From contig NW_022985246.1 of assembly GCF_010093535.1 (NCBI RefSeq), positions 13,819 to 77,818 on the forward strand: DNA of 64,000 nucleotides. Direction: 5' to 3'. Below the pieces are notes generated by a model that ran no database searches, was not told the origin of the DNA, and was given only the letters and a program-made list of their open reading frames with translations. Below, in pieces: positions 1 through 64,000 of the stretch (positions are counted from its first letter, which is position 1; each line of letters begins with the position of its first letter). Both the position numbers and the translations under genes were made by a program. The DNA comes from Lindgomyces ingoldianus. Taxonomy: Eukaryota; Ascomycota; Dothideomycetes; Pleosporales; Lindgomycetaceae.

Positions 1-172
1 CTAGTGCGCGAGGGACTCGGATCGGCAGAACAAAAAGCCGAGCAACACGAGTAGAGCAGAAAAAGGATCGATAAATAAAGACGATCAATACAATCAATCA
101 ATCATCCCATACATCACATCCAAAACCCATCATTCATCTCAGGAAGCCCAGAAACAGTGCTTCAATCTGACA
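1..172 (-). mobile_element. Solo-LTR-like repeat, clipped by the window edge
   Basis: This is the outer part of the repeat seen complete at 21118-21447 and 37894-38424, here in the opposite orientation. It ends at 172 with ATCTGACA, the complement of the TGTCAGAT start of the other copies. The minisatellite-bearing half lies outside the window. The strand is relative to the other two copies only; the true transcription sense is not known. Confidence 0.75.
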
Positions 173-1698
173 AAACTAAGCACTAAGTAAAATATATTTT
201 ATCTTAAAAAATATTACTTTTTACTTTATAAAACTTAGTTTTTAAGGGCTAGTTTATAACTTTTTTAACTAAAAAAAGTAAAAGCTTTTTCTTTATAATA
301 GTACTACTGTTGTAGTACTGCTTCCTCTTATAGAACACCTAGACATAGAAGTTAGCACAGACACAGACACATAGATAGGCAGGCAGGCAGGCAAGAATAC
401 TATCTTAAATTCCTCCTGCTTTAGAATATAGACCTAGTGCGTATTCTCTAGCCACTGCTTGCAAATTATAGCTAGAATATAGTGCGCATTAGCGCGCAGC
501 TTAGTGTTGTTTGTAATGTTAACATCTACACGCTTATAACGCGCCCTGCGCTGTAGACCTATGCTTATGCCCCCTAAAGTGTGTATAGTAAGGGAGGGTA
601 TATACAGCAGTAAGCAGCGCACGCTGAAACTTAGGCTTAGGATAAAGGTGAGGGCAGGGCCTAGCCTGCCCTAGGGCCTCTCCATCCATACATATATATG
701 TGTGTGTGTGTGTGTGTATGTAGTACAGGAGCCATCAGCGGCGGGCTCAGCAGGCGGCCGGTGCATTGGGAGATGTCCACCGCACGGGCGCGAGAGCCGG
801 GGGTAGACATCCGCAGACGCCCGCAGGAGGCGATTGGTCGAGAGGGACAGCGACTCAGCCAAGGCTCAGTGCGGCCTCAAATACCAACCCTGCTCTACTT
901 ACGCCACACAGGGAATATGAACTTTGTGGACACAACATAGAGGGAACGTAGTAAGCTCTTTAAATGTAGCAGATTGCTAGAGCTAATTTAACATTAATAT
1001 AATATAGCTTTTCCTTCTTCTATTTAGTTTGTTTTAGACTAAAATTTATTTGCACTTTAAAATCACAAAATCTACAATTATTACCCGTTGAAGTACCATC
1101 CGCAAGAGACTCTCACATAATGCATTTAAAGGCGGGTCTATAATGTGGCGTATGGTTGACGGCGTCGTTTCAGGCTGTACGGAGTACTGTGCATTGGCAG
1201 GTTGAAAACAAATATCCGTCTCGTCCGTCCAACTTAGATGGCATTCCAAAGACTATGCTAACCTTGTGATGCTCTTGTACAGACACTTAGCACTCAGATT
1301 CACACTCATTTTAGCCATCTCTAAGGCTTTCGTTCCTTCCCCAGCTTTGGGATTATCTTGCCATGCAAGGGCTGTGCCACAGCCATGCACACGTCCGCTT
1401 TTAAAGACATCTCCGGGAATCCTGGCCACAGAACCTGCAGCTTGATATTATGGCGAGGACAGATACCCGGAAGATTGCTCTTCTCAGCTCGTAGCCGCGC
1501 CAGCAATACACACTTTTAGGAGGGCCACAACCTGTTTACGGTTAAGCGCCGTAATAACCCTAAGCTCGGACTGATGATTTATATCCTTGTCCAGACCGCA
1601 CGAACAAAGTCAACTCAAATCATGATCGAACGCGCGCAACATGGTACATGCCCCGAAATTTTTTTTTAAAAAAAAAGCCCGCATTCAGCATACGTACT
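173..1698. other. Gene-free stretch with a GC-rich patch and microsatellites
   Basis: No gene is supported here. Positions 180-660 are AT-rich with a short GGCA repeat near 378-394. Positions 660-950 are clearly GC-rich and start with a TG microsatellite. The short frames there have no recognisable family signature and overlap one another on both strands. Positions 960-1045 are AT-rich again, and 1046-1698 is balanced sequence downstream of the minus-strand hydrolase gene. I see nothing interpretable in it beyond an A/T homopolymer near 1659-1676. Confidence 0.5.
699..717. repeat. TG microsatellite
   Basis: This is an uninterrupted run of TG dinucleotides followed by TATG, at the left edge of the GC-rich patch. 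Confidence 0.85.
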
Positions 1699-3312
1699 CT
1701 ACAGTCTAGTGGATTCTGCTTGCAGCTTCCTACGGAATACCTCGGGCTGCACCATCGGATCGCAATGCCATTGTAGACTTTCCACCCCCCTTGCACCCAA
1801 ATGAAAACTTACTAAGCGTGTATGATAGTCAGAGACAGGAAACATCGCCCGGTCACAAACCTCTCGGTTCCTGTTTGCTTCCCAGTAAAATGTGTCCCTG
1901 TCGTACGGAAGAAGATCATAGGTCGTAAGAGAATGGCTTTGCACATATACACGTAGACCAGCCTTCATCGAAATGATGTCCAGTACAAAGTTCCCCATTG
2001 CGTTGCTATATCTTCCGGAGTAGGCGGCAAATGGTAGTGTAGGCAAGCGCTCAGTCTTGTTGGCGCAGAGGTACCTAGACAGATGTTCATACCAAGCCAT
2101 CTGTGTCTGTTTCGCGGTCTTTGCGAGAGGTAAGAACGAAGGGAAGCTCCTAGATCCCAGTAAGGTCCCAAGAAGAAGCTGCGCGCTGAAGTCCGTCGCA
2201 TCCATGAACGGTGTCGCGTTGGACAGGCAGACAACGCAGCTCTGGGTCTCGGTCTCCAGGAACATGCTGTGAAAATAGCCAGGAATATTACCCGTATGGT
2301 GAAATATCTTAGTTCCGGGGAGGTCAATACCGAAGGTAGGGGCGCTTCTGCGCAAGAGAGATGCGTTGAGACTAGCGCAGGACAAGTTCCCAGGGAGGAT
2401 GGTACGATATACACCAAGACAGTAAGCTTGGGACGAAGTTGGAACGTTCCTCCGGAGTTGGATGTGTGGTTCAAAAATTAAGCGAAGGTAAGTGAAAGGC
2501 AATCCTGGAGTAGTGTCGACATTATTCTCTTTCTGATGTGCGTATGCTGAGAGTATCGCGGAGTAGATGGTTAACATCTCCCGAAGAGTACTTTTACCGC
2601 CCATCACTGCGGTCAGGCCTGTATCAGATGAAAATGGGCATATTGGAGTTCTTGTAACACCTCCATCATCATGCACGGCGTGTGGATATGCAATGTTCGA
2701 TCCTTCAAGGCCTTCAAGAGTAGTTTGGTGCAAGCCAAGCGGATCAAATAGCTTTTCCCTCATCGTTTGCCCAAAAGGCTTTCCAGTGACAGTCTCAATG
2801 ACCGCTTGGATAAGAATATAATTCCAAGGCGAGTAGATGAAAGATCTCCGAAACGGTTTGGAAGCTTGTATGACCGTGGATAGAGACACAAGGTCATTCT
2901 TTGGGGTTAGAATATCTCCATTCTGCTGTCCCCAGAAGAAATCCGAACTAGACAGCCCGGTTCTGTTAGACGCAACGTCACATAGAGTTGCATTCACGCC
3001 CATCTCATCGGAACGACTTCGTAATGTGTGTAGGTATTCGCGGATCGGAGTTTCCCATGTCAACAATCCTTCGGCGACCAAGATCCCAATAAGGCAAGTC
3101 GTTAGAACCTTAGTGAGTGAAGCGATGTGATATAACGTATCATCCTGCGGCGCCTTTCCGGTCGATATATCGCGCTGTCCGAGATGTTTGGTGTGAATGA
3201 TTTGGCCACGGTGAAGGACTCCAATGGACATGCCAGGTACGCCGCTGATGCGCATGATCTCACGAATGGTGTCCGTTTGAGCCTCTAAGCGTAACGCAGG
3301 ACCGGGTGTCAT
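1699..3312 (-). CDS. Beta-lactamase/transesterase-like serine hydrolase (class C PBP-like fold)
   Basis: An intronless 537-residue frame. The frame stays open further upstream to 3435 but has no ATG there, so I take the ATG at 3312. Residues 65-68 read SLTK, the SxxK motif with the nucleophilic serine and general-base lysine of the beta-lactamase family (PF00144). An HTG motif (HHTGNIPG), the counterpart of KTG, lies in the C-terminal half. The region of the second motif reads YSPWNY where relatives usually have Y-S/N-N-W-x-Y, so the tyrosine is kept but the asparagine appears to be proline. Fungal members near polyketide synthases can act as acyltransferases or hydrolases that offload or trim products (LovD is one). 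It is divergent from the PKS with about 600 bp between starts, which suggests shared control. Family is confident; substrate is unknown. Confidence 0.85.
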   Translation of the reverse strand: MTPGPALRLEAQTDTIREIMRISGVPGMSIGVLHRGQIIHTKHLGQRDISTGKAPQDDTLYHIASLTKVLTTCLIGILVAEGLLTWETPIREYLHTLRSRSDEMGVNATLCDVASNRTGLSSSDFFWGQQNGDILTPKNDLVSLSTVIQASKPFRRSFIYSPWNYILIQAVIETVTGKPFGQTMREKLFDPLGLHQTTLEGLEGSNIAYPHAVHDDGGVTRTPICPFSSDTGLTAVMGGKSTLREMLTIYSAILSAYAHQKENNVDTTPGLPFTYLRLIFEPHIQLRRNVPTSSQAYCLGVYRTILPGNLSCASLNASLLRRSAPTFGIDLPGTKIFHHTGNIPGYFHSMFLETETQSCVVCLSNATPFMDATDFSAQLLLGTLLGSRSFPSFLPLAKTAKQTQMAWYEHLSRYLCANKTERLPTLPFAAYSGRYSNAMGNFVLDIISMKAGLRVYVQSHSLTTYDLLPYDRDTFYWEANRNREVCDRAMFPVSDYHTRLVSFHLGARGVESLQWHCDPMVQPEVFRRKLQAESTRL

Positions 3313-3910
3313 GTTGGCAACGTTGTTGGGACGGAAAGTTGTTATGTCGGCTAGAGAAGCCCATATTAGGCCATCAGGAGGTTCATGAGGTCTTTTGTGC
3401 TGTGCCGCAATATAAGCGAACTCTATTACAAGCAAAGATCATGGGTTTAACGACAAGGGTCCCTTGCTTTTACCGCGTGTACCTCCTAGATAATGCGCAC
3501 AGATCGACTGCTCGGGCTTCACCTCAACAATACCTGTCGCCACTGCGCCACCTTACGGATACTGTATGCAAGACACTGTTGTTGCAAGACGCCTGAGGGA
3601 ATTTTTGTTAAGAAACGTGTGTTGTCACTCTGCGCCATAGACAATCGACAGTGTCCTTCGTCTAGCTCTAGGCGTACCTAAACTTTATAGGAAGCTGCTC
3701 ATTCTTTGAATCTTGCAACCTCAATTGACTTCTCGAGGACATTTGTGTTCCCCAAAACAGCCATCATTTCCCCTACAAAAATTGAACCATGCCACCGGCC
3801 TGAACGGAAGTGTGTCACACACCCAAGAATATCCTGCGGGTATTGACCATAAGAGTGTTGACCACAGGAGTGCTGACCACAAGAATGTTGACTGCAACGA
3901 AAAATTTGGC
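3313..3910. promoter_or_regulatory. Divergent intergenic region between hydrolase and PKS
   Basis: About 600 bp separates the two divergent starts and should hold both promoters. The PKS reading frame is open from about 3710 but contains no ATG before 3911, so its true start could lie upstream behind an undetected intron. No operator site can be named from the sequence alone. Confidence 0.5.
3845..3889 (+). repeat. Three tandem 15-bp units
   Basis: Three imperfect copies of a 15-mer beginning GACCA. In the PKS frame they would encode a DHKSV-like pentapeptide three times, just upstream of the first in-frame ATG. Whether they are translated depends on the unresolved PKS start. Confidence 0.7.
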
Positions 3911-6900
3911 ATGGGTCTACACTCGTCTACCAATGGACTCAATGGCCTGGAGCCAACTCAATGCCACGCCGCCGGCAACCATGCGGCGAATCAATCTATA
4001 AAAGAGAGAAACACTGGTACCCCATTCGCAGGAGACCAGGCTAGCATTCCAGAACCCCTCGCAATCATCGGGATTGCCTTCCAGTTTCCAGGTGGTGTAA
4101 CCACGGAAGGTGGTTTTTGGGAGATGTTGGTGGAGAAGACCTGCATGTCGAGTGAATATCCTTTGGAAAGGATGAATGTCAAGTGTTTTTTCGATCCTTC
4201 TGGGAAAAAACAAAACACAGTAAGGCCTTTTGCGCGTATAGATGATATGTGCATTTAACGGAGCAGGTTCATACGAAACGAGCTCATTTTCTCAAAGATG
4301 ACATCTACCATTTCGATGCTCCATTCTTTTCCATCTCATCCAGCGATGCAACGGCTATGGATCCGTGTCAACGAACTCTAATGGAAACAACATACCGTGC
4401 CCTTGAGAGCGCAGGCTTGACGCTTCAGTCTGTATCTGGGACAAACACTTCTGTTCACGTTGGTTGCTTCTCTAGTGACTACATGCTCTCTGCTTTCAGA
4501 GACCCGCAAGACATCCAGAAGTACTCCGCTACGGGTGTATCGAGTGCTTTGCTATCCAACAGGCTCAGTTGGTTCTTCAATCTTCAGGGACCAAGCTTGA
4601 CGGTTGATACGGCCTGCTCTAGCGGCATGGTCGCGCTCGATCTCGCCTGCCAGGGCCTTTGGAGTGGTCAAAGCGATATTGCTATAATCGCGGCTTCAAA
4701 CTTGATATTATCACCTGAGATTAACATCTCGTTGAGTAACATGAATTTTTTATCCCCGGATGGTCGCTGCTTCAGCTTCGATCATCGAGCAAATGGGTAT
4801 GCCAGAGGTGAAGGGGTTGCGACATTAGTGGTGACACCTCTTTCCAAAGCACTAGCCATCGGAGTTCCCATTCGAGCACTCATTCGTTCAGTGTGTACAA
4901 ATCAGGACGGACGGACAACTGGTGGCATAACTCAGCCGAGCCAGAACATGCAAGCGGCCCTGATTCGCGAGACTTACCGAAGGGCAAACTTAGACATGGC
5001 CCATACGCGATTCTTCGAGGCCCACGGAACCGGGACTGCGATTGGCGACCCGACAGAGGCAAACGCGATAGGAGAGTGCTTTCGTTCGCATCGATCAGGG
5101 TGTGAGCCCCTTCATGTTGGGGCTCTCAAGTCAAATATTGGACACCTGGAAGGCACCAGTGGGCTAGCTGGGATTATCAAAGCTGTCCTTGCCATTGAGC
5201 GAGCTACCATACCTCCGAATACGAATTTTGAACGCCTAAATCCCGAGATTGATGGCGAGTTCCTCAGGGTTCACTTTCCTCAAGAATCCATACCCTGGCC
5301 AAATTCTGGCGCTATTAGAAGGGCATCTATCAATTCCTTTGGATTTGGGGGGGCAAACGCGCATGTTGTTCTCGATGATGTGCAATCCTACCTCCAGAGG
5401 ACCAGGCTTGACGGAACTAGAACTCTCGGCAACGTCGCTATCGATTCGACTGTTGCGTTGAAGGATACGTTGGGAAATGGAGCCCACAATTTCACGCCTC
5501 ATCTCCTTATTTTCTCGGCCGCCGATAAAACAGGTATATCCCGCCAAACTGAAGCCCACAAGAGATTTCTTGAGGATTTCGGATTAGATTATACCTCAGA
5601 TTTTTTTGCCAACTACTCCTTCACTCTTGCCACAGGCCGCACTGGACATGCCTGGAGGGCTTTCCATGTTCTGAGGTCGCCAAATCAGTTCGCCGAAGTC
5701 ACTGACCTCACCCCAATCAAATCACCCCGACAGGCTTCCAAGATGAATCTTGGCGCAATTTTCACGGGTCAAGGGGCTCAGTGGCTAGGAATGGGTAAAG
5801 AACTGCTCAAGAGCAATGCCTTTCTCCAAAGTGTCCAGAAATCTGAGGAATGTCTCGCAGCTTTGGGGTATATGCGGTCCCTCGTCGAGTTCCTTGATGC
5901 TGAGACGGACGCCTCTATTCTCACTCAGGCTCGATTCAGCCAGGTTCTAACAACTGTCATTCAGATAGCCTTAGTCGACCTAATAGAATGGCTCGAAATC
6001 GCCCCAAGAGTTGTGGTTGGCCATTCTTCCGGGGAAATAGCGGCTGCCTATGCAGCTGGGCATATTTGTCGCTATGACGCCGTCAAAGTGGCTTATTACA
6101 GAGGTCTCCTTGGGTCCAGGCTGGAAGAGAACGGGGGACCCAGATATGCAATGGCCGCTGTCGGGTTGTCGAAGGAGCGAGTTCTGGAAGAGCTGGAAAT
6201 GATACATCAAGAATATGGTCAAAGTGAACGAAGAAGCCAGCTTGTAGTAAGTTGCATCAACAGTCCTTCTAATGTTACCCTTTCGGGTCCAGAGGCAGAG
6301 GTCGAGTCACTCGTCGCACGATTAACCTCACGGGCTATCTTTGCGCGGAGACTCAAGGTCAACCTCGGCTACCATTCACCACAGATGGCTTGTATTAGTG
6401 ATGAATACCAGGCGCTTATCGGCAAGATGAAGACTCGACCGAAAGGTGGTATGACTCGGCCTCTGATGATTTCTTCAATTACTGGTGAACCCATCGACCG
6501 CGATACTGTATGCACAAGCAAGTACTGGACGCAGAATATGGTATCTCCAGTCGACTTTCTGAGCGCCATACGATCGTGCGGTTCTTCGAATATCTCCGAT
6601 ACGAAGTCTCTCGGAGTTGGAAAAGTCACTGTGCCACAAATCCATGCATGGCTAGAGATTGGACCTCATGCGGCTCTGAGAGGGCCGGTTCGAGAGATCT
6701 TGACTCTTTTATCGGCGGAAACGGACATTGTGTATACTTCGGTTCTTTTGCGCTACCAATCTGCACTCTCGACTATGATGTCCGCTGCAGGATATCTGCA
6801 TTGTCATCACATTCCCATGAATCTTGGGCGGGTTACTGGTCTAGGCCTTCGTCCGGAGGTCATGAATTCCCGAACCATCTTACCCAATTTACCCCCATAT

Positions 6901-9900
6901 CAGTTCAACCACAGTATCAAGTATCTAGAAGACTCGCTTGTGGACTCAAATTTCAGAAACCGACAGCATGGTCCACATGATCTACTCGGACTCCGCGTAG
7001 GAGACTCAAACCCATACGAGGCAGAGTGGAGGCTCATCATTAGGGCAAATGAAATGCCATGGATAAGGGACCACAAAGTCAATGGCTCCATCTTGTATCC
7101 TGCATCTGGGATGCTGAGCATGGCAATTGAAGCAACCAAGCAGCTTCATTCGGCGGCCCCCCCTACAGCATTTCTCTTGGAGGATGTTGAGATTCCTTCG
7201 CCAATATTTGTTGCCAGCCCGGAGGGAAAGGTGGAAGTTCGTATTCACATGTCTACCCAGGACAAGCAATCGGGAGTCCATGACTTTCGCATATTCGTCT
7301 TGAAACCGAGCAACGACTATGAGGTCGTATGTTATGGCAGAGTACAAGCTGAGTACGAGCAACCACCATCTGATGTTGACAGCGGCCGAGAACGGTCTCA
7401 GAAGGCTGCTAGTGTGGCCCAGCAGCATGAAAGCACCATGAAAGCATGCTCACACCCAGTGGTACACGAATGGTATCAGACTATTCAGGAGACTACGGGA
7501 CTGGAATATGGGCCAGCATTCCAAAGGCTAATCACTGTTCGGTCTGACAACTCCAGAAACGCGACTGCAATCTTGACGCCATACGATGTCGAGGCAAGCA
7601 CACAGTACGTAGTTCACCCTGCTGTTCTTGACGCCACCTTCCAAATCTGTTTCGCTACATTTGGCGCTGGGCTGAAATCCGTCACGATGGTACCAACCCG
7701 TATTGCCAGGCTTTGGCTTCTCTTGCATGAGCTGAGGAGGGGGCATATGGCAAACGACTCGACAAGGGAGCGAGATCCAAACAAGGTGGATTGAACGAGT
7801 GTATTGTAAGGTCTGAGGAGCTCGATAGAGCTCTGAGCTGACTATATACTGTACGAGATAGGAGCTATGCCTAATGAGTGAATAGTGCAGTACATGGGTA
7901 TGATATCGCGTGAGACACGTGCGACAGCTTCCAGTCTCAGGGTTGGCTCATTCTAACCAGTCAGATGCGAGAGAGAGGGTAACTGCGTCTGCAGAGAACG
8001 TGTTCCAACATCACGCCTCCTTTAACATCAAGGTAATTAGCGAGCAAAGCGGTCTGACTTTGCGGCTCGAAGTCGACGGGCTCGAACTTACAGCTATATC
8101 CAGTAGACAAGAGAATCCTAGAACTCTATGCGAAGCAAGAAACCTATGCAGTCACATCGAATGGGATGTCGACCTGGATATGCTTGAAAATAGTGAAGTT
8201 CAAACTTACTGCGAAGATGTCAGAGCGACAACTACACCATTTCCTGCTACCTTTTCCGAAAGCCTGACTAAGATTTCGATACAATTTGGGAGAGAAGCTC
8301 TCCGTCTGGTCGGCAACGACGACATCTGCCTTTCCATGCGCAAGTATGCGGATTGGCTTCGTCGCCGCATTATCGAGTTGAGTCCTCAATTTGAGGAGCT
8401 TACACCAGACCAGCTGCATCTGGAGATCGAAAATGTACTTCCAAGCGTCCGAGCGGACCTACACATCACGATAGGAAAGCAAATGCACTTGCTGCTCCAA
8501 GGAATTGTCGACCCACTCGAACTATTATTCAGAGACCAAGGGAGGATGGATGCATTCTACGCCGAAGCAATGCAGGACTCATCGTACTTGAAGCCCTTTT
8601 CGCGGTTCTTGGAAAGTATCACCCATAAGACTCCGAATTTGAGGTTTCTCGAAATTGGTGCTGGCACTGGCGGGACAACGAGAGAAGTCTTGAAAGCAAT
8701 TGGTGATAACGATAGAGGAATTGCATTCGAGGACTATACATTTACCGACATTAGCCCTTCTTTTCTCCAGAAGGCTAGAGAGACCTTTTCGGGGCAACTT
8801 AAAATGTCATACAAGGTCTTGAACATTGAGAAGGATCCCAAACCACAGGGCTTCGAATCCTCGGCGTATGATGTCGTTCTAGCAGACAATATACTTCATG
8901 CCACAATGAACCTGACAGATACACTTGCAAATGTGAGCAAGCTCTTGAAGCCTGGGGGAAAGCTCATCTTGCGAGAGTTGACGGCCCCAGAGAGGCTACT
9001 AACGGGGTACGTCTTCGGACTTCTACCAGGATGGTGGCGCTCATCCGAACGAGAGAGACAAGATAGTCCGTGCCTTAATATCAGCATTTGGGATCAGCAG
9101 CTCCGAAATTCTGGCTTTTCTGGTGCGGATATTATCCTACGGGATCACCTCGATGAACCCTATAACCCACAGTGTACTTTCATCATCACAACGGCAACCG
9201 AAGCACACTATGATGCAGTTGAGTCGCAGATTCAAGTCTCTCCCATATTTGTTGCCAACCAATTATCTAGTGCTCTCAAAGAGCAGGCGTCTCTGGTTGC
9301 CAGTCATATCTCTCTTCGGGAAAGCCCCCAGACTTCCAGTCTCATTGACATATCTGATCTCGTTGAACGCCAGCCCCAACGACACAACATTATCTTGTTC
9401 GATGACCATGAAAATTCCATTCTGGGTAATCTGGGTGAGACCGAATTTCATTCACAGAAACAGCTGCTCGCTTACTCTCGGAGTCTTCTTTGGGTTAAAC
9501 CGTATGGCTTTCACAATGCATCTGGAACGCTCCAGCTTGCGATGAGCGATGGTTTGTGTCGTGTAAGCAGGTACGAATACATCAAACCTACCCTTGTAAG
9601 CCTGTCGCTTGAAGGGGCCCTAGACTCTTCCCGTTCGAAGCATGTCGTCAAATTATTTGCTGTCATCCAGGAACACATGCAACGAAGAAGCTCTGAGGTG
9701 GAGCCGGAATACGCAGAGATAAAGGGCCGACTTTGCGTCAACCGAATCAGAACGGCGAGAGTTCTCGACGAGCACGTCTTCAGGCGCACCGCAAACCCGG
9801 TTGTCCAGCAGCGGGAGGCCTTCAGACACTCAGGATTGGTATTCGCGTCCCTGGATTACTGGATACCATGACTTACTACGAAGAAGGCCCTGTCAGCGAC

Positions 9901-12091
9901 CCTTTACCCGCTAATGAGATTGGTGTTGAGATCAAAGCGATAGGTGTCAATTACAAAGATCTGCTCGCCCTTCTAGGTCGTGCCAAGTCTGATGACTTGG
10001 GCTGTGAATATTCTGGTATCGTTCGTAGTGTCGGCAAATCCGTCACTAATATCAAGATTGGAGACCGCGTGGCTTTGGTTGCGCTGGACAACTTCAAGAC
10101 TCACACTCGAGTTAAAGCTACCAGGGCCCATCGCATACCGGACAGAATGAGCTTCACGGAAGCTGCAGCAATCCCAACCGCTTACTGCACAACATACTAT
10201 GCACTTGTTCACGTGGCACGTCTTCAACCCGGGGAGACTATCCTCATCCATTCGGCAGCCGGTGGAACGGGGCAGGCTGCAGTGCAGCTGGCGCAATGGA
10301 TAGGAGCAGAAGTATTTGCTACTGTGGGTGACAACTACAAAAAGAAGCTTCTGAGAGAGGTCTACGGTATTGCCGACGACCATATTTTCTATTCTCGCGA
10401 TACTTCGTTTGCTAGCGGGATTAAGCGTATCTTACAAGATGGAATTGACGTGGTACTGAATTCGCTCCCGGGAACCTTGCTGGAGGCATCCTGGGATTGC
10501 ATCGCGCCTTTCGGTCGATTCGTAGAAATTGGGTTGAAGGATGCCTTCTTAGGGCACAATCTACCCATGGACGTCTTCCTGAAAAATGTTTCATTTTCTT
10601 CAGTGGATATGAGTTTGATCGCAAAACGGAAAGGAGAACTCTGTAAGCAAATGCTGGGGGAAGTGTTCAACCTATTCGACCAGCAGAAGCTGAGTGTCGG
10701 CAATCCTCTTCACATATACCCTCTTGGAGAGATCGAGCAGGCATTTCGCTTCCTTCAGAGTGGAAAAAGCTCAGGGAAATTAGTAGTGGAAGTTGACAGT
10801 GACGAGGTTGTTCCCGTAGGCTTATCAACACCTCCAGGTTCTTCAATGGTATACTAATGACCCGCCAGGTTACCCAAGGGCCCCATTCTCCTTACCAACT
10901 ATCTGAGAATGCAACGTATATCATCTCGGGAGGCCTGGGAGCCATAGGTCTCGCGATTGCTCGTTGGCTCGTTCAGAGGGGAGCGAAACACATGATACTC
11001 CTCTCTCGAACCGGCGGCGACACGAACTCCTCCGCTATGGGTTTCATGGACCAGATGCGCGATATCGGCGTCGAGGTCTATTCACCATCATGCGATATTA
11101 CAAATCTGGGGACACTAAAGTCTACCTTAGCTCGTTTTGCGAAAAGGATGCCACCAGTCAGAGGATGCATCCAAGCTGCAATGGTTCTGCGAGTAAGTTG
11201 GAGCCGTTCGGCATTGACATTTTCAGGCTCTAACTGGGCTAGGACGCAACGCTTTCTAGCATGAGTCTGGACGAGTGGACCCAGGCGATCCGTCCAAAAG
11301 TGGAGGGTTCCTGGAATCTCCATCTTACGATGCCTGCTGGCATGGACTTTTTCGTGATGTTGTCGTCCTGCGCTGGTGTATTTGGAAACGGAGGCCAAGC
11401 CAACTACGCTGCTGGTAACACTTATCAGGACGCTCTCGCAGCCTACCGGGCTAGGATTGGGGAGAAAGCAGTATCGCTCGATATAGGGTATGTTCTCGAA
11501 AACGGTGTGGTTGCCAATACCAAAGCGGGAACAGACCGCTTGACCAACTTGCATACGCTACGTCGGACAACGATTCCAGAAATATGTGCATTGTTGGACA
11601 TCTACTGCCAACCAGGAACCATCGGATATCGACTAGAAAGCCAGGTAGTCTTGGGTTTTGAGATACCCGCGGACATCATGGCCAAGGGTGAAGAGGTCGA
11701 ACAATTCATGAAAAAACCAATGTTTCGCCACATGTTTAATCTACAATCCATGGACACTCCGCATGCAGTTTCATCCAACCGAGGGAAGACATTGGGGTTG
11801 GCCCTCAGCGAGGCGACCACCCCGGAAGGGGCGACTCGCATTGTCTCAATGGCGCTAGCTGAGAAGGTGGGAAGAATGATGGGAATTGATGGGGAACAGA
11901 TTGACGTCCATCATTCGCTGGTCGCATATGGAATCGATTCTCTTATTGGATTGGAATTAAATAATTGGCTGCTGAAAGAGACGGGAGTGGATGTTCCCGT
12001 CTTGGACCTTTTAGGCGGCGCATCCCTGGAAAATATCGCAGTAGGTATTGCGCAGAAAAGGAAATCGGAGTCAACGCCAACGAAAGCATGA
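3911..12091 (+). pseudogene. Highly reducing type I polyketide synthase, interrupted by a solo LTR and a frameshift
   Basis: Domain order is KS-AT-DH-MT-ER-KR-ACP. KS has DTACSS (4606-4623), EAHGTGT and a KSNIGHLEG motif. AT has GHSSG (about 6019). DH has the HxxxG histidine (about 7072) and HPAVLDATFQ. The C-methyltransferase has EIGAGTGGTTRE (about 8653). ER spans about 9850-10815. KR has GGLGAIG (about 10930) and an ACP GIDSL serine lies near 11939. Introns: 4220-4266, 10816-10868 (TACTAAT branch) and 11193-11242, all with matching phase. Two lesions: a 206-bp LTR at 7721-7926 between the two DH motifs and the MT, and a one-base shift between about 9800 and 9830. Without them the gene would encode about 2600 residues, normal for this class. 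The start at 3911 is the first in-frame ATG. As it stands it can make only a KS-AT-partial DH product ending at 7794. Confidence 0.9.
7721..7926 (-). mobile_element. 206-bp solo copia LTR inside the PKS gene
   Basis: It is flanked on both sides by GCTTC (7716-7720 and 7927-7931), a perfect 5-bp target duplication. On the minus strand it begins TGTCGCACG and ends GCAAGA. It matches the 3' LTR at 22179-22385 along its length, in opposite orientation. The 211 added bases (LTR plus one TSD copy) equal 1 modulo 3, exactly the frame change between the PKS frame before and after it. It is less AT-rich than the RIP-altered elements, so it looks young. Confidence 0.92.
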
Positions 12092-12181
12092 CATTTGATA
12101 ATGTAAAAAGAAGAAGAAGGGTAATGTATAGTAGAGTATATAATAATATTCTTACTTCTTCTTCTTCTTACTAACACTATA

Positions 12182-12780
12182 ACGTACTTCACAGGCGAGT
12201 TGCTCACACACCTAAGCTGCTTACTTTTGCTAAGACTACACTACACTACTTAAACATGTTAAAAGAACATTAAACATAGCTTACACTCTAGGCTTTTAAA
12301 TAAAATGTAATCCTTTTTAAGTAACATACTATCTATAAAGTTTTTTAAAGAATAATAAGTAACTAACACGCTAAATAACCTTTTTAAGCTAATTATATAG
12401 CTAACTTATAAAAGCTAAATAATAATAAAGAGTAGGTAATTATTTAGCATGTGCTTAAGCTAAAGGTGTAAAGATTTCCTCTCTAGCTAGTAGCTGTAGC
12501 TAATATAGCTAATTTTTTATATGCTAAGCATAATATAAGCTATGTTAGTATAAACTAGCTTAATATATTTATTAAGTGTTACTTAAAGCTTAAAGTAAAG
12601 TTTAAGTGTAAGTATAACTATAAAAAAAAATTTTATAAAAATTTTATAGTAATTTAAAGCTAGCTTAACTTTATAAAAATATTAAAGCTAAGTATAGCAT
12701 TTAAAATAATAACATATATAACTTTAATAAAATAAAGTTTATAAGAGGCTAAATATCTACTAAAGTAGTTATTATAAGTT
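12182..12780 (+). mobile_element. One arm of a long-inverted-repeat (foldback) element
   Basis: It begins ACGTACTTCACAGGCGAG next to a TA and is alignable by eye for several hundred bases with the left arm of the complete element at 56608-57707. The right arm is missing: the sequence passes into copia pol relics near 12780. It starts about 90 bp after the PKS stop codon. The right end is approximate. Confidence 0.75.
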
Positions 12781-13320
12781 TAGAGAGACAAAGACAGCTA
12801 AAAGTAGTCTAGCTAGGTAACTAAAAGTAGATAACAGCTATTTAAAGCATTAATACTATAAAGTAGACTATTTTACTTTTTATTATTTTTTAAACTAGTA
12901 TAAAAAAAACTTACTTTAAAATTAAGTTATTATAGTTTTTAAATGTAGTTAGACTACTAATTAGCTTAGTTTAGACTAGTTAAAGCACTTTAATGTGTAT
13001 ATAAAAAAGTATACTATTAGCAGCTACTATGTACTATTTATTAATAGCTATAGTTAATTATAAGCTTTAAAATGTTTTTTTAAAGAAGTTAACTTTATTC
13101 TTTATATATAACTTAAAGACTTTACTAAACTAAGCTTTACTAAAAGCATAGCTACTATTAATAAATTAAATATTTTAAAAAAATAAAGTAAAATACAGTG
13201 TTAATAATATACTACTACACTTATGTAAACTACTACTAAAATGTCTAGCTAGTATTATACCTTTATATTAAGCTTTATAAAAGACTTTACTAAACCTACT
13301 ACTATTACTTTTAAAACTTT

Positions 13321-13737
13321 TGTCGCGTACAGCTATCTGTCTATATATATCCTTCTGCTGTGCTAGCTAGAAGGTTAACCTTTTAGCAAACGCAACAGTT
13401 ATAAGCCTAGTTTACAGCATAGTGTAGATAGTTAGCGCTTAAAAATTTGTGCACCCCTACTCTACTAATAGAATTGCATTATCCCTAAGCACTGTGTGTT
13501 TAATTCCTACGCTTAGCAAAGAGCATTTAGGCAGTGCGTCTATTACAGAGGCTACCTTACTAGATCTGTCTCTAAGTTCTGTTGCTTAGGCTGGAAGGGT
13601 GTGTTAAGGTTGTTTTACTATGTTTTACCTCTCTTGTTCCACAGTTTAAGCTGGGGGGTGTGTCGCGTACAGCTATCTGTCTATATATATCCTTCTGCTG
13701 TGCTAGCTAGGAGGTTGACCTTTTAGCAAACGCAACA
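13321..13737 (+). mobile_element. TRIM: 417-bp terminal-repeat retrotransposon in miniature
   Basis: Two 77-bp direct terminal repeats (13321-13397 and 13661-13737) begin TGTCGCG and end GCAACA, with ACTTT duplicated on both sides. The internal 263 bp starts with GTTATAAGCC, close to the complement of the initiator-tRNA-Met anticodon arm used as primer site by copia-type elements. It ends with the polypurine tract CTGGGGGGTG. No coding capacity. The two LTRs differ by only two G/A changes, so the insertion is recent relative to its host element. Confidence 0.9.
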
Positions 13738-14379
13738 ACTTTTTATTAAAATTATCTACCTTTTATAGCTAAAACTTACTATAAAGTACACTACTACTAA
13801 TTCTTAGCTAGCTAAAAGCATGCTATAGAGATTAAATTTGTAAACTTTTATTAAGAAAAAGCATTTAAGCTAGTTTTTATTACAAAAGCTATAAATATTT
13901 AAGTATTACTCTTAAAATAAGTATATAAGTATAAGTTTAATGCTAAAGGTTTTTTAACTAAATTTCAAGCTTATTTTTATATATAAAGTAACCTTTAAGT
14001 TACTATAGCTAAAATATATGCTACTACTCTAGCAACATGTGTCTTTAAAGCGCTTATTACTATTATAGCCTTATTTAGCCTACTTAGGTAATAATACAAC
14101 GCTATTAACGTGTTTATTAACACTTAGCTTCTAACTCTAGCATATTATAAACTGCTACTAGGCTACTATTACTTTTAGTAAGCTCTTTAACTTTTTTAAG
14201 CTTTATATAAGCTTAAAAATATACCTAAACTTTAGTATTTAAAGCTTACTAAGTTACTTAAAAAGCTTAGCTTTTTTACGTTTTTAAAGTTAATTATTTT
14301 TTTACTAGTTAATAAAAAGCTTATAGTTTACCTTTATATTAATAATATTATTATTTTTTACTTTATAAAAAGTACTTAA

Positions 14380-17300
14380 TGTCCGTACGCAGCAGCAGCG
14401 TCGCGGCCTGGATACGAACGATCGCGCACGAGCAGGATCACGTATCTATGTCACATAATGCTTGTGCGCGAACCTCTGTGCGCGAACATCTAGATATCCC
14501 CCTTTTCCTCTGTATAGAAGAAAGACAAGAGTAATAAAACTAAAAACATGTTGCTTTTACTTTTCCTACTTTATACGCTGTGCACACTGTACACTACTCT
14601 TACTCTTACTACTTAAGTGCTTATACTATAAGTAGCTAGCTGTTAGAGCCTATTTAACACTAATTAGTAGTTAATTTAATTAACTATAAATTAGTAAGAG
14701 TAATAATAAAGTACTTACACTTTATAAGGTACTTTGTTTTATTACCTATTTTTTAAAAAGAGTAATAGTAGAGTACCTACACTTTATAAGGTACTTTGTT
14801 TAGTTACTTATCTCTTAGAATAGTAGATTAATTCTTTACATTATACAGTAAGCTCTGCTACTATACAAAGTAAAAAAAAGATAGTATAAAACGCACACTA
14901 AAGCTACTAAAGCTGCATAACCTAGTAGCTAGATAATAGCATATTAATTCTTTACATTATATAGTAAGCTCTGCTACTATATAAAGTAAAGAGGAGATAG
15001 TGTAAGGCGCACACTAAAGCTATTAAAGCTGCACAACCTAGCAGCTAGATAACAGCAGTACCTGTGTAATCTACTAAAAAAGTAATTAACTATACTATTA
15101 TAATAAAATCTTATTAGCAACTAACAACTCTGCATAATAATAAAAAAAATAAAAAATAATTTTTATTATATAAATAACTTATAAAAAACATAAGGATATT
15201 AAAGGCAACACTATAAAACAAGACTAGCCTAGAGTACTAGAATAACAAGATTAACATGTTAAAGGCTTTAATAAGCCTATAAACTTAATTATATATAAGT
15301 TATATAATTACTAATCTATACATAATAACTTAAAAAGGCGCTACTTTTTTAAGTGTGTATATAAAAATTTTTAAAAAATAGACACTATAAGACTTCTTAG
15401 CACTTAGCTGCACATTTAAAAGAGAGCTTATATAAGTGCTAAAGAATAAAAGAATTACACTATAGCTAAGCACTAAAGGTACCTAAGCCTAAAAGCTGTA
15501 TAATATAGCATAAAAAAAGGTAATTACACTAAAAAGGCTTTATACATAACCTTTATTACTATATAAGGCTCTGCATAAAAGCAGACTAAACATAATGCTG
15601 CTATTAACACTAAGTGTACTAGCATTACCTGCTCCTACACTTTAGCTAGCACTACACTAATTACTATACAAACAATACATGCTACTCTACCTAACGCCTG
15701 CTCCACACCCTTAATCATACACACCACCGCCTGCAGTAGTGTATGCACTACTGATACCACCTGCATAATCTATACCACATTACAACCTGTACAAACTTCT
15801 ACCCTAGAGGGAAACTGCTAAAGAAAAACTTCTAGTAAATAAAATTATATAATTTTAAAAGGCATAAAAAAAATAATAACTATATAAGTTAACTATATAA
15901 TATTTTTATAAATAAAATAAAAATCTTTATTAATTTATGTTAATAGCTAAATATTTAGAAAACTTAGTACACAGACATCTTTCTAGATATTCTAAAAGGT
16001 TAGGCAAATATGTACTATATGCACAACATAGGCTCTAGACATAACTAAAAGCATTTGTATAACACCTTAAGTAGTTACTTTAATACTAATGTAAACTATA
16101 GCTAGTACTAGACAAACTAGACAATAATAACTTTTACATAATACTAATAAAAGAACTTTAATAAGAGTTTACATAAAGTTCTTAAAACAATAATTAATAA
16201 GCTTACACTTATATAAAAGGCACTAGAAATAGAATTTTAAAAGAATGTTCTACTGCACACTACTATTATATAAGCCTGTTAAGGATAACTAGAACTAGAA
16301 CATGCTATATTTACTATTAAGCCTTTATGTAAAGCCTTATTTAGTAACCTACAGGCATTACTTTAAGTTACTATAAACTAAAGAGTAAACTAATACCTCT
16401 AGGAACTGCCTAATGCATACTACACAGACTGCTAATATAACTCTACATAATAAGAAGAAAGCCTCTCTCTGCGCAGAAGAAGACAACATAGAAGATCTCT
16501 ATCTAGGTTTAGGCTACAATCTAGAGACAACTGCACGCAGACAAAGAAGTGCTTTGTCTGCTATAAGAAAAGATGTTAGTTATTAAACTACCCTTATAAT
16601 AACTATACATAAGCAAAGAACTAGTATGTTGCCTTATATAAAAATTTCTATAATAAAACTTTATTATGTAAAGCTATTACCTTATACATCTAAAACTTTA
16701 AAAGTTACTCTAAAGAAAAAAATAATTTACATAATGTAAAGAAAATAAAATAAAAGAGTAAGGATGCTAAAAAAGCTGTTAACTACTTTACCTTTACTGC
16801 CTATCTACACTATGTAATAAAAAAGAACATCTACAGCATTAAACCTAAAAAATATGCTAAGCAGTTTATCTTTAATAACTAATACTGTACAGTATACTAA
16901 GGTAAACTATAAAACATAGGCCTAGTAAAGATCTTTACTATTAGCAAGTCTTAACTTAAAGCGTATATATAAAAGAACTTATATATAAAAATTAATTAGA
17001 CACTTAGCTAAATAAATATTAGCTTTAAAGGCTAGACACTAAAAAGATTAATTAGTACTATACAAATCTAGAACCTAATTAGTCTAGTTACATACTACAT
17101 TTTAAAAACTCTAACACTATTCCTGCTATTACTAGTAAATGCTAACTAACTTAGAGCATACTTTAACAACATTTTAAATGTTATTATACATAAAGATAAA
17201 ACTACTATACTTATTATATAAAAATAAAAACACTTTTTTTTTAATATTAGTAAGAAAGAATTTATGTCTTTCTTTACTAAATTAGAACTCTACTGCCTCT

Positions 17301-20300
17301 ACTACTAATTTAGACACCCTTGCACAAAAAGACTCTAAAAGATGCTAACTAGCGCTAGCTATAACATTAATGCTGTAGTGCTAGAAAAGATTAAGAAGTT
17401 CTGCTACCTCTGCTAATTATATAACTAGGCTCTACAAAGATTTAAGTTTATAATTAAGAATAACACCTACTTTAACTATAAAGTTATTATTAATGTTATA
17501 TAAATTAATAATAAAAATATTTTATATGTTATTAATATAGACACATTATTTTAGGCTGCTACATTTCTAAAATCTATGTCTATATAAGATACCTAAAATG
17601 CACTATGCAAATGCTAAATTAACACCTATTAAGAACCCCTAGACTATATTATGCATAACTCTAGTATAAACTTTGCTTTAAAGAATTTTTAAGCTTATGC
17701 AAAGATTATAAAAGCTATATGTAGGCAGATGCCTGTAGAAGCACATTAAGTAGTTAGAAAGGTTAAGCGCGCACATACACCTCTTTAATAAGTGTTTAAC
17801 ATCTTAAAGACTAAGCTAGGTAACTGTACAGATAATAAGGCTATTCTGCAGATAGCAGTTAAGGCTCTAAACAACATAGCTAGCCTACACAGTCTAGTAC
17901 CCACACTGCTAGTCTTTAAGGCATACTTAAGAATTAACTTAGACTTTTTACTATTACTAGACATTATTACACAAGTAAGCGCTATATAAAAGGTAATAAA
18001 GATACTTTAAAAAGACTATATAAAAGTAAACATTAATTATGTAATTAACACTTATAATAGCCCTATAACATATAAAGTTTTTAACCTCCCCTTTAGCTTA
18101 GAGATTATAGCATAAAGGGAGAAAAAAGGCTAGACTAGCCTATATAAGATTAAGAGCATTAAAAAAAGAAATATTATTATTAAAAAAAAAATAGCCTACT
18201 AAAGCTTTAATATACACAAGTTAAACTATACTATAAAAAAAAAAAAAAGACAACTTACTTACAATAAATAACCTAGATAAACTAATCCTTATATAAAAAA
18301 ATTCTCTAAAAAAGAGGAAAAAAAAACAGCTTTATAAGAATATTATAAAGGTAAAACTAAAGCCTACTATAAACTAAGCCCCTTAGAATAGCAATGCTGC
18401 ACTAGTGTAAAGAGAAGATATAGATACTAAAAGAAGTAAAAGGTAAAAGAAACCTGCATAAAGTCTAGACTAGGTATTCCTAACCTAAAAGAAAAAGAAT
18501 AATTAGGCCTTATCTATTAAGCTTTATATAGACAGTGTAATTACTACACTTAAAAAACTATTTAAGAAATTAGACTATATAAAGATAGACACCTTAATTA
18601 CTAACAGCACTTTTAAAGTTATAGTGTATAACCTAATAAAGTATAAAGGTTAAATTTTTAACCTTTACCTTATATAAAAAGTAAAAGGTAAAATAACCTA
18701 ACTATATAAGAAATCCTGCCTAGTGTTTGCTAGCTACTTAAATAAAAAGAAAAAAGAAATCCTTACCTAGTTACTAACTATTTAAAGAATAAGCTAAAGA
18801 CTACTTTTAGCTATAAAAGTAAGCCTAAAAGCTATGTATAAAATATATTTTAAACTATGTAATATTACATAAGTATATATCTAATTAATAGATAAGCTTA
18901 TGCGCACGCTGTACATAAAGCTACTAAAGAAAATGCGCTAGAGCTTTCTACTAAATATAATACTCTAGGTTATACAACTTTTATATAAAGCTACTAAATT
19001 AGAACTGTATTAGTTTAAGACATACTATAACTACTATAAAAAAAAGCTACACATGCACATCTTTTTATATAACTCTTACCTCTTAATTACTAATAAAGGA
19101 GAGCACACCTTTAGTATTACTAGCCTACAGATAAATAACACTTTAAGCATTATAATAAAAAATTTTATATAAAAAGAAAAAAAAAACTATAAAAGGTAAA
19201 GTTTTATATAAAAGGTAAGACTATCTTAGTAGAGAAGTAACTTATTAAGTTTAATAGTAGAAAAATTAAACTTATACACAACATAGTAGTTTTTACTTAA
19301 AAGAGATAAGTAAGCTACTTTTATATAATTAACCTAAAAAACAAAGATGCTGCATAATAATATGTTAAGTAATATGTAAAAAGAGCATACATTACATCTG
19401 TGTGTTAACTAGAGGCAGCATTTAACCTGTCTATTACTGCATAAACTATAGACTCTTTACATAATAACATTAACATACTTAACGCATAAATCTAATAGTA
19501 GATAGATAATAGTAAGCGCAGTCTTACTTTTCTACTATTATAGCTTAATTATATAAAGCTGTTTATCTTTATAAATAGATTATTTACTAATAATAAGAAC
19601 TTTAGCTTATAGCTAGAATTCTTAATTATATTAAGTAATAAAGACTATATAAAGTAAAGTAACTACTTTAAAATACTAAGAAACATTATACACTAGAATT
19701 TTACTAAGTGTAAAAGAGTAACTAGGAGTGTTCTTACTAGCAAACTATATAAAATAGTTAAAGGGTTTAATAATGTAATTACTTTTAGTACAACTCTATA
19801 GTAAATTATATAAACGCTTAAACTACTACTAATCTTAGTAGTAATCTGCATAGATTTAAGGTTTTTATATAATTGCTTTATTAAGCTAGGCACTACTAGT
19901 AAAAAGTAACTTATAATTAACATTATATTACTCTATAAATTATATAAGAAAAGGGAAATTGCTAAAATTAAGTAGATTAATAGTAAAGACAACTTAGTAG
20001 ATGTATGTATAAAAAAAACACTAAACTAGGCTTTTTAATTATTAGTTCTAACTAACTGCCTCTCTGTCTAGATAGAAGCATCTGTGGACCAGCTAGATCC
20101 TGTGCGCAAAGATGCCTTAGACTAACTAGACTAATAACACCTTTATATAAAGCTTATTTCCTTTTATTTTGTTTTTTTTTATATTGTACATACTTATCTT
20201 TCTTATTATAAGGATCTGTTACTATTAGCACTATATAAAAAGAGAAAAGAGAGCTAGGGGATTGTACAGCAGAGCTTAAAAAGCAAAGGATAAAGAAAAA

Positions 20301-20751
20301 AAAAGCTATTTACATAGTGTAACTAGCCTATTCTAATGCACAGCATTACTAAGGCAAGTCCTAATAAATAAGGTAAAGTAAAGGCAGAACATAATTAAAT
20401 AGACCTACATAGATAGAAGGGAGGTAACGCGTACAGAAGGCAACTCTTTAGATAAAAAGAAAAGTTGCTAGTGTCTGTACGCAGCAGCAGCGTCGCGGCC
20501 TAGATACAAACAATTGCGCACAAGCAGGATTACGTATCTATGTTACATAATGCTTGTGCGCGAACCTCTGTGTGTGAACATCTAGATATCCCTCTTTTCC
20601 TCTATACAGAGGAAAGACAAGAGTAATAGAACTAGAAACATGTTGCCCTTACCTTTTCTACCTTGTACGCTGTGCACACTGTACACCACTCTTACTCTTG
20701 CTACTTAAGTGCTTATACCATAAGCAGCTAGCTGTTAGAGCCTATTCAACA
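14380..20751 (+). mobile_element. Full-length Ty1/copia retrotransposon, RIP-degraded
   Basis: The 5' LTR is 14380-14659 and the 3' LTR 20472-20751, both 280 bp, beginning TGTC and ending AACA, with CTTAA duplicated outside. Internal relics follow the order of a fungal gag-pol: a zinc-knuckle-like CFVC region near 16550, an integrase region near 17790-17990 (the frame reads VPTLLVFKAYLRIN), and an RT/RNase H end near 19670-20010 with CKRVTRSVL and IKLGTT patterns. Every frame is cut by many stops. A near-identical sister lies at 41140-47513. Confidence 0.93.
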
Positions 20752-21117
20752 CTTAAACTAATTTTAAAATTAAGCTATAAAAGAACTAAACTAGTTTCTT
20801 CGCATCTAAATTAACTATAATACAGTTAACTACACTATATAGCTTAGTTAAGAGTTATATATTAAGTAGCTTACTACCTACTTTAATTTTAATACTAGTT
20901 ACATATATTTTTATCTAATTACTATATTAAATATATTAGCACTACTTTTATAGCTTAATTAGATTACTAAAATAAATGTATAAAATATTATAGTATACTA
21001 GCAGCGCATTAGCTTTATTAGCTATGCTGCTACTACTATTAAACTTAATATTACTAAAGCTAATTTAAAGCTCTTTAAATACCTAGCTAACTCTTTAAAT
21101 AAATACTAAAAGGCTAC

Positions 21118-21447
21118 TGTTAGATTGAAGCACTGTTTCTAGGCTTCCTAAGATGAATGATGGGTTTGGATATGATGTATAGGATGATCATCGATTGTAT
21201 TGATTATTTGATCCTTTTTCTGCTCTGCTCGTGTTGCTCGGCTTTTGTTTTTCCGGTCCGAGTCCCTCGCGCACTAGCCCTATGCGCGACCAGCTTGCAA
21301 CATGCTGCAATTTGCTGCAACATGCTGCAATTTGCTGCAACATGCTGCAATTTGCAGCAACATACTGTTCGAGCTTATTGCTTGTACTATGTAGCAGCTT
21401 TCGTCCAGCGTTCCTCATGTCTTGACAGTAGGTGCGCATATCTGACA
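21118..21447 (+). mobile_element. Solo LTR (330 bp) with short 10-bp minisatellite
   Basis: It begins TGTTAGATT and ends ATCTGACA, with GCTAC duplicated at 21113-21117 and 21448-21452. It is homologous to 37894-38424, but its internal minisatellite (21294-21363) has only seven 10-bp units. TG...CA ends and a 5-bp duplication fit a solo LTR better than a MITE. Confidence 0.85.
21294..21363 (+). repeat. 10-bp minisatellite, seven units
   Basis: Units alternate GCTGCAACAT and GCTGCAATTT. Open frames running through it on either strand are artefacts of the repeat. Confidence 0.9.
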
Positions 21448-22178
21448 GCTACTTAGTATATAATTAAGTACTTTTGTAGCATTAAAGACTATACACTTTA
21501 GTACTTAAAAACTTTTACTTACTTATTATAAAAACTTATCTTTTATAGCGCATTAAATGCTGCTTATAGTAATAATAAAGCTAGTTACTATAGCTTTTAT
21601 AGCATACTATTTACACTATTTAGTACAGCTATTAATTGAAAGGCCTTCTTATAGTGCTTAGTTACTAAATTAATAACTAAAGTAAAGCTTTTAGCTTTCT
21701 TTTATTCTACTAGCTACTTATAACAGTAGAAGTAATTTTTTATAAATATAAACTACAACACTAAAAAAAAGATTACTTTACTATATAATAATTAATAAAC
21801 TATATAAGCTATAGTAAAAGACTTAAAGCTTAATAATAAGCTTAAGCATGGTAACATTTACAACTACTAGCTCTGCTAAGAGGTACAGAAAAGAAGGATT
21901 TATATATGCTAGATCCCTACTACAGACATGCTAGCTAAAAGCCTTACTAAGTTTTTACTTTAATAAAAGCATTAAGTATTTATTAAATAACTAGGCTTTA
22001 TCTACTTAAGTAATACTTTAAAAGCTTACTTTACTAATATTAGCTTAAAAACTTAAGCTTACTAACTTTTTTTTCTTTTAGCTATTTTATACTTTTAAGT
22101 GCACTACTGTATACTTATAGTCTATTTATTTTTATATAGCTTTGCTTTAGTATTTACTTTATTAAAGCTAGGAGGGTG

Positions 22179-22385
22179 TGTTGCACGTGTCTCACGCAAT
22201 GTTATACCCATGTACTGCACTATTCACTTATTAGGCATAGCTCCTTTCTCGTACAGTATATAGTCAGCCCAGAGCTCTATTGATCTCCTTAGACCTTACA
22301 ATACACTTGTGCAGTCCACTTTGTTTGGATCTTAGTACCTTGTTGATTCGCTTACTATATGTAACCCTTCTCAGCTCATGCAAGA
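22179..22385 (+). mobile_element. 3' LTR (207 bp) of the copia element, abutting the P450 remnant
   Basis: It begins TGTTGCACG right after the polypurine tract and ends GCAAGA. It is the same LTR family as the solo copy inside the PKS (7721-7926). The P450 coding sequence starts at the very next base, 22386, so this element is what cut that gene. Confidence 0.9.
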
Positions 22386-22611
22386 TTATGGACTTTCGTG
22401 TAGCCTTCCTGGATGAGGTCCGACGCATTCCTGAAGAATCACCATCTTGATCTAATTGGATCCTTTGGGCCAATCACTGAGCCCGGACTCGGGCGTTTCC
22501 TTCCTTGCCAGACAGTGCTATCCAGCTCAGGGTCAAAATAAAGAAGATGGCAGCAGTGATAAGGCCTGGAGTAACAGCAAATTCCCTAACGGTCGACATA
22601 AAGTTCAACAT
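22386..22611 (-). pseudogene. Cytochrome P450, N-terminal exon remnant
   Basis: Reading leftwards from the ATG at 22611 gives a short N-terminus, a hydrophobic anchor (LITAAIFFILTLSWIAL) and a basic linker. After a one-base frame change come a proline-rich hinge (PSPGSVIGPKD) and a segment ending FFRNASDLIQEGYTK, typical of the start of fungal microsomal P450s. Three defects are visible: the frameshift after the anchor, an in-frame TGA at 22439-22441 where a tryptophan TGG is expected (a G-to-A, RIP-like change), and truncation by the copia LTR at 22385. No haem-binding region is present in the window. It is divergent from the diterpene cyclase, so it probably belonged to the same pathway. 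The P450 family cannot be assigned from the N-terminus. Confidence 0.65.
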
Positions 22612-23225
22612 ATTCTGCTCTGAGAGGCAAGGTTTTTTTGGTTGAAACGATCGTGCTGGAATGGGAGAATGAAAGCTATTGCACTATGTTACACGGAAAA
22701 GCATGCTTCGCCTCTTACCAAATGGCTTATCTGACACAACAAATTTAAACTAACCGATAGCTGACAAACCCCTGTATGCATCATGCATGCCAATCTAGGC
22801 AAATACTGAGTTTCTTGCGGCATCCAATTTAGTCATATTCTAAATCAAGGCTTACTTGTGTTGGCATGTTGAGCTGTGTCACACACTTGCATATGCTCCG
22901 CATAACACCACATCTTGAACCCCGGTCCAGATTGTGACAATCTTAATTGCGGCAAAGCACGGCTCGGACTCGGTTATCCCCGACATATGCAATACCACAA
23001 CCGCCAAAGGAATAGCTCCTGTGTCGCGTTGCCGATACATCCCTAGGGTAGCCTACGCTGCCTACCAAGGCAGGGGTGTGTAAGTTACGGCTGGTCAGTA
23101 CGGAAGCATTTTTTACCCTCTGAAGGTTTAAATACCTCGAGATTTGACCCCTTCAGTTAGGTACGAGTTGATATCATATCGCCTCGTTCCTCTTCAACAT
23201 TCTCTGACAGTTTCTATACCATACC
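22612..23225. promoter_or_regulatory. Divergent promoter region, P450 remnant and diterpene cyclase
   Basis: About 610 bp of balanced composition between two divergent coding starts. A TTTAAATA stretch near 23127 is a possible TATA-like site for the cyclase, about 100 bp before the presumed start. No specific regulator site can be named. Confidence 0.5.
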
Positions 23226-26178
23226 ATAGTCTCTGAAACGGACAACAAAGTCCGCCAAATTGTCGCATACTTGGCCGACTCACTGGAAAGGCCTTATTAT
23301 GGGGGCAGCTCAATGACTACCTCGGTTTACGATACCGCTTGGGTAGCCATGGTGGCAAAGCCGCAAGCCGAAAACGACAGCAATGCGACACGATGGCTAT
23401 TCCCCCGAAGCTTCCAAGCTATCCTGAGAAGCCAGATGCCAGATGGGGGTTTTGGAGAATATGACACTACAGTGGATCAGATACTCAATACCAGTGCCGC
23501 ACTGTTAGCTTTTCTTCGTTATGAAGCAAATCCCTCTTTCACCGGATGTGATCCCGTTCTAGATATGAGGGAACGAATCAGGCGCGGGAAAGACTATCTC
23601 AACAACAAACTCCAAGGATGGAATTTGAAGGACACTGACCATGTTGGCTTCGAAATCCTTGTTCCCAAACTCCTTACCATGCTTCAGGCGGAAGGACTGG
23701 ACCTTAACTTCCCGGACCTCCAATACCTCATGTTATTGAAGAATCGCAAATTGGGCACACTATCTCCGACTATCCTTTACAAACAAAAGAAAACTACATT
23801 GCTCCATTCACTGGAAACGTTCATTGGGGACATTGAATTCGACAAGGTCGGCTTCCATTTGACTAATGGTTCAATGATGGCATCACCCTCCTCGACGGCG
23901 GCATACCTCATGAATTGTTCGACTTGGGACGATGAAGCAGAGAACTACCTGGACTTCGTTGTAAGCGTGGGAGATGGCGCGGTTCCGTCGGCCTTTCCAA
24001 TCAATGTGTTTGAGATTACATGGGTATGTCCTTTCGCATCGTTCGAAAAAGAATAAAGCTAATTATCCAGGTCATATCCACATTTCTTGAGGCTGGGCTG
24101 CGCCCCGAAGTATTGGGACAAGGGCATATCACTCGGCTTTCATTATTTTTGAAGACTGAACTGGAGAAGAACTCAGGTATCTTGGGTTTCTCTCCCGGTG
24201 TTCTTCCGGATGTGGACGATACTGCAAAAAGTATCCTGTGCCTGAATCTGCTCGATCTCCCCTTCAGCTGCAAAAAGATGATTGAGGTCTTTGAGGGGAG
24301 GACACATTTCAGAACGTACGTTTCTGAATCGACGGAATCGTTCAGCGCAAACTGCAACGTTCTCATGGCTCTCTTGACTTCTCCAAGGAGTTCACAATAT
24401 GTATGCCAGATCGAGAAAGCGCTTGACTTTGTATGCAGCAAATGGTACGATGGAAACTGGAAGGACAAATGGGTACGCACGCAAATATCCCCAGGGATAA
24501 CACACTAAAAAAATTAGAACCTAGAGAGGCAATATCCCATGATGCTCCTATCTCAGGTCGCAGTCACCGTTTTTGAAATGTGGGGTGCGCAAGCCCCTAC
24601 GGGCTTGTTATTGCGCCTACTCCATGAACGTATCCCGCTCATGACTCTGCAAATAGTCATTCAAACATTGAGTGGGCAGGATTCAGCGGGGTCTTGGAAA
24701 ACCTCCCCCGAGATTACATCCTATTCAATTCTCACGTTGAGAAAACTGGTCGGCCTTCCTTGGATGGATCACATCCGTTACAAAATCGAAGCGGCCATAG
24801 ATCTCGGGATTAATTTCATCAAAGAGGAAGAAACTAACTGGGGCAAGCCTGCTCTAGTATGGGTAGAGAAAGTCACATATGGCTCGGCAATGCTTTCCTC
24901 GACATACTGTTTGGCAGCCATACAACCTTCATGTCCTCGGGCTTCAGAGGATGAAACCCGCGAATATTTCCCTGGCATGGGAGATAAACTCAGAAATTAT
25001 GTCAGACTCTTCTCAGCGCTACCGATTCTTACAAAAGAGCCCATCTGGAGGTTGAGCTCTTCTATTCTCGAAGGTCTCATGTTAACCCCCATCCTCGACA
25101 AACGCCGATCCGAACTACACATATTCCCTCGTCAAGGCAACACAACGCCAGGTTACCTCCAGTACATTCCGTTTACTTGGGCAATGTGCAACAATTCAAC
25201 ACACTTTGGCATGTCGACCAAGGCTATCGTTGAGATGATGGTTGTTTCTATGCTCAACTTCGAGGTTGACAAGTACCTTGAAGATGTCACTGCCGATAAT
25301 CCTTCTTCTTTCCTGTTTGATTCACTAAGAATAACAATCCGCCAAGTGTTCGATGAGCGTCATGGCCATATAGGCACTGGTGATTATGAAAGGGAGGGTA
25401 AAAGGCGAAAGCTGTTCACAACCGAGCCGCTCCCTACGAAGGTGGGAGTCGTGGATTCACCCGTTTCTCACCGGACAAATATGACCAACCTCAAAGGAAT
25501 ACTATCTCAATTTGTTTCTTGGGTCTTGGAGCATCCCGACGTTGTATATGCATCCAAAAGCATTTTCTCCTGGCGCATGTTGCGTAGGGCGAGGATAATT
25601 TCCGACTTCAGAAGTTGGACCGATCTTCTCGTTCTGCGAAACGAATCATGGGAGTAGGGACATACTTCGGCTGGGTTCGGACAAATCACACGAGCTGTCC
25701 GTATTCGTTCGAGTTTTTTTTTCGGTGCGTGGTATCACCCCCGGGGGTCGACTATTTCTCCACTGCTAGAGCACGTTATATTGGTCAAGACCTTTGCTGC
25801 CATCTTGCCACCATGTGGCGTCAGTATAACGATTATGGCTCTATGGATCGGGACCTCTTGGAACAAAACCTCAACAGTGTCGATTTCCCCGAATTTCTCG
25901 ACAAACAGACTGGTCCAACTAGCGAAATTTCGATGGTGGACCTGGCAGAGAAGAGACAGGTTGCGAGCAAGCAGCTTCTTGAGATTGCATTGTACGAACG
26001 GCAGTGCTTGGAACTAGCAGTCGCCCAAGTCCAGCAGGACGTTAAACTGAGAGCGTGGCGATCGCTACAGGTCTTCATCAAAGTTACCGACATTTACGGA
26101 CAGATATATATCGTCAAAGATATCAATCGCAATTCTAGGGATGGTGAAAAACCAAGCGCTACTGTTCCGTCAATTTAG
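23226..26178 (+). CDS. Bifunctional CPS/KS-type diterpene cyclase, start codon lost and probably frameshifted
   Basis: Family: fungal two-domain labdane-type cyclases (ent-kaurene synthase, aphidicolanol synthase and relatives), which cyclise GGPP to a copalyl diphosphate and then to a diterpene. The class II motif DVDD lies at 24209-24220. The class I DExxE position reads DKYLE (25268-25282). A second metal-binding stretch, NDYGSMDRDLLE, is at 25828-25863. Introns 24024-24070 and 24473-24517 restore family-like joins. About 950 residues, the usual length. Two defects: the likely start, in ACC-ATA-GTC context at 23226, is ATA not ATG, and the next in-frame ATG is 23313, after the conserved N-terminus. 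The frame also ends at 25657 and resumes one frame over at YFGWVRT. A 44-bp intron at 25614-25657 would also fit the phase but has a poor donor and no branch site. Product not predictable. Confidence 0.85.
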
Positions 26179-26670
26179 TTAGCGGTTATTTGCAGCGTCG
26201 TTAACTATTCCATGTCTTTGTTGCGTTTTCACCCACAGTATGCTAGAAGGAGAACATGGAAGAACATAGAAGAACATCTGAAACATCAGTGCTGTACACT
26301 TATCGTCATTTTCGAACATTCTCACCTGACGACCCTGTGACGATTTTTGTTGTAACTATATACGCCTGCGATGTGTAGCGGACGTTTCCATTGTATCGAG
26401 GACCTAATTTAGGCTTGATTGTATTATTGACTTGACCAAGAAAACAGACAAAAAATGAGTGAACAGTTTAAGCTTGTTTCTTACATGCATGGCGGAGATG
26501 GAATTGGTTGCCTTGTGGGCGCGCGCCATTTACTGGACCCGGTAGATTGGGCCGCGGGGTCAACAAATGTATAAAAGAGGCACGCCTTTTACCGTAAGAT
26601 TGCCAGATTCTCAAGCCCATTGCCTTCTACGAGAACCTGTATCTCAATCTATTTGCTCGGCGCAGAGAAA
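26179..26670. promoter_or_regulatory. Intergenic region with TATA box upstream of the reductase
   Basis: About 490 bp between the cyclase stop and the reductase start. A clear TATAAAAG at 26570-26577 sits about 100 bp before the ATG. I see no gene in it. Confidence 0.6.
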
Positions 26671-27797
26671 ATGGCACCTCGACTTATCTTCGGAACTGCA
26701 ACCTTCGGCATGGATTTGACCGAGTTCCAGAACCAGGATTCCGTGAATTCTCTACTTCGAACACTTCGTGGTCTTGGCGTAGAGAGACTCGACTCAGGCG
26801 CGCGCTATCCGCCATTGAATCCCGGTCGGTCTGAGATGTTGATTGGGGACTCGAAAGAGTTTTGCAAGGGCTTCATCATCGATACCAAAGTTTACACGAA
26901 CACTCAGACCGACGGCAGTGGTGACCTGACCCGCGCGGGGATTAGCAAGTCCTTGACCGGCAGCTTACAACGCCTTCAAATCAACGAGGGGGTAAGACAT
27001 TTGCATATACAGTTTTTTCGTATGGTGTCTGACATTGACTTGAAAAGATTAATGTGCTTTATGCACATAGGGCAGATCCGAGTACCCCACTCGAAGAGCA
27101 AATTCAGGGCTTCATAGAGCAAATAGCGCAAGGGCGCTGTAAGAGTGTAGGCGATAAACTCACCTAAGCTACATCCCCGCTAACTGAAAGCAGTGGGGTG
27201 TATCTAACACCCCGCCCAAAGTATTAGAGAGAATACTGCAGTTGTGCGAAGAGAATGGCTGGGCAAAGCCTAGTTGCTATCAAGGAAACTATAATCTAGT
27301 CACCCGTGGCATGGAAACGAACCTGTTACCGACACTACGCGAGAATGGTATCGCATTTAATTGCTTCCAGTATGTATCAACGCGCAAGTATGCATGAAAG
27401 TGGGCACTAACGCATGCACCATAGACCTCTCGCCGCAGGATTCTTAACCGGTAAGCTTGTCAACAAGACACATGCCGGCACACGATTTGACAAAAGCAAT
27501 CCTCTTGGCAACATCATACAGAAAATGTTTGAGTCCGTGGAGTTGCAGGATGCAATGAAAGTGTTCGATGCAGGGGTGCGGGCAGAGGGACTAGCGCCTA
27601 TGGAGGTGGCCCTTCGTTGGCTGGCAAACCACTCGGTTCTAAACAACGGGGATGGCATAATATTCGGCGCGAGCAAGGTTGATCAAGCACCGGACACGGT
27701 AAGGTTCCTGCAGAGCGGGCCGTTGCCTCCATCGGTGCTTATTCTCGTGGAGAATCTCTGGGCTGCAGTAAAGGAAATGCGCGGCGACATAATCTGA
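26671..27797 (+). CDS. Aldo-keto reductase, AKR7/aflatoxin-aldehyde-reductase-like
   Basis: Four exons (26671-26991, 27048-27146, 27194-27369, 27425-27797) joined by canonical short introns give an intact protein of 322 residues, the usual length. The start MAPRLIFGTATFG is the typical AKR first strand; an upstream in-frame ATG-less extension is ignored. The catalytic tetrad is visible: Asp41, Tyr46, Lys73 and His114 (in LYAHRADP). The C-terminal FGASKVDQ matches the NADPH-binding end. The enzyme should reduce aldehydes or ketones with NADPH in the cytosol. It lies between the diterpene cyclase and the methyltransferase on the same strand, so a tailoring role in that pathway is likely but inferred. 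It is the only complete gene in this island. Confidence 0.9.
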
Positions 27798-28009
27798 GCG
27801 TTGGGTTTTATAAGACGACCCAGCATTTTGGGTTAGTAATTTAGGTGAAGTCCGTTACGTTTTGTGTGCCGTAATATCTAGTCCATACGCCATCAAGATG
27901 TTGCCTAGCAACTGACTGTGACGTGGACACAAGTAGGCTATGCGTCCTAATTCACGATTTTTATCTATACCTGTATCAAGACCTGAAAGGGAGCTTGCCT
28001 GCTACTACA

Positions 28010-29291
28010 ATGCCTCACTTAACACCACAACAACTGCTCGCCGAGCTGGAAGTTTTCGCTTTACAGCCACCAAATGAGGCTTTGGAGGACGCCGATGTCC
28101 GGGCCAAACTCTATGCCTTGTTCGATAAGGCGAAGAAATCACTGGAGACTCCGACCGAGTTGGTCACTAGATTGCTGTTGTCTCAGGTGAGAAAATAGAA
28201 TTCTTTTACTAGCCTACACGCTAATGCAAAGGGCACTTTAGCATGTCGAAGGCACGGTGATCGACGTTGCTCTAGATCTAGAATTATTCTCCAAGCTGGA
28301 AGAGGAAAATGGTAGCACCAAGCTTAAGACTTTGGCATCGTCTATCAAGGTGGAACCCGCGCTTCTTAGTACGTCTCTTTACAGGAGCTTTTATGGCTTG
28401 TTTCAAACCTGATTGACTTAGAACGACTTTTGCGTGCTCTAGCAGCATTTGGTGCTGTCCAAGAAGTTGAGCACGATGGCTATAGGCTATCGCCGTCGCA
28501 CTCCATACTGGCAAATACTGACTTCGGTCATGCAGTGGTTACTGTGTAAGGGTTTTTCCGTAACTGAGCTCATATCCACTTTATACTTACGTCTTGTAAG
28601 GTCTGAAATTCTCCACCCTACTTACCAAGCCCTACCTCAGTACCTGAAGTCAAGAAATTACGCGACGCCAACCGATCCCAAGAACACCGTAATCCAGCAG
28701 GTCTTTGGGATTAAAGACAAGGACATGATGAGCCTTGTTTTGGAAAAGCCCGATTGGGCACGCGGTTTTGGTATGCTCATGAGCACATGGGGCGAGAGCC
28801 ATGCTTTGCTCCAGCATCTATCTCCTGTCAAGGAAAGGCTTGTGGCGGGTTTCAACGCCGATATCAATCCGGTATTGTTTCTGGATGTCGGCGGTGGATA
28901 CGGTCAGAAGTCCATTGCTCTCCGGCAGGCATTCCCCGACCTCCCAGGCAAAGTCGTCGTTCAAGACATGCCCGTGTTCATTGATACTGCGCCAGTTGTG
29001 GAGGGGATTGATTTTACTGTCCATGACTTCTTCACGGAACAACCTGTCAAAAGTATGGAAACAATGTCTCTCCAATATAATTTCCGTCAATTAACGTATG
29101 GTCTAGGCGCAAAAGCGTATTATATCCGGCAGTGTCTACATGATTGGCCGGACGAAGCTTGCGTGAAGATATTAAGCATGCTTCGACCTTCTCTAAAACC
29201 GGGTTACTCCAAACTTCTTATTCACGAATTGATAGTACCCGATACTAGCGCCAGTACATGGGCCGCTGTGCAGGATATCAACATGATGAGT
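28010..29291 (+). pseudogene. SAM-dependent O-methyltransferase, 3' end replaced by transposon
   Basis: Exons 28010-28186, 28242-28368, 28422-28545, 28601-29052 and 29107-29291 join in phase with GT-AG introns and give about 355 residues. An N-terminal helical dimerisation region and a winged-helix-like part (LKRLLRALAAFG) come first. The SAM-binding glycine motif FLDVGGGYG is near 28878-28904, and HDWPDE near 29138 holds the catalytic histidine of plant/fungal COMT-like enzymes. The frame runs to DINMM and then enters retrotransposon sequence, so roughly the last 40-50 residues (substrate and dimer contacts) are missing. Upstream methionines in the frame are not family-like, so MPHLTPQQ at 28010 is chosen. 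It would methylate a hydroxyl or acid of the cluster product. Confidence 0.82.
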
Positions 29292-29718
29292 AGGCGTTAA
29301 GTAGGTTAGCATATATTGTTTATATAGTAATTAGTGTAGTGCTAGCTAAGGTGTAGAGGCAGGTAATACTAGTATATTTAGTGTTATTAGCAGCATTATA
29401 ATTAGTCTACTTTTATGTAAAGCCTTATATAGTAATAAAGGTTATATATAAAGCTTTTTAAGTATAATTACTTTTTTTATGCTATATTATATAGCTTTTA
29501 AGCTTAAGTACCTCTATTACTTAGCTATAGTATAATTTCTTTATCTTTAATCACTTATATAAGCTTTTTTTTATGTGTAGCTAAGTGCTAAGAAGTCTTA
29601 TAGTGTTTATTTTTTAAAATTTTTTATATATAAACTTAGAAAAGTAGCGCCTTTTTAAGTTATTATGTATAAATTAGGAATTATATAACCTATATATAAT
29701 TAAATTTATAAGCTTATT
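29288..29718 (-). mobile_element. Copia fragment in reverse orientation, truncating the methyltransferase
   Basis: It is the reverse complement of the gag-side region 15265-15690 of the copia at 14380-20751. It continues, after the nested element, at 49204-49267. Its left end joins the methyltransferase frame at GAG with no LTR, so this is a rearrangement junction rather than a clean insertion. Confidence 0.8.
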
Positions 29719-30019
29719 TATCCGAATAGCAGTATTTAGATACGCGGTTGGGCGTCACGTGACATAGTCTTGTGTCACGGTTGTACGCACAGACAGATAA
29801 ATACCCTTTCCTTCGCAAAGACTTAGAAAAACAAGAATCAACACTAGTTACCTGCAACCCCCCCCTAGCGCAATGTGTACACTGTGCAAACCTCTTTGCT
29901 TTGCATAGCTAGCATAGAGTCTATTTAACACTAATTAGTAGTTTAAATGCTGTAAGACAGAAAGCTCTTCTTATACCTTTCTATTTAAAAGATTATGTAC
30001 AAGAGAAATCCTTTCTCTT

Positions 30020-33000
30020 TGTCACGGTATCCTCCCCAGATCCCAGACATAACTGTATTAGACGCGTACTAGAGTATTATTAGTGCACATCTAACACAAA
30101 TATAACATAACACAGACATAAACTTAAGCATAAACTGCCTTAACACTAACTAAACCTAGAATAGGCTTAATTTATACCTAAAGCGCTTAGACTTTTAAGC
30201 TAAGTATTTAATTACTAATTTCCTTCTAAACTTTCCTATTCCTTACACAACATCTTGTACCTACTATAATACCTTACATAGTAATTAAACTAGACCTTTG
30301 TAAAGCTTTATAACCTTACTTATACATAATTATAACATTACATTATGTTAAAACTTTAGCTAAGAATAGCCTCTAAATCTAATCTAATAAGCTTAGTACT
30401 TGCATAACTTTAAGCTATTAAAGTAAGCTAAAAAGCTTTTTAAAAAGCGCTTACTTTATAAAAAAGCTGCTACATTGTAAGCTTTAAAGCTTTTTAAAAG
30501 GACTTTAAAAAACAGCTTTATATTATTAAGCAGTCTGTTTCTGCCTTAACTTTTATTATAGTAGTAGAAACTAAGAACTTACTAGCCTTAAAGCCTACCT
30601 AGAAGTTTAGAGATAGCTTAACTCTCTTTTACCTAACGCTGCCTATAACTTATAACCTTTTTAACTTAGTAATAAAATCTAACTAACTCTCTAATCCCCT
30701 ACTGTTTAACAGAAAATAAAAAGACCTACCTTTTTTTCTACACAAGCTTTAATACAAACTTAAAAGAAACATAGACTAATTCTCTTTTAAACACTCTTAG
30801 TTACTATATGCCTACTTTTAACTTAACTATAATATAACAGCTTTAATTAATTTACTAATAAATAAAAATATTATTACCTTAGATTAATTTATAGTGTTTT
30901 TATAAGTAACTTATAAAGACCTAAATAAAAAGTTAACAGCTCTAAGTTACCTAAACACTTTATAATAAAAAAAAAAAAGCTTTACTTTACACTTTACTAA
31001 GTTCTACTAACTTACATCTAATATAGGCCTAAATAAGATAAGTCTAATTATAGCCTTATATAACTCCCTCTTAACTAAACTATAACGCGCTATAGTAGAA
31101 GAACCTCTTTTAAACAACCTTAATGCGTATGCAAACCTAATTACTACCTATAATAATAACATAAGGTTTCTCTCTATACAAGCTTTAATACACCTTTAAA
31201 CTAGCGCAGTTATAAATAAGAACTCTAATATAATAAAAATTAATTTAAATTATGCTCTAGTTAGTTTTAGAAAGCATAAAGATTATAAAAAAAAAAGTTA
31301 ATACTTTAAGTATAGTAAGCATAGTTATATCTTCTAAAACTACTTTATTTTTTTTAAGTCTACATAAGTAGCGCTGCTAGTACTTATTAAAGATTTTTAC
31401 TATTTTAATCTTATTTCTATAAGGGCTTTAACTTATATTTAAGCCTTAATCTTCTTTACTACTCTTAATATAGCTGCAGCTATAGCAGTAGAAGCCTGTA
31501 AAAAGGCTTGTCCTAGAGCTAAGTTGCTCTCTAAGACTAATTTAACACTAGATCTCTACTAACTTATAGGCTAAATCCCCTACTAATAACTAAAAGTACT
31601 AAGTTAATATTCTTATATATTTATAATAAAAAACTATATTAGCTCTAATATAAGCTTTTATTAACTTAAAAGTAAATAGCATAAGTTACATTAATAAAAA
31701 ACTAGTGCATAAACTAAATCTTTAATAAACACTACTTACCTAAATAATTTACTTAACTAGATTTAATAAAAAACAACTTAAAAAAAATTCTATCTTTTAT
31801 ACTATAACTATTATAATTACCTACTAACACTATAAAATGTAGATTAAGCTCTATGTAATAAACATAAAATGTTATAACCTAATTCTAGAACAACTATAGC
31901 TATATTAGCATAAGGTTGCCTTTAATTACTAAAAGTAAGTCTTAAACTTTAACTTTTTTTAATGCTAAGATATATGCTTATACTTACACCTAAACAACAC
32001 CTAAGTAGCACTTAATATAAAAGGTTTCTAGACCTACTTTTTAATAACTTAGAGAAGAACTACCTAAGTAAAGCTAATAAGCTAGGCCTTTTACTAAGAT
32101 AAGCTATATAAAATAATTTAACAACTACTTAAACTTAAAGAAAAAAAAGCCTTTAAGAAATCTTTACTTACTTAATTTAGACATAAACTAGGACTTAAAC
32201 AGCAGATAGACATCTACTATATAGAACCTGCTCTATTTATAACTCTAGCTTAATAACTAAATTATAAAATCTACGCAGTTATAATTTCTAATATAGACTA
32301 AGCTCTAGCTTTCTAAAAACGCACTAACCTAAAGATAATAGTCTCTTAAGACTACTATAACTTGTTATATATTTTTTTCTAAAATAAGTCTAATAAGCTT
32401 TTAATATAACATCTATATAATTACTAAATAACCCTTAAGCCTAGTAAACAACCTAGTTATAGGCTACTGTATAGAATGTTGCTAAATAAATTAAAAGTGC
32501 TCTAAAAATACTTTAATAAAAACCTAAAAAAAAGTTTATTTAAGCTAGCTTCTTACTAGTAGTGTTACTTATACTATTTATAAAGAAACTTAAGAGTAGG
32601 CTTTAATTTTATGTTAATTACTAAAAACTAAACACTATTACTATTAAAAACTAATACTTAATTTCTTTTTTACAGAAAACTCTAAGCTAACTAAGTAAAG
32701 CAAAGTATTTTATAAAGTTAGATATTATTACTGCCTTTAATAAGCTAAGGATAGTAAAAAGTAATAAGTAGCTAATAGTGTTTTAAACCTAATATAGACT
32801 ATTTAAGTACCTAGTAATGCCCTTTAGCTTAGCTAACACGCCTAGTACTTTTTAACATTTTATAAACAACTTGCTCTAACCCTACCTAGACATGTTCTGC
32901 ACTGCGTATATTAATAATATTCTAATCTATAGTAATAGCCTTTTAGAGCATAAACAGCATGTACGCCTAGTGCTAAAGGCTATAGAAGAAGCAGGTCTGC

Positions 33001-35471
33001 AACTTAATATAGACAAATGCAAGTTCTACTAATTAAAGGTTACATATTTAGAATATGTAATCTTTATAAATAGCATCTAAATAGACCCTATTAAGGTTTA
33101 AACTATGCTAGATTAGTAATACATAAAGGACATAAAAAATATTTAAGCTTTTATAAAATTTACTAACTTTTACTAATAATTTATTAACAACTTCTTATAG
33201 TAAGTAAGCTCTATAATTACACTTACTAAAAAAAAGATTTAATTTAACTTTAATTTAAATTACTAATAGTTCTTTAACTAGCTAAAAAAAGCCTTTACTA
33301 AAGCCCTAATACTCTGCTACTTTAACTCTAAACTACTAATACTTGTAGAAGCTAATGCCTTAGACTATGTAGTAGCAGAAGTTCTTTTCTAGACTAAGCT
33401 AGACAGGACTATTAGGCCTATTACATACTTTTTAAAAAGAATAAGTTCTGCAGAAGGTAATTATAAAATTTATAATAAAAAATTACTTGCTATAGTACAC
33501 TACTTTAAATAATAGCAACTTAAACTAGAAAGTGCAGCGCATCTAATATAGGTCCTATTTAACTATAAGAACTTACAGTACTTTATAACTATAAAATAAC
33601 TTAGCTACTAATAAGCTTATTAGTTTAAATACCTATTTTATTTTAATTTTAAGATTACTTATTATCCTAGTTAAGATAGAGAGAAACTAGATGCTTTTAT
33701 AAGGCAATCCTAAAACATCCCTACTTAAAAAAAAGTGTAAAAAGCTTAACACTAAACTCTACTTTAACTTAAGCTATTTTTAGACCTTAACTTAAATAAA
33801 ATAAATTAGATAATTAATTAAATTATTACTAATAAGTATTTAAATAATAAATTTATTTAAGAAACTTTAAACCTACTCTAAAACAGCGCTAGTTAGTTAA
33901 AGAAAGTAACACTAGCTAACTATAAAAACNNNNNNNNNNCTCTTAAGAAAGGTATAATAGCCTACTTAAACTACTCCTAATCTTTAAATAAGCTTAGAAA
34001 GACATATTAATTAATTTTATTATAAACCTACTTCTATCTAAAGGGTATATAAATATTATAGTAGTTGTTAATTACTTAACTAAGTATTAACACCTAATAC
34101 TATGTTCCTCTATAACTGCCCCTAATATAGCCTAGTTATTCTACTAATATGTATAGGTTTACTATAGCCTGCCTAACATAATTATATTAGACAGAGGTAC
34201 ATAGTTTGTCTTAGCCTTCTAGAACAAACTCTATAAATAGCTCTAAATTATTCTTTATCTATCTACAGCTTTTTACTTAGAGACTAATAGCTAGACTAAG
34301 AACATAAATGCTATAATAGAATAAGTCCTACAAGCGTATATAAACTACTAGTAAAATAACTAGGTAAAATAGTTAGCTATAGCATAGTTTAAAGCTAATA
34401 ACATAACATTTAAATTAACATAAGTATCTTTATTCTTAGTAAACTATAAATACTACTTTTAAATAAAATTTAAACTACTTTTAAATACTCTTTAACTAAC
34501 TTATTAATTTATACAAGTAATAGACATAAATAGACTTATTAACAAAATCTAAAATATATCTAAATACATTTATAAAAAGCTTACATAGGCTTAAGCTTTT
34601 TAATAAGAGTACATAAACTAATCTTAAACCTCTGCCCCTGCATATGCAGCTAGCAAGAAGGTCTAGCTAGACGCTAGAAATATCTAAATAAACTAATAAT
34701 TAAAGAAACTTAATTAGAAGAACCTTAGCCTCTTTACAGTAGCCTATATAGTTTTATTATATGCTTACTAATTAATCCTACCTAACAGCATAAAGATACA
34801 CCCTGTGTTCCATGTATTATTGCTGCGCTAAGTAGCCTCTAAATCTAACTATCTACCTAGACAGCTAAACCTACTACCTAAACCTATTATTATAAATAAC
34901 AAACTAGAATACATTATAAAAAATGTTAAATAAATTTAGTTTAATAAGAAAAAACATATCTACAAATACCTTATAAAATAGACAAAATATAATAAACTAT
35001 TATAGGAACCTATAAAAGCCTTATAAGAGAACTCTACAGTAACTTAATTCTATGCCTAATACCTATCTAAACTAAACCTGTACCCTAACAAAGACAACTT
35101 AATGCTAGAACTACTAATGTAAAGGATTCCTTTTCTAATAAGAGGGGGGGTACTGTCACAGTATTCTCCCTAGATCCTAGATATAACTGTATTAGACGCG
35201 TACTAGAGTATTATTAGTGCATGTTTAACATAAACATAACACAACATAGACATAAACTTAAGCATAAACTGCCTTAACACTAACTAAACCTAAAACAGGC
35301 TTAATTTATACCTAAAGCGCTTAGACTTCTAAGCTAAGTATTTAATTACTAATTTCCTCCTAAACCTTCCTGTTCCTTACACAACGTCTTGTACCTACTA
35401 TAATACCTCACGTAGTAATTAAACTAGACCTCCGTGAAGCTCTATAACCTTACTTGTGCACAATTGTGACA
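30020..35471 (+). mobile_element. Full-length Ty3/gypsy retrotransposon, RIP-degraded
   Basis: LTRs 30020-30337 and 35154-35471 are 318 bp each, begin TGTCAC and end AACA or GACA, and CTCTT is duplicated outside. A polypurine tract AGAGGGGGGG precedes the 3' LTR. Reverse transcriptase is legible near 32810-32960: MPFSLANTPSTFQHFINN, then a YxDD box altered to INN before ILIYS. RNase H follows near 33300-33500, then integrase-like sequence after the gap. Many stops. Confidence 0.93.
33930..33939. other. Assembly gap (10 N)
   Basis: Ten N inside the gypsy element. The true gap length is unknown. Confidence 0.99.
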
Positions 35472-35503
35472 CTCTTACTAATTTAACTATAAATTAGTAA
35501 GAG
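35472..35503. repeat. 32-bp hairpin palindrome at the gypsy insertion site
   Basis: CTCTTACTAATTTA and its exact complement are separated by four bases, giving a 14-bp perfect stem. The gypsy element duplicated the first five bases (CTCTT), so it inserted at the base of this hairpin. A related palindrome follows the 5' LTR of the copia copies near 14670 and 41430. Confidence 0.75.
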
Positions 35504-36275
35504 TAAAGACAGAGTCTAATTTACATGTAAGTAGCTATAAATCTCTATTTAGTTACCTAACAAAAAGCAGAAAACCTGTCTGTATAATACTGTTTAGAGG
35601 TATTATATAAATAGTAGTGCTTGTTTAACGCTAGAAGGTCTGTTTTATTTTTTTACATAAAGCTGTTTAGAGGCAGCGTACAACAAAAAGTAAGACAGCG
35701 CGCAACAACGCATAATTAACTACTATAAAGCAACAAGCAACGCTAGCTCTATCTATAACTAGCTAACATAACATATTAACATATAACTAATACATATCTT
35801 TTGTAGGCATCTTAGCAAAGACCCTAGTAAAGTAGACAAACATTAAAGATTAGGTAAATAAGATTAAACTATTAGATAACACACTTAAAAAGAAGCTTAA
35901 TTTATACGCAGCTAACTTAATTATAAAACTCTGCATGTTAAGCGCAACAGACATATGTACGCTTAAGAACTTTTAGAACAACTTTATAAAGTAAGAGCTT
36001 ATATACTTTAGAGATCTTAGCTAACTATTTTTATAAAAACTAATTACTACCTTATAAAATAAGAGCATTAGTTTTAAGAAAGATAAAATAAAGGCTATTA
36101 CACTATATAAACTTATAAAAAAAGAACACGCTTTTACTATTCTATTAAACTATTGTACTAAACTATTACTACTAGTGTTAGTTCTAACGCAATAAAGAAT
36201 GTTTCTGTATAAATTACCTGCAGACCTAATACTTCTTCTGTAATTAGTATAACTACCTTGTAATAGCTTACTGTA

Positions 36276-37605
36276 CAGTCGCCTACCAAAAGTAATTGGC
36301 CACTTTAGCGAGAGGCCTAGGCTACCCCACAATGCTTTAATTTTAATTAATTGTAACTTAATTAAATTACCACCTTTTTTAATAGTTACAAAAGCAAATA
36401 AAACCTCGCGTAAAGAGCTATCTAAGTCTACTGTTAAGACAATATAGCAATTCCACCTCTACAGCGTGAGCGCTAGCAAAATTTCAAGTCATCTCAGCAT
36501 TCCTAAGTTAACAGTTACATATAACATCCGCCGGCTGCGCAAGCAGCCCTAGCCTATCTATATAAAAGCCCTGCGTATAGGCTAGCCTCTAAAGCTTAAC
36601 AAACGCGCTAAAAGGCATTTAATTTACTAGGCAGTAAATAATCCCTTTGCTACACTCTAGACTATTGCAACACTGTCTAAGACCCACTGCTGCATCTATG
36701 CTAGTACTGTAAAGAGATACCTTGCAAAACATAAGTACTACACCTTCTGTCTGCGTTACAAGCCTTAGCTCTTAGCTGTACACAAAGAAAAATAACTCTG
36801 CTTTACTTAAATCTATTAATATAACAAGAGCAGTAACGTGGCTTGCGTAGCCTATTATAATAAAGTAACATTTAAAGTTAGCTTAGACACTAGACCTCTA
36901 TATGTACGTTAGCAGCATAGAAAAGCGTACAAGAGTTAGTACCTAAAGCCTATATTTAAGTCTAGAAGAACTACAGTCTCTATATTTAGTGTAATCTCTC
37001 TTAATTTTAAATTAGAGCTGTTTATTAACTAAAAAGGCAAGCAGAACAATGCTAGCAAATACTATTAGATTCTGCATAATGTTAGCATCCTATTCTATAA
37101 GCAGCTTACAGAGAAACGCGGTATTAGCATATAGATGCAGGATAGAGCCCCTATTCATACTGCAAAGGCTACCTAAAAGTATATAGACAACTATAGCATA
37201 ATACAGATAGATTAGCTTTTATAAAGTCCTAATTTAAACCTAATTAAGAACCTCTAGCAGATTATAAAGCTCTGTATTTTAAAGCAACAAGAATATATTA
37301 CTATTTACAAGCAGATAGTAGATATCCTTAAAAAGAAATAGGCAAAGATTACACTAGCTAATTATAGAAAGAGTATCCTAAGCTAGTTAAAGCGCATAAA
37401 GGAAGTTATCTAAAACAAAGGCAGGTTAACTTACTATTAATTAACTATAACGCTAGAAGATAGGCCTTAACACAGGCTTCTTATAGAACTAAAAATCTTT
37501 TAATTTAGGTAGTAATTAGTTAAGTAACCTCTTTTCTAAATAGGCTGACTATACCCCTGCAGGGCTTAGATTGTTAAGTAGCTAATAACTTTTAGTAGGC
37601 GACTG
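36276..37605 (+). mobile_element. Complete Tc1/mariner-type DNA transposon, degenerate
   Basis: The terminal inverted repeats start CAGTCGCCTAC at 36276 and end GTAGGCGACTG at 37605; about 26 bp match with few differences, and TA flanks both ends. Length 1330 bp is typical. The transposase relic reads left to right: an HTH region near 36500-36760, a SVISL-like block near 36990, an IQDRAPIHTAKAT stretch (from DNAPIHTA) near 37140, and SPNLNPIENLW near 37220, the usual end of a Tc1 DDE domain. Stops interrupt it. Confidence 0.9.
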
Positions 37606-37893
37606 TACAAGAGCATAACTAGGCAGCTACATATTCCTGTAGCCACAGCTCTGCATAAGATTCCCTAAAGCTTGTACCTACTATATATAATTTAATTACT
37701 ATATAATCTATACTAACTTCTACCTACACAAGATATTACAGTAGAGAACTTTACACCTAAGAAAGTTATATAATTCTAGAAGGCATAAAAAAAAAGAATA
37801 ACTATATAAAGCAACTATATAATATTCTAGCTAACAAGGCTATAGTATTTATTAAGCTCTGCTAACACCTTACTATTTATAAGGCCTTATACG

Positions 37894-38424
37894 TGTCAGA
37901 TTGAAGCACTGTTTCTAGGCTTCCTAAGATGAATGATGGGTTTGGATATGATATATGGGATGATTGATTGATTGTATTAATCGTGTTGATTTATTGATTC
38001 TTTTTCTGCTCTACTCGTGTTGCTCGGCTTTTTGTTCTGCCGATCCGAGTCCCTCGCGCACTAGCCCTATGCGCGACCAGCTTGCAACATGCTGCAATTT
38101 GCTGCAAAATGCTGTAACATGCTGCAATTTGCTGCAAAATGCTGTAACATGCTGCAATTTGCTGCAATTTGCTGCAATTTGCTGCAACATGTTGCAAAAT
38201 GCTGCAATTTGCTGCAACATGCTGTAAAATGCTGCAATTTGCTGCAACATGCTGCAAAATGCTGCAAAATGCTGCAAAATGCTGCAAAATGCTGCAAAAT
38301 GCTGCAAAATGCTGCAAAATGCAGCAATTTGCAGCAACATACTGTTCGAGCTTATTGCTCGTACTATGTAGCAGCTTTCGTCAAACGTTCCTCCTGTGTT
38401 GACAGTAGGTGCGCATATCTGACA
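37894..38424 (+). mobile_element. Solo LTR (531 bp) with expanded 10-bp minisatellite
   Basis: It begins TGTCAGATT, ends ATCTGACA and has ATACG duplicated at 37889-37893 and 38425-38429. It is 201 bp longer than the copy at 21118-21447, almost all of it from minisatellite expansion. Confidence 0.88.
38081..38340 (+). repeat. 10-bp minisatellite, 26 units
   Basis: Variants of GCTGCAAnnT (AAT, ATT and CAT endings) in exact 10-bp register. Because 10 is not a multiple of 3, all three frames on each strand stay open over a 30-bp period and give repetitive phantom proteins rich in CNMLQFAA-like or FCSILQH-like units. They are not genes. Confidence 0.95.
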
Positions 38425-41139
38425 ATACGCAAGCATCTTCTCTAATATTCTTAAAGGCTGTGTACACATGTTCTACCTTTACAATATTAGCCCTAAGAAG
38501 ATGTAGAGAGTCTTATACAAACAGCTTAGCAATTACTTTAATACTAACATAAATTATAACTAGTATTAGACAGATTAGATAATAATAAGCTTTACATAAA
38601 TTAAGTAAAAAAACTTTATAAAAACTTTACATAAAGCTTTTAAAGCTATAATTAATAAACTTACTTTTATGTAAAGAGCTTTTAGTCTATAATTCTAAAG
38701 TAAGATACTACTTTACACTACTATTATATAAGTATGCTAAGAATAACTTAAACTTAAATAAGCAATGTTCTTAATTAAGCCTACATATAAAGCACTATAT
38801 AGTAACCTTTATTTAGCACTTTAGGTTATAATTAATTAGTAGAATAATGTATTCTTGAATAAGCTAAAAGACATGTACTACACTAATAAAAGATATAACT
38901 TTTCTTATATAATTAGCTTCTAACAACATAGAAAAAGTCTAAAAAGATATAAAAGACTATTTAAATTACACTTTTTTATATAATTAAAGTAATGCTTTGT
39001 CTGCTATAAAGAAGAATGTTAGTTAATAAATTATCTTTACATAGATTAATCTTATGCAAAACGCTAGTACATCTCTTTATACAAAAGATTCTATAATAAA
39101 ACCCTAACATGTAAAAAAGTAAGCGTGTACATTTAAAAATTTAAACGTAAACTAAAGCAGAAAAAAAAAGAAGTTATATAATAATAACTTAAATAAAAAA
39201 AAAGGTAAGAAGATTATTAACTACCTTACCTTTACTACATTTCTCTACTGTGCAACAGCAGAGGACATATACAGCCTAGAACCTAAAGGATACGCAGAAC
39301 AGTTTATTCTTAAAGATTAATATTATATAGTATACTAAAGTAAACTATAGAATACTAGCGCTATAAGAATTTCTACTATAAAAAAGTTATAACTTAAAGT
39401 ATACTTATAAAAATTCTTTTATATAAAAGTAGACTAGACACTAAATAAGAAAAGTATTAGCTTTAAAAAATAAAAATTAATAAGATTAATTAGTACTATA
39501 TAAATTACTAATCTAGTTAGTAGTGTTACATATTATATACTAGATACACTAACACTCTTCTTACTGTCTCTTGCTAACATAGACTAGATAAATGCGTACT
39601 TTAACAACATACAGAATGTAATTATATAAAGCAATAAAATTAAGGTCCTAGTTATATATAAATAAAGTTACTTATTTTTTAATGTATAAAAAAAAGAATT
39701 AATGTCTTTTTTTATAAAACATAAACTTTAACAACTGCATAGAAGGTTTAGCTATCTCTATACAGAACAGCTTTACATAATGCTTAAAAACGCTAGACAC
39801 AACACTAATCTTTTTATACTTAAAAAGATTAAGAAGTTCTACTATATATATTAGCTACATAACTTAGCACTATAAAGATTTAAGTTTATAATTAAAAATA
39901 ATTTATACTTTAATTATAAAATAGTAATTAATGTTATATAAATTAGTAACTAAGACGTACTATATGTAATTAACACAGATACATTATTCTAAGCAGCAAC
40001 TTTCTTAAAATTAATGTCTATATAAGATACCTAAAATGTGCTTTACAAGTGTTAGATTAACACATATTAAGGCCTACCTAATTATATTATACATAACTCT
40101 AGTATAAACTTTGCATCTAAAGATTTCTAGAATTATGTAAAAATTATAAGAGTAATGTGTTAACAAATGCTAGTAGAAGCCTATTAGGCTATAGAGAAGA
40201 TTAAGCGCGTGCATGTACTACTGCAACATGCATACAACATCCTCTATACAGAATTAGATAATTATATAAATAATAAATTAATGTTATAAATAGCTATTAA
40301 AGCTTTAAATAATATAGTAGGACTAAACAGTTTTATACCTACATTACTTATATTTAGAATGTACCTAAGAATTAACATAGATTCTACACTATCCTCTAAC
40401 ATTACTACACAAGCTAATGCTGTACAAAAGGTAATAAAAATGCTTTAGAGTAAAAGGGTAAAAGTTAATATTAATTATATAATTAACACTTAAAATAGCC
40501 TAACATTATATAAAGTCTTAAATCTTCTACTTAGTTCTAAGGTAAAGACATAGCAAAAGAAAAAGGGATAAACAAGACTATATATAGTAAAGAAAATTAA
40601 AGCCTTAGACATTATTATTAACATAAAAAATAGTTTAGTAAGACTCTAATATACGTAAGTTATGCTATATTATTATATAAAAGATAAAAATAAACCTGCA
40701 TAAGAACTACTAAATCTAGATAAACTAGCCCTAGTATAAAGGAATCTTTTATAAGCATAAAAAAAAGGTTGTCTACACAAGTAACTAACCTTAATTAATA
40801 GACTACACAAAACAGCTCTTTAAGTAGTATTAAATTTATTGTACAAACTAGAACTATAACTAGCTAAAAAAGGCTATAAAAGACTACATAAAAATTCTAT
40901 ATAAGACATAATGTTTTTAACTTAGAAAAAAAAGAATAACTACGCTTTAGTAATTAAGCTTTATATAGACAGTGTAATTATAACACCTAAAAAACTATTT
41001 AAAGAATTAGACTATATAGAAATAAAGAGTCTAATTATAGGCAGCATGTTTAAGGTACTTTTATATAATTTATTAGTTTATAAGGGATAGATTTTTAACC
41101 TTTATCTTATATATAAAGTTAAAAGAAAATTAACATAGC

Positions 41140-44100
41140 TGTCTGTACGCAGCAGCAGCGTCGCGGCCTGGATACGAGCGATCGCGCACGAGCAGGATCA
41201 CGTATCTATGTCACATAATGCTTGTGCGCGAACCTCTGTGCGCGAACATCTAGATATCCCCCTTTTCCTCTATATAGAGGAAAGACAAGAGCAATAGAAC
41301 TAGAAACATGTTACCCTTACTTTACCTACCTTGTACGCTGTGCACACTGTACACTACTCTTACTTTTGCTACTTAAGTGCTTATACTATAAGCAGCTAGC
41401 TATTAGAGCTTATTTAACACTAATTAGTAGTTAATTTAATTAACTATAAATTAGTAAGAGTAATAATAAAGTACTTACACTTTATAAAGTACTTTATTTT
41501 GTTACTTATTCTTTAGAAAGAGTAATAGCAAAGTACTTACGCCTTATAAGGTACTTTATTTAGTTACTTATCCCTTAAAATAGCAGATTAATCCTTTGCA
41601 TTATACAGCAAGCTCTGCTACTATATAAAGTAAAAAGGAGATAGTGTAAGACACACACTAAAGCTACTAAAGCTGCACAACCTAGCAGCTAGACAATAGC
41701 ATATTAATCCTTTACATTATACAGCAAGCTCTGCTACTGTACAAAGTAAGAAGAAGATAGTATAAGGCGCACACTAAAGCTATTAAAGCTGCACAACCTA
41801 GCAGCTAGACAACAGCAGTACCTGCATAATCTACTAGAAAAGTAATTAACTATACTATTATAATAAAATTCTATTAGCAACTAATAACTCTATGTAATAA
41901 TAGAAAAAATAAGAAATAATTTCTATTATATAAATAACTTACAAAAGACATAGAGATATTAAAGGCAACACTATAGAACAAAACTAGCCTAGAGTACTAA
42001 AATAATAAGATTAACATGTTAAAAGCTTTAATAAGCCTACAGACTTAATTATACATAAGTTATGTAATTACTAATCTACATATAATAACTTAGAAAAGCG
42101 CTACTTTTTTAAGTGTGTACATAGAGGATTTTAAAAAATAGACACTATAAGACTTTTTAGCACTTAGCTACACATTTAAAAGGGAGCTTATATAAGTGCT
42201 AAAGGACAAAGGAATTACACTATAGCTAGGCACTAAAGGTACCTAAGCCTAGAAGCTGTATAATATAGTATAAAAAAAGGTAATTACACTAGAAAAGCTT
42301 TATATATAACCTTTATTACTATATAAGGCTCTACATAGAAGCAGACTAAACATAATGCTACTATTAACACTAAACATACTAGCATTACCTGCTTCTACAC
42401 CTTAGCTAGCACTACACTAATTACTGTACAAACAATACATGCCACTCTACCTAACGCCTGCTCCACACCCTTAATTGTACACACCACCGCCTGCAGTAGT
42501 GTATGCACTACTAATACTACCTGCACAATCTATACTACATTACAACCTGTATAAACTTCTACTCTAGAGGGAAACTGCTAAAGAAAAACTTTTAGTAGAC
42601 AAAATTATATAATTTTAATAAGTATAAAAAAAAATAATAACTATATAAGTTAACTATATAACATTTTTGTAAATAAAATAAGAATTTTTATTAATTTATG
42701 TTAATAGCTAGATATCTAGAAAACTTAGTACACAGACATCTTTCTAGATATCCTAAAAAGTTAGGTAAATATGTACTATATGCACAACATAGGCTCTAGA
42801 CATAACTAGAAGCATTTATACAACACCTTAAGTAGTTACTTTAACACTAATATAAACTATAGCTAGTACTAGATAAACTAGACAATAATAACTTTTACAT
42901 AATGCTAATAAAAAGAACTTTAACAAGAGTTTATATAAAGTTTTTAAAATAATAATTAATAAGCTTACACTTACATAAAAAGCACTAAAAATAAAATTCT
43001 AAAAAGATGTTTTACTGCACACTACTATTATATAAGCCTGTTAAGAATAACTAGAACTAGAACATGCTATGTTTACTATTAAGCCCTTATGCAAAGCCTT
43101 ATTTAGTAACTTACAGGCATTACTCTAAGTTACTATAGACTAAAGGGCAAACTAATACCTCTAGAAACTGCCTAATGCATACTACATAGACTACTAATAT
43201 AACTCTACATAATAAAAGTCTGCATAATAAAAAAGAAGCTTCCCTTTATATAAAAGAGAACAACATAGAAAATCTCTATTTAGGTTTAGGCTATAATCTA
43301 GAGATAACTACACACAGATAAAGAAGTACTTTGTCTACTATAAAAAAAATTATTAGTTATTAAACTACCTTTATAATAACTATACATAAGCAAAGAACTA
43401 GTACATTACCTTATATAAAGATTTCTATAATAAGACCTTATTATATAAAGCTATTACCTTATACATCTAAAACTTTAAAGGTTACCCTAAAGAAAAAAAT
43501 AATTTATATAATATAAAGGAAATAAAATAAAAAGGTAAAGATGCTAAAAAAGCTGTTAACTACTTTACCTCTACTGCCTATCTACACTGTGCAACAGAAG
43601 AGGACATCTACAGCATTAAACCTAAAGAATATGCTAAGCAGTTTATCCTTAATAACTAATACTATACAGTATACTAAAGCAAACTATAGAATATAGGCGT
43701 AGTAAAGATTTCTACTGTTAGTAAGTTCTAACTTAAGGTGTACATATAAGAGAACTTATATATAAAAATTAATTAAATACTTAGCTAAACAGATATTAGC
43801 TTTAAAGGCTAGACACTAAAGAAATTAATTAGTACTATATAAATTTAGAACTTAATTAGTCTAGTTATATACTATATTTTAGAGACTTTAACACTATTTC
43901 TGCTATTACTAGCAAATGCTAACTAACTTAGGGCATACTTTAATAATATTCTAAATATTATTATACATAAAGACAAAACTACTATACTTATTATATAAAA
44001 ATAAAGACACTTTTTTTTTAATGTTAGTAAGAAAGAATTTATGTCTTTCTTTACTAAATTAGAACTTTACTGCCTCTACTACTAATTTAGACACCCCTGC

Positions 44101-47100
44101 ATAAAGAGACTCTAGAAGATGCTAACTAGCGCTAGCTATAATGTTAATGCTGTAGTGCTAGAAGAGATTAAGAAGTTCTACTACCTTTGCTAATTATATA
44201 ACTAGGCCTTATAAAAATTTAAGTTTATAATTAAGAATAACACCTACTTTAACTATAAAGTTATTATTAATGTTATATAAATTAATAATAAAGATGTCTT
44301 ACATGTTATTAATATAGACATATTATTTTAGGCTACTACATTCCTAAAATCTATGTCTACACAAGATACCTAGGATGCACTATGCAAATGCTAAATTAAC
44401 ACCTATTAAGGACTTCTAGACTACATTATGCATAACTTTAGTATAAACTTTGCTTTAGAGGATTTTTAAGCTTATACAAAAATTATAGGAGCTACATGTA
44501 AGCAGATGCCTATAAAAGCATATTAGGCAGTTAAAAAGGTTAAGCGCGCACACACACTTCTTTAATAAGTGTTTAACATCCTAAAAACTAAGCTAGGTAA
44601 CTATACAGATAATAAGGCTATCCTGCAGATAGCAGTTAAAGCTTTAAACAACACAGCTAGCCTACGTAGTCTAGTACCTACGCTGCTAGTCTTTAAGGCA
44701 TACCTAAGAATTAACCTAAACTCTCTACTATTACTAGACATTATTACATAAGTAAGCGCTATATAAAAGGTAATAAAGATACTTTAAAAGGACTATGTAA
44801 AAGTAAACATTAATTATATAATTAATACTTATAATAGCCTTATAACATATAAAGTTCTTAACCTCCCCCTTAGCTTAGAGATTATAGCATAAAAAGAGAA
44901 GAAAGGCTAAACTAGCCTATACAAAATTAAAAGCATTAAAAAAAGAGACATTATTATTAAAAAAAAAATAGCCTACTAAAGCTCTAATATACATAAGTTA
45001 AACTATACTATAAAAAAAAAAAATAACTTACCTATAATAAATAACCTAGATAAACTAATCCCTGTATAAAAAGATTCTCTAAAGAAAAGAAAGAAAAAAC
45101 AGCTTTATAAAAATGTTATAAAGGCAAAACTAAAGCCTACTATAGACTAAGCCCCTTAGAATAGCAATGCTGCACTAGTGCAAAAGAAAGATATAAATAC
45201 TAGAAAAAGTAAAAGGTAAAGAAAACCTGTATAAAGTCTAGACTAAGTATTTCTAACCTAGAAAAAGAAGAATAATTAGGCCCTATTTATTAAGCTCTAT
45301 ATAAACAGTGTAATTACTACACTTAAAAAACTATTTAAAAAATTAAACTATATAGAGATAAATACTTTAATTACTAACAGCACTTTTTAGGTTATAGTGT
45401 ATAACTTAATAAAGCATAAAAGTTAGATTTTTAACCTTTGCTTTATATAAGAAGTAAAAGGTAAAATAACTTAACTATATAAAAAATCCTACCTAGTGTT
45501 TACTAGCTACTTAGACAAAGAAAAGAGAGAAATCCTTACCTAGTTACTAACTATTTAGAGGATAAGCTAAAGACTACTTTTAGCTATAAAAGCAAGCCTA
45601 AAAGCTACATATAGAATGCATTTTAAACTATGTAATATTATATAAGTATATATTTAATTAACAGATAAGCTTATACGCACACTATACATAAAGCTACTAA
45701 AGAAGATGCGCTAGAGCTTTCTACTAAATATAATACTCTAGGTTATACAACTCTTATATAAAGCTGCTAAATTAGAACTGTATTAGTTTAAAACATACTA
45801 TAACTACTATAAAGAAAAGCTATATATGCATATCTCTTTATATAACTCTTACCTCTTAATTACTAATAAAGGAGAGCACACTTTTAGTATTACTAGCCTA
45901 TAAATAGATAACACTTTAAGCATTATAATAAAAGATTTTATGCAAAAAAAAAAAAAACTGTAAAAAGCAAAGTTCTATATAAAAAGTAAGACTATTTTAG
46001 CAAAGAAGCAGCCTATTAAGTTTAATAGTAAAAGAATTAAGCTTACACATAACATAGTAGTTTTTACTTAAAAAAGATAAGTAAGCTACCTTTATATAAT
46101 TAACCTAGAGAACAAGAATGCTGCATAATAATATGTTAAGTAACATGTAAAAAAGGCATACATTGCATCTATGTGTTAACTAGAGGTAGTATTTAACCTA
46201 TCTATTACTACATAAACTATAGACTTTTTGCATAATAATATTAACACACTTAACATATAAATCTAATAGTAGATAGATAATAGTAAGTATAGTCTTACCT
46301 TTCTACTATTACAGCTTAATTATGTAAAGCTATTTATCTTTATAGATAGATTATTTACTAATAATAAAAACCTTAGCTTATAGCTAGAATTTTTAATTAT
46401 ATTAAGTAATAAAGACTATATAAAGCAAAGTAACTACTTTAAAATACTAGGCAACATTATACACTAGAATTCTACTAAGTGTAAAAGAGTAACTAAGAGT
46501 GTTCTTACTAGTAAACTATATAAAATAGTTAGAGAGTTTAATAATATAATTACCTTTAGTATAACTCTACAGCAAATTATATAAATGCTTAAACTGCTAC
46601 TAATCCTAGTAGTAATCTATATAGATTTAAAGTTTTTATATAATTGCCTTATTAAGCTAGGCACTACTAGTAAAAAGTAACTTATAATTAATATTATATT
46701 ACTTTATAAATTGTACAAGAAGAGAGAAATTACTAAGATTAAGTAAATTAATAGTAAAAACAACTTAGTAAATGCATGTATAAAAAAAACACTAAACTAG
46801 GCTTTTTAATTATTAGTCCTAACTAACTGCCTCTCTGTCTAGATAGAAGCATCTGTAGACTAGCTAGATCCTGTGCGCAAAGATGCCTTAGACTAACTAG
46901 ACTAATAACGCCTTTATATAAAGCCTATTTCTTTTTGTTTTATTTTCTTTTATATTATACACACTTATCTTTCTTATTATAAGGATCTGTCACTGTACAA
47001 AAAAGAAGAAAAGAGCTAAGAGATTGTACAGCAAGGCTTAAAAAGTAAAGAATAAAGAAGAAAAAAGCTATTTACATAGCACAACTAGCTTATCCTAACG

Positions 47101-47513
47101 CACAGCATTACTAAGGCAAGTCCTAACAAATAGGGTAGAGTAAAAGTAGAATATAATTAGATAGACCTACATAGACAGAAGGAAGGTAACGCGTACAGAA
47201 GGTAACTTTTTAGACAAAAAGAAAAGTTGCTAGTGTCTGTACACAGCAGCAGCGTTGCGGCCTAGATACAAGCAATCGCGCACAAGCAGGATCACATATC
47301 TATGTTACATAATGCTTGTGCGTAAACTTCTATGCGTAAACATCTAAATATCCCCTTTTTCCTCTGTATAAAGAAAAGACAAGAGTAATAAAACTAGAAA
47401 CATATTGCCCTTACCTTACCTACCTTGTACACTGTGCACACTGTACACTACTCTTACTCTTGCTACTTAAGTGCTTATACTATAAGCAGCTAGCTGTCAG
47501 AGCCTATTTAACA
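41140..47513 (+). mobile_element. Second full-length copy of the 280-bp-LTR copia
   Basis: LTRs 41140-41419 and 47234-47513, both 280 bp, with ATAGC duplicated outside. The interior aligns throughout with 14660-20471, including the integrase relic at 44569-44751. RIP-type changes differ between the two copies, so they decayed independently. Confidence 0.93.
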
Positions 47514-49142
47514 ATAGCTATATAAAAAATTAAGACTAGTATTTACCAAACATTTTAATAAGAAAAAAAAAAGATGCTTACATAGTTTCTTATAATTTAA
47601 AAAATAAGTTAAAGGTTAATTTTAGCTATTAGCTTATTACTAATAGCTTTATACAGTATGCACTATAAGCTACATAATATTACTTAAGTGTATATATAGT
47701 TAATAAACAAAGTTATATAAACATTATTTACATAACTACTAAGAGAACTCTAAAAGAGCTTTTCTTTGCGCATAATATTTAGAGTTATATAACTACTATA
47801 TAGCGCAGTAGAATCTAGCTTATATTAGTTTAAGACATACTATAACTACTATAAGAATAAACTTTACATAGAAACCTTCTTATACAATCTATGCCTATTA
47901 ATTACATATAAAGGCATAAAAACATTTAGAGTTATAAGGCTGTAAATAGACAACACTTTTAGTATTATTATAACTAATTTTATATAACATAAAGAAAAAA
48001 AGCTGCAGAAGGCTAAGCTCTATATAAAACTTAAGATAATATTATTATATAAATAGCTTATAAAATTTAATAAAGAAAAAATCTAGCTTATATAAAATAA
48101 AACTATAATTTTATTAACTTAAAAAGAATAAGCTAAGAACCTCTATATAGTAGACCTAAACATAGAGGATGCTACATAGAAGTACATTAAACAGCGCGCA
48201 CTAGGTGCCTATATTGCGTCTGTATGTTAACCTAAGGCAGCATTTAACCTGTCTACTACTACTTAAGTTGTGTTACTGTTATATAATAATATTAAAGCAT
48301 TAGACATATAAATTTAATAGTAAATTAATAACTAAAATTAAAAATTATTATATGTACTACTTAATCTCTTTTATATAAAGTTGTTTATCTTTACTAATAA
48401 ATTATTTATAAATAATAAGAACTTAAGTTTATAGCTTAGTTTTTTTATTATTTTTAAAATAAAGCAGCGCACTAGAAACTTATATAACTTTAAAATTATA
48501 AGTAATATTATACACTAGAACTCTTTTAAGTGTAAACAAGTTACCTGCTCTGTACTAGCTAGTAAATTATATAAAATAGTAAGAGGATTTAACTGCGTAA
48601 TTGCACTAAGCACAACAATTAACTAGATTATATGTATGCTTAGACTACCTCTAATACTTATTATACTATGCATAGACTTAAGATCTCTGTATAAATGTCT
48701 TATAAAGCTTAGTATAATAAATAAAAAAAGGCTTATAATTAATATTATGTTAATTTAAAAATTATATAAGAAAAAAGAGATTATAAAAATTAAGTAAATT
48801 AATAAAAAAAACAACCTAGCAGATGCTTATATAAAGAAGGCGCTAAACTCTACCTTTAAGAAACTAGTTTTACACAACTAACTAACTATTAAAGTTAAAG
48901 CATTAGTTAATAGGCTTAGGCCTATACAAAATAATAAATAGAGCGCTGTGCTGTAAAGGCTTTAGTAGTATAAGCAGGGCAAACTAGGCAAGGTCTATAC
49001 AAAGGAAAAAGAAAAGTTACTAGTGTCTAAATAGTAGTATTTAGATACGCAGTTAGGCGTTACATAACATAGTCTTGTGTCACAGTTGTACGCACAGACA
49101 GATAAATACCCTTTCCTTTGCACAGACTTAGAAAAACAAGAA

Positions 49143-49152
49143 NNNNNNNNNN
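49143..49152. other. Assembly gap (10 N)
   Basis: Ten N within the 3' LTR of the element that starts at 29719. Comparison with the 5' LTR implies about 37 further bases are missing here. Confidence 0.97.
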
Positions 49153-49203
49153 TGCAAACCTCTTTGCTTTGCATAGCTAGCATAGAGTCTATTCAACATT
49201 ATT

Positions 49204-49267
49204 AAAGCCTTTAATATATTAATCTTATTATTTTAGTACTCTAGGCTAGTCTTATTTTGTAGTGTTA
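49204..49267 (-). mobile_element. Continuation of the reverse copia fragment
   Basis: It matches the reverse complement of about 15205-15265 and continues the fragment ending at 29718 once the nested element is removed. Confidence 0.75.
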
Positions 49268-49751
49268 CTTTTACCTTATATAAAAAGTAAAAAGAAAAAT
49301 AACTTAACTATATAAGAAATCCTGCCTAGTGTTTACTAACTACTTAAATAAAAATTTATTTTTTTACTTAATTACTAACTATCTAGAGAATAAGCTAGAG
49401 ACTACTTTTAGCTATAAAAGTAAGCCTGAAAGCTATGTATAAAATGCATTTTAAACTATGTAATATTACATAAGCATATATTTAATTAATAGATAAGCTT
49501 CTACGCACACTATGCACAAAGCTACTAAAAAAAATGCGCTAGAACTTTCTACTAAATATAATCTTCTAAGTTGTATAACCTTTATATAAAGCTATAAAAT
49601 TAGGCCTATATTAGTTTAAAACATACTATAACTACTATAAACAAAAGCTACACTTGCACATCTTTTTATATAACCTTTACTTTTTAATTATAAATAAAAG
49701 AGAGCACACTTTTAGTATAACTAGCTTATAAATAGATAATACTTTATAAAC

Positions 49752-52700
49752 TGTAATGACAAGCACTGTCTCTACTACTGTATAGAGCTGGGGAAGCAAG
49801 GCAGAGTAGGTCAGCTCTATTTTAGCTACACTAAGATAGAGAGGAGAAAGGGAGCTTTAAGGGCAGCTCTGCAGAAGAAGTGCTTGCGGCGCTAAGGCGC
49901 TAGTAAGGACACTAGCGCTAAGCAAACTAATAGCGTTGCGCTAGTCACACCCCCTATATCCTAATTAGCTGCACAGGCAGCTTGTCATGTGACGCGCGAC
50001 AGAGCTCTCTGCGTAGGACTGTTACATCACCCCCTTCTAAGGCAGTCTTATCTCTAAGACTAGGTAGTTTAGCGCCTCTATATTAGTCTTTAAACTAGTT
50101 AAGACCTTAGTGTAGGTTAATTATTAACCTCTATAGGTTCTATATCTTTGCCTTTTTTATATGCTTGCAACTAGGCGTCTAGTCGCGCTGGCAGACTAGG
50201 CTTAGTAGGATATGCTTAGTAGAAGTCCCTTACCTTATGCAGAGCTCTAAGGAATCTGTTAGCATTATACTAGGTAGGGTTAGGATCATAGCCTACCTAT
50301 AAGGCTTAGTATTAGAGACGCCTGCGGTAGACATGACTATCTAGGATGTTCTAAACCTACTACTTAGGGTAACTGTTAACCTTAATTAGCTTCTCTAGAG
50401 GCTTAACCTAACCTAGCAGTGTTGTAGGTGCTGCCTACTGTAGGCAGTCTATGTGGAAGACGTTGTGCATCCTTATGTACAAAGGGAGCTTAAGCTAGTA
50501 CAAATAACCTCTTATGCCTATAATTAAATAGGGCCTGTACATCTGCTAGTTAAGCTTCTAGCTAAGGCGCCCTATAGTAAAGCCCTTAGGAGTTATATAT
50601 ACCTTATTACCTACTATAAAGTTAGGCTTATGCTGCTTTTTATTTACCTAAGCTGCTTACTGCTTTTAGGCTTAAGTAATGCCCTTTTTTATAATCTTAA
50701 TTGCTTGTTGTACAGTGTTGTAGTAGAGCTTAGCATAGCTTTAAGCCTCTTTACATAAAATCTGCTCTAGCGCAGTTAGTAAGCGTCTTATACGTGCCTT
50801 TTAGTTCTAGTAGTGTGTTAGACAATAGCTAAACTTAATCTTAAACAGTAATAACCCTGTTATCTTATGCAGTAGAGATGCTTAAGCCTAGTCTATGTAA
50901 GGCAGTAGGTCTAACTAGTTGTCCTAGAAGTAATTAATAAATAGACATAGTTGCTAGTTAATATACTAATTTAGCACCTCTATGTTGCTGTTAGTCTAGG
51001 GATAGTAGAGCGTAAAGAGCTTTTGTTTAACACTAGTAAGGCAGTAGAGCTTGTTTATAAATGCAGAGGTAAACTATAGTCTATAGTTAGAGATAATTAA
51101 TTAAGGGGGTCTATAGACACGCTAGATATAGCAATAGTATAGGTCTGCAGCCTTTACAGTAGTAATAGTCTTGTAGCACAGCAGTAAGAAGCAGCGCTTG
51201 CTTAGATAGTCTACTATAATAAACGCATTATTATAGCTAGCTTAATTAAGTAGAAATAACTTAAAATCTATAAAGATATCTTACTATGCTTACTTAAGTA
51301 TTAGTAGTAGCTTAAAGAGCCCTAAGGTCTTGTCTTAAAAGATATAGCTCTACTAACAGGCCTTATAGGCGCTAATATAGGTCTTAACGTTCTAGCTTAT
51401 GCTTAGCTAGTAGTACTGCTTACACAGCAGCTTAGTTATTTTTCTAGTTCTAAGATGTGCAGTAAGTTGCGTTGCATAAATAGCGCAGATAAGGTAGGTC
51501 CTTAAGAACTAGACAGCTAAGACTATAAGCTTCCCTTCCTTTAGTAGTAGGCTCTTAGCATTAAGCTTTTATTACAAGCTAAGATCCTATGCTCTATTAT
51601 AGCAGTATTATAGGCTCCTATAATTCTAATTAGCATCTAGAATCTAATTAATAAGCTTATATAGTTAATTTATTAGCAGTAGCTCTATAAGCTTCTTATT
51701 TAGCAGAGGGGTGCTCTGCAGAGCAGCGCGCAATTAAGTAATAAGACTAACACTAATCTACTCCTAGCTTAAAAAAAAGTAGGTATAAGCAGCCTTATTT
51801 TTTTCTTTTTACATTTTAAGCTTCTCCTACTTTCTTAACAGCACGTCTACAACAACATTAGCAGTGCCTAGGCAGTAGGTTAGCGTAAGGTTAAAGTCTA
51901 CTATTAGCATAGCCTATTATATCTAGTAAGAGGTGAGCTTACGCTTAACAGTAAAGTACTTAAAAGCTTAGTAGTTAGTAATTGCTGTAAACAGCTTATC
52001 TTATTATAGACTTATTACCTACGCTTACTACTTTTATAGGCCTTAGACAACTATAAGCATTTCTTTATTATATATATTATAGTTTATCTGCAGCGGGCTT
52101 ATAGTCTTAGAGTAGAACGCTACAAGGCGCCAGATGCTGTCATCCTGCAGCTGTAATAGTACTCCTGCAACAACTCTATTACTTATGTTAGTCTCTATAC
52201 GCGTCTTATAATCTAGTAAGTAGTGTGTAAGAATGTTGTCTAATAGCATAAAGTCTTTAGCACGCTTAAACACAGCTAACTTGTACTCTCTTAAAGAATG
52301 CTAGGCGCCACACTTAAGCAGCTTTATAAGCAGCTATACAATGCAACTATAGTCCTTAAGAAAGGCGCAGTAGAAGTTGCAGAACTCTAGGAACAACTGC
52401 AGGCTTTTAATTAAAGTTAGTATAGGCTAGTCTTAGATAGCAGCTACCTTAGCAGGGTCTTTGCAGATTCTGTCTATGCTAATAATAAGACCTAGAAATT
52501 TTGTCTTAGTAACTATAAATTTACTCTTTTTAAAGTTAATTTACAGGCTAGCGTCTTACAGACAATATAGGACCTTAGTAACATATGCCTTATGCTGCAG
52601 AGAGTTGTCTAAGTAGATTAAGATATTATTAAAGTAGGCTATACAAAAGTTATTAAGCAGGCTGTGTAAAACCTAATTAATATATTACTAAAAAGTTATA

Positions 52701-55700
52701 GAGCTGTTATAGAGTCTAAAGAGTAGCATATAATACTTATAGTTGCTATAGCGCGTTTAGAAGGTAGTTAGGTCCTTAACCTCTTTAGTAAGCTAGATAT
52801 AATAGAACGCCTATTATATGTTAAGCTTAGTAAAGACCTTAGCTATAGCTAGCTATGTAAGCATTTTCTAGATTAGGGGTATTAAGTAAGTGTTTTTTTT
52901 TATAATTATGTTAAGCTTATAATAGTTTATGTAAAACCTCTACCCCTTTCCTAGCTTCTTAGTAAACAAGACTAGAGAAGCGTAGCTAGTGTTGCTGTGC
53001 GTGATAAATCTGCGTTGCAGGTAGTTGTCTAGATAGTCCTTAACTAGCCTAAGCTGCTCTAGAGACATGCTGTATAGCAGGCTGCTTAATAGGGTGTTCT
53101 CTGCTGTTAGCTTAATATTATAGTTAACACTAGGTTAGTGTAGTAGCAGTTTATTTAAGTCTTTTTTTAAGAAGTAAGCTAGCGTAGCTCTAGCGTACGC
53201 AGAGGATAGTAACTTCTTAAGCATTAGCTGTTAAAGCTTATTCTTAGAATTAACTATTATAGGTGCTTAGCAGTTCTTAATTAGTTAATTAACCTTGTAG
53301 ACGCTAATATGTCTAATTACAACATCTCTACACCTTATGTGTAGCATAAACGCAGCAGCGTTAATTATGTTTACTTTTAGCCCTACTTTAGCAAGTGCTT
53401 TTTTAGATACAGCTAGTTAACATTAGCGCGCTTAATTAGCGCTAGGGGGTATTAGTTAAAGATTAAGTTACTTCTTTATTTTTTTTAAGTTTTACTGCTA
53501 ATTATGCTTTTAAGTTAATTAAAGTTAGTATTAATTAATTTTTAATATCTTTATAAACTTATTTTATTAGTTAGTGTTTACTTAATAAGATTAGTTAATC
53601 TGTAGAGACATGCTATATGTAGAGATAATAATATTACGCTTATAGTCCTATGTCTAATTATTATTTAGCTACTAAATTAATTATTTCTTATAGTTAATCT
53701 AAACGCTAGCCTTTTTAAGGACCTTATAGCTTATAATTAAGTTATAATAGCCTATGTTATAGGGGATAAAGAGTGTAGGCAGCTAGTAGCTGTTAATTAC
53801 TAGATCTGTGTAAAAGTACTTGTCTACCTGTCTGTTTAGTTAATTGTTATATCCTATAATAAAGATAGACTTAATGCTAAGCATCTTAGGCTGTAGGTGC
53901 TTCTAGATTGTCTGCAGGTGTTATAGGTAGATTAGATTGTAGCTGCTAGCCTCTGTGTTAATAAGACTGTTTAAGCGTACAGTAATTCCTCTAGCAGAGA
54001 CGCAGTAGAGCAGCATAAAAGGCTTACTGCTAAATAGCAGCTTACATAGCTTTTGCGCTAGCGCTTTGTCTATTAACTCTAGGGAGAAGACTTTCTTTAG
54101 AGTAAGTTTTTCTCTAATTTACTGTCTTTACTAGAGCTTGCAGCGTCTAGCTCCTACGCTGCTTCTATAGCCTTGCTTTTAGCGCAGGTGTAAGAGTAGT
54201 TACAACTTATATGTCTTAGCTAATAGCATAAGTAGTAGGTTACAGCATTTTTTATTAAAGCTGCCTGCGCTTAGGGTGTTGCTAGAGTTATTAAGGCAGT
54301 AGTAGTAGTAGCAGGTTAAAGAATGTTCTAACGTGTAAGCTTTTTTTTACCTCTTTGCGCATGTTGCGCGCTTAACTCTGCAGCGGACCTCTGTAGTAAG
54401 AAGGATATCTAGTAGGCTTACTTTATATAATTAAAGAAGCTAACTGTTAGGTTATTATAGTAGGTCTTTATATATACTTAAAGCTAACTTAATAAAGTGT
54501 TATAGATCTTATTTTTCTACTGCTTAAGTAGCAGCTTAGCTTTATTTATAAAGCATGTAAACTAGGCCTTAAAGTCTTTAAAATTTTAAGATAGCTTTAT
54601 CTTAAGCTAGTAAAGCTTAGTCTTAGCTTTTATTTACTAGTTAGTATTTTTAAAGCTTTTTTTTAAAAAGCTTATAATATTTTTAGTTATTACTAGCTTA
54701 CTTTACTACTTTTAAGCTTTAAAGTAAGAAACTAGTTAACTTAGCACTTAACTACTTACCTTACTTTTAGTATAGTGTACTTAAGTGTTTTTCTTCTTTA
54801 TAAGGTTACTATCTGTAGGTATAAAGTAGTCTGTGTTATAAAGTAGCTTGCCTATTAGAAGGTCTTTTTAGTAATTAAATTTAACATTATTTTTACTTAT
54901 AAACCTAGGCAGATCCTCTGCTTTAGCTAATAGTTTTAGCCTAGCTCTCTAGCTTATAGTACTAATATAAAAAAAGTTAGGCGTTTTTAGCGTAGCTAGG
55001 TTAAATTGCAGTTACTTTCTTAGTGTAGTTAGTGTAAGTGTGCCTTTTAGCGCTTAATAAGCTCTATCTAAGAGAAATAATTAATTACACGCTAGTGTAG
55101 CAGCAGCTTTAAGTCTTTTAACTTTATCTTTATAATTAGCTAGGTATTTAAGAGTTTTATTTAGTAGGCTTTAAAGCTTTTATAGCTTTTTACTAACCTT
55201 TACTTACTTAGCTTTTGCTATATTAACTGCTTTAGTAAAAGTATTAGTATAGTTTTAGTAAGCTTACACTTTTAATAACTGCTATAGTAGCTTATTTACT
55301 ATAACTATGTAATTTGCAGCTATAAGGTTTAGTAGGTCTAGGCAGAAGCTAATTAAATTATAATTAGTAGTACTATAGGTAATAGCCTCTGTCTAGAATA
55401 ATAGTGCTTTTCTAGTCTACTAAGTGCGCGCGCGCATAGTCTTAATAGCGTAGTCCTCTTTAAACACATTGTTAGCGTAGAACTAGGCCTAGCATAGCAG
55501 CGTCCTTAGTTTAGGCGTATAAGTGTTGCTAGTAGGCTAGGTAGTAGAATTAACATGTATTTTAATTCTTAACAGCTTTTTTATTCTAGTGCTCTTAGCT
55601 TCTTCCCTCTACTCTAGGGTCTAGCAGTCTGCAGAGGTATAGTGTAGTGTGAGCCCTAGGTCTAGTGACGGTGGGGCTGATAGTTAATTAGTGGTGGGTT

Positions 55701-56330
55701 TGTACGTGGGTTTGTACAGAGCCTGCAGCTCTCTTCGCGTTGTTGCAGTAGTAGTTAGTACAGTAGGCCCCCCTCTACAGTTAATTTAAACTAGAGCAGC
55801 AGCACTCCTAGCTTAAAGCTTCTTAATAAGGTGTAATAATCTAATTATTGCTTAGTGTTGCTTTTATAGTTACCTAGCCTAACTAGGGCTTTAAGGCAGA
55901 TAGCTATTATTAATAAACAAAGGCTTAGCTTAGTTATACTAGCAGATCTGTCTAAGTAAGAGTTAGTTAGTAGATTAAGCTTTTAGAGCTAACTACATAG
56001 TAGACCTAGATATTATGTTGCTATTTTTTAGCTAAATAAGATAATCTTAGTATAATGTAATAACAAGCACTGTCTTTACTACTATATAGAGCTAGGAAAG
56101 TAAGGTAGAGTAAGTTAGCTCTATTTTAGCTACACTAAGATAAAGAGGAGAAAGGGAGCTTTAAAAGCAGCTCTGTAGAAGAAGTGCTTACAGCGCTAAG
56201 GCGCTAGCAAGGACGCTAGCGCTAAGCAAACTAATAGCGTTGCGCTAGTCGCACCCCCTATATCCTAATTAGCTGCACGGGCAGCTCGTCATGTGACGCG
56301 CGACAGAGCTCTCTGCGTAGGACCGTCACA
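49752..56330 (-). mobile_element. Full-length Ty3/gypsy element on the minus strand
   Basis: LTRs 49752-50026 and 56056-56330 are 275 bp each, with TAAAC duplicated at 49747-49751 and 56331-56335. The complement of the purine tract AGAAGGGGGT lies just inside the left LTR, so the element reads leftwards. A minus-strand frame at 52043-52273 keeps the RT/RNase H junction, with AFYSKTISPLQINYNIYNKE, typical of gypsy RNase H. The rest is interrupted by stops. It is somewhat less AT-rich than the copia elements. Confidence 0.92.
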
Positions 56331-56607
56331 TAAACTATAGAAAGCAAATCTCTATATAAAAGGCAAAACTCTGCTATCTAAAAACTAGCTTATTAAATTT
56401 AATAAAAAGAAGATTTAGCTTATATAAAATAAAGCTACTCTTACTTAAAAAAGTTAGGTAAAAGACTTTAATATAATTAATGCTATAGTAGAGGATACTG
56501 CATAATAGTATGTTATATAAAGAGCTAAAGAAGTATATATTACCTTAGTGTGTTAACTAGAGGCAGCATTTAATCTCTTAGTTACTACTTAAATTACAGA
56601 CTCTTTA

Positions 56608-57707
56608 ATGTACTTTACAGGCGAGTTGCTTACACACCAAAGTTGCTTACTTTTACTAAGACCCTACTAAACTACTTTTCCTACACTAATGTATTTCTAA
56701 AAACACTACTTAGACGCGCTAAAAGAATGTTAGATATAGCTTACACTCTAAGCTTTTAAATAAAATATAAAACTCTTAAAGAAACATACTATAGCTATGT
56801 ATAAAGTTTTTTAAAAAATAATAAATAACTATAGCGCTAGCTAACTTTTATAAGCTAATTTTACAGCTAACTTACAGAGGCTAGGTAATAAAAAAAAAGT
56901 AGGTAATTATTAAAACTATACTTAAGCTATATGCGTAAGGATTTTCCTCTTAGATAAAATTTATAGCTAATATAGCTAATTCTTTACGCGCTAAGCGTAA
57001 TCTAAGCTATGTTAGCATAAACTAGCCTAGTATGTTTAAGAAGTGTTATCTAGACTTTAAAGTAACATTTATGCGTAGTACAACTATAAAAGAGCTTTCT
57101 ATAAGGGTTCTAGAGTAATTTAGAGCAGGTTTAGCCTTATAGAGAATATTAAAGCTAAGTATAGCATCTAAGATAATAACATGTACAACTTTAGCAAAAT
57201 AGGCTTTATTATAAGCTAAATATCTATTAACTATACTTACGCTTAAAACTTTACTTTAAGCTTTAAATAACACTTTATAAATGTACTAGGCTAGTTTATG
57301 CTAATATAGCCTAGATTATACCTAGCGCGCAAAGAATTAGCTATATTAGCTATAAATGCTATCTAAAAGGAAAATCCATGCGTATATAGCTTAAGTATAG
57401 TCTTAATAATTACCTACTTTTTCTTATTGCCTAGCCTTTGTAAGTTAGCTGTAGAATTAGCTTGTAAAGGTTATCTAGCGCTATAGTTATTTATTATCTT
57501 TTAAGAGACTCTATATATAGCTATAGCATGTTTCTTTAAAAGTTTTATGTCTTATTTAAAAGCTTAGAGCGTAAGCTGTATCTAACATTCTTTTAGCGCG
57601 TCTAAGTAGTATTATTAGAAATGCATTAGTGTAAGAAAAGTAGTTTAGTAGAGTCTTAGCAAAAGTAAGCAACTTAGGTGTGTAAGCAACTTGCCTGTAA
57701 AGTACGT
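56608..57707. mobile_element. Foldback element with arms of about 500 bp, TA target site
   Basis: The ends are ATGTACTTTACAGG and the complement of ACGTACTTTACAGG, and the two arms are inverted copies for about 500 bp each. Comparison with the undisturbed copia sequence near 19450 shows the insertion point exactly: TA is duplicated at 56606-56607 and 57708-57709. No coding capacity seen. The TA target suggests mobilisation by a Tc1/mariner-superfamily transposase. Confidence 0.85.
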
Positions 57708-58735
57708 TACATAAAAATATTAAAGCTCTTAACATATGTATTTAGTAGCAGATAGATAATAGCAGTAAAAAACTTACTTTTATACTATTATAACTTAACT
57801 ACATAAAGCTATTTATTTTTATAAATAAATTATTTACTAATAATAAAAACTTTAGCTTATAGCTAGAATTCTTAATTATATTAAGTAATAAAAACTAGAT
57901 AAAATAAAGTAACTACTTTAAAATACTAGGCAACATTATATACTAGAATTCTACTAAGTGTAAAAGAGTATATAGAAGTGTTATTACTAGTAAACTATAT
58001 AAAATAGTTAAAAAGTTTAATAATATAATTACTTTTAAGAGAACTATATAGTAGATTATATAGATGCTTAAACTACTACTAATTCTAGTAGTAATTTACA
58101 TAGATTTAAAGTTTTTATATAATTACTTTATTAAGCTAGGCACTACTAGTAAAAAATAACTTATAAATAATATTATATTACTCTATAAATTATGTAAAAA
58201 AAGAGAGATTATATTAAATAAGTAAATTAATAGTAAAAATAACTTTATAAATGCATGTATTAAAAAAACACTAAATTAGGCTCTTTAATAATTAGTCTTA
58301 ACTAACTGCCTCTTTATTTAAATAAAAGCATTTATAGACTAGCTAGATTCTATACATAAAGATGCCTTAGACTAACTAGACTAAGAACACTTTTATATAA
58401 GGCTTATTTTCTTTTTATTTTTTTTATTGCACACACCTTTCTATGTAAAGACCCTATACTATTTTTTTATAAAATCCTGCACAAACAGCCTGTACACTGC
58501 TAGACATTTATAGAATAACTGTATAAAGCTAAATAATAAAAGCTTAAACACTTTATATTATTTATAAAGCTATTTATAAAGTATAACTAGGTTATTTTAA
58601 TATACAGCATTACTAGAGCAAGTTCTAATAAATAGAGTAAAGTATAGGCAGAACATATTTAGATAGACCTGCATAAATAGAAGAGAGGTAACTAGTATAG
58701 AAGGTAACTTTTTAGGCATAACAGAAAGTTGCTAG

Positions 58736-59012
58736 TGTTTATATATAGTAATAGTGTTACAGTCTAGATAGTTATTACGCAAGAGAAGGATTATATAGCT
58801 ATGTTATATAATGCTTATGTGTAAACCTCTATGCGCGAACATCTAGATATTCTCTTTTTCCTCTGTACAGAGAAGAAGACAGAGCAATAGAACTAGAAAC
58901 ATGTTGCCTCCACTCTACCTACTTTGTACGCTGTGCACACTGTACACTACTCTTACTCTTGCTACTTAAGTGCTTATACTATAAGCAGCTAGCTAAAAGA
59001 GCCTATTTAATA
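58736..59012 (+). mobile_element. 3' LTR of the interrupted copia
   Basis: 277 bp, related to the 280-bp LTRs at 20472 and 47234 but more decayed at its left half. No convincing target duplication can be assigned because the element's left end is rearranged. Confidence 0.8.
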
Positions 59013-61084
59013 AAAAGTACAATTTCTTTACTATCTTTATTAAGTTTATTAAAGTAGAAAGTTAAATTTCTCTAGCACTCTCTTTTCTACTGTAGCTAGT
59101 AAGCGCTACTGCTTTACTTAGGCGCTACTGCTTTACTTAGGCGCTTATTACTCTTAGCTTACCCCTCTTTAGGCTGCTTACCTGCTGCTTAGTCACGTTG
59201 CCTAGCGCTTCTCTAACAGCAAATCGCATTTATTTATAAGTTAGACATAGCTTTACAATTTTATTAAGTCTAGATAAGAGAGATGCTTAGAGCTAGGTTT
59301 TAGACTATAGGCTTTATTTTAGAAGGGGGACAGAATTGTCCTCTAAGGACTAGGGACGAAACAGGCTTCTTTATTATGCACTCTTTCTTCTCTCTGCACT
59401 AACATACACCTCTAGTGTCTTAAGACGCTAGCGCTGTCTATCTTTAGTAAAGTAGCTTGTGCTATGCTTTTGTACTATAAAGACATTGTTATGCTGCTAG
59501 GTTAAACCTACTTAACTACCTTAGCTATTACTATAACAGTGTTATCTTCTTAGTAGTATTACTGTTACTTTTAGAGCTTTATACTATCTCTTTCTCTATT
59601 TCCTACACTAACATTGCTGCACTTTCGAAATGCTATAGAATATTTTACTAGAGGCCTTCTTTAAGCGTGCTAGTTATCATGCAGCTATAGCAAAAAAGAA
59701 AGACGTTGTTAATAGAAAAGAGATTTTAAAAAAACTTTAGCTAGAGATAAAGAAAAACTATAAGCGCACGTTAGCGCTATAGAATTAGTGCACCCTACTA
59801 ATAGGAAACTTTAACACTAGATATAAGAAGTTAAATCTAGGATTAAGTCTAAACTATATTAAAACATCTAAGAACTACGTTATGTCTATTGCACTTAGAA
59901 TTGTAGGTAGGTATAGCGATGAAAAGCTAGGCTTGTAGACTGTAGTCTAGTTGTGATGACAAGCACTGTCTCTACTACTGTATAGAGCTAGGGAAGCAAG
60001 GTAGAGTAGGTCGGCTCTATTTCAGCTAAACTAGGATGGGGAGTGAAGGAGGCGAAGGGTTTTCGCGAGAGAAAAGCTTGCGCAACGCCAAGGCGCTAGC
60101 GCACTCGCTTAACCCTTAGCGAGATCATGTGACTAGTAGCGGAGCTTGACAAGCAGCACCGTCACACTAGTACTACAAAGGACGAGGCAGGGTAAGCAGG
60201 TTAGTAAGCAATTTGCAGATAACAGCAGAGCTAAACATTAGAGAAGTGCAGGTACTAGATGCTTCTAAGATTGCAGCTAGGCAAGTTAATAGGTATACAG
60301 AGTAAGAGTAAGAACTTAACTGTTTGTTATTTAAGATGTTGCACTTGTAACGTAGCAACAGTTTTTTAACCTAATAGCAAAGAGACTACTAGCTATAGGT
60401 GAAGAGCTACAAGCTTAGCATTTAGAGCTACGTGTAGAATATACGCGATAATAATTATGTAGAACGTGCTAGGCAGTTTTAATTAAAGGTTCTAACTATA
60501 GTAGCAAGTTATTGTCTATTTCTACTAGGTTCTAAAAGTGTTCTCTTTGATAAAAATAGTGTTTAGCAGCCTTAGCATTTTAGTACCTAAAACAGGAACT
60601 ACGACATTATAACTAGAATTAGAAGTTTTATTAACTTAAAACACTATAAGCTTACTGTTTCTATAAAGAGAAAGTTCTAGATACTACACTGCTTAAACAA
60701 TAGATAAATTAGCAAATAGATCTAATACAAACAAGTAAATATCTCTCTAGTTATGCCTAACAGTTCTAGAGCTCTAATAGAAGGCTTAGAAGAGGTAGAG
60801 GAAGGCAATGCGTATGCAGAAGCTTGCTAGCCTATACAAGCATATAGATAAATTGCTTAAGAAGGAGTTGGATAGGCTAAATAAATGCATAGAGACGGAA
60901 CAAGTAGAACAACTTCTATAGTAATAGCAAATTAGTTTTAAACTAACTATAGCTAGTAAATTGCATATAACTTAATACGTATATACAAAGGATCTTATAA
61001 AAGCTTAGAGCTTTAAAAAAGGTTTTCTAAGCTTAATCTTCTATATTACTATTACAGTGTAATAGATATTAGGTACGTAACTAT
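59013..61084. other. Unidentified decayed sequence, split by a solo LTR
   Basis: Two 19-bp copies of GCGCTACTGCTTTACTTAG stand in tandem near 59105-59142. From about 59640 the plus strand has protein-like stretches broken by stops, rich in Lys, Arg and Leu, continuing after the solo LTR at 59952-60166. I could not assign a family; a decayed transposon is likely from context. No intact gene is present. Confidence 0.45.
59952..60166 (-). mobile_element. Solo LTR of a gypsy family, 215 bp
   Basis: Its ends match the LTRs of the minus-strand gypsy at 49752-56330 (TGTGATGACAAGCACTG at the left, CCGTCACA at the right), while the middle differs, so it is a related subfamily. CTAGT is duplicated at 59947-59951 and 60167-60171. 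The strand is taken from the related full element. Confidence 0.88.
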
Positions 61085-61428
61085 TGTAACGGCGCAGGCA
61101 AGACAATGGGTCCGAATGCGGAGGGAATCTACTTAGAGGCATATGGGAGTGCGTGGGGACTCTGAACCTGGGAATGCCATTGACACCTATAGGCCTTGTA
61201 CAAAAGGATATCAGAAAACTACTAAGCTAGCTACAAGGCGAGGTGCGACTAAATACATGAGGGAATAGGGGTACAGCAGGGGGCAGGGCAGAGTCGGAGC
61301 CAATACAGGGGCCTTCCGGAGGTTCCGGGCGACCTGACGATTCATGAGAATCGAGTCAGGGTCGGAGCCGATACAGGGACCCTTCGGATAGGTTCCGGGC
61401 GACCCGAGATGGAACGAGAATCGTTACA
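61085..61428. mobile_element. GC-rich solo LTR, 344 bp, with internal duplication
   Basis: It begins TGTAACG, ends CGTTACA and has ACTAT duplicated at 61080-61084 and 61429-61433. It is much richer in GC than everything around it. It contains a roughly 65-70 bp direct duplication (about 61289-61355 and 61356-61425) in which each unit carries GTCGGAGCC, an AATACAGGG/GATACAGGG stretch and GGTTCCGGGCGACC. Confidence 0.82.
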
Positions 61429-61459
61429 ACTATAAGCATTTTGCCTTCTTGTAACTACT

Positions 61460-61760
61460 AGCAATAAACTTGTAAGAATGCTTGTCTAGAGTAACAAATC
61501 TAACTAGGACAGTTTGCCTAGAAGACAAAGACTAGGATGTCTCTCTAAGGCAACAAAGACTAGGATGTCTCTTTAAGGTAATAGTAACTAGAATGCTTGT
61601 CTAGAACAACAAAGACTAGGACGTCTGTCTAGGGCAACAAATTTAACTAAGATATCTATCTAGAGCAATTAATCTAACAGAGACAATTCTCCTAGAAGAA
61701 AAAGTTAGAAATGCCTCTCTAGAGCAACATATCTAACTAGAATGTTTTAACTAAGACACA
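61460..61760. repeat. Degenerate tandem repeat, unit of about 30-35 bp
   Basis: Repeated variants of a unit of the form AACAAAGACTAGGATGTCT followed by CTCTAAGGC, about eight to nine copies with substitutions and small indels. It may belong to the LTR or leader of an unrecognised element. Confidence 0.7.
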
Positions 61761-62007
61761 AATCTAGAGACATTAATAACTAAGAATTAATTAATACATA
61801 GATTAGTTTACACTATAAATACAAGCGCCTCTCTCTACTTTTAGAACTACACTGTTTTCTCTAGTTAAGGTAACGTCTACTCTTTAAATTTTAATTTAGA
61901 TTCTCTATTTATAGTTCTAATATAGTAGTAGCGAGAAGCTATAAAGAACTGTACTAATTCTAGAGAGTTAGCAAAGTAGCTAGTATTTATACTTATTCTC
62001 TAGCTAG

Positions 62008-62090
62008 ACTTCGGAGCTCTTAGTCTCTAGGCTAACTATATACTATACAAGAGAGAAGCTATGCCTAATAAGTAAATAGTGCTAATAATG
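62008..62090 (-). mobile_element. Fragment of the copia LTR seen in the PKS
   Basis: It shares CTATATACT, AAGCTATGCCTAAT and AGTGAATAGTG-like words in the same order as 7818-7895, with RIP-type differences. Only the middle of the LTR is recognisable. Confidence 0.5.
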
Positions 62091-62099
62091 TCTTTATTA

Positions 62100-64000
62100 C
62101 GCCTAGCTCTAGCCTAGAGGGCACTAGTACGTTATTACCTAAGCGCTTTCTTAGTAATGGCTTAACTTCTTACAGCTCTTACATGCCTTCTACTCTACTA
62201 TCTAGTGTAGTTGTTACATATCTCTCTAATTATAATTTATAGTAAGTGTTTTTAAAGTTTTTTCTTTAAGTGTTTAAAGTTCTTTTGTTAGCAAGTAAAG
62301 TAGAGCCTACTGTTATATAAAGTTAGTATTAAGCGTTTTTTTTCTACTATTATCTTTATAGTTCTAGGTTCCTATCTTCTTTCTTACTCTAGGCAGCCTA
62401 TTGCTATTCTGTACCTACCTATTATTTTTATAATGTTAATGTCTAGCAACTATTCTACTAGGTCTACTAGTGCCTTTTTTTTTAGAAGGGGAGGTTTTTT
62501 TTTTTTAGTTTTTATTTGCTAAAGTATTTATATTTAAAGTGTGTTCTATCTACAGTATTAAAAGAGAAAGTGCTAAATAGTTTTTTCTACTTAACTACAT
62601 ATGCACATATTTAAGTCTACAGCTTTTATTTAGTATAGGTATATGTTTAGCTATGTTATTCTAGTTTATAATTATGCTAGTATCTTTGCTTTTTACTAAG
62701 TTAGAGTGTTATAGAGCTTCTTAGTGTGTTTTTTTAGTAAAGCTATGTTTATCTTGCGTAAGTATTTCTTTACTTTTATTAGTAAGTCTTTTCTCTATCT
62801 TAGGTTTCTTACTATAGTCCTAGTTACTGTTAACCTTACTTAGTAAAAGAGTCTAGTTAGTACACTGCTATTTACTATAGCTTTTCTTACTGCTTTTTTA
62901 GCCTCCTTTACTAAATTATTGCTTCTTGCTAGGCACTATACTATATATATAGAGCACTGCCTTTTTCTTAGTGCATAAGTTGCGTTGTAGATTTGTTTAA
63001 TGCTAGCTTAGCTAGACTAATTTTGTAGTTAGTGTATTGCCTATATAGCTACTTAGCTACTAGTAAGAATAATAACCTAGTCTACTGTCTAGCATGTTAG
63101 AAGGGAGGTCAGCACTGCCGCTATTGCTGCTAGCTCTGCTGTGTAGAGGTTTTGCTCTATTCTAGGTTCTAAGGTAAAGGACAAGGTAGCAGCTTAAGTA
63201 GGCGCTCCCCTCTGCGTGTTGTCTATCGCCTCTCTTATTCCTACTATACTAAGCTAGACAGATGCGCTTGTTGTAATTTTAATACTATTACACTAGTTAG
63301 CTAGTATTATAGCTTTTACTTAGTTTAGTTTAATTATTACTAAAATATAATAGTTTTATAGCTGTATACTATATAAATTAATTATTTTTATTTAGTTAGT
63401 ATTAAGCTTTTCTAGCTATTTTATAATCTTTTATAGTAGTAATTAAAACTGTTAAAAGCTTATAATATAGAATTTTAACATAAAGTTTATTTTTAGTAGT
63501 GTGTAGACATTAATCTACATTTTAATAGCTCTTACTATGTAGCGTTTATGCACTGTTTATAGACTTGCTTCTGCCTCTGCTACAGCTACAGTAACTGTCT
63601 AGAAGCAGCCTATAACAGCTTAAGCTTTTATTTTTTATATTTTAGTTATTACTTCTATTAAAATTATGCTGCACATGTGCATCTATACACTTAATATATA
63701 GTCTACTACTAGTGCTACTATTAACTTAAAAAGCTGCTAGGCTGTAGCAGAGAAGACTATTTGTAACTGCTTTAGCGCTAGGGCTGCCCTTAGGCCTCTT
63801 GCTGCTGCCCTTACTATGTGCTGCTTATATCTTAGCCTTACATTTATAATAACACCTAGGATTTTAGCTTTTATTATTAGTTTAACTAGCTATTTTTTAA
63901 CACTTACTAGTTTTACACTTATTTTACTTTTATTTTTTATAAAGTGTATTAGAGTAGTCTTATCTTTTTTAAAAGTTGCTTTACTTTTCTTTTTCTACTT
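62100..64000 (-). mobile_element. Tad1-type LINE (non-LTR retrotransposon) relic, continuing past the window
   Basis: Read on the minus strand, about 63380-63870 gives a continuous but stop-broken match to the C-terminal end of the Tad1 reverse transcriptase region: GLRAALALKQL, then a LIVALVVDY block (VAPVVDY in the family), an MHMC block, and TVTVAVAEAEASL followed by TVHKRY. The part to the left (62100-63380) would be the RNase H and 3' region; only the general sense supports this. The left limit is approximate. Confidence 0.75.

Follow-up and report, generated by a model that had tools for sequence, protein, structure and literature searches.

A solo LTR interrupts a highly reducing PKS gene of Lindgomyces ingoldianus within its DH-coding exon

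What broke the reading frame of a highly reducing PKS gene in the middle of its DH-coding exon, and does the gene still make its product? The question arises in Lindgomyces ingoldianus, a freshwater saprobe and member of the Pleosporales, whose genome is assembled as 68.4 Mb in 99 contigs. An RPB2 fragment from contig C15 has 100% identity to the RPB2 of this species, whereas the right-hand PKS piece had a best match of 36% identity and did not point to a species. We analysed one stretch of 64,000 nt from this assembly (contig C85, 13819-77818), referred to here as the window; coordinates given without a contig or locus name are positions in it.

The exon is interrupted by a solo LTR, and the sequence on both of its flanks is PKS coding sequence. 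The LTR is 206 bp long, occupies positions 7721-7926 and lies antisense to the PKS, on the minus strand. Its ends were fixed by comparison with the other copies in the genome. Read directly from the sequence, the 5-bp string GCTTC stands immediately to the left (7716-7720) and again, identically, to the right (7927-7931), as a target-site duplication. The earlier note had claimed a solo LTR of 206 bp bounded by a perfect duplication of GCTTC, and that description proved exact, as did its proposal that a gain of 211 bp accounts for the loss of frame. The LTR and one copy of the duplication add 206 + 5 = 211 bp, which is 1 modulo 3. For this reason the two ORFs differ in frame, with frame 1 used to the left (4246-7794) and frame 2 to the right (7904-9871). 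Read from the left, the PKS frame continues through approximately 24 LTR-coded residues before it is terminated by an in-frame TGA within the LTR, on the plus strand at 7792-7794.

The gene around the insertion was characterized with Pfam, using the separate ORF pieces, and has the domain order KS-AT-DH-MT-ER-KR-ACP of a highly reducing PKS. All parts are on the plus strand. The exon to the left of the insertion (4267-7715) encodes most of the KS, the AT and most of the DH, with matches to ketoacyl-synt, Acyl_transf_1, PKS_DH_N and PS-DH. To the right (7932-9802) are the remaining part of the DH, the methyltransferase (Methyltransf_12 and others) and a Rossmann-type pseudo-KR; an NAD-bd_HRPKS_sdrA match in this piece fell below its cut-off. 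The ER, KR and ACP are encoded at 9830-12088 (ADH_zinc_N_2, KR and PP-binding), a part that contains two proposed native introns. Native introns were placed where a frame change coincides with GT..AG ends. Those at 4220-4266 (47 nt, GTAAGG...CAG) and 11193-11242 (50 nt, GTAAGT...TAG) are common to the public gene model. The one proposed at 10816-10868 (53 nt, GTAGGC...CAG) is replaced in that model by an ER/KR intron at 10760-10806, which is possibly misplaced. A divergent ORF of the beta-lactamase family (Beta-lactamase, DUF3471) lies beside the PKS on the minus strand, at 1702-3438.

The junction was then compared with PKS homologues. The set comprised 120 of 5376 proteins, among the matches listed, and was reduced to 119 when the model from the same species was dropped; some of its proteins do not have the length of a complete PKS, and it contains two other Lindgomyces PKSs. 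Both flanking pieces align with 118 of the 119. The alignments reach close to the junction in 107, and the other 12 were excluded from the junction count. In most of the 118 homologues, homology to the left piece ends with residue 1158, that is, at the duplication. For the 107 with alignments near the junction, homology to the right piece resumes between its residues 2 and 57. The number of extra residues at this point has a median of -2 and a range of -10 to +10 among the 107, and a separate set of homologues (n = 38) gave a median of -2 and a range of -9 to +8. The LTR would give approximately 69 extra residues, whereas a segment of at least 30 was present in none of the 107. The earlier note had named orthologues carrying the same segment as coding sequence as the observation that would speak against it, and no such homologue occurs among these 107. 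The nearest PKS relatives among the matches listed are those of Sporormia fimetaria (M011DRAFT_413522), Karstenula rhodostoma and Kalmusia sp., with 56-58% identity over the KS-AT-DH piece. Like the L. ingoldianus PKS, they have the full HR-PKS domain set; unlike it, they are without the LTR segment at the junction.

These comparisons bear on the simplest alternative, that the segment is part of the normal coding sequence or was inserted into the DH domain in this lineage alone. The left frame does run on through the first 24 or so codons of the segment, as such a reading would have it. The homologue count is against it, and a plain coding insertion is ruled out by the in-frame stop and by identical or near-identical copies elsewhere in the genome; we regard this alternative as vanishingly improbable. 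An inserted LTR is the reading we carry forward, and those other copies were examined for the nature of the unit.

A search of the L. ingoldianus genome with the 206-bp unit returned 41 matches from 40 scored of 231 candidates, all with at least 96% identity except for one 67-base piece at 82%. For the census, the best 40 of the 231 candidates were combined with the second copy in the window to give 41 long copies, which represent the most similar copies and not the whole family; two short fragments were dropped, and 400-bp flanks were fetched. The alignment covers the full 206 bases in 40 of the 41, including the PKS copy. A 34-bp LTR end is found at 171 places in the 68.4-Mb genome when up to three mismatches are allowed (78 + 93, with 100 of the 171 among the matches listed), compared with none for a reversed control. 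Seventeen of the 41 long copies, again including the one in the PKS, have no interior and a perfect 5-bp duplication, and are solo. Outside the census, two more solo copies were seen to have a duplication. The polypurine-tract side is attached in 11 of the 41, where the LTR is adjoined by the complement of a tract rich in G (mostly GGGGGGTG), and the primer-site side is attached in 9, which continue into CTCATAAC. The last four copies (4 of 41, or 4 of the 21 without interior) have neither an interior nor a perfect duplication. Five LTR copies lie no more than about 130 bp from the ends of their contigs (C40, C66, C71, C80 and C94), so assembly breaks may fall within this LTR family.

The 17 copies that stand alone with a 5-bp duplication would also suit a short element in its own right, MITE-like or introner-like, as opposed to an LTR left behind by recombination. 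However, 20 of the 41 copies adjoin an interior, and direct pairs of the unit share their duplication. By eye, in the printed flanks, a common 5-bp duplication was seen for pairs at C25:55785-67700 (GAGGC), C3:239213-260133 (GCCAC) and C33:740772-744190 (GATTC). Three more pairs seen by eye share TATAC (contig C25, with one LTR diverged), CTTAG (C66) and GATTG (C68, a locus with Ns inside). As direct pairs around an interior share a 5-bp duplication, the 206-bp unit is an LTR. The PKS copy has its own perfect duplication and no interior, and its sequence also occurs as paired terminal repeats, in six pairs; both features are those of a solo LTR. Together with the reverse transcriptase found inside, the paired copies largely refute a MITE or introner unit, and we consider a stand-alone element very unlikely. 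The C25 and C3 copies each contain foreign stretches in their interiors that the other does not have; the C33 copy is a derivative that has been shortened.

The parent of the solo LTR was classified from these longer copies. Orientation was set by the primer-site and polypurine-tract sides of the copies with interior and by the strand of RVT_2, the Copia-type reverse transcriptase, relative to the LTR. In the element's own sense, which is the minus strand in the window, the LTR reads TGTCGCAC...CATGCAAGA. RVT_2 was detected in the X-masked C25 copy with an E value of 7.5e-10 and 39.3 bits, above the cut-off of 31.6; a shorter overlapping piece of C25 gave 27.5 bits, below that cut-off. It was also detected in the C68 copy, beside its LTR, with an E value of 1.7e-30 and 4 stops. 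This copy can be aligned with the elements at C25 and C33, and it has the same LTR at 99%. The domain lies approximately 0.9-1.6 kb from the true 3' LTR. A weak SH3_retrovirus match (E 0.013, below its cut-off) is located upstream of RVT_2, and an integrase core was not found in the three element pieces scanned. The 5-bp target duplication of Ty1/Copia elements is present in 17 of the 41 copies, as solo LTRs, and in six pairs. Ty1/Copia LTR ends are typically TG...CA, a feature that is not defining. In the 40 of 41 copies with an end-to-end alignment, the LTR of this family starts with TG (or TG after RIP-type changes) and finishes with GA, and thus has TG...GA instead. Judged by its reverse transcriptase and duplication length, the parent is a Copia-type LTR retrotransposon.

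The sequence adjoining the true 5' LTR, CCGGGCTCATAAC, is complementary to 13 contiguous bases of a tRNA-Met, nt 26-38 in the anticodon arm. The matching tRNA-Met is the sole genomic site with an initiator-like pattern, and we take it to be the initiator by its resemblance to the yeast initiator tRNA. The full 13-base match is found in 7 of the 9 loci with a primer-site junction, with one or two bases different in the remaining two. At locus L025 4455-4484, and at others, the primer site is complementary to the 5' half of tRNA-Met. The longer element string GACTCCGGGCTCATAAC does not occur in the genome with any base but T after it. The complementarity to tRNA-Met suggests that its 5' half may prime the element. 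Half-tRNA priming is a feature of Drosophila copia, which likewise has, adjoining its 5' LTR, a sequence that can pair with the 5' half of tRNA-Met as far as the anticodon loop, and a Copia-type reverse transcriptase. It differs from the family described here, in which the host is a fungus, the LTR is TG...GA, priming is read from sequence only and 2 of 9 loci deviate.

Two groups of Copia elements from filamentous ascomycetes, FunCo1 and GalEa, can also be compared. FunCo1 likewise matches an internal tRNA region with its primer site, although the tRNA is tRNA-Lys and not the tRNA-Met of the Lindgomyces family (PMC5445492). For the fungal GalEa elements, the same paper gives a conserved hairpin in place of a primer site and a palindrome of 9 bp at the end of the 5' LTR, CTGATCAGT or CTAATTAGT in 85% of families (PMC5445492). 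The Lindgomyces family, by contrast, has a primer-site match, and its string at this position is GTTATGAGCC.

The earlier note's picture of a recent loss in a nearly intact gene, with working alleles possibly surviving in other isolates, is only partly supported, and it overstates how intact the rest of the gene is. Both the ORF frames and the homologue alignment place a second frame change, from frame 2 to frame 1 on the plus strand, in the linker before the ER at approximately 9803-9829. Against 106 homologues, this break has a median of +2.3 residues and a range of -12.7 to +14.3, with 8 negative values, which argues against a uniform small loss. Among the five nearest homologues, compared by hand, those of Kalmusia, Periconia and Mytilinidion (P0235, P0236 and P0237) each gave +0.3. 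The values for P0233 (-2.7) and P0234 (+6.3) are unreliable, as the two alignments overlap there. An intron at 9803-9829 was considered and rejected: the homologues abut the site almost without a gap on either side, so that aligned residues would be lost to any intron of usual size, and there is no apparent room for one. We read the second break either as an assembly error or as a small net loss relative to three of the five nearest homologues. The frame change suggests further, independent decay of the PKS, a sign that loses value if the break is an assembly error. Unless it is one, the PKS is probably a pseudogene with two lesions.

A gene with an LTR in its exon might still make PKS if the LTR were spliced out, as a new intron or within one. 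GT/AG pairs spanning the LTR number 144, of which 51 have a length that restores the frame (1 modulo 3). The top three of these reach a crude score of 10, the same as two of the three native introns (10, 10 and 12). These three are 367-436 nt long, start at 7605 and would remove DH coding sequence. No GT dinucleotide occurs in 7716-7726, so that the left LTR edge offers no start for a splice pair. The deposited model, BDR25DRAFT_363876 (window 3344-12088), would also seem to favour splicing, in that it is a single continuous protein of 2748 aa. However, mapped to the window, it crosses the LTR on the plus strand by three introns of 43, 35 and 25 nt (7786-7828, 7851-7885 and 7910-7934), compared with 47, 53 and 50 nt for the proposed native introns, and it retains approximately 38 LTR-coded residues. 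It bridges the second frame break by an intron of 23 nt (9761-9783). Elsewhere the model has introns of 24, 33 and 36 nt, and its N-terminus overlaps the divergent neighbouring ORF. We take these tiny introns, including the three at the LTR, to be artefacts of gene prediction. An automatic annotation that invents an intron at the LTR had been predicted, and the public model contains three of them. Splicing that removes the LTR and preserves the PKS seems very unlikely, on both the missing left-edge GT and the intron lengths of the model. The chance is just as small that the LTR is turning into a new intron or exon, with cryptic splicing that gives a PKS of altered DH, either shortened or with LTR-coded sequence, as the single protein of the deposited model would imply.

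The reading we prefer is insertion followed by loss of the gene. A Copia-type retrotransposon would have integrated into the DH-coding exon of the highly reducing PKS, duplicating GCTTC, and recombination between its two LTRs would have removed the interior and left the single 206-bp LTR; we infer that the events occurred in this order. The gain of 211 bp shifts the frame, and the LTR supplies the stop. As the shifted frame and the stop end the readable product in the DH, without MT, ER, KR and ACP, the PKS would be a pseudogene, and its function is presumed from the sequence to be lost. We consider this account as a whole, from Copia integration and LTR recombination to frame shift, stop and pseudogene, to be very probable (approximately 0.94). 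A solo LTR in a PKS exon is an ordinary kind of gene loss, in this case with clean junctions. The insertion had been called recent; the identity of the PKS-inserted LTR to two other copies over 206 bp weakly favours that view but sets only a loose upper age.

The LTR and the interiors of this family differ in RIP-type damage. Three interior stretches from two elements have RIP indices of 1.64-1.99 and 0.55-0.97, for which the published limits are above 0.89 and below 1.03 (PMC3562529). Between the C33 and C25 interiors, 2051 columns show 223 transitions and 20 transversions, and the LTR pairs differ by 0 (C33), 4 (C25) and 3 (C3) bases. All three interior stretches measured show RIP-type damage, whereas the 206-bp LTR is without it. 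RIP is said in the same paper to need duplications of more than 400 bp (PMC3562529). The solo LTR, at 206 bp, is shorter than this 400-bp threshold, and the LTRs within elements are likewise spared. A shortened element at locus L025 1276-4686 has two identical LTRs (0 differences) and a RIP-damaged interior. By alignment, the window also contains the RIP-eroded relic of a sibling element on the plus strand at 20765-22385, made up of its true 3' LTR (22179-22385, 87% identical) and the adjoining interior. Further pieces of this relic were aligned at 13044-13321 and 13739-14354, starting approximately 1 kb downstream of the PKS. In another Dothideomycete, Mycosphaerella fijiensis, LTR elements likewise show RIP-type damage by the same indices (PMC3562529). 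The two fungi differ in that no complete TE copy is reported to have been found in a silenced gene or intron of M. fijiensis (PMC3562529), whereas the Lindgomyces solo LTR is inside an exon.

Flanks of other solo LTRs were examined for disrupted genes. Among the 19 solo loci examined, the PKS locus is the only one at which both fetched flanks are open in frame throughout. A solo LTR at C15:13892-14098 (L036 402-607) splits a gene with an NDC10_II domain. Its left side corresponds to profile positions 202-290 (E 4.5e-15) and its right side, in another frame, to positions 290-316 (E 5.9e-5, below the cut-off). At L043 4-402 and L023 3-401, solo LTRs adjoin, on one side, open frames with GPIID_WHD and DDE_3 transposase domains (Pfam). 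Among the papers listed in literature searches, no report of this solo-LTR disruption of the PKS was found, which is not proof that none has been published.

The locus provides a clear example of a solo LTR that breaks a secondary-metabolism gene, with exact junctions. It also illustrates a practical hazard, in that the deposited protein crosses the LTR and resembles a whole PKS to genome miners. As the LTR is free of RIP damage and the interiors are damaged, short solo LTRs may persist in genes, and may be the persisting part of a silenced family in the genes of RIP-active fungi.
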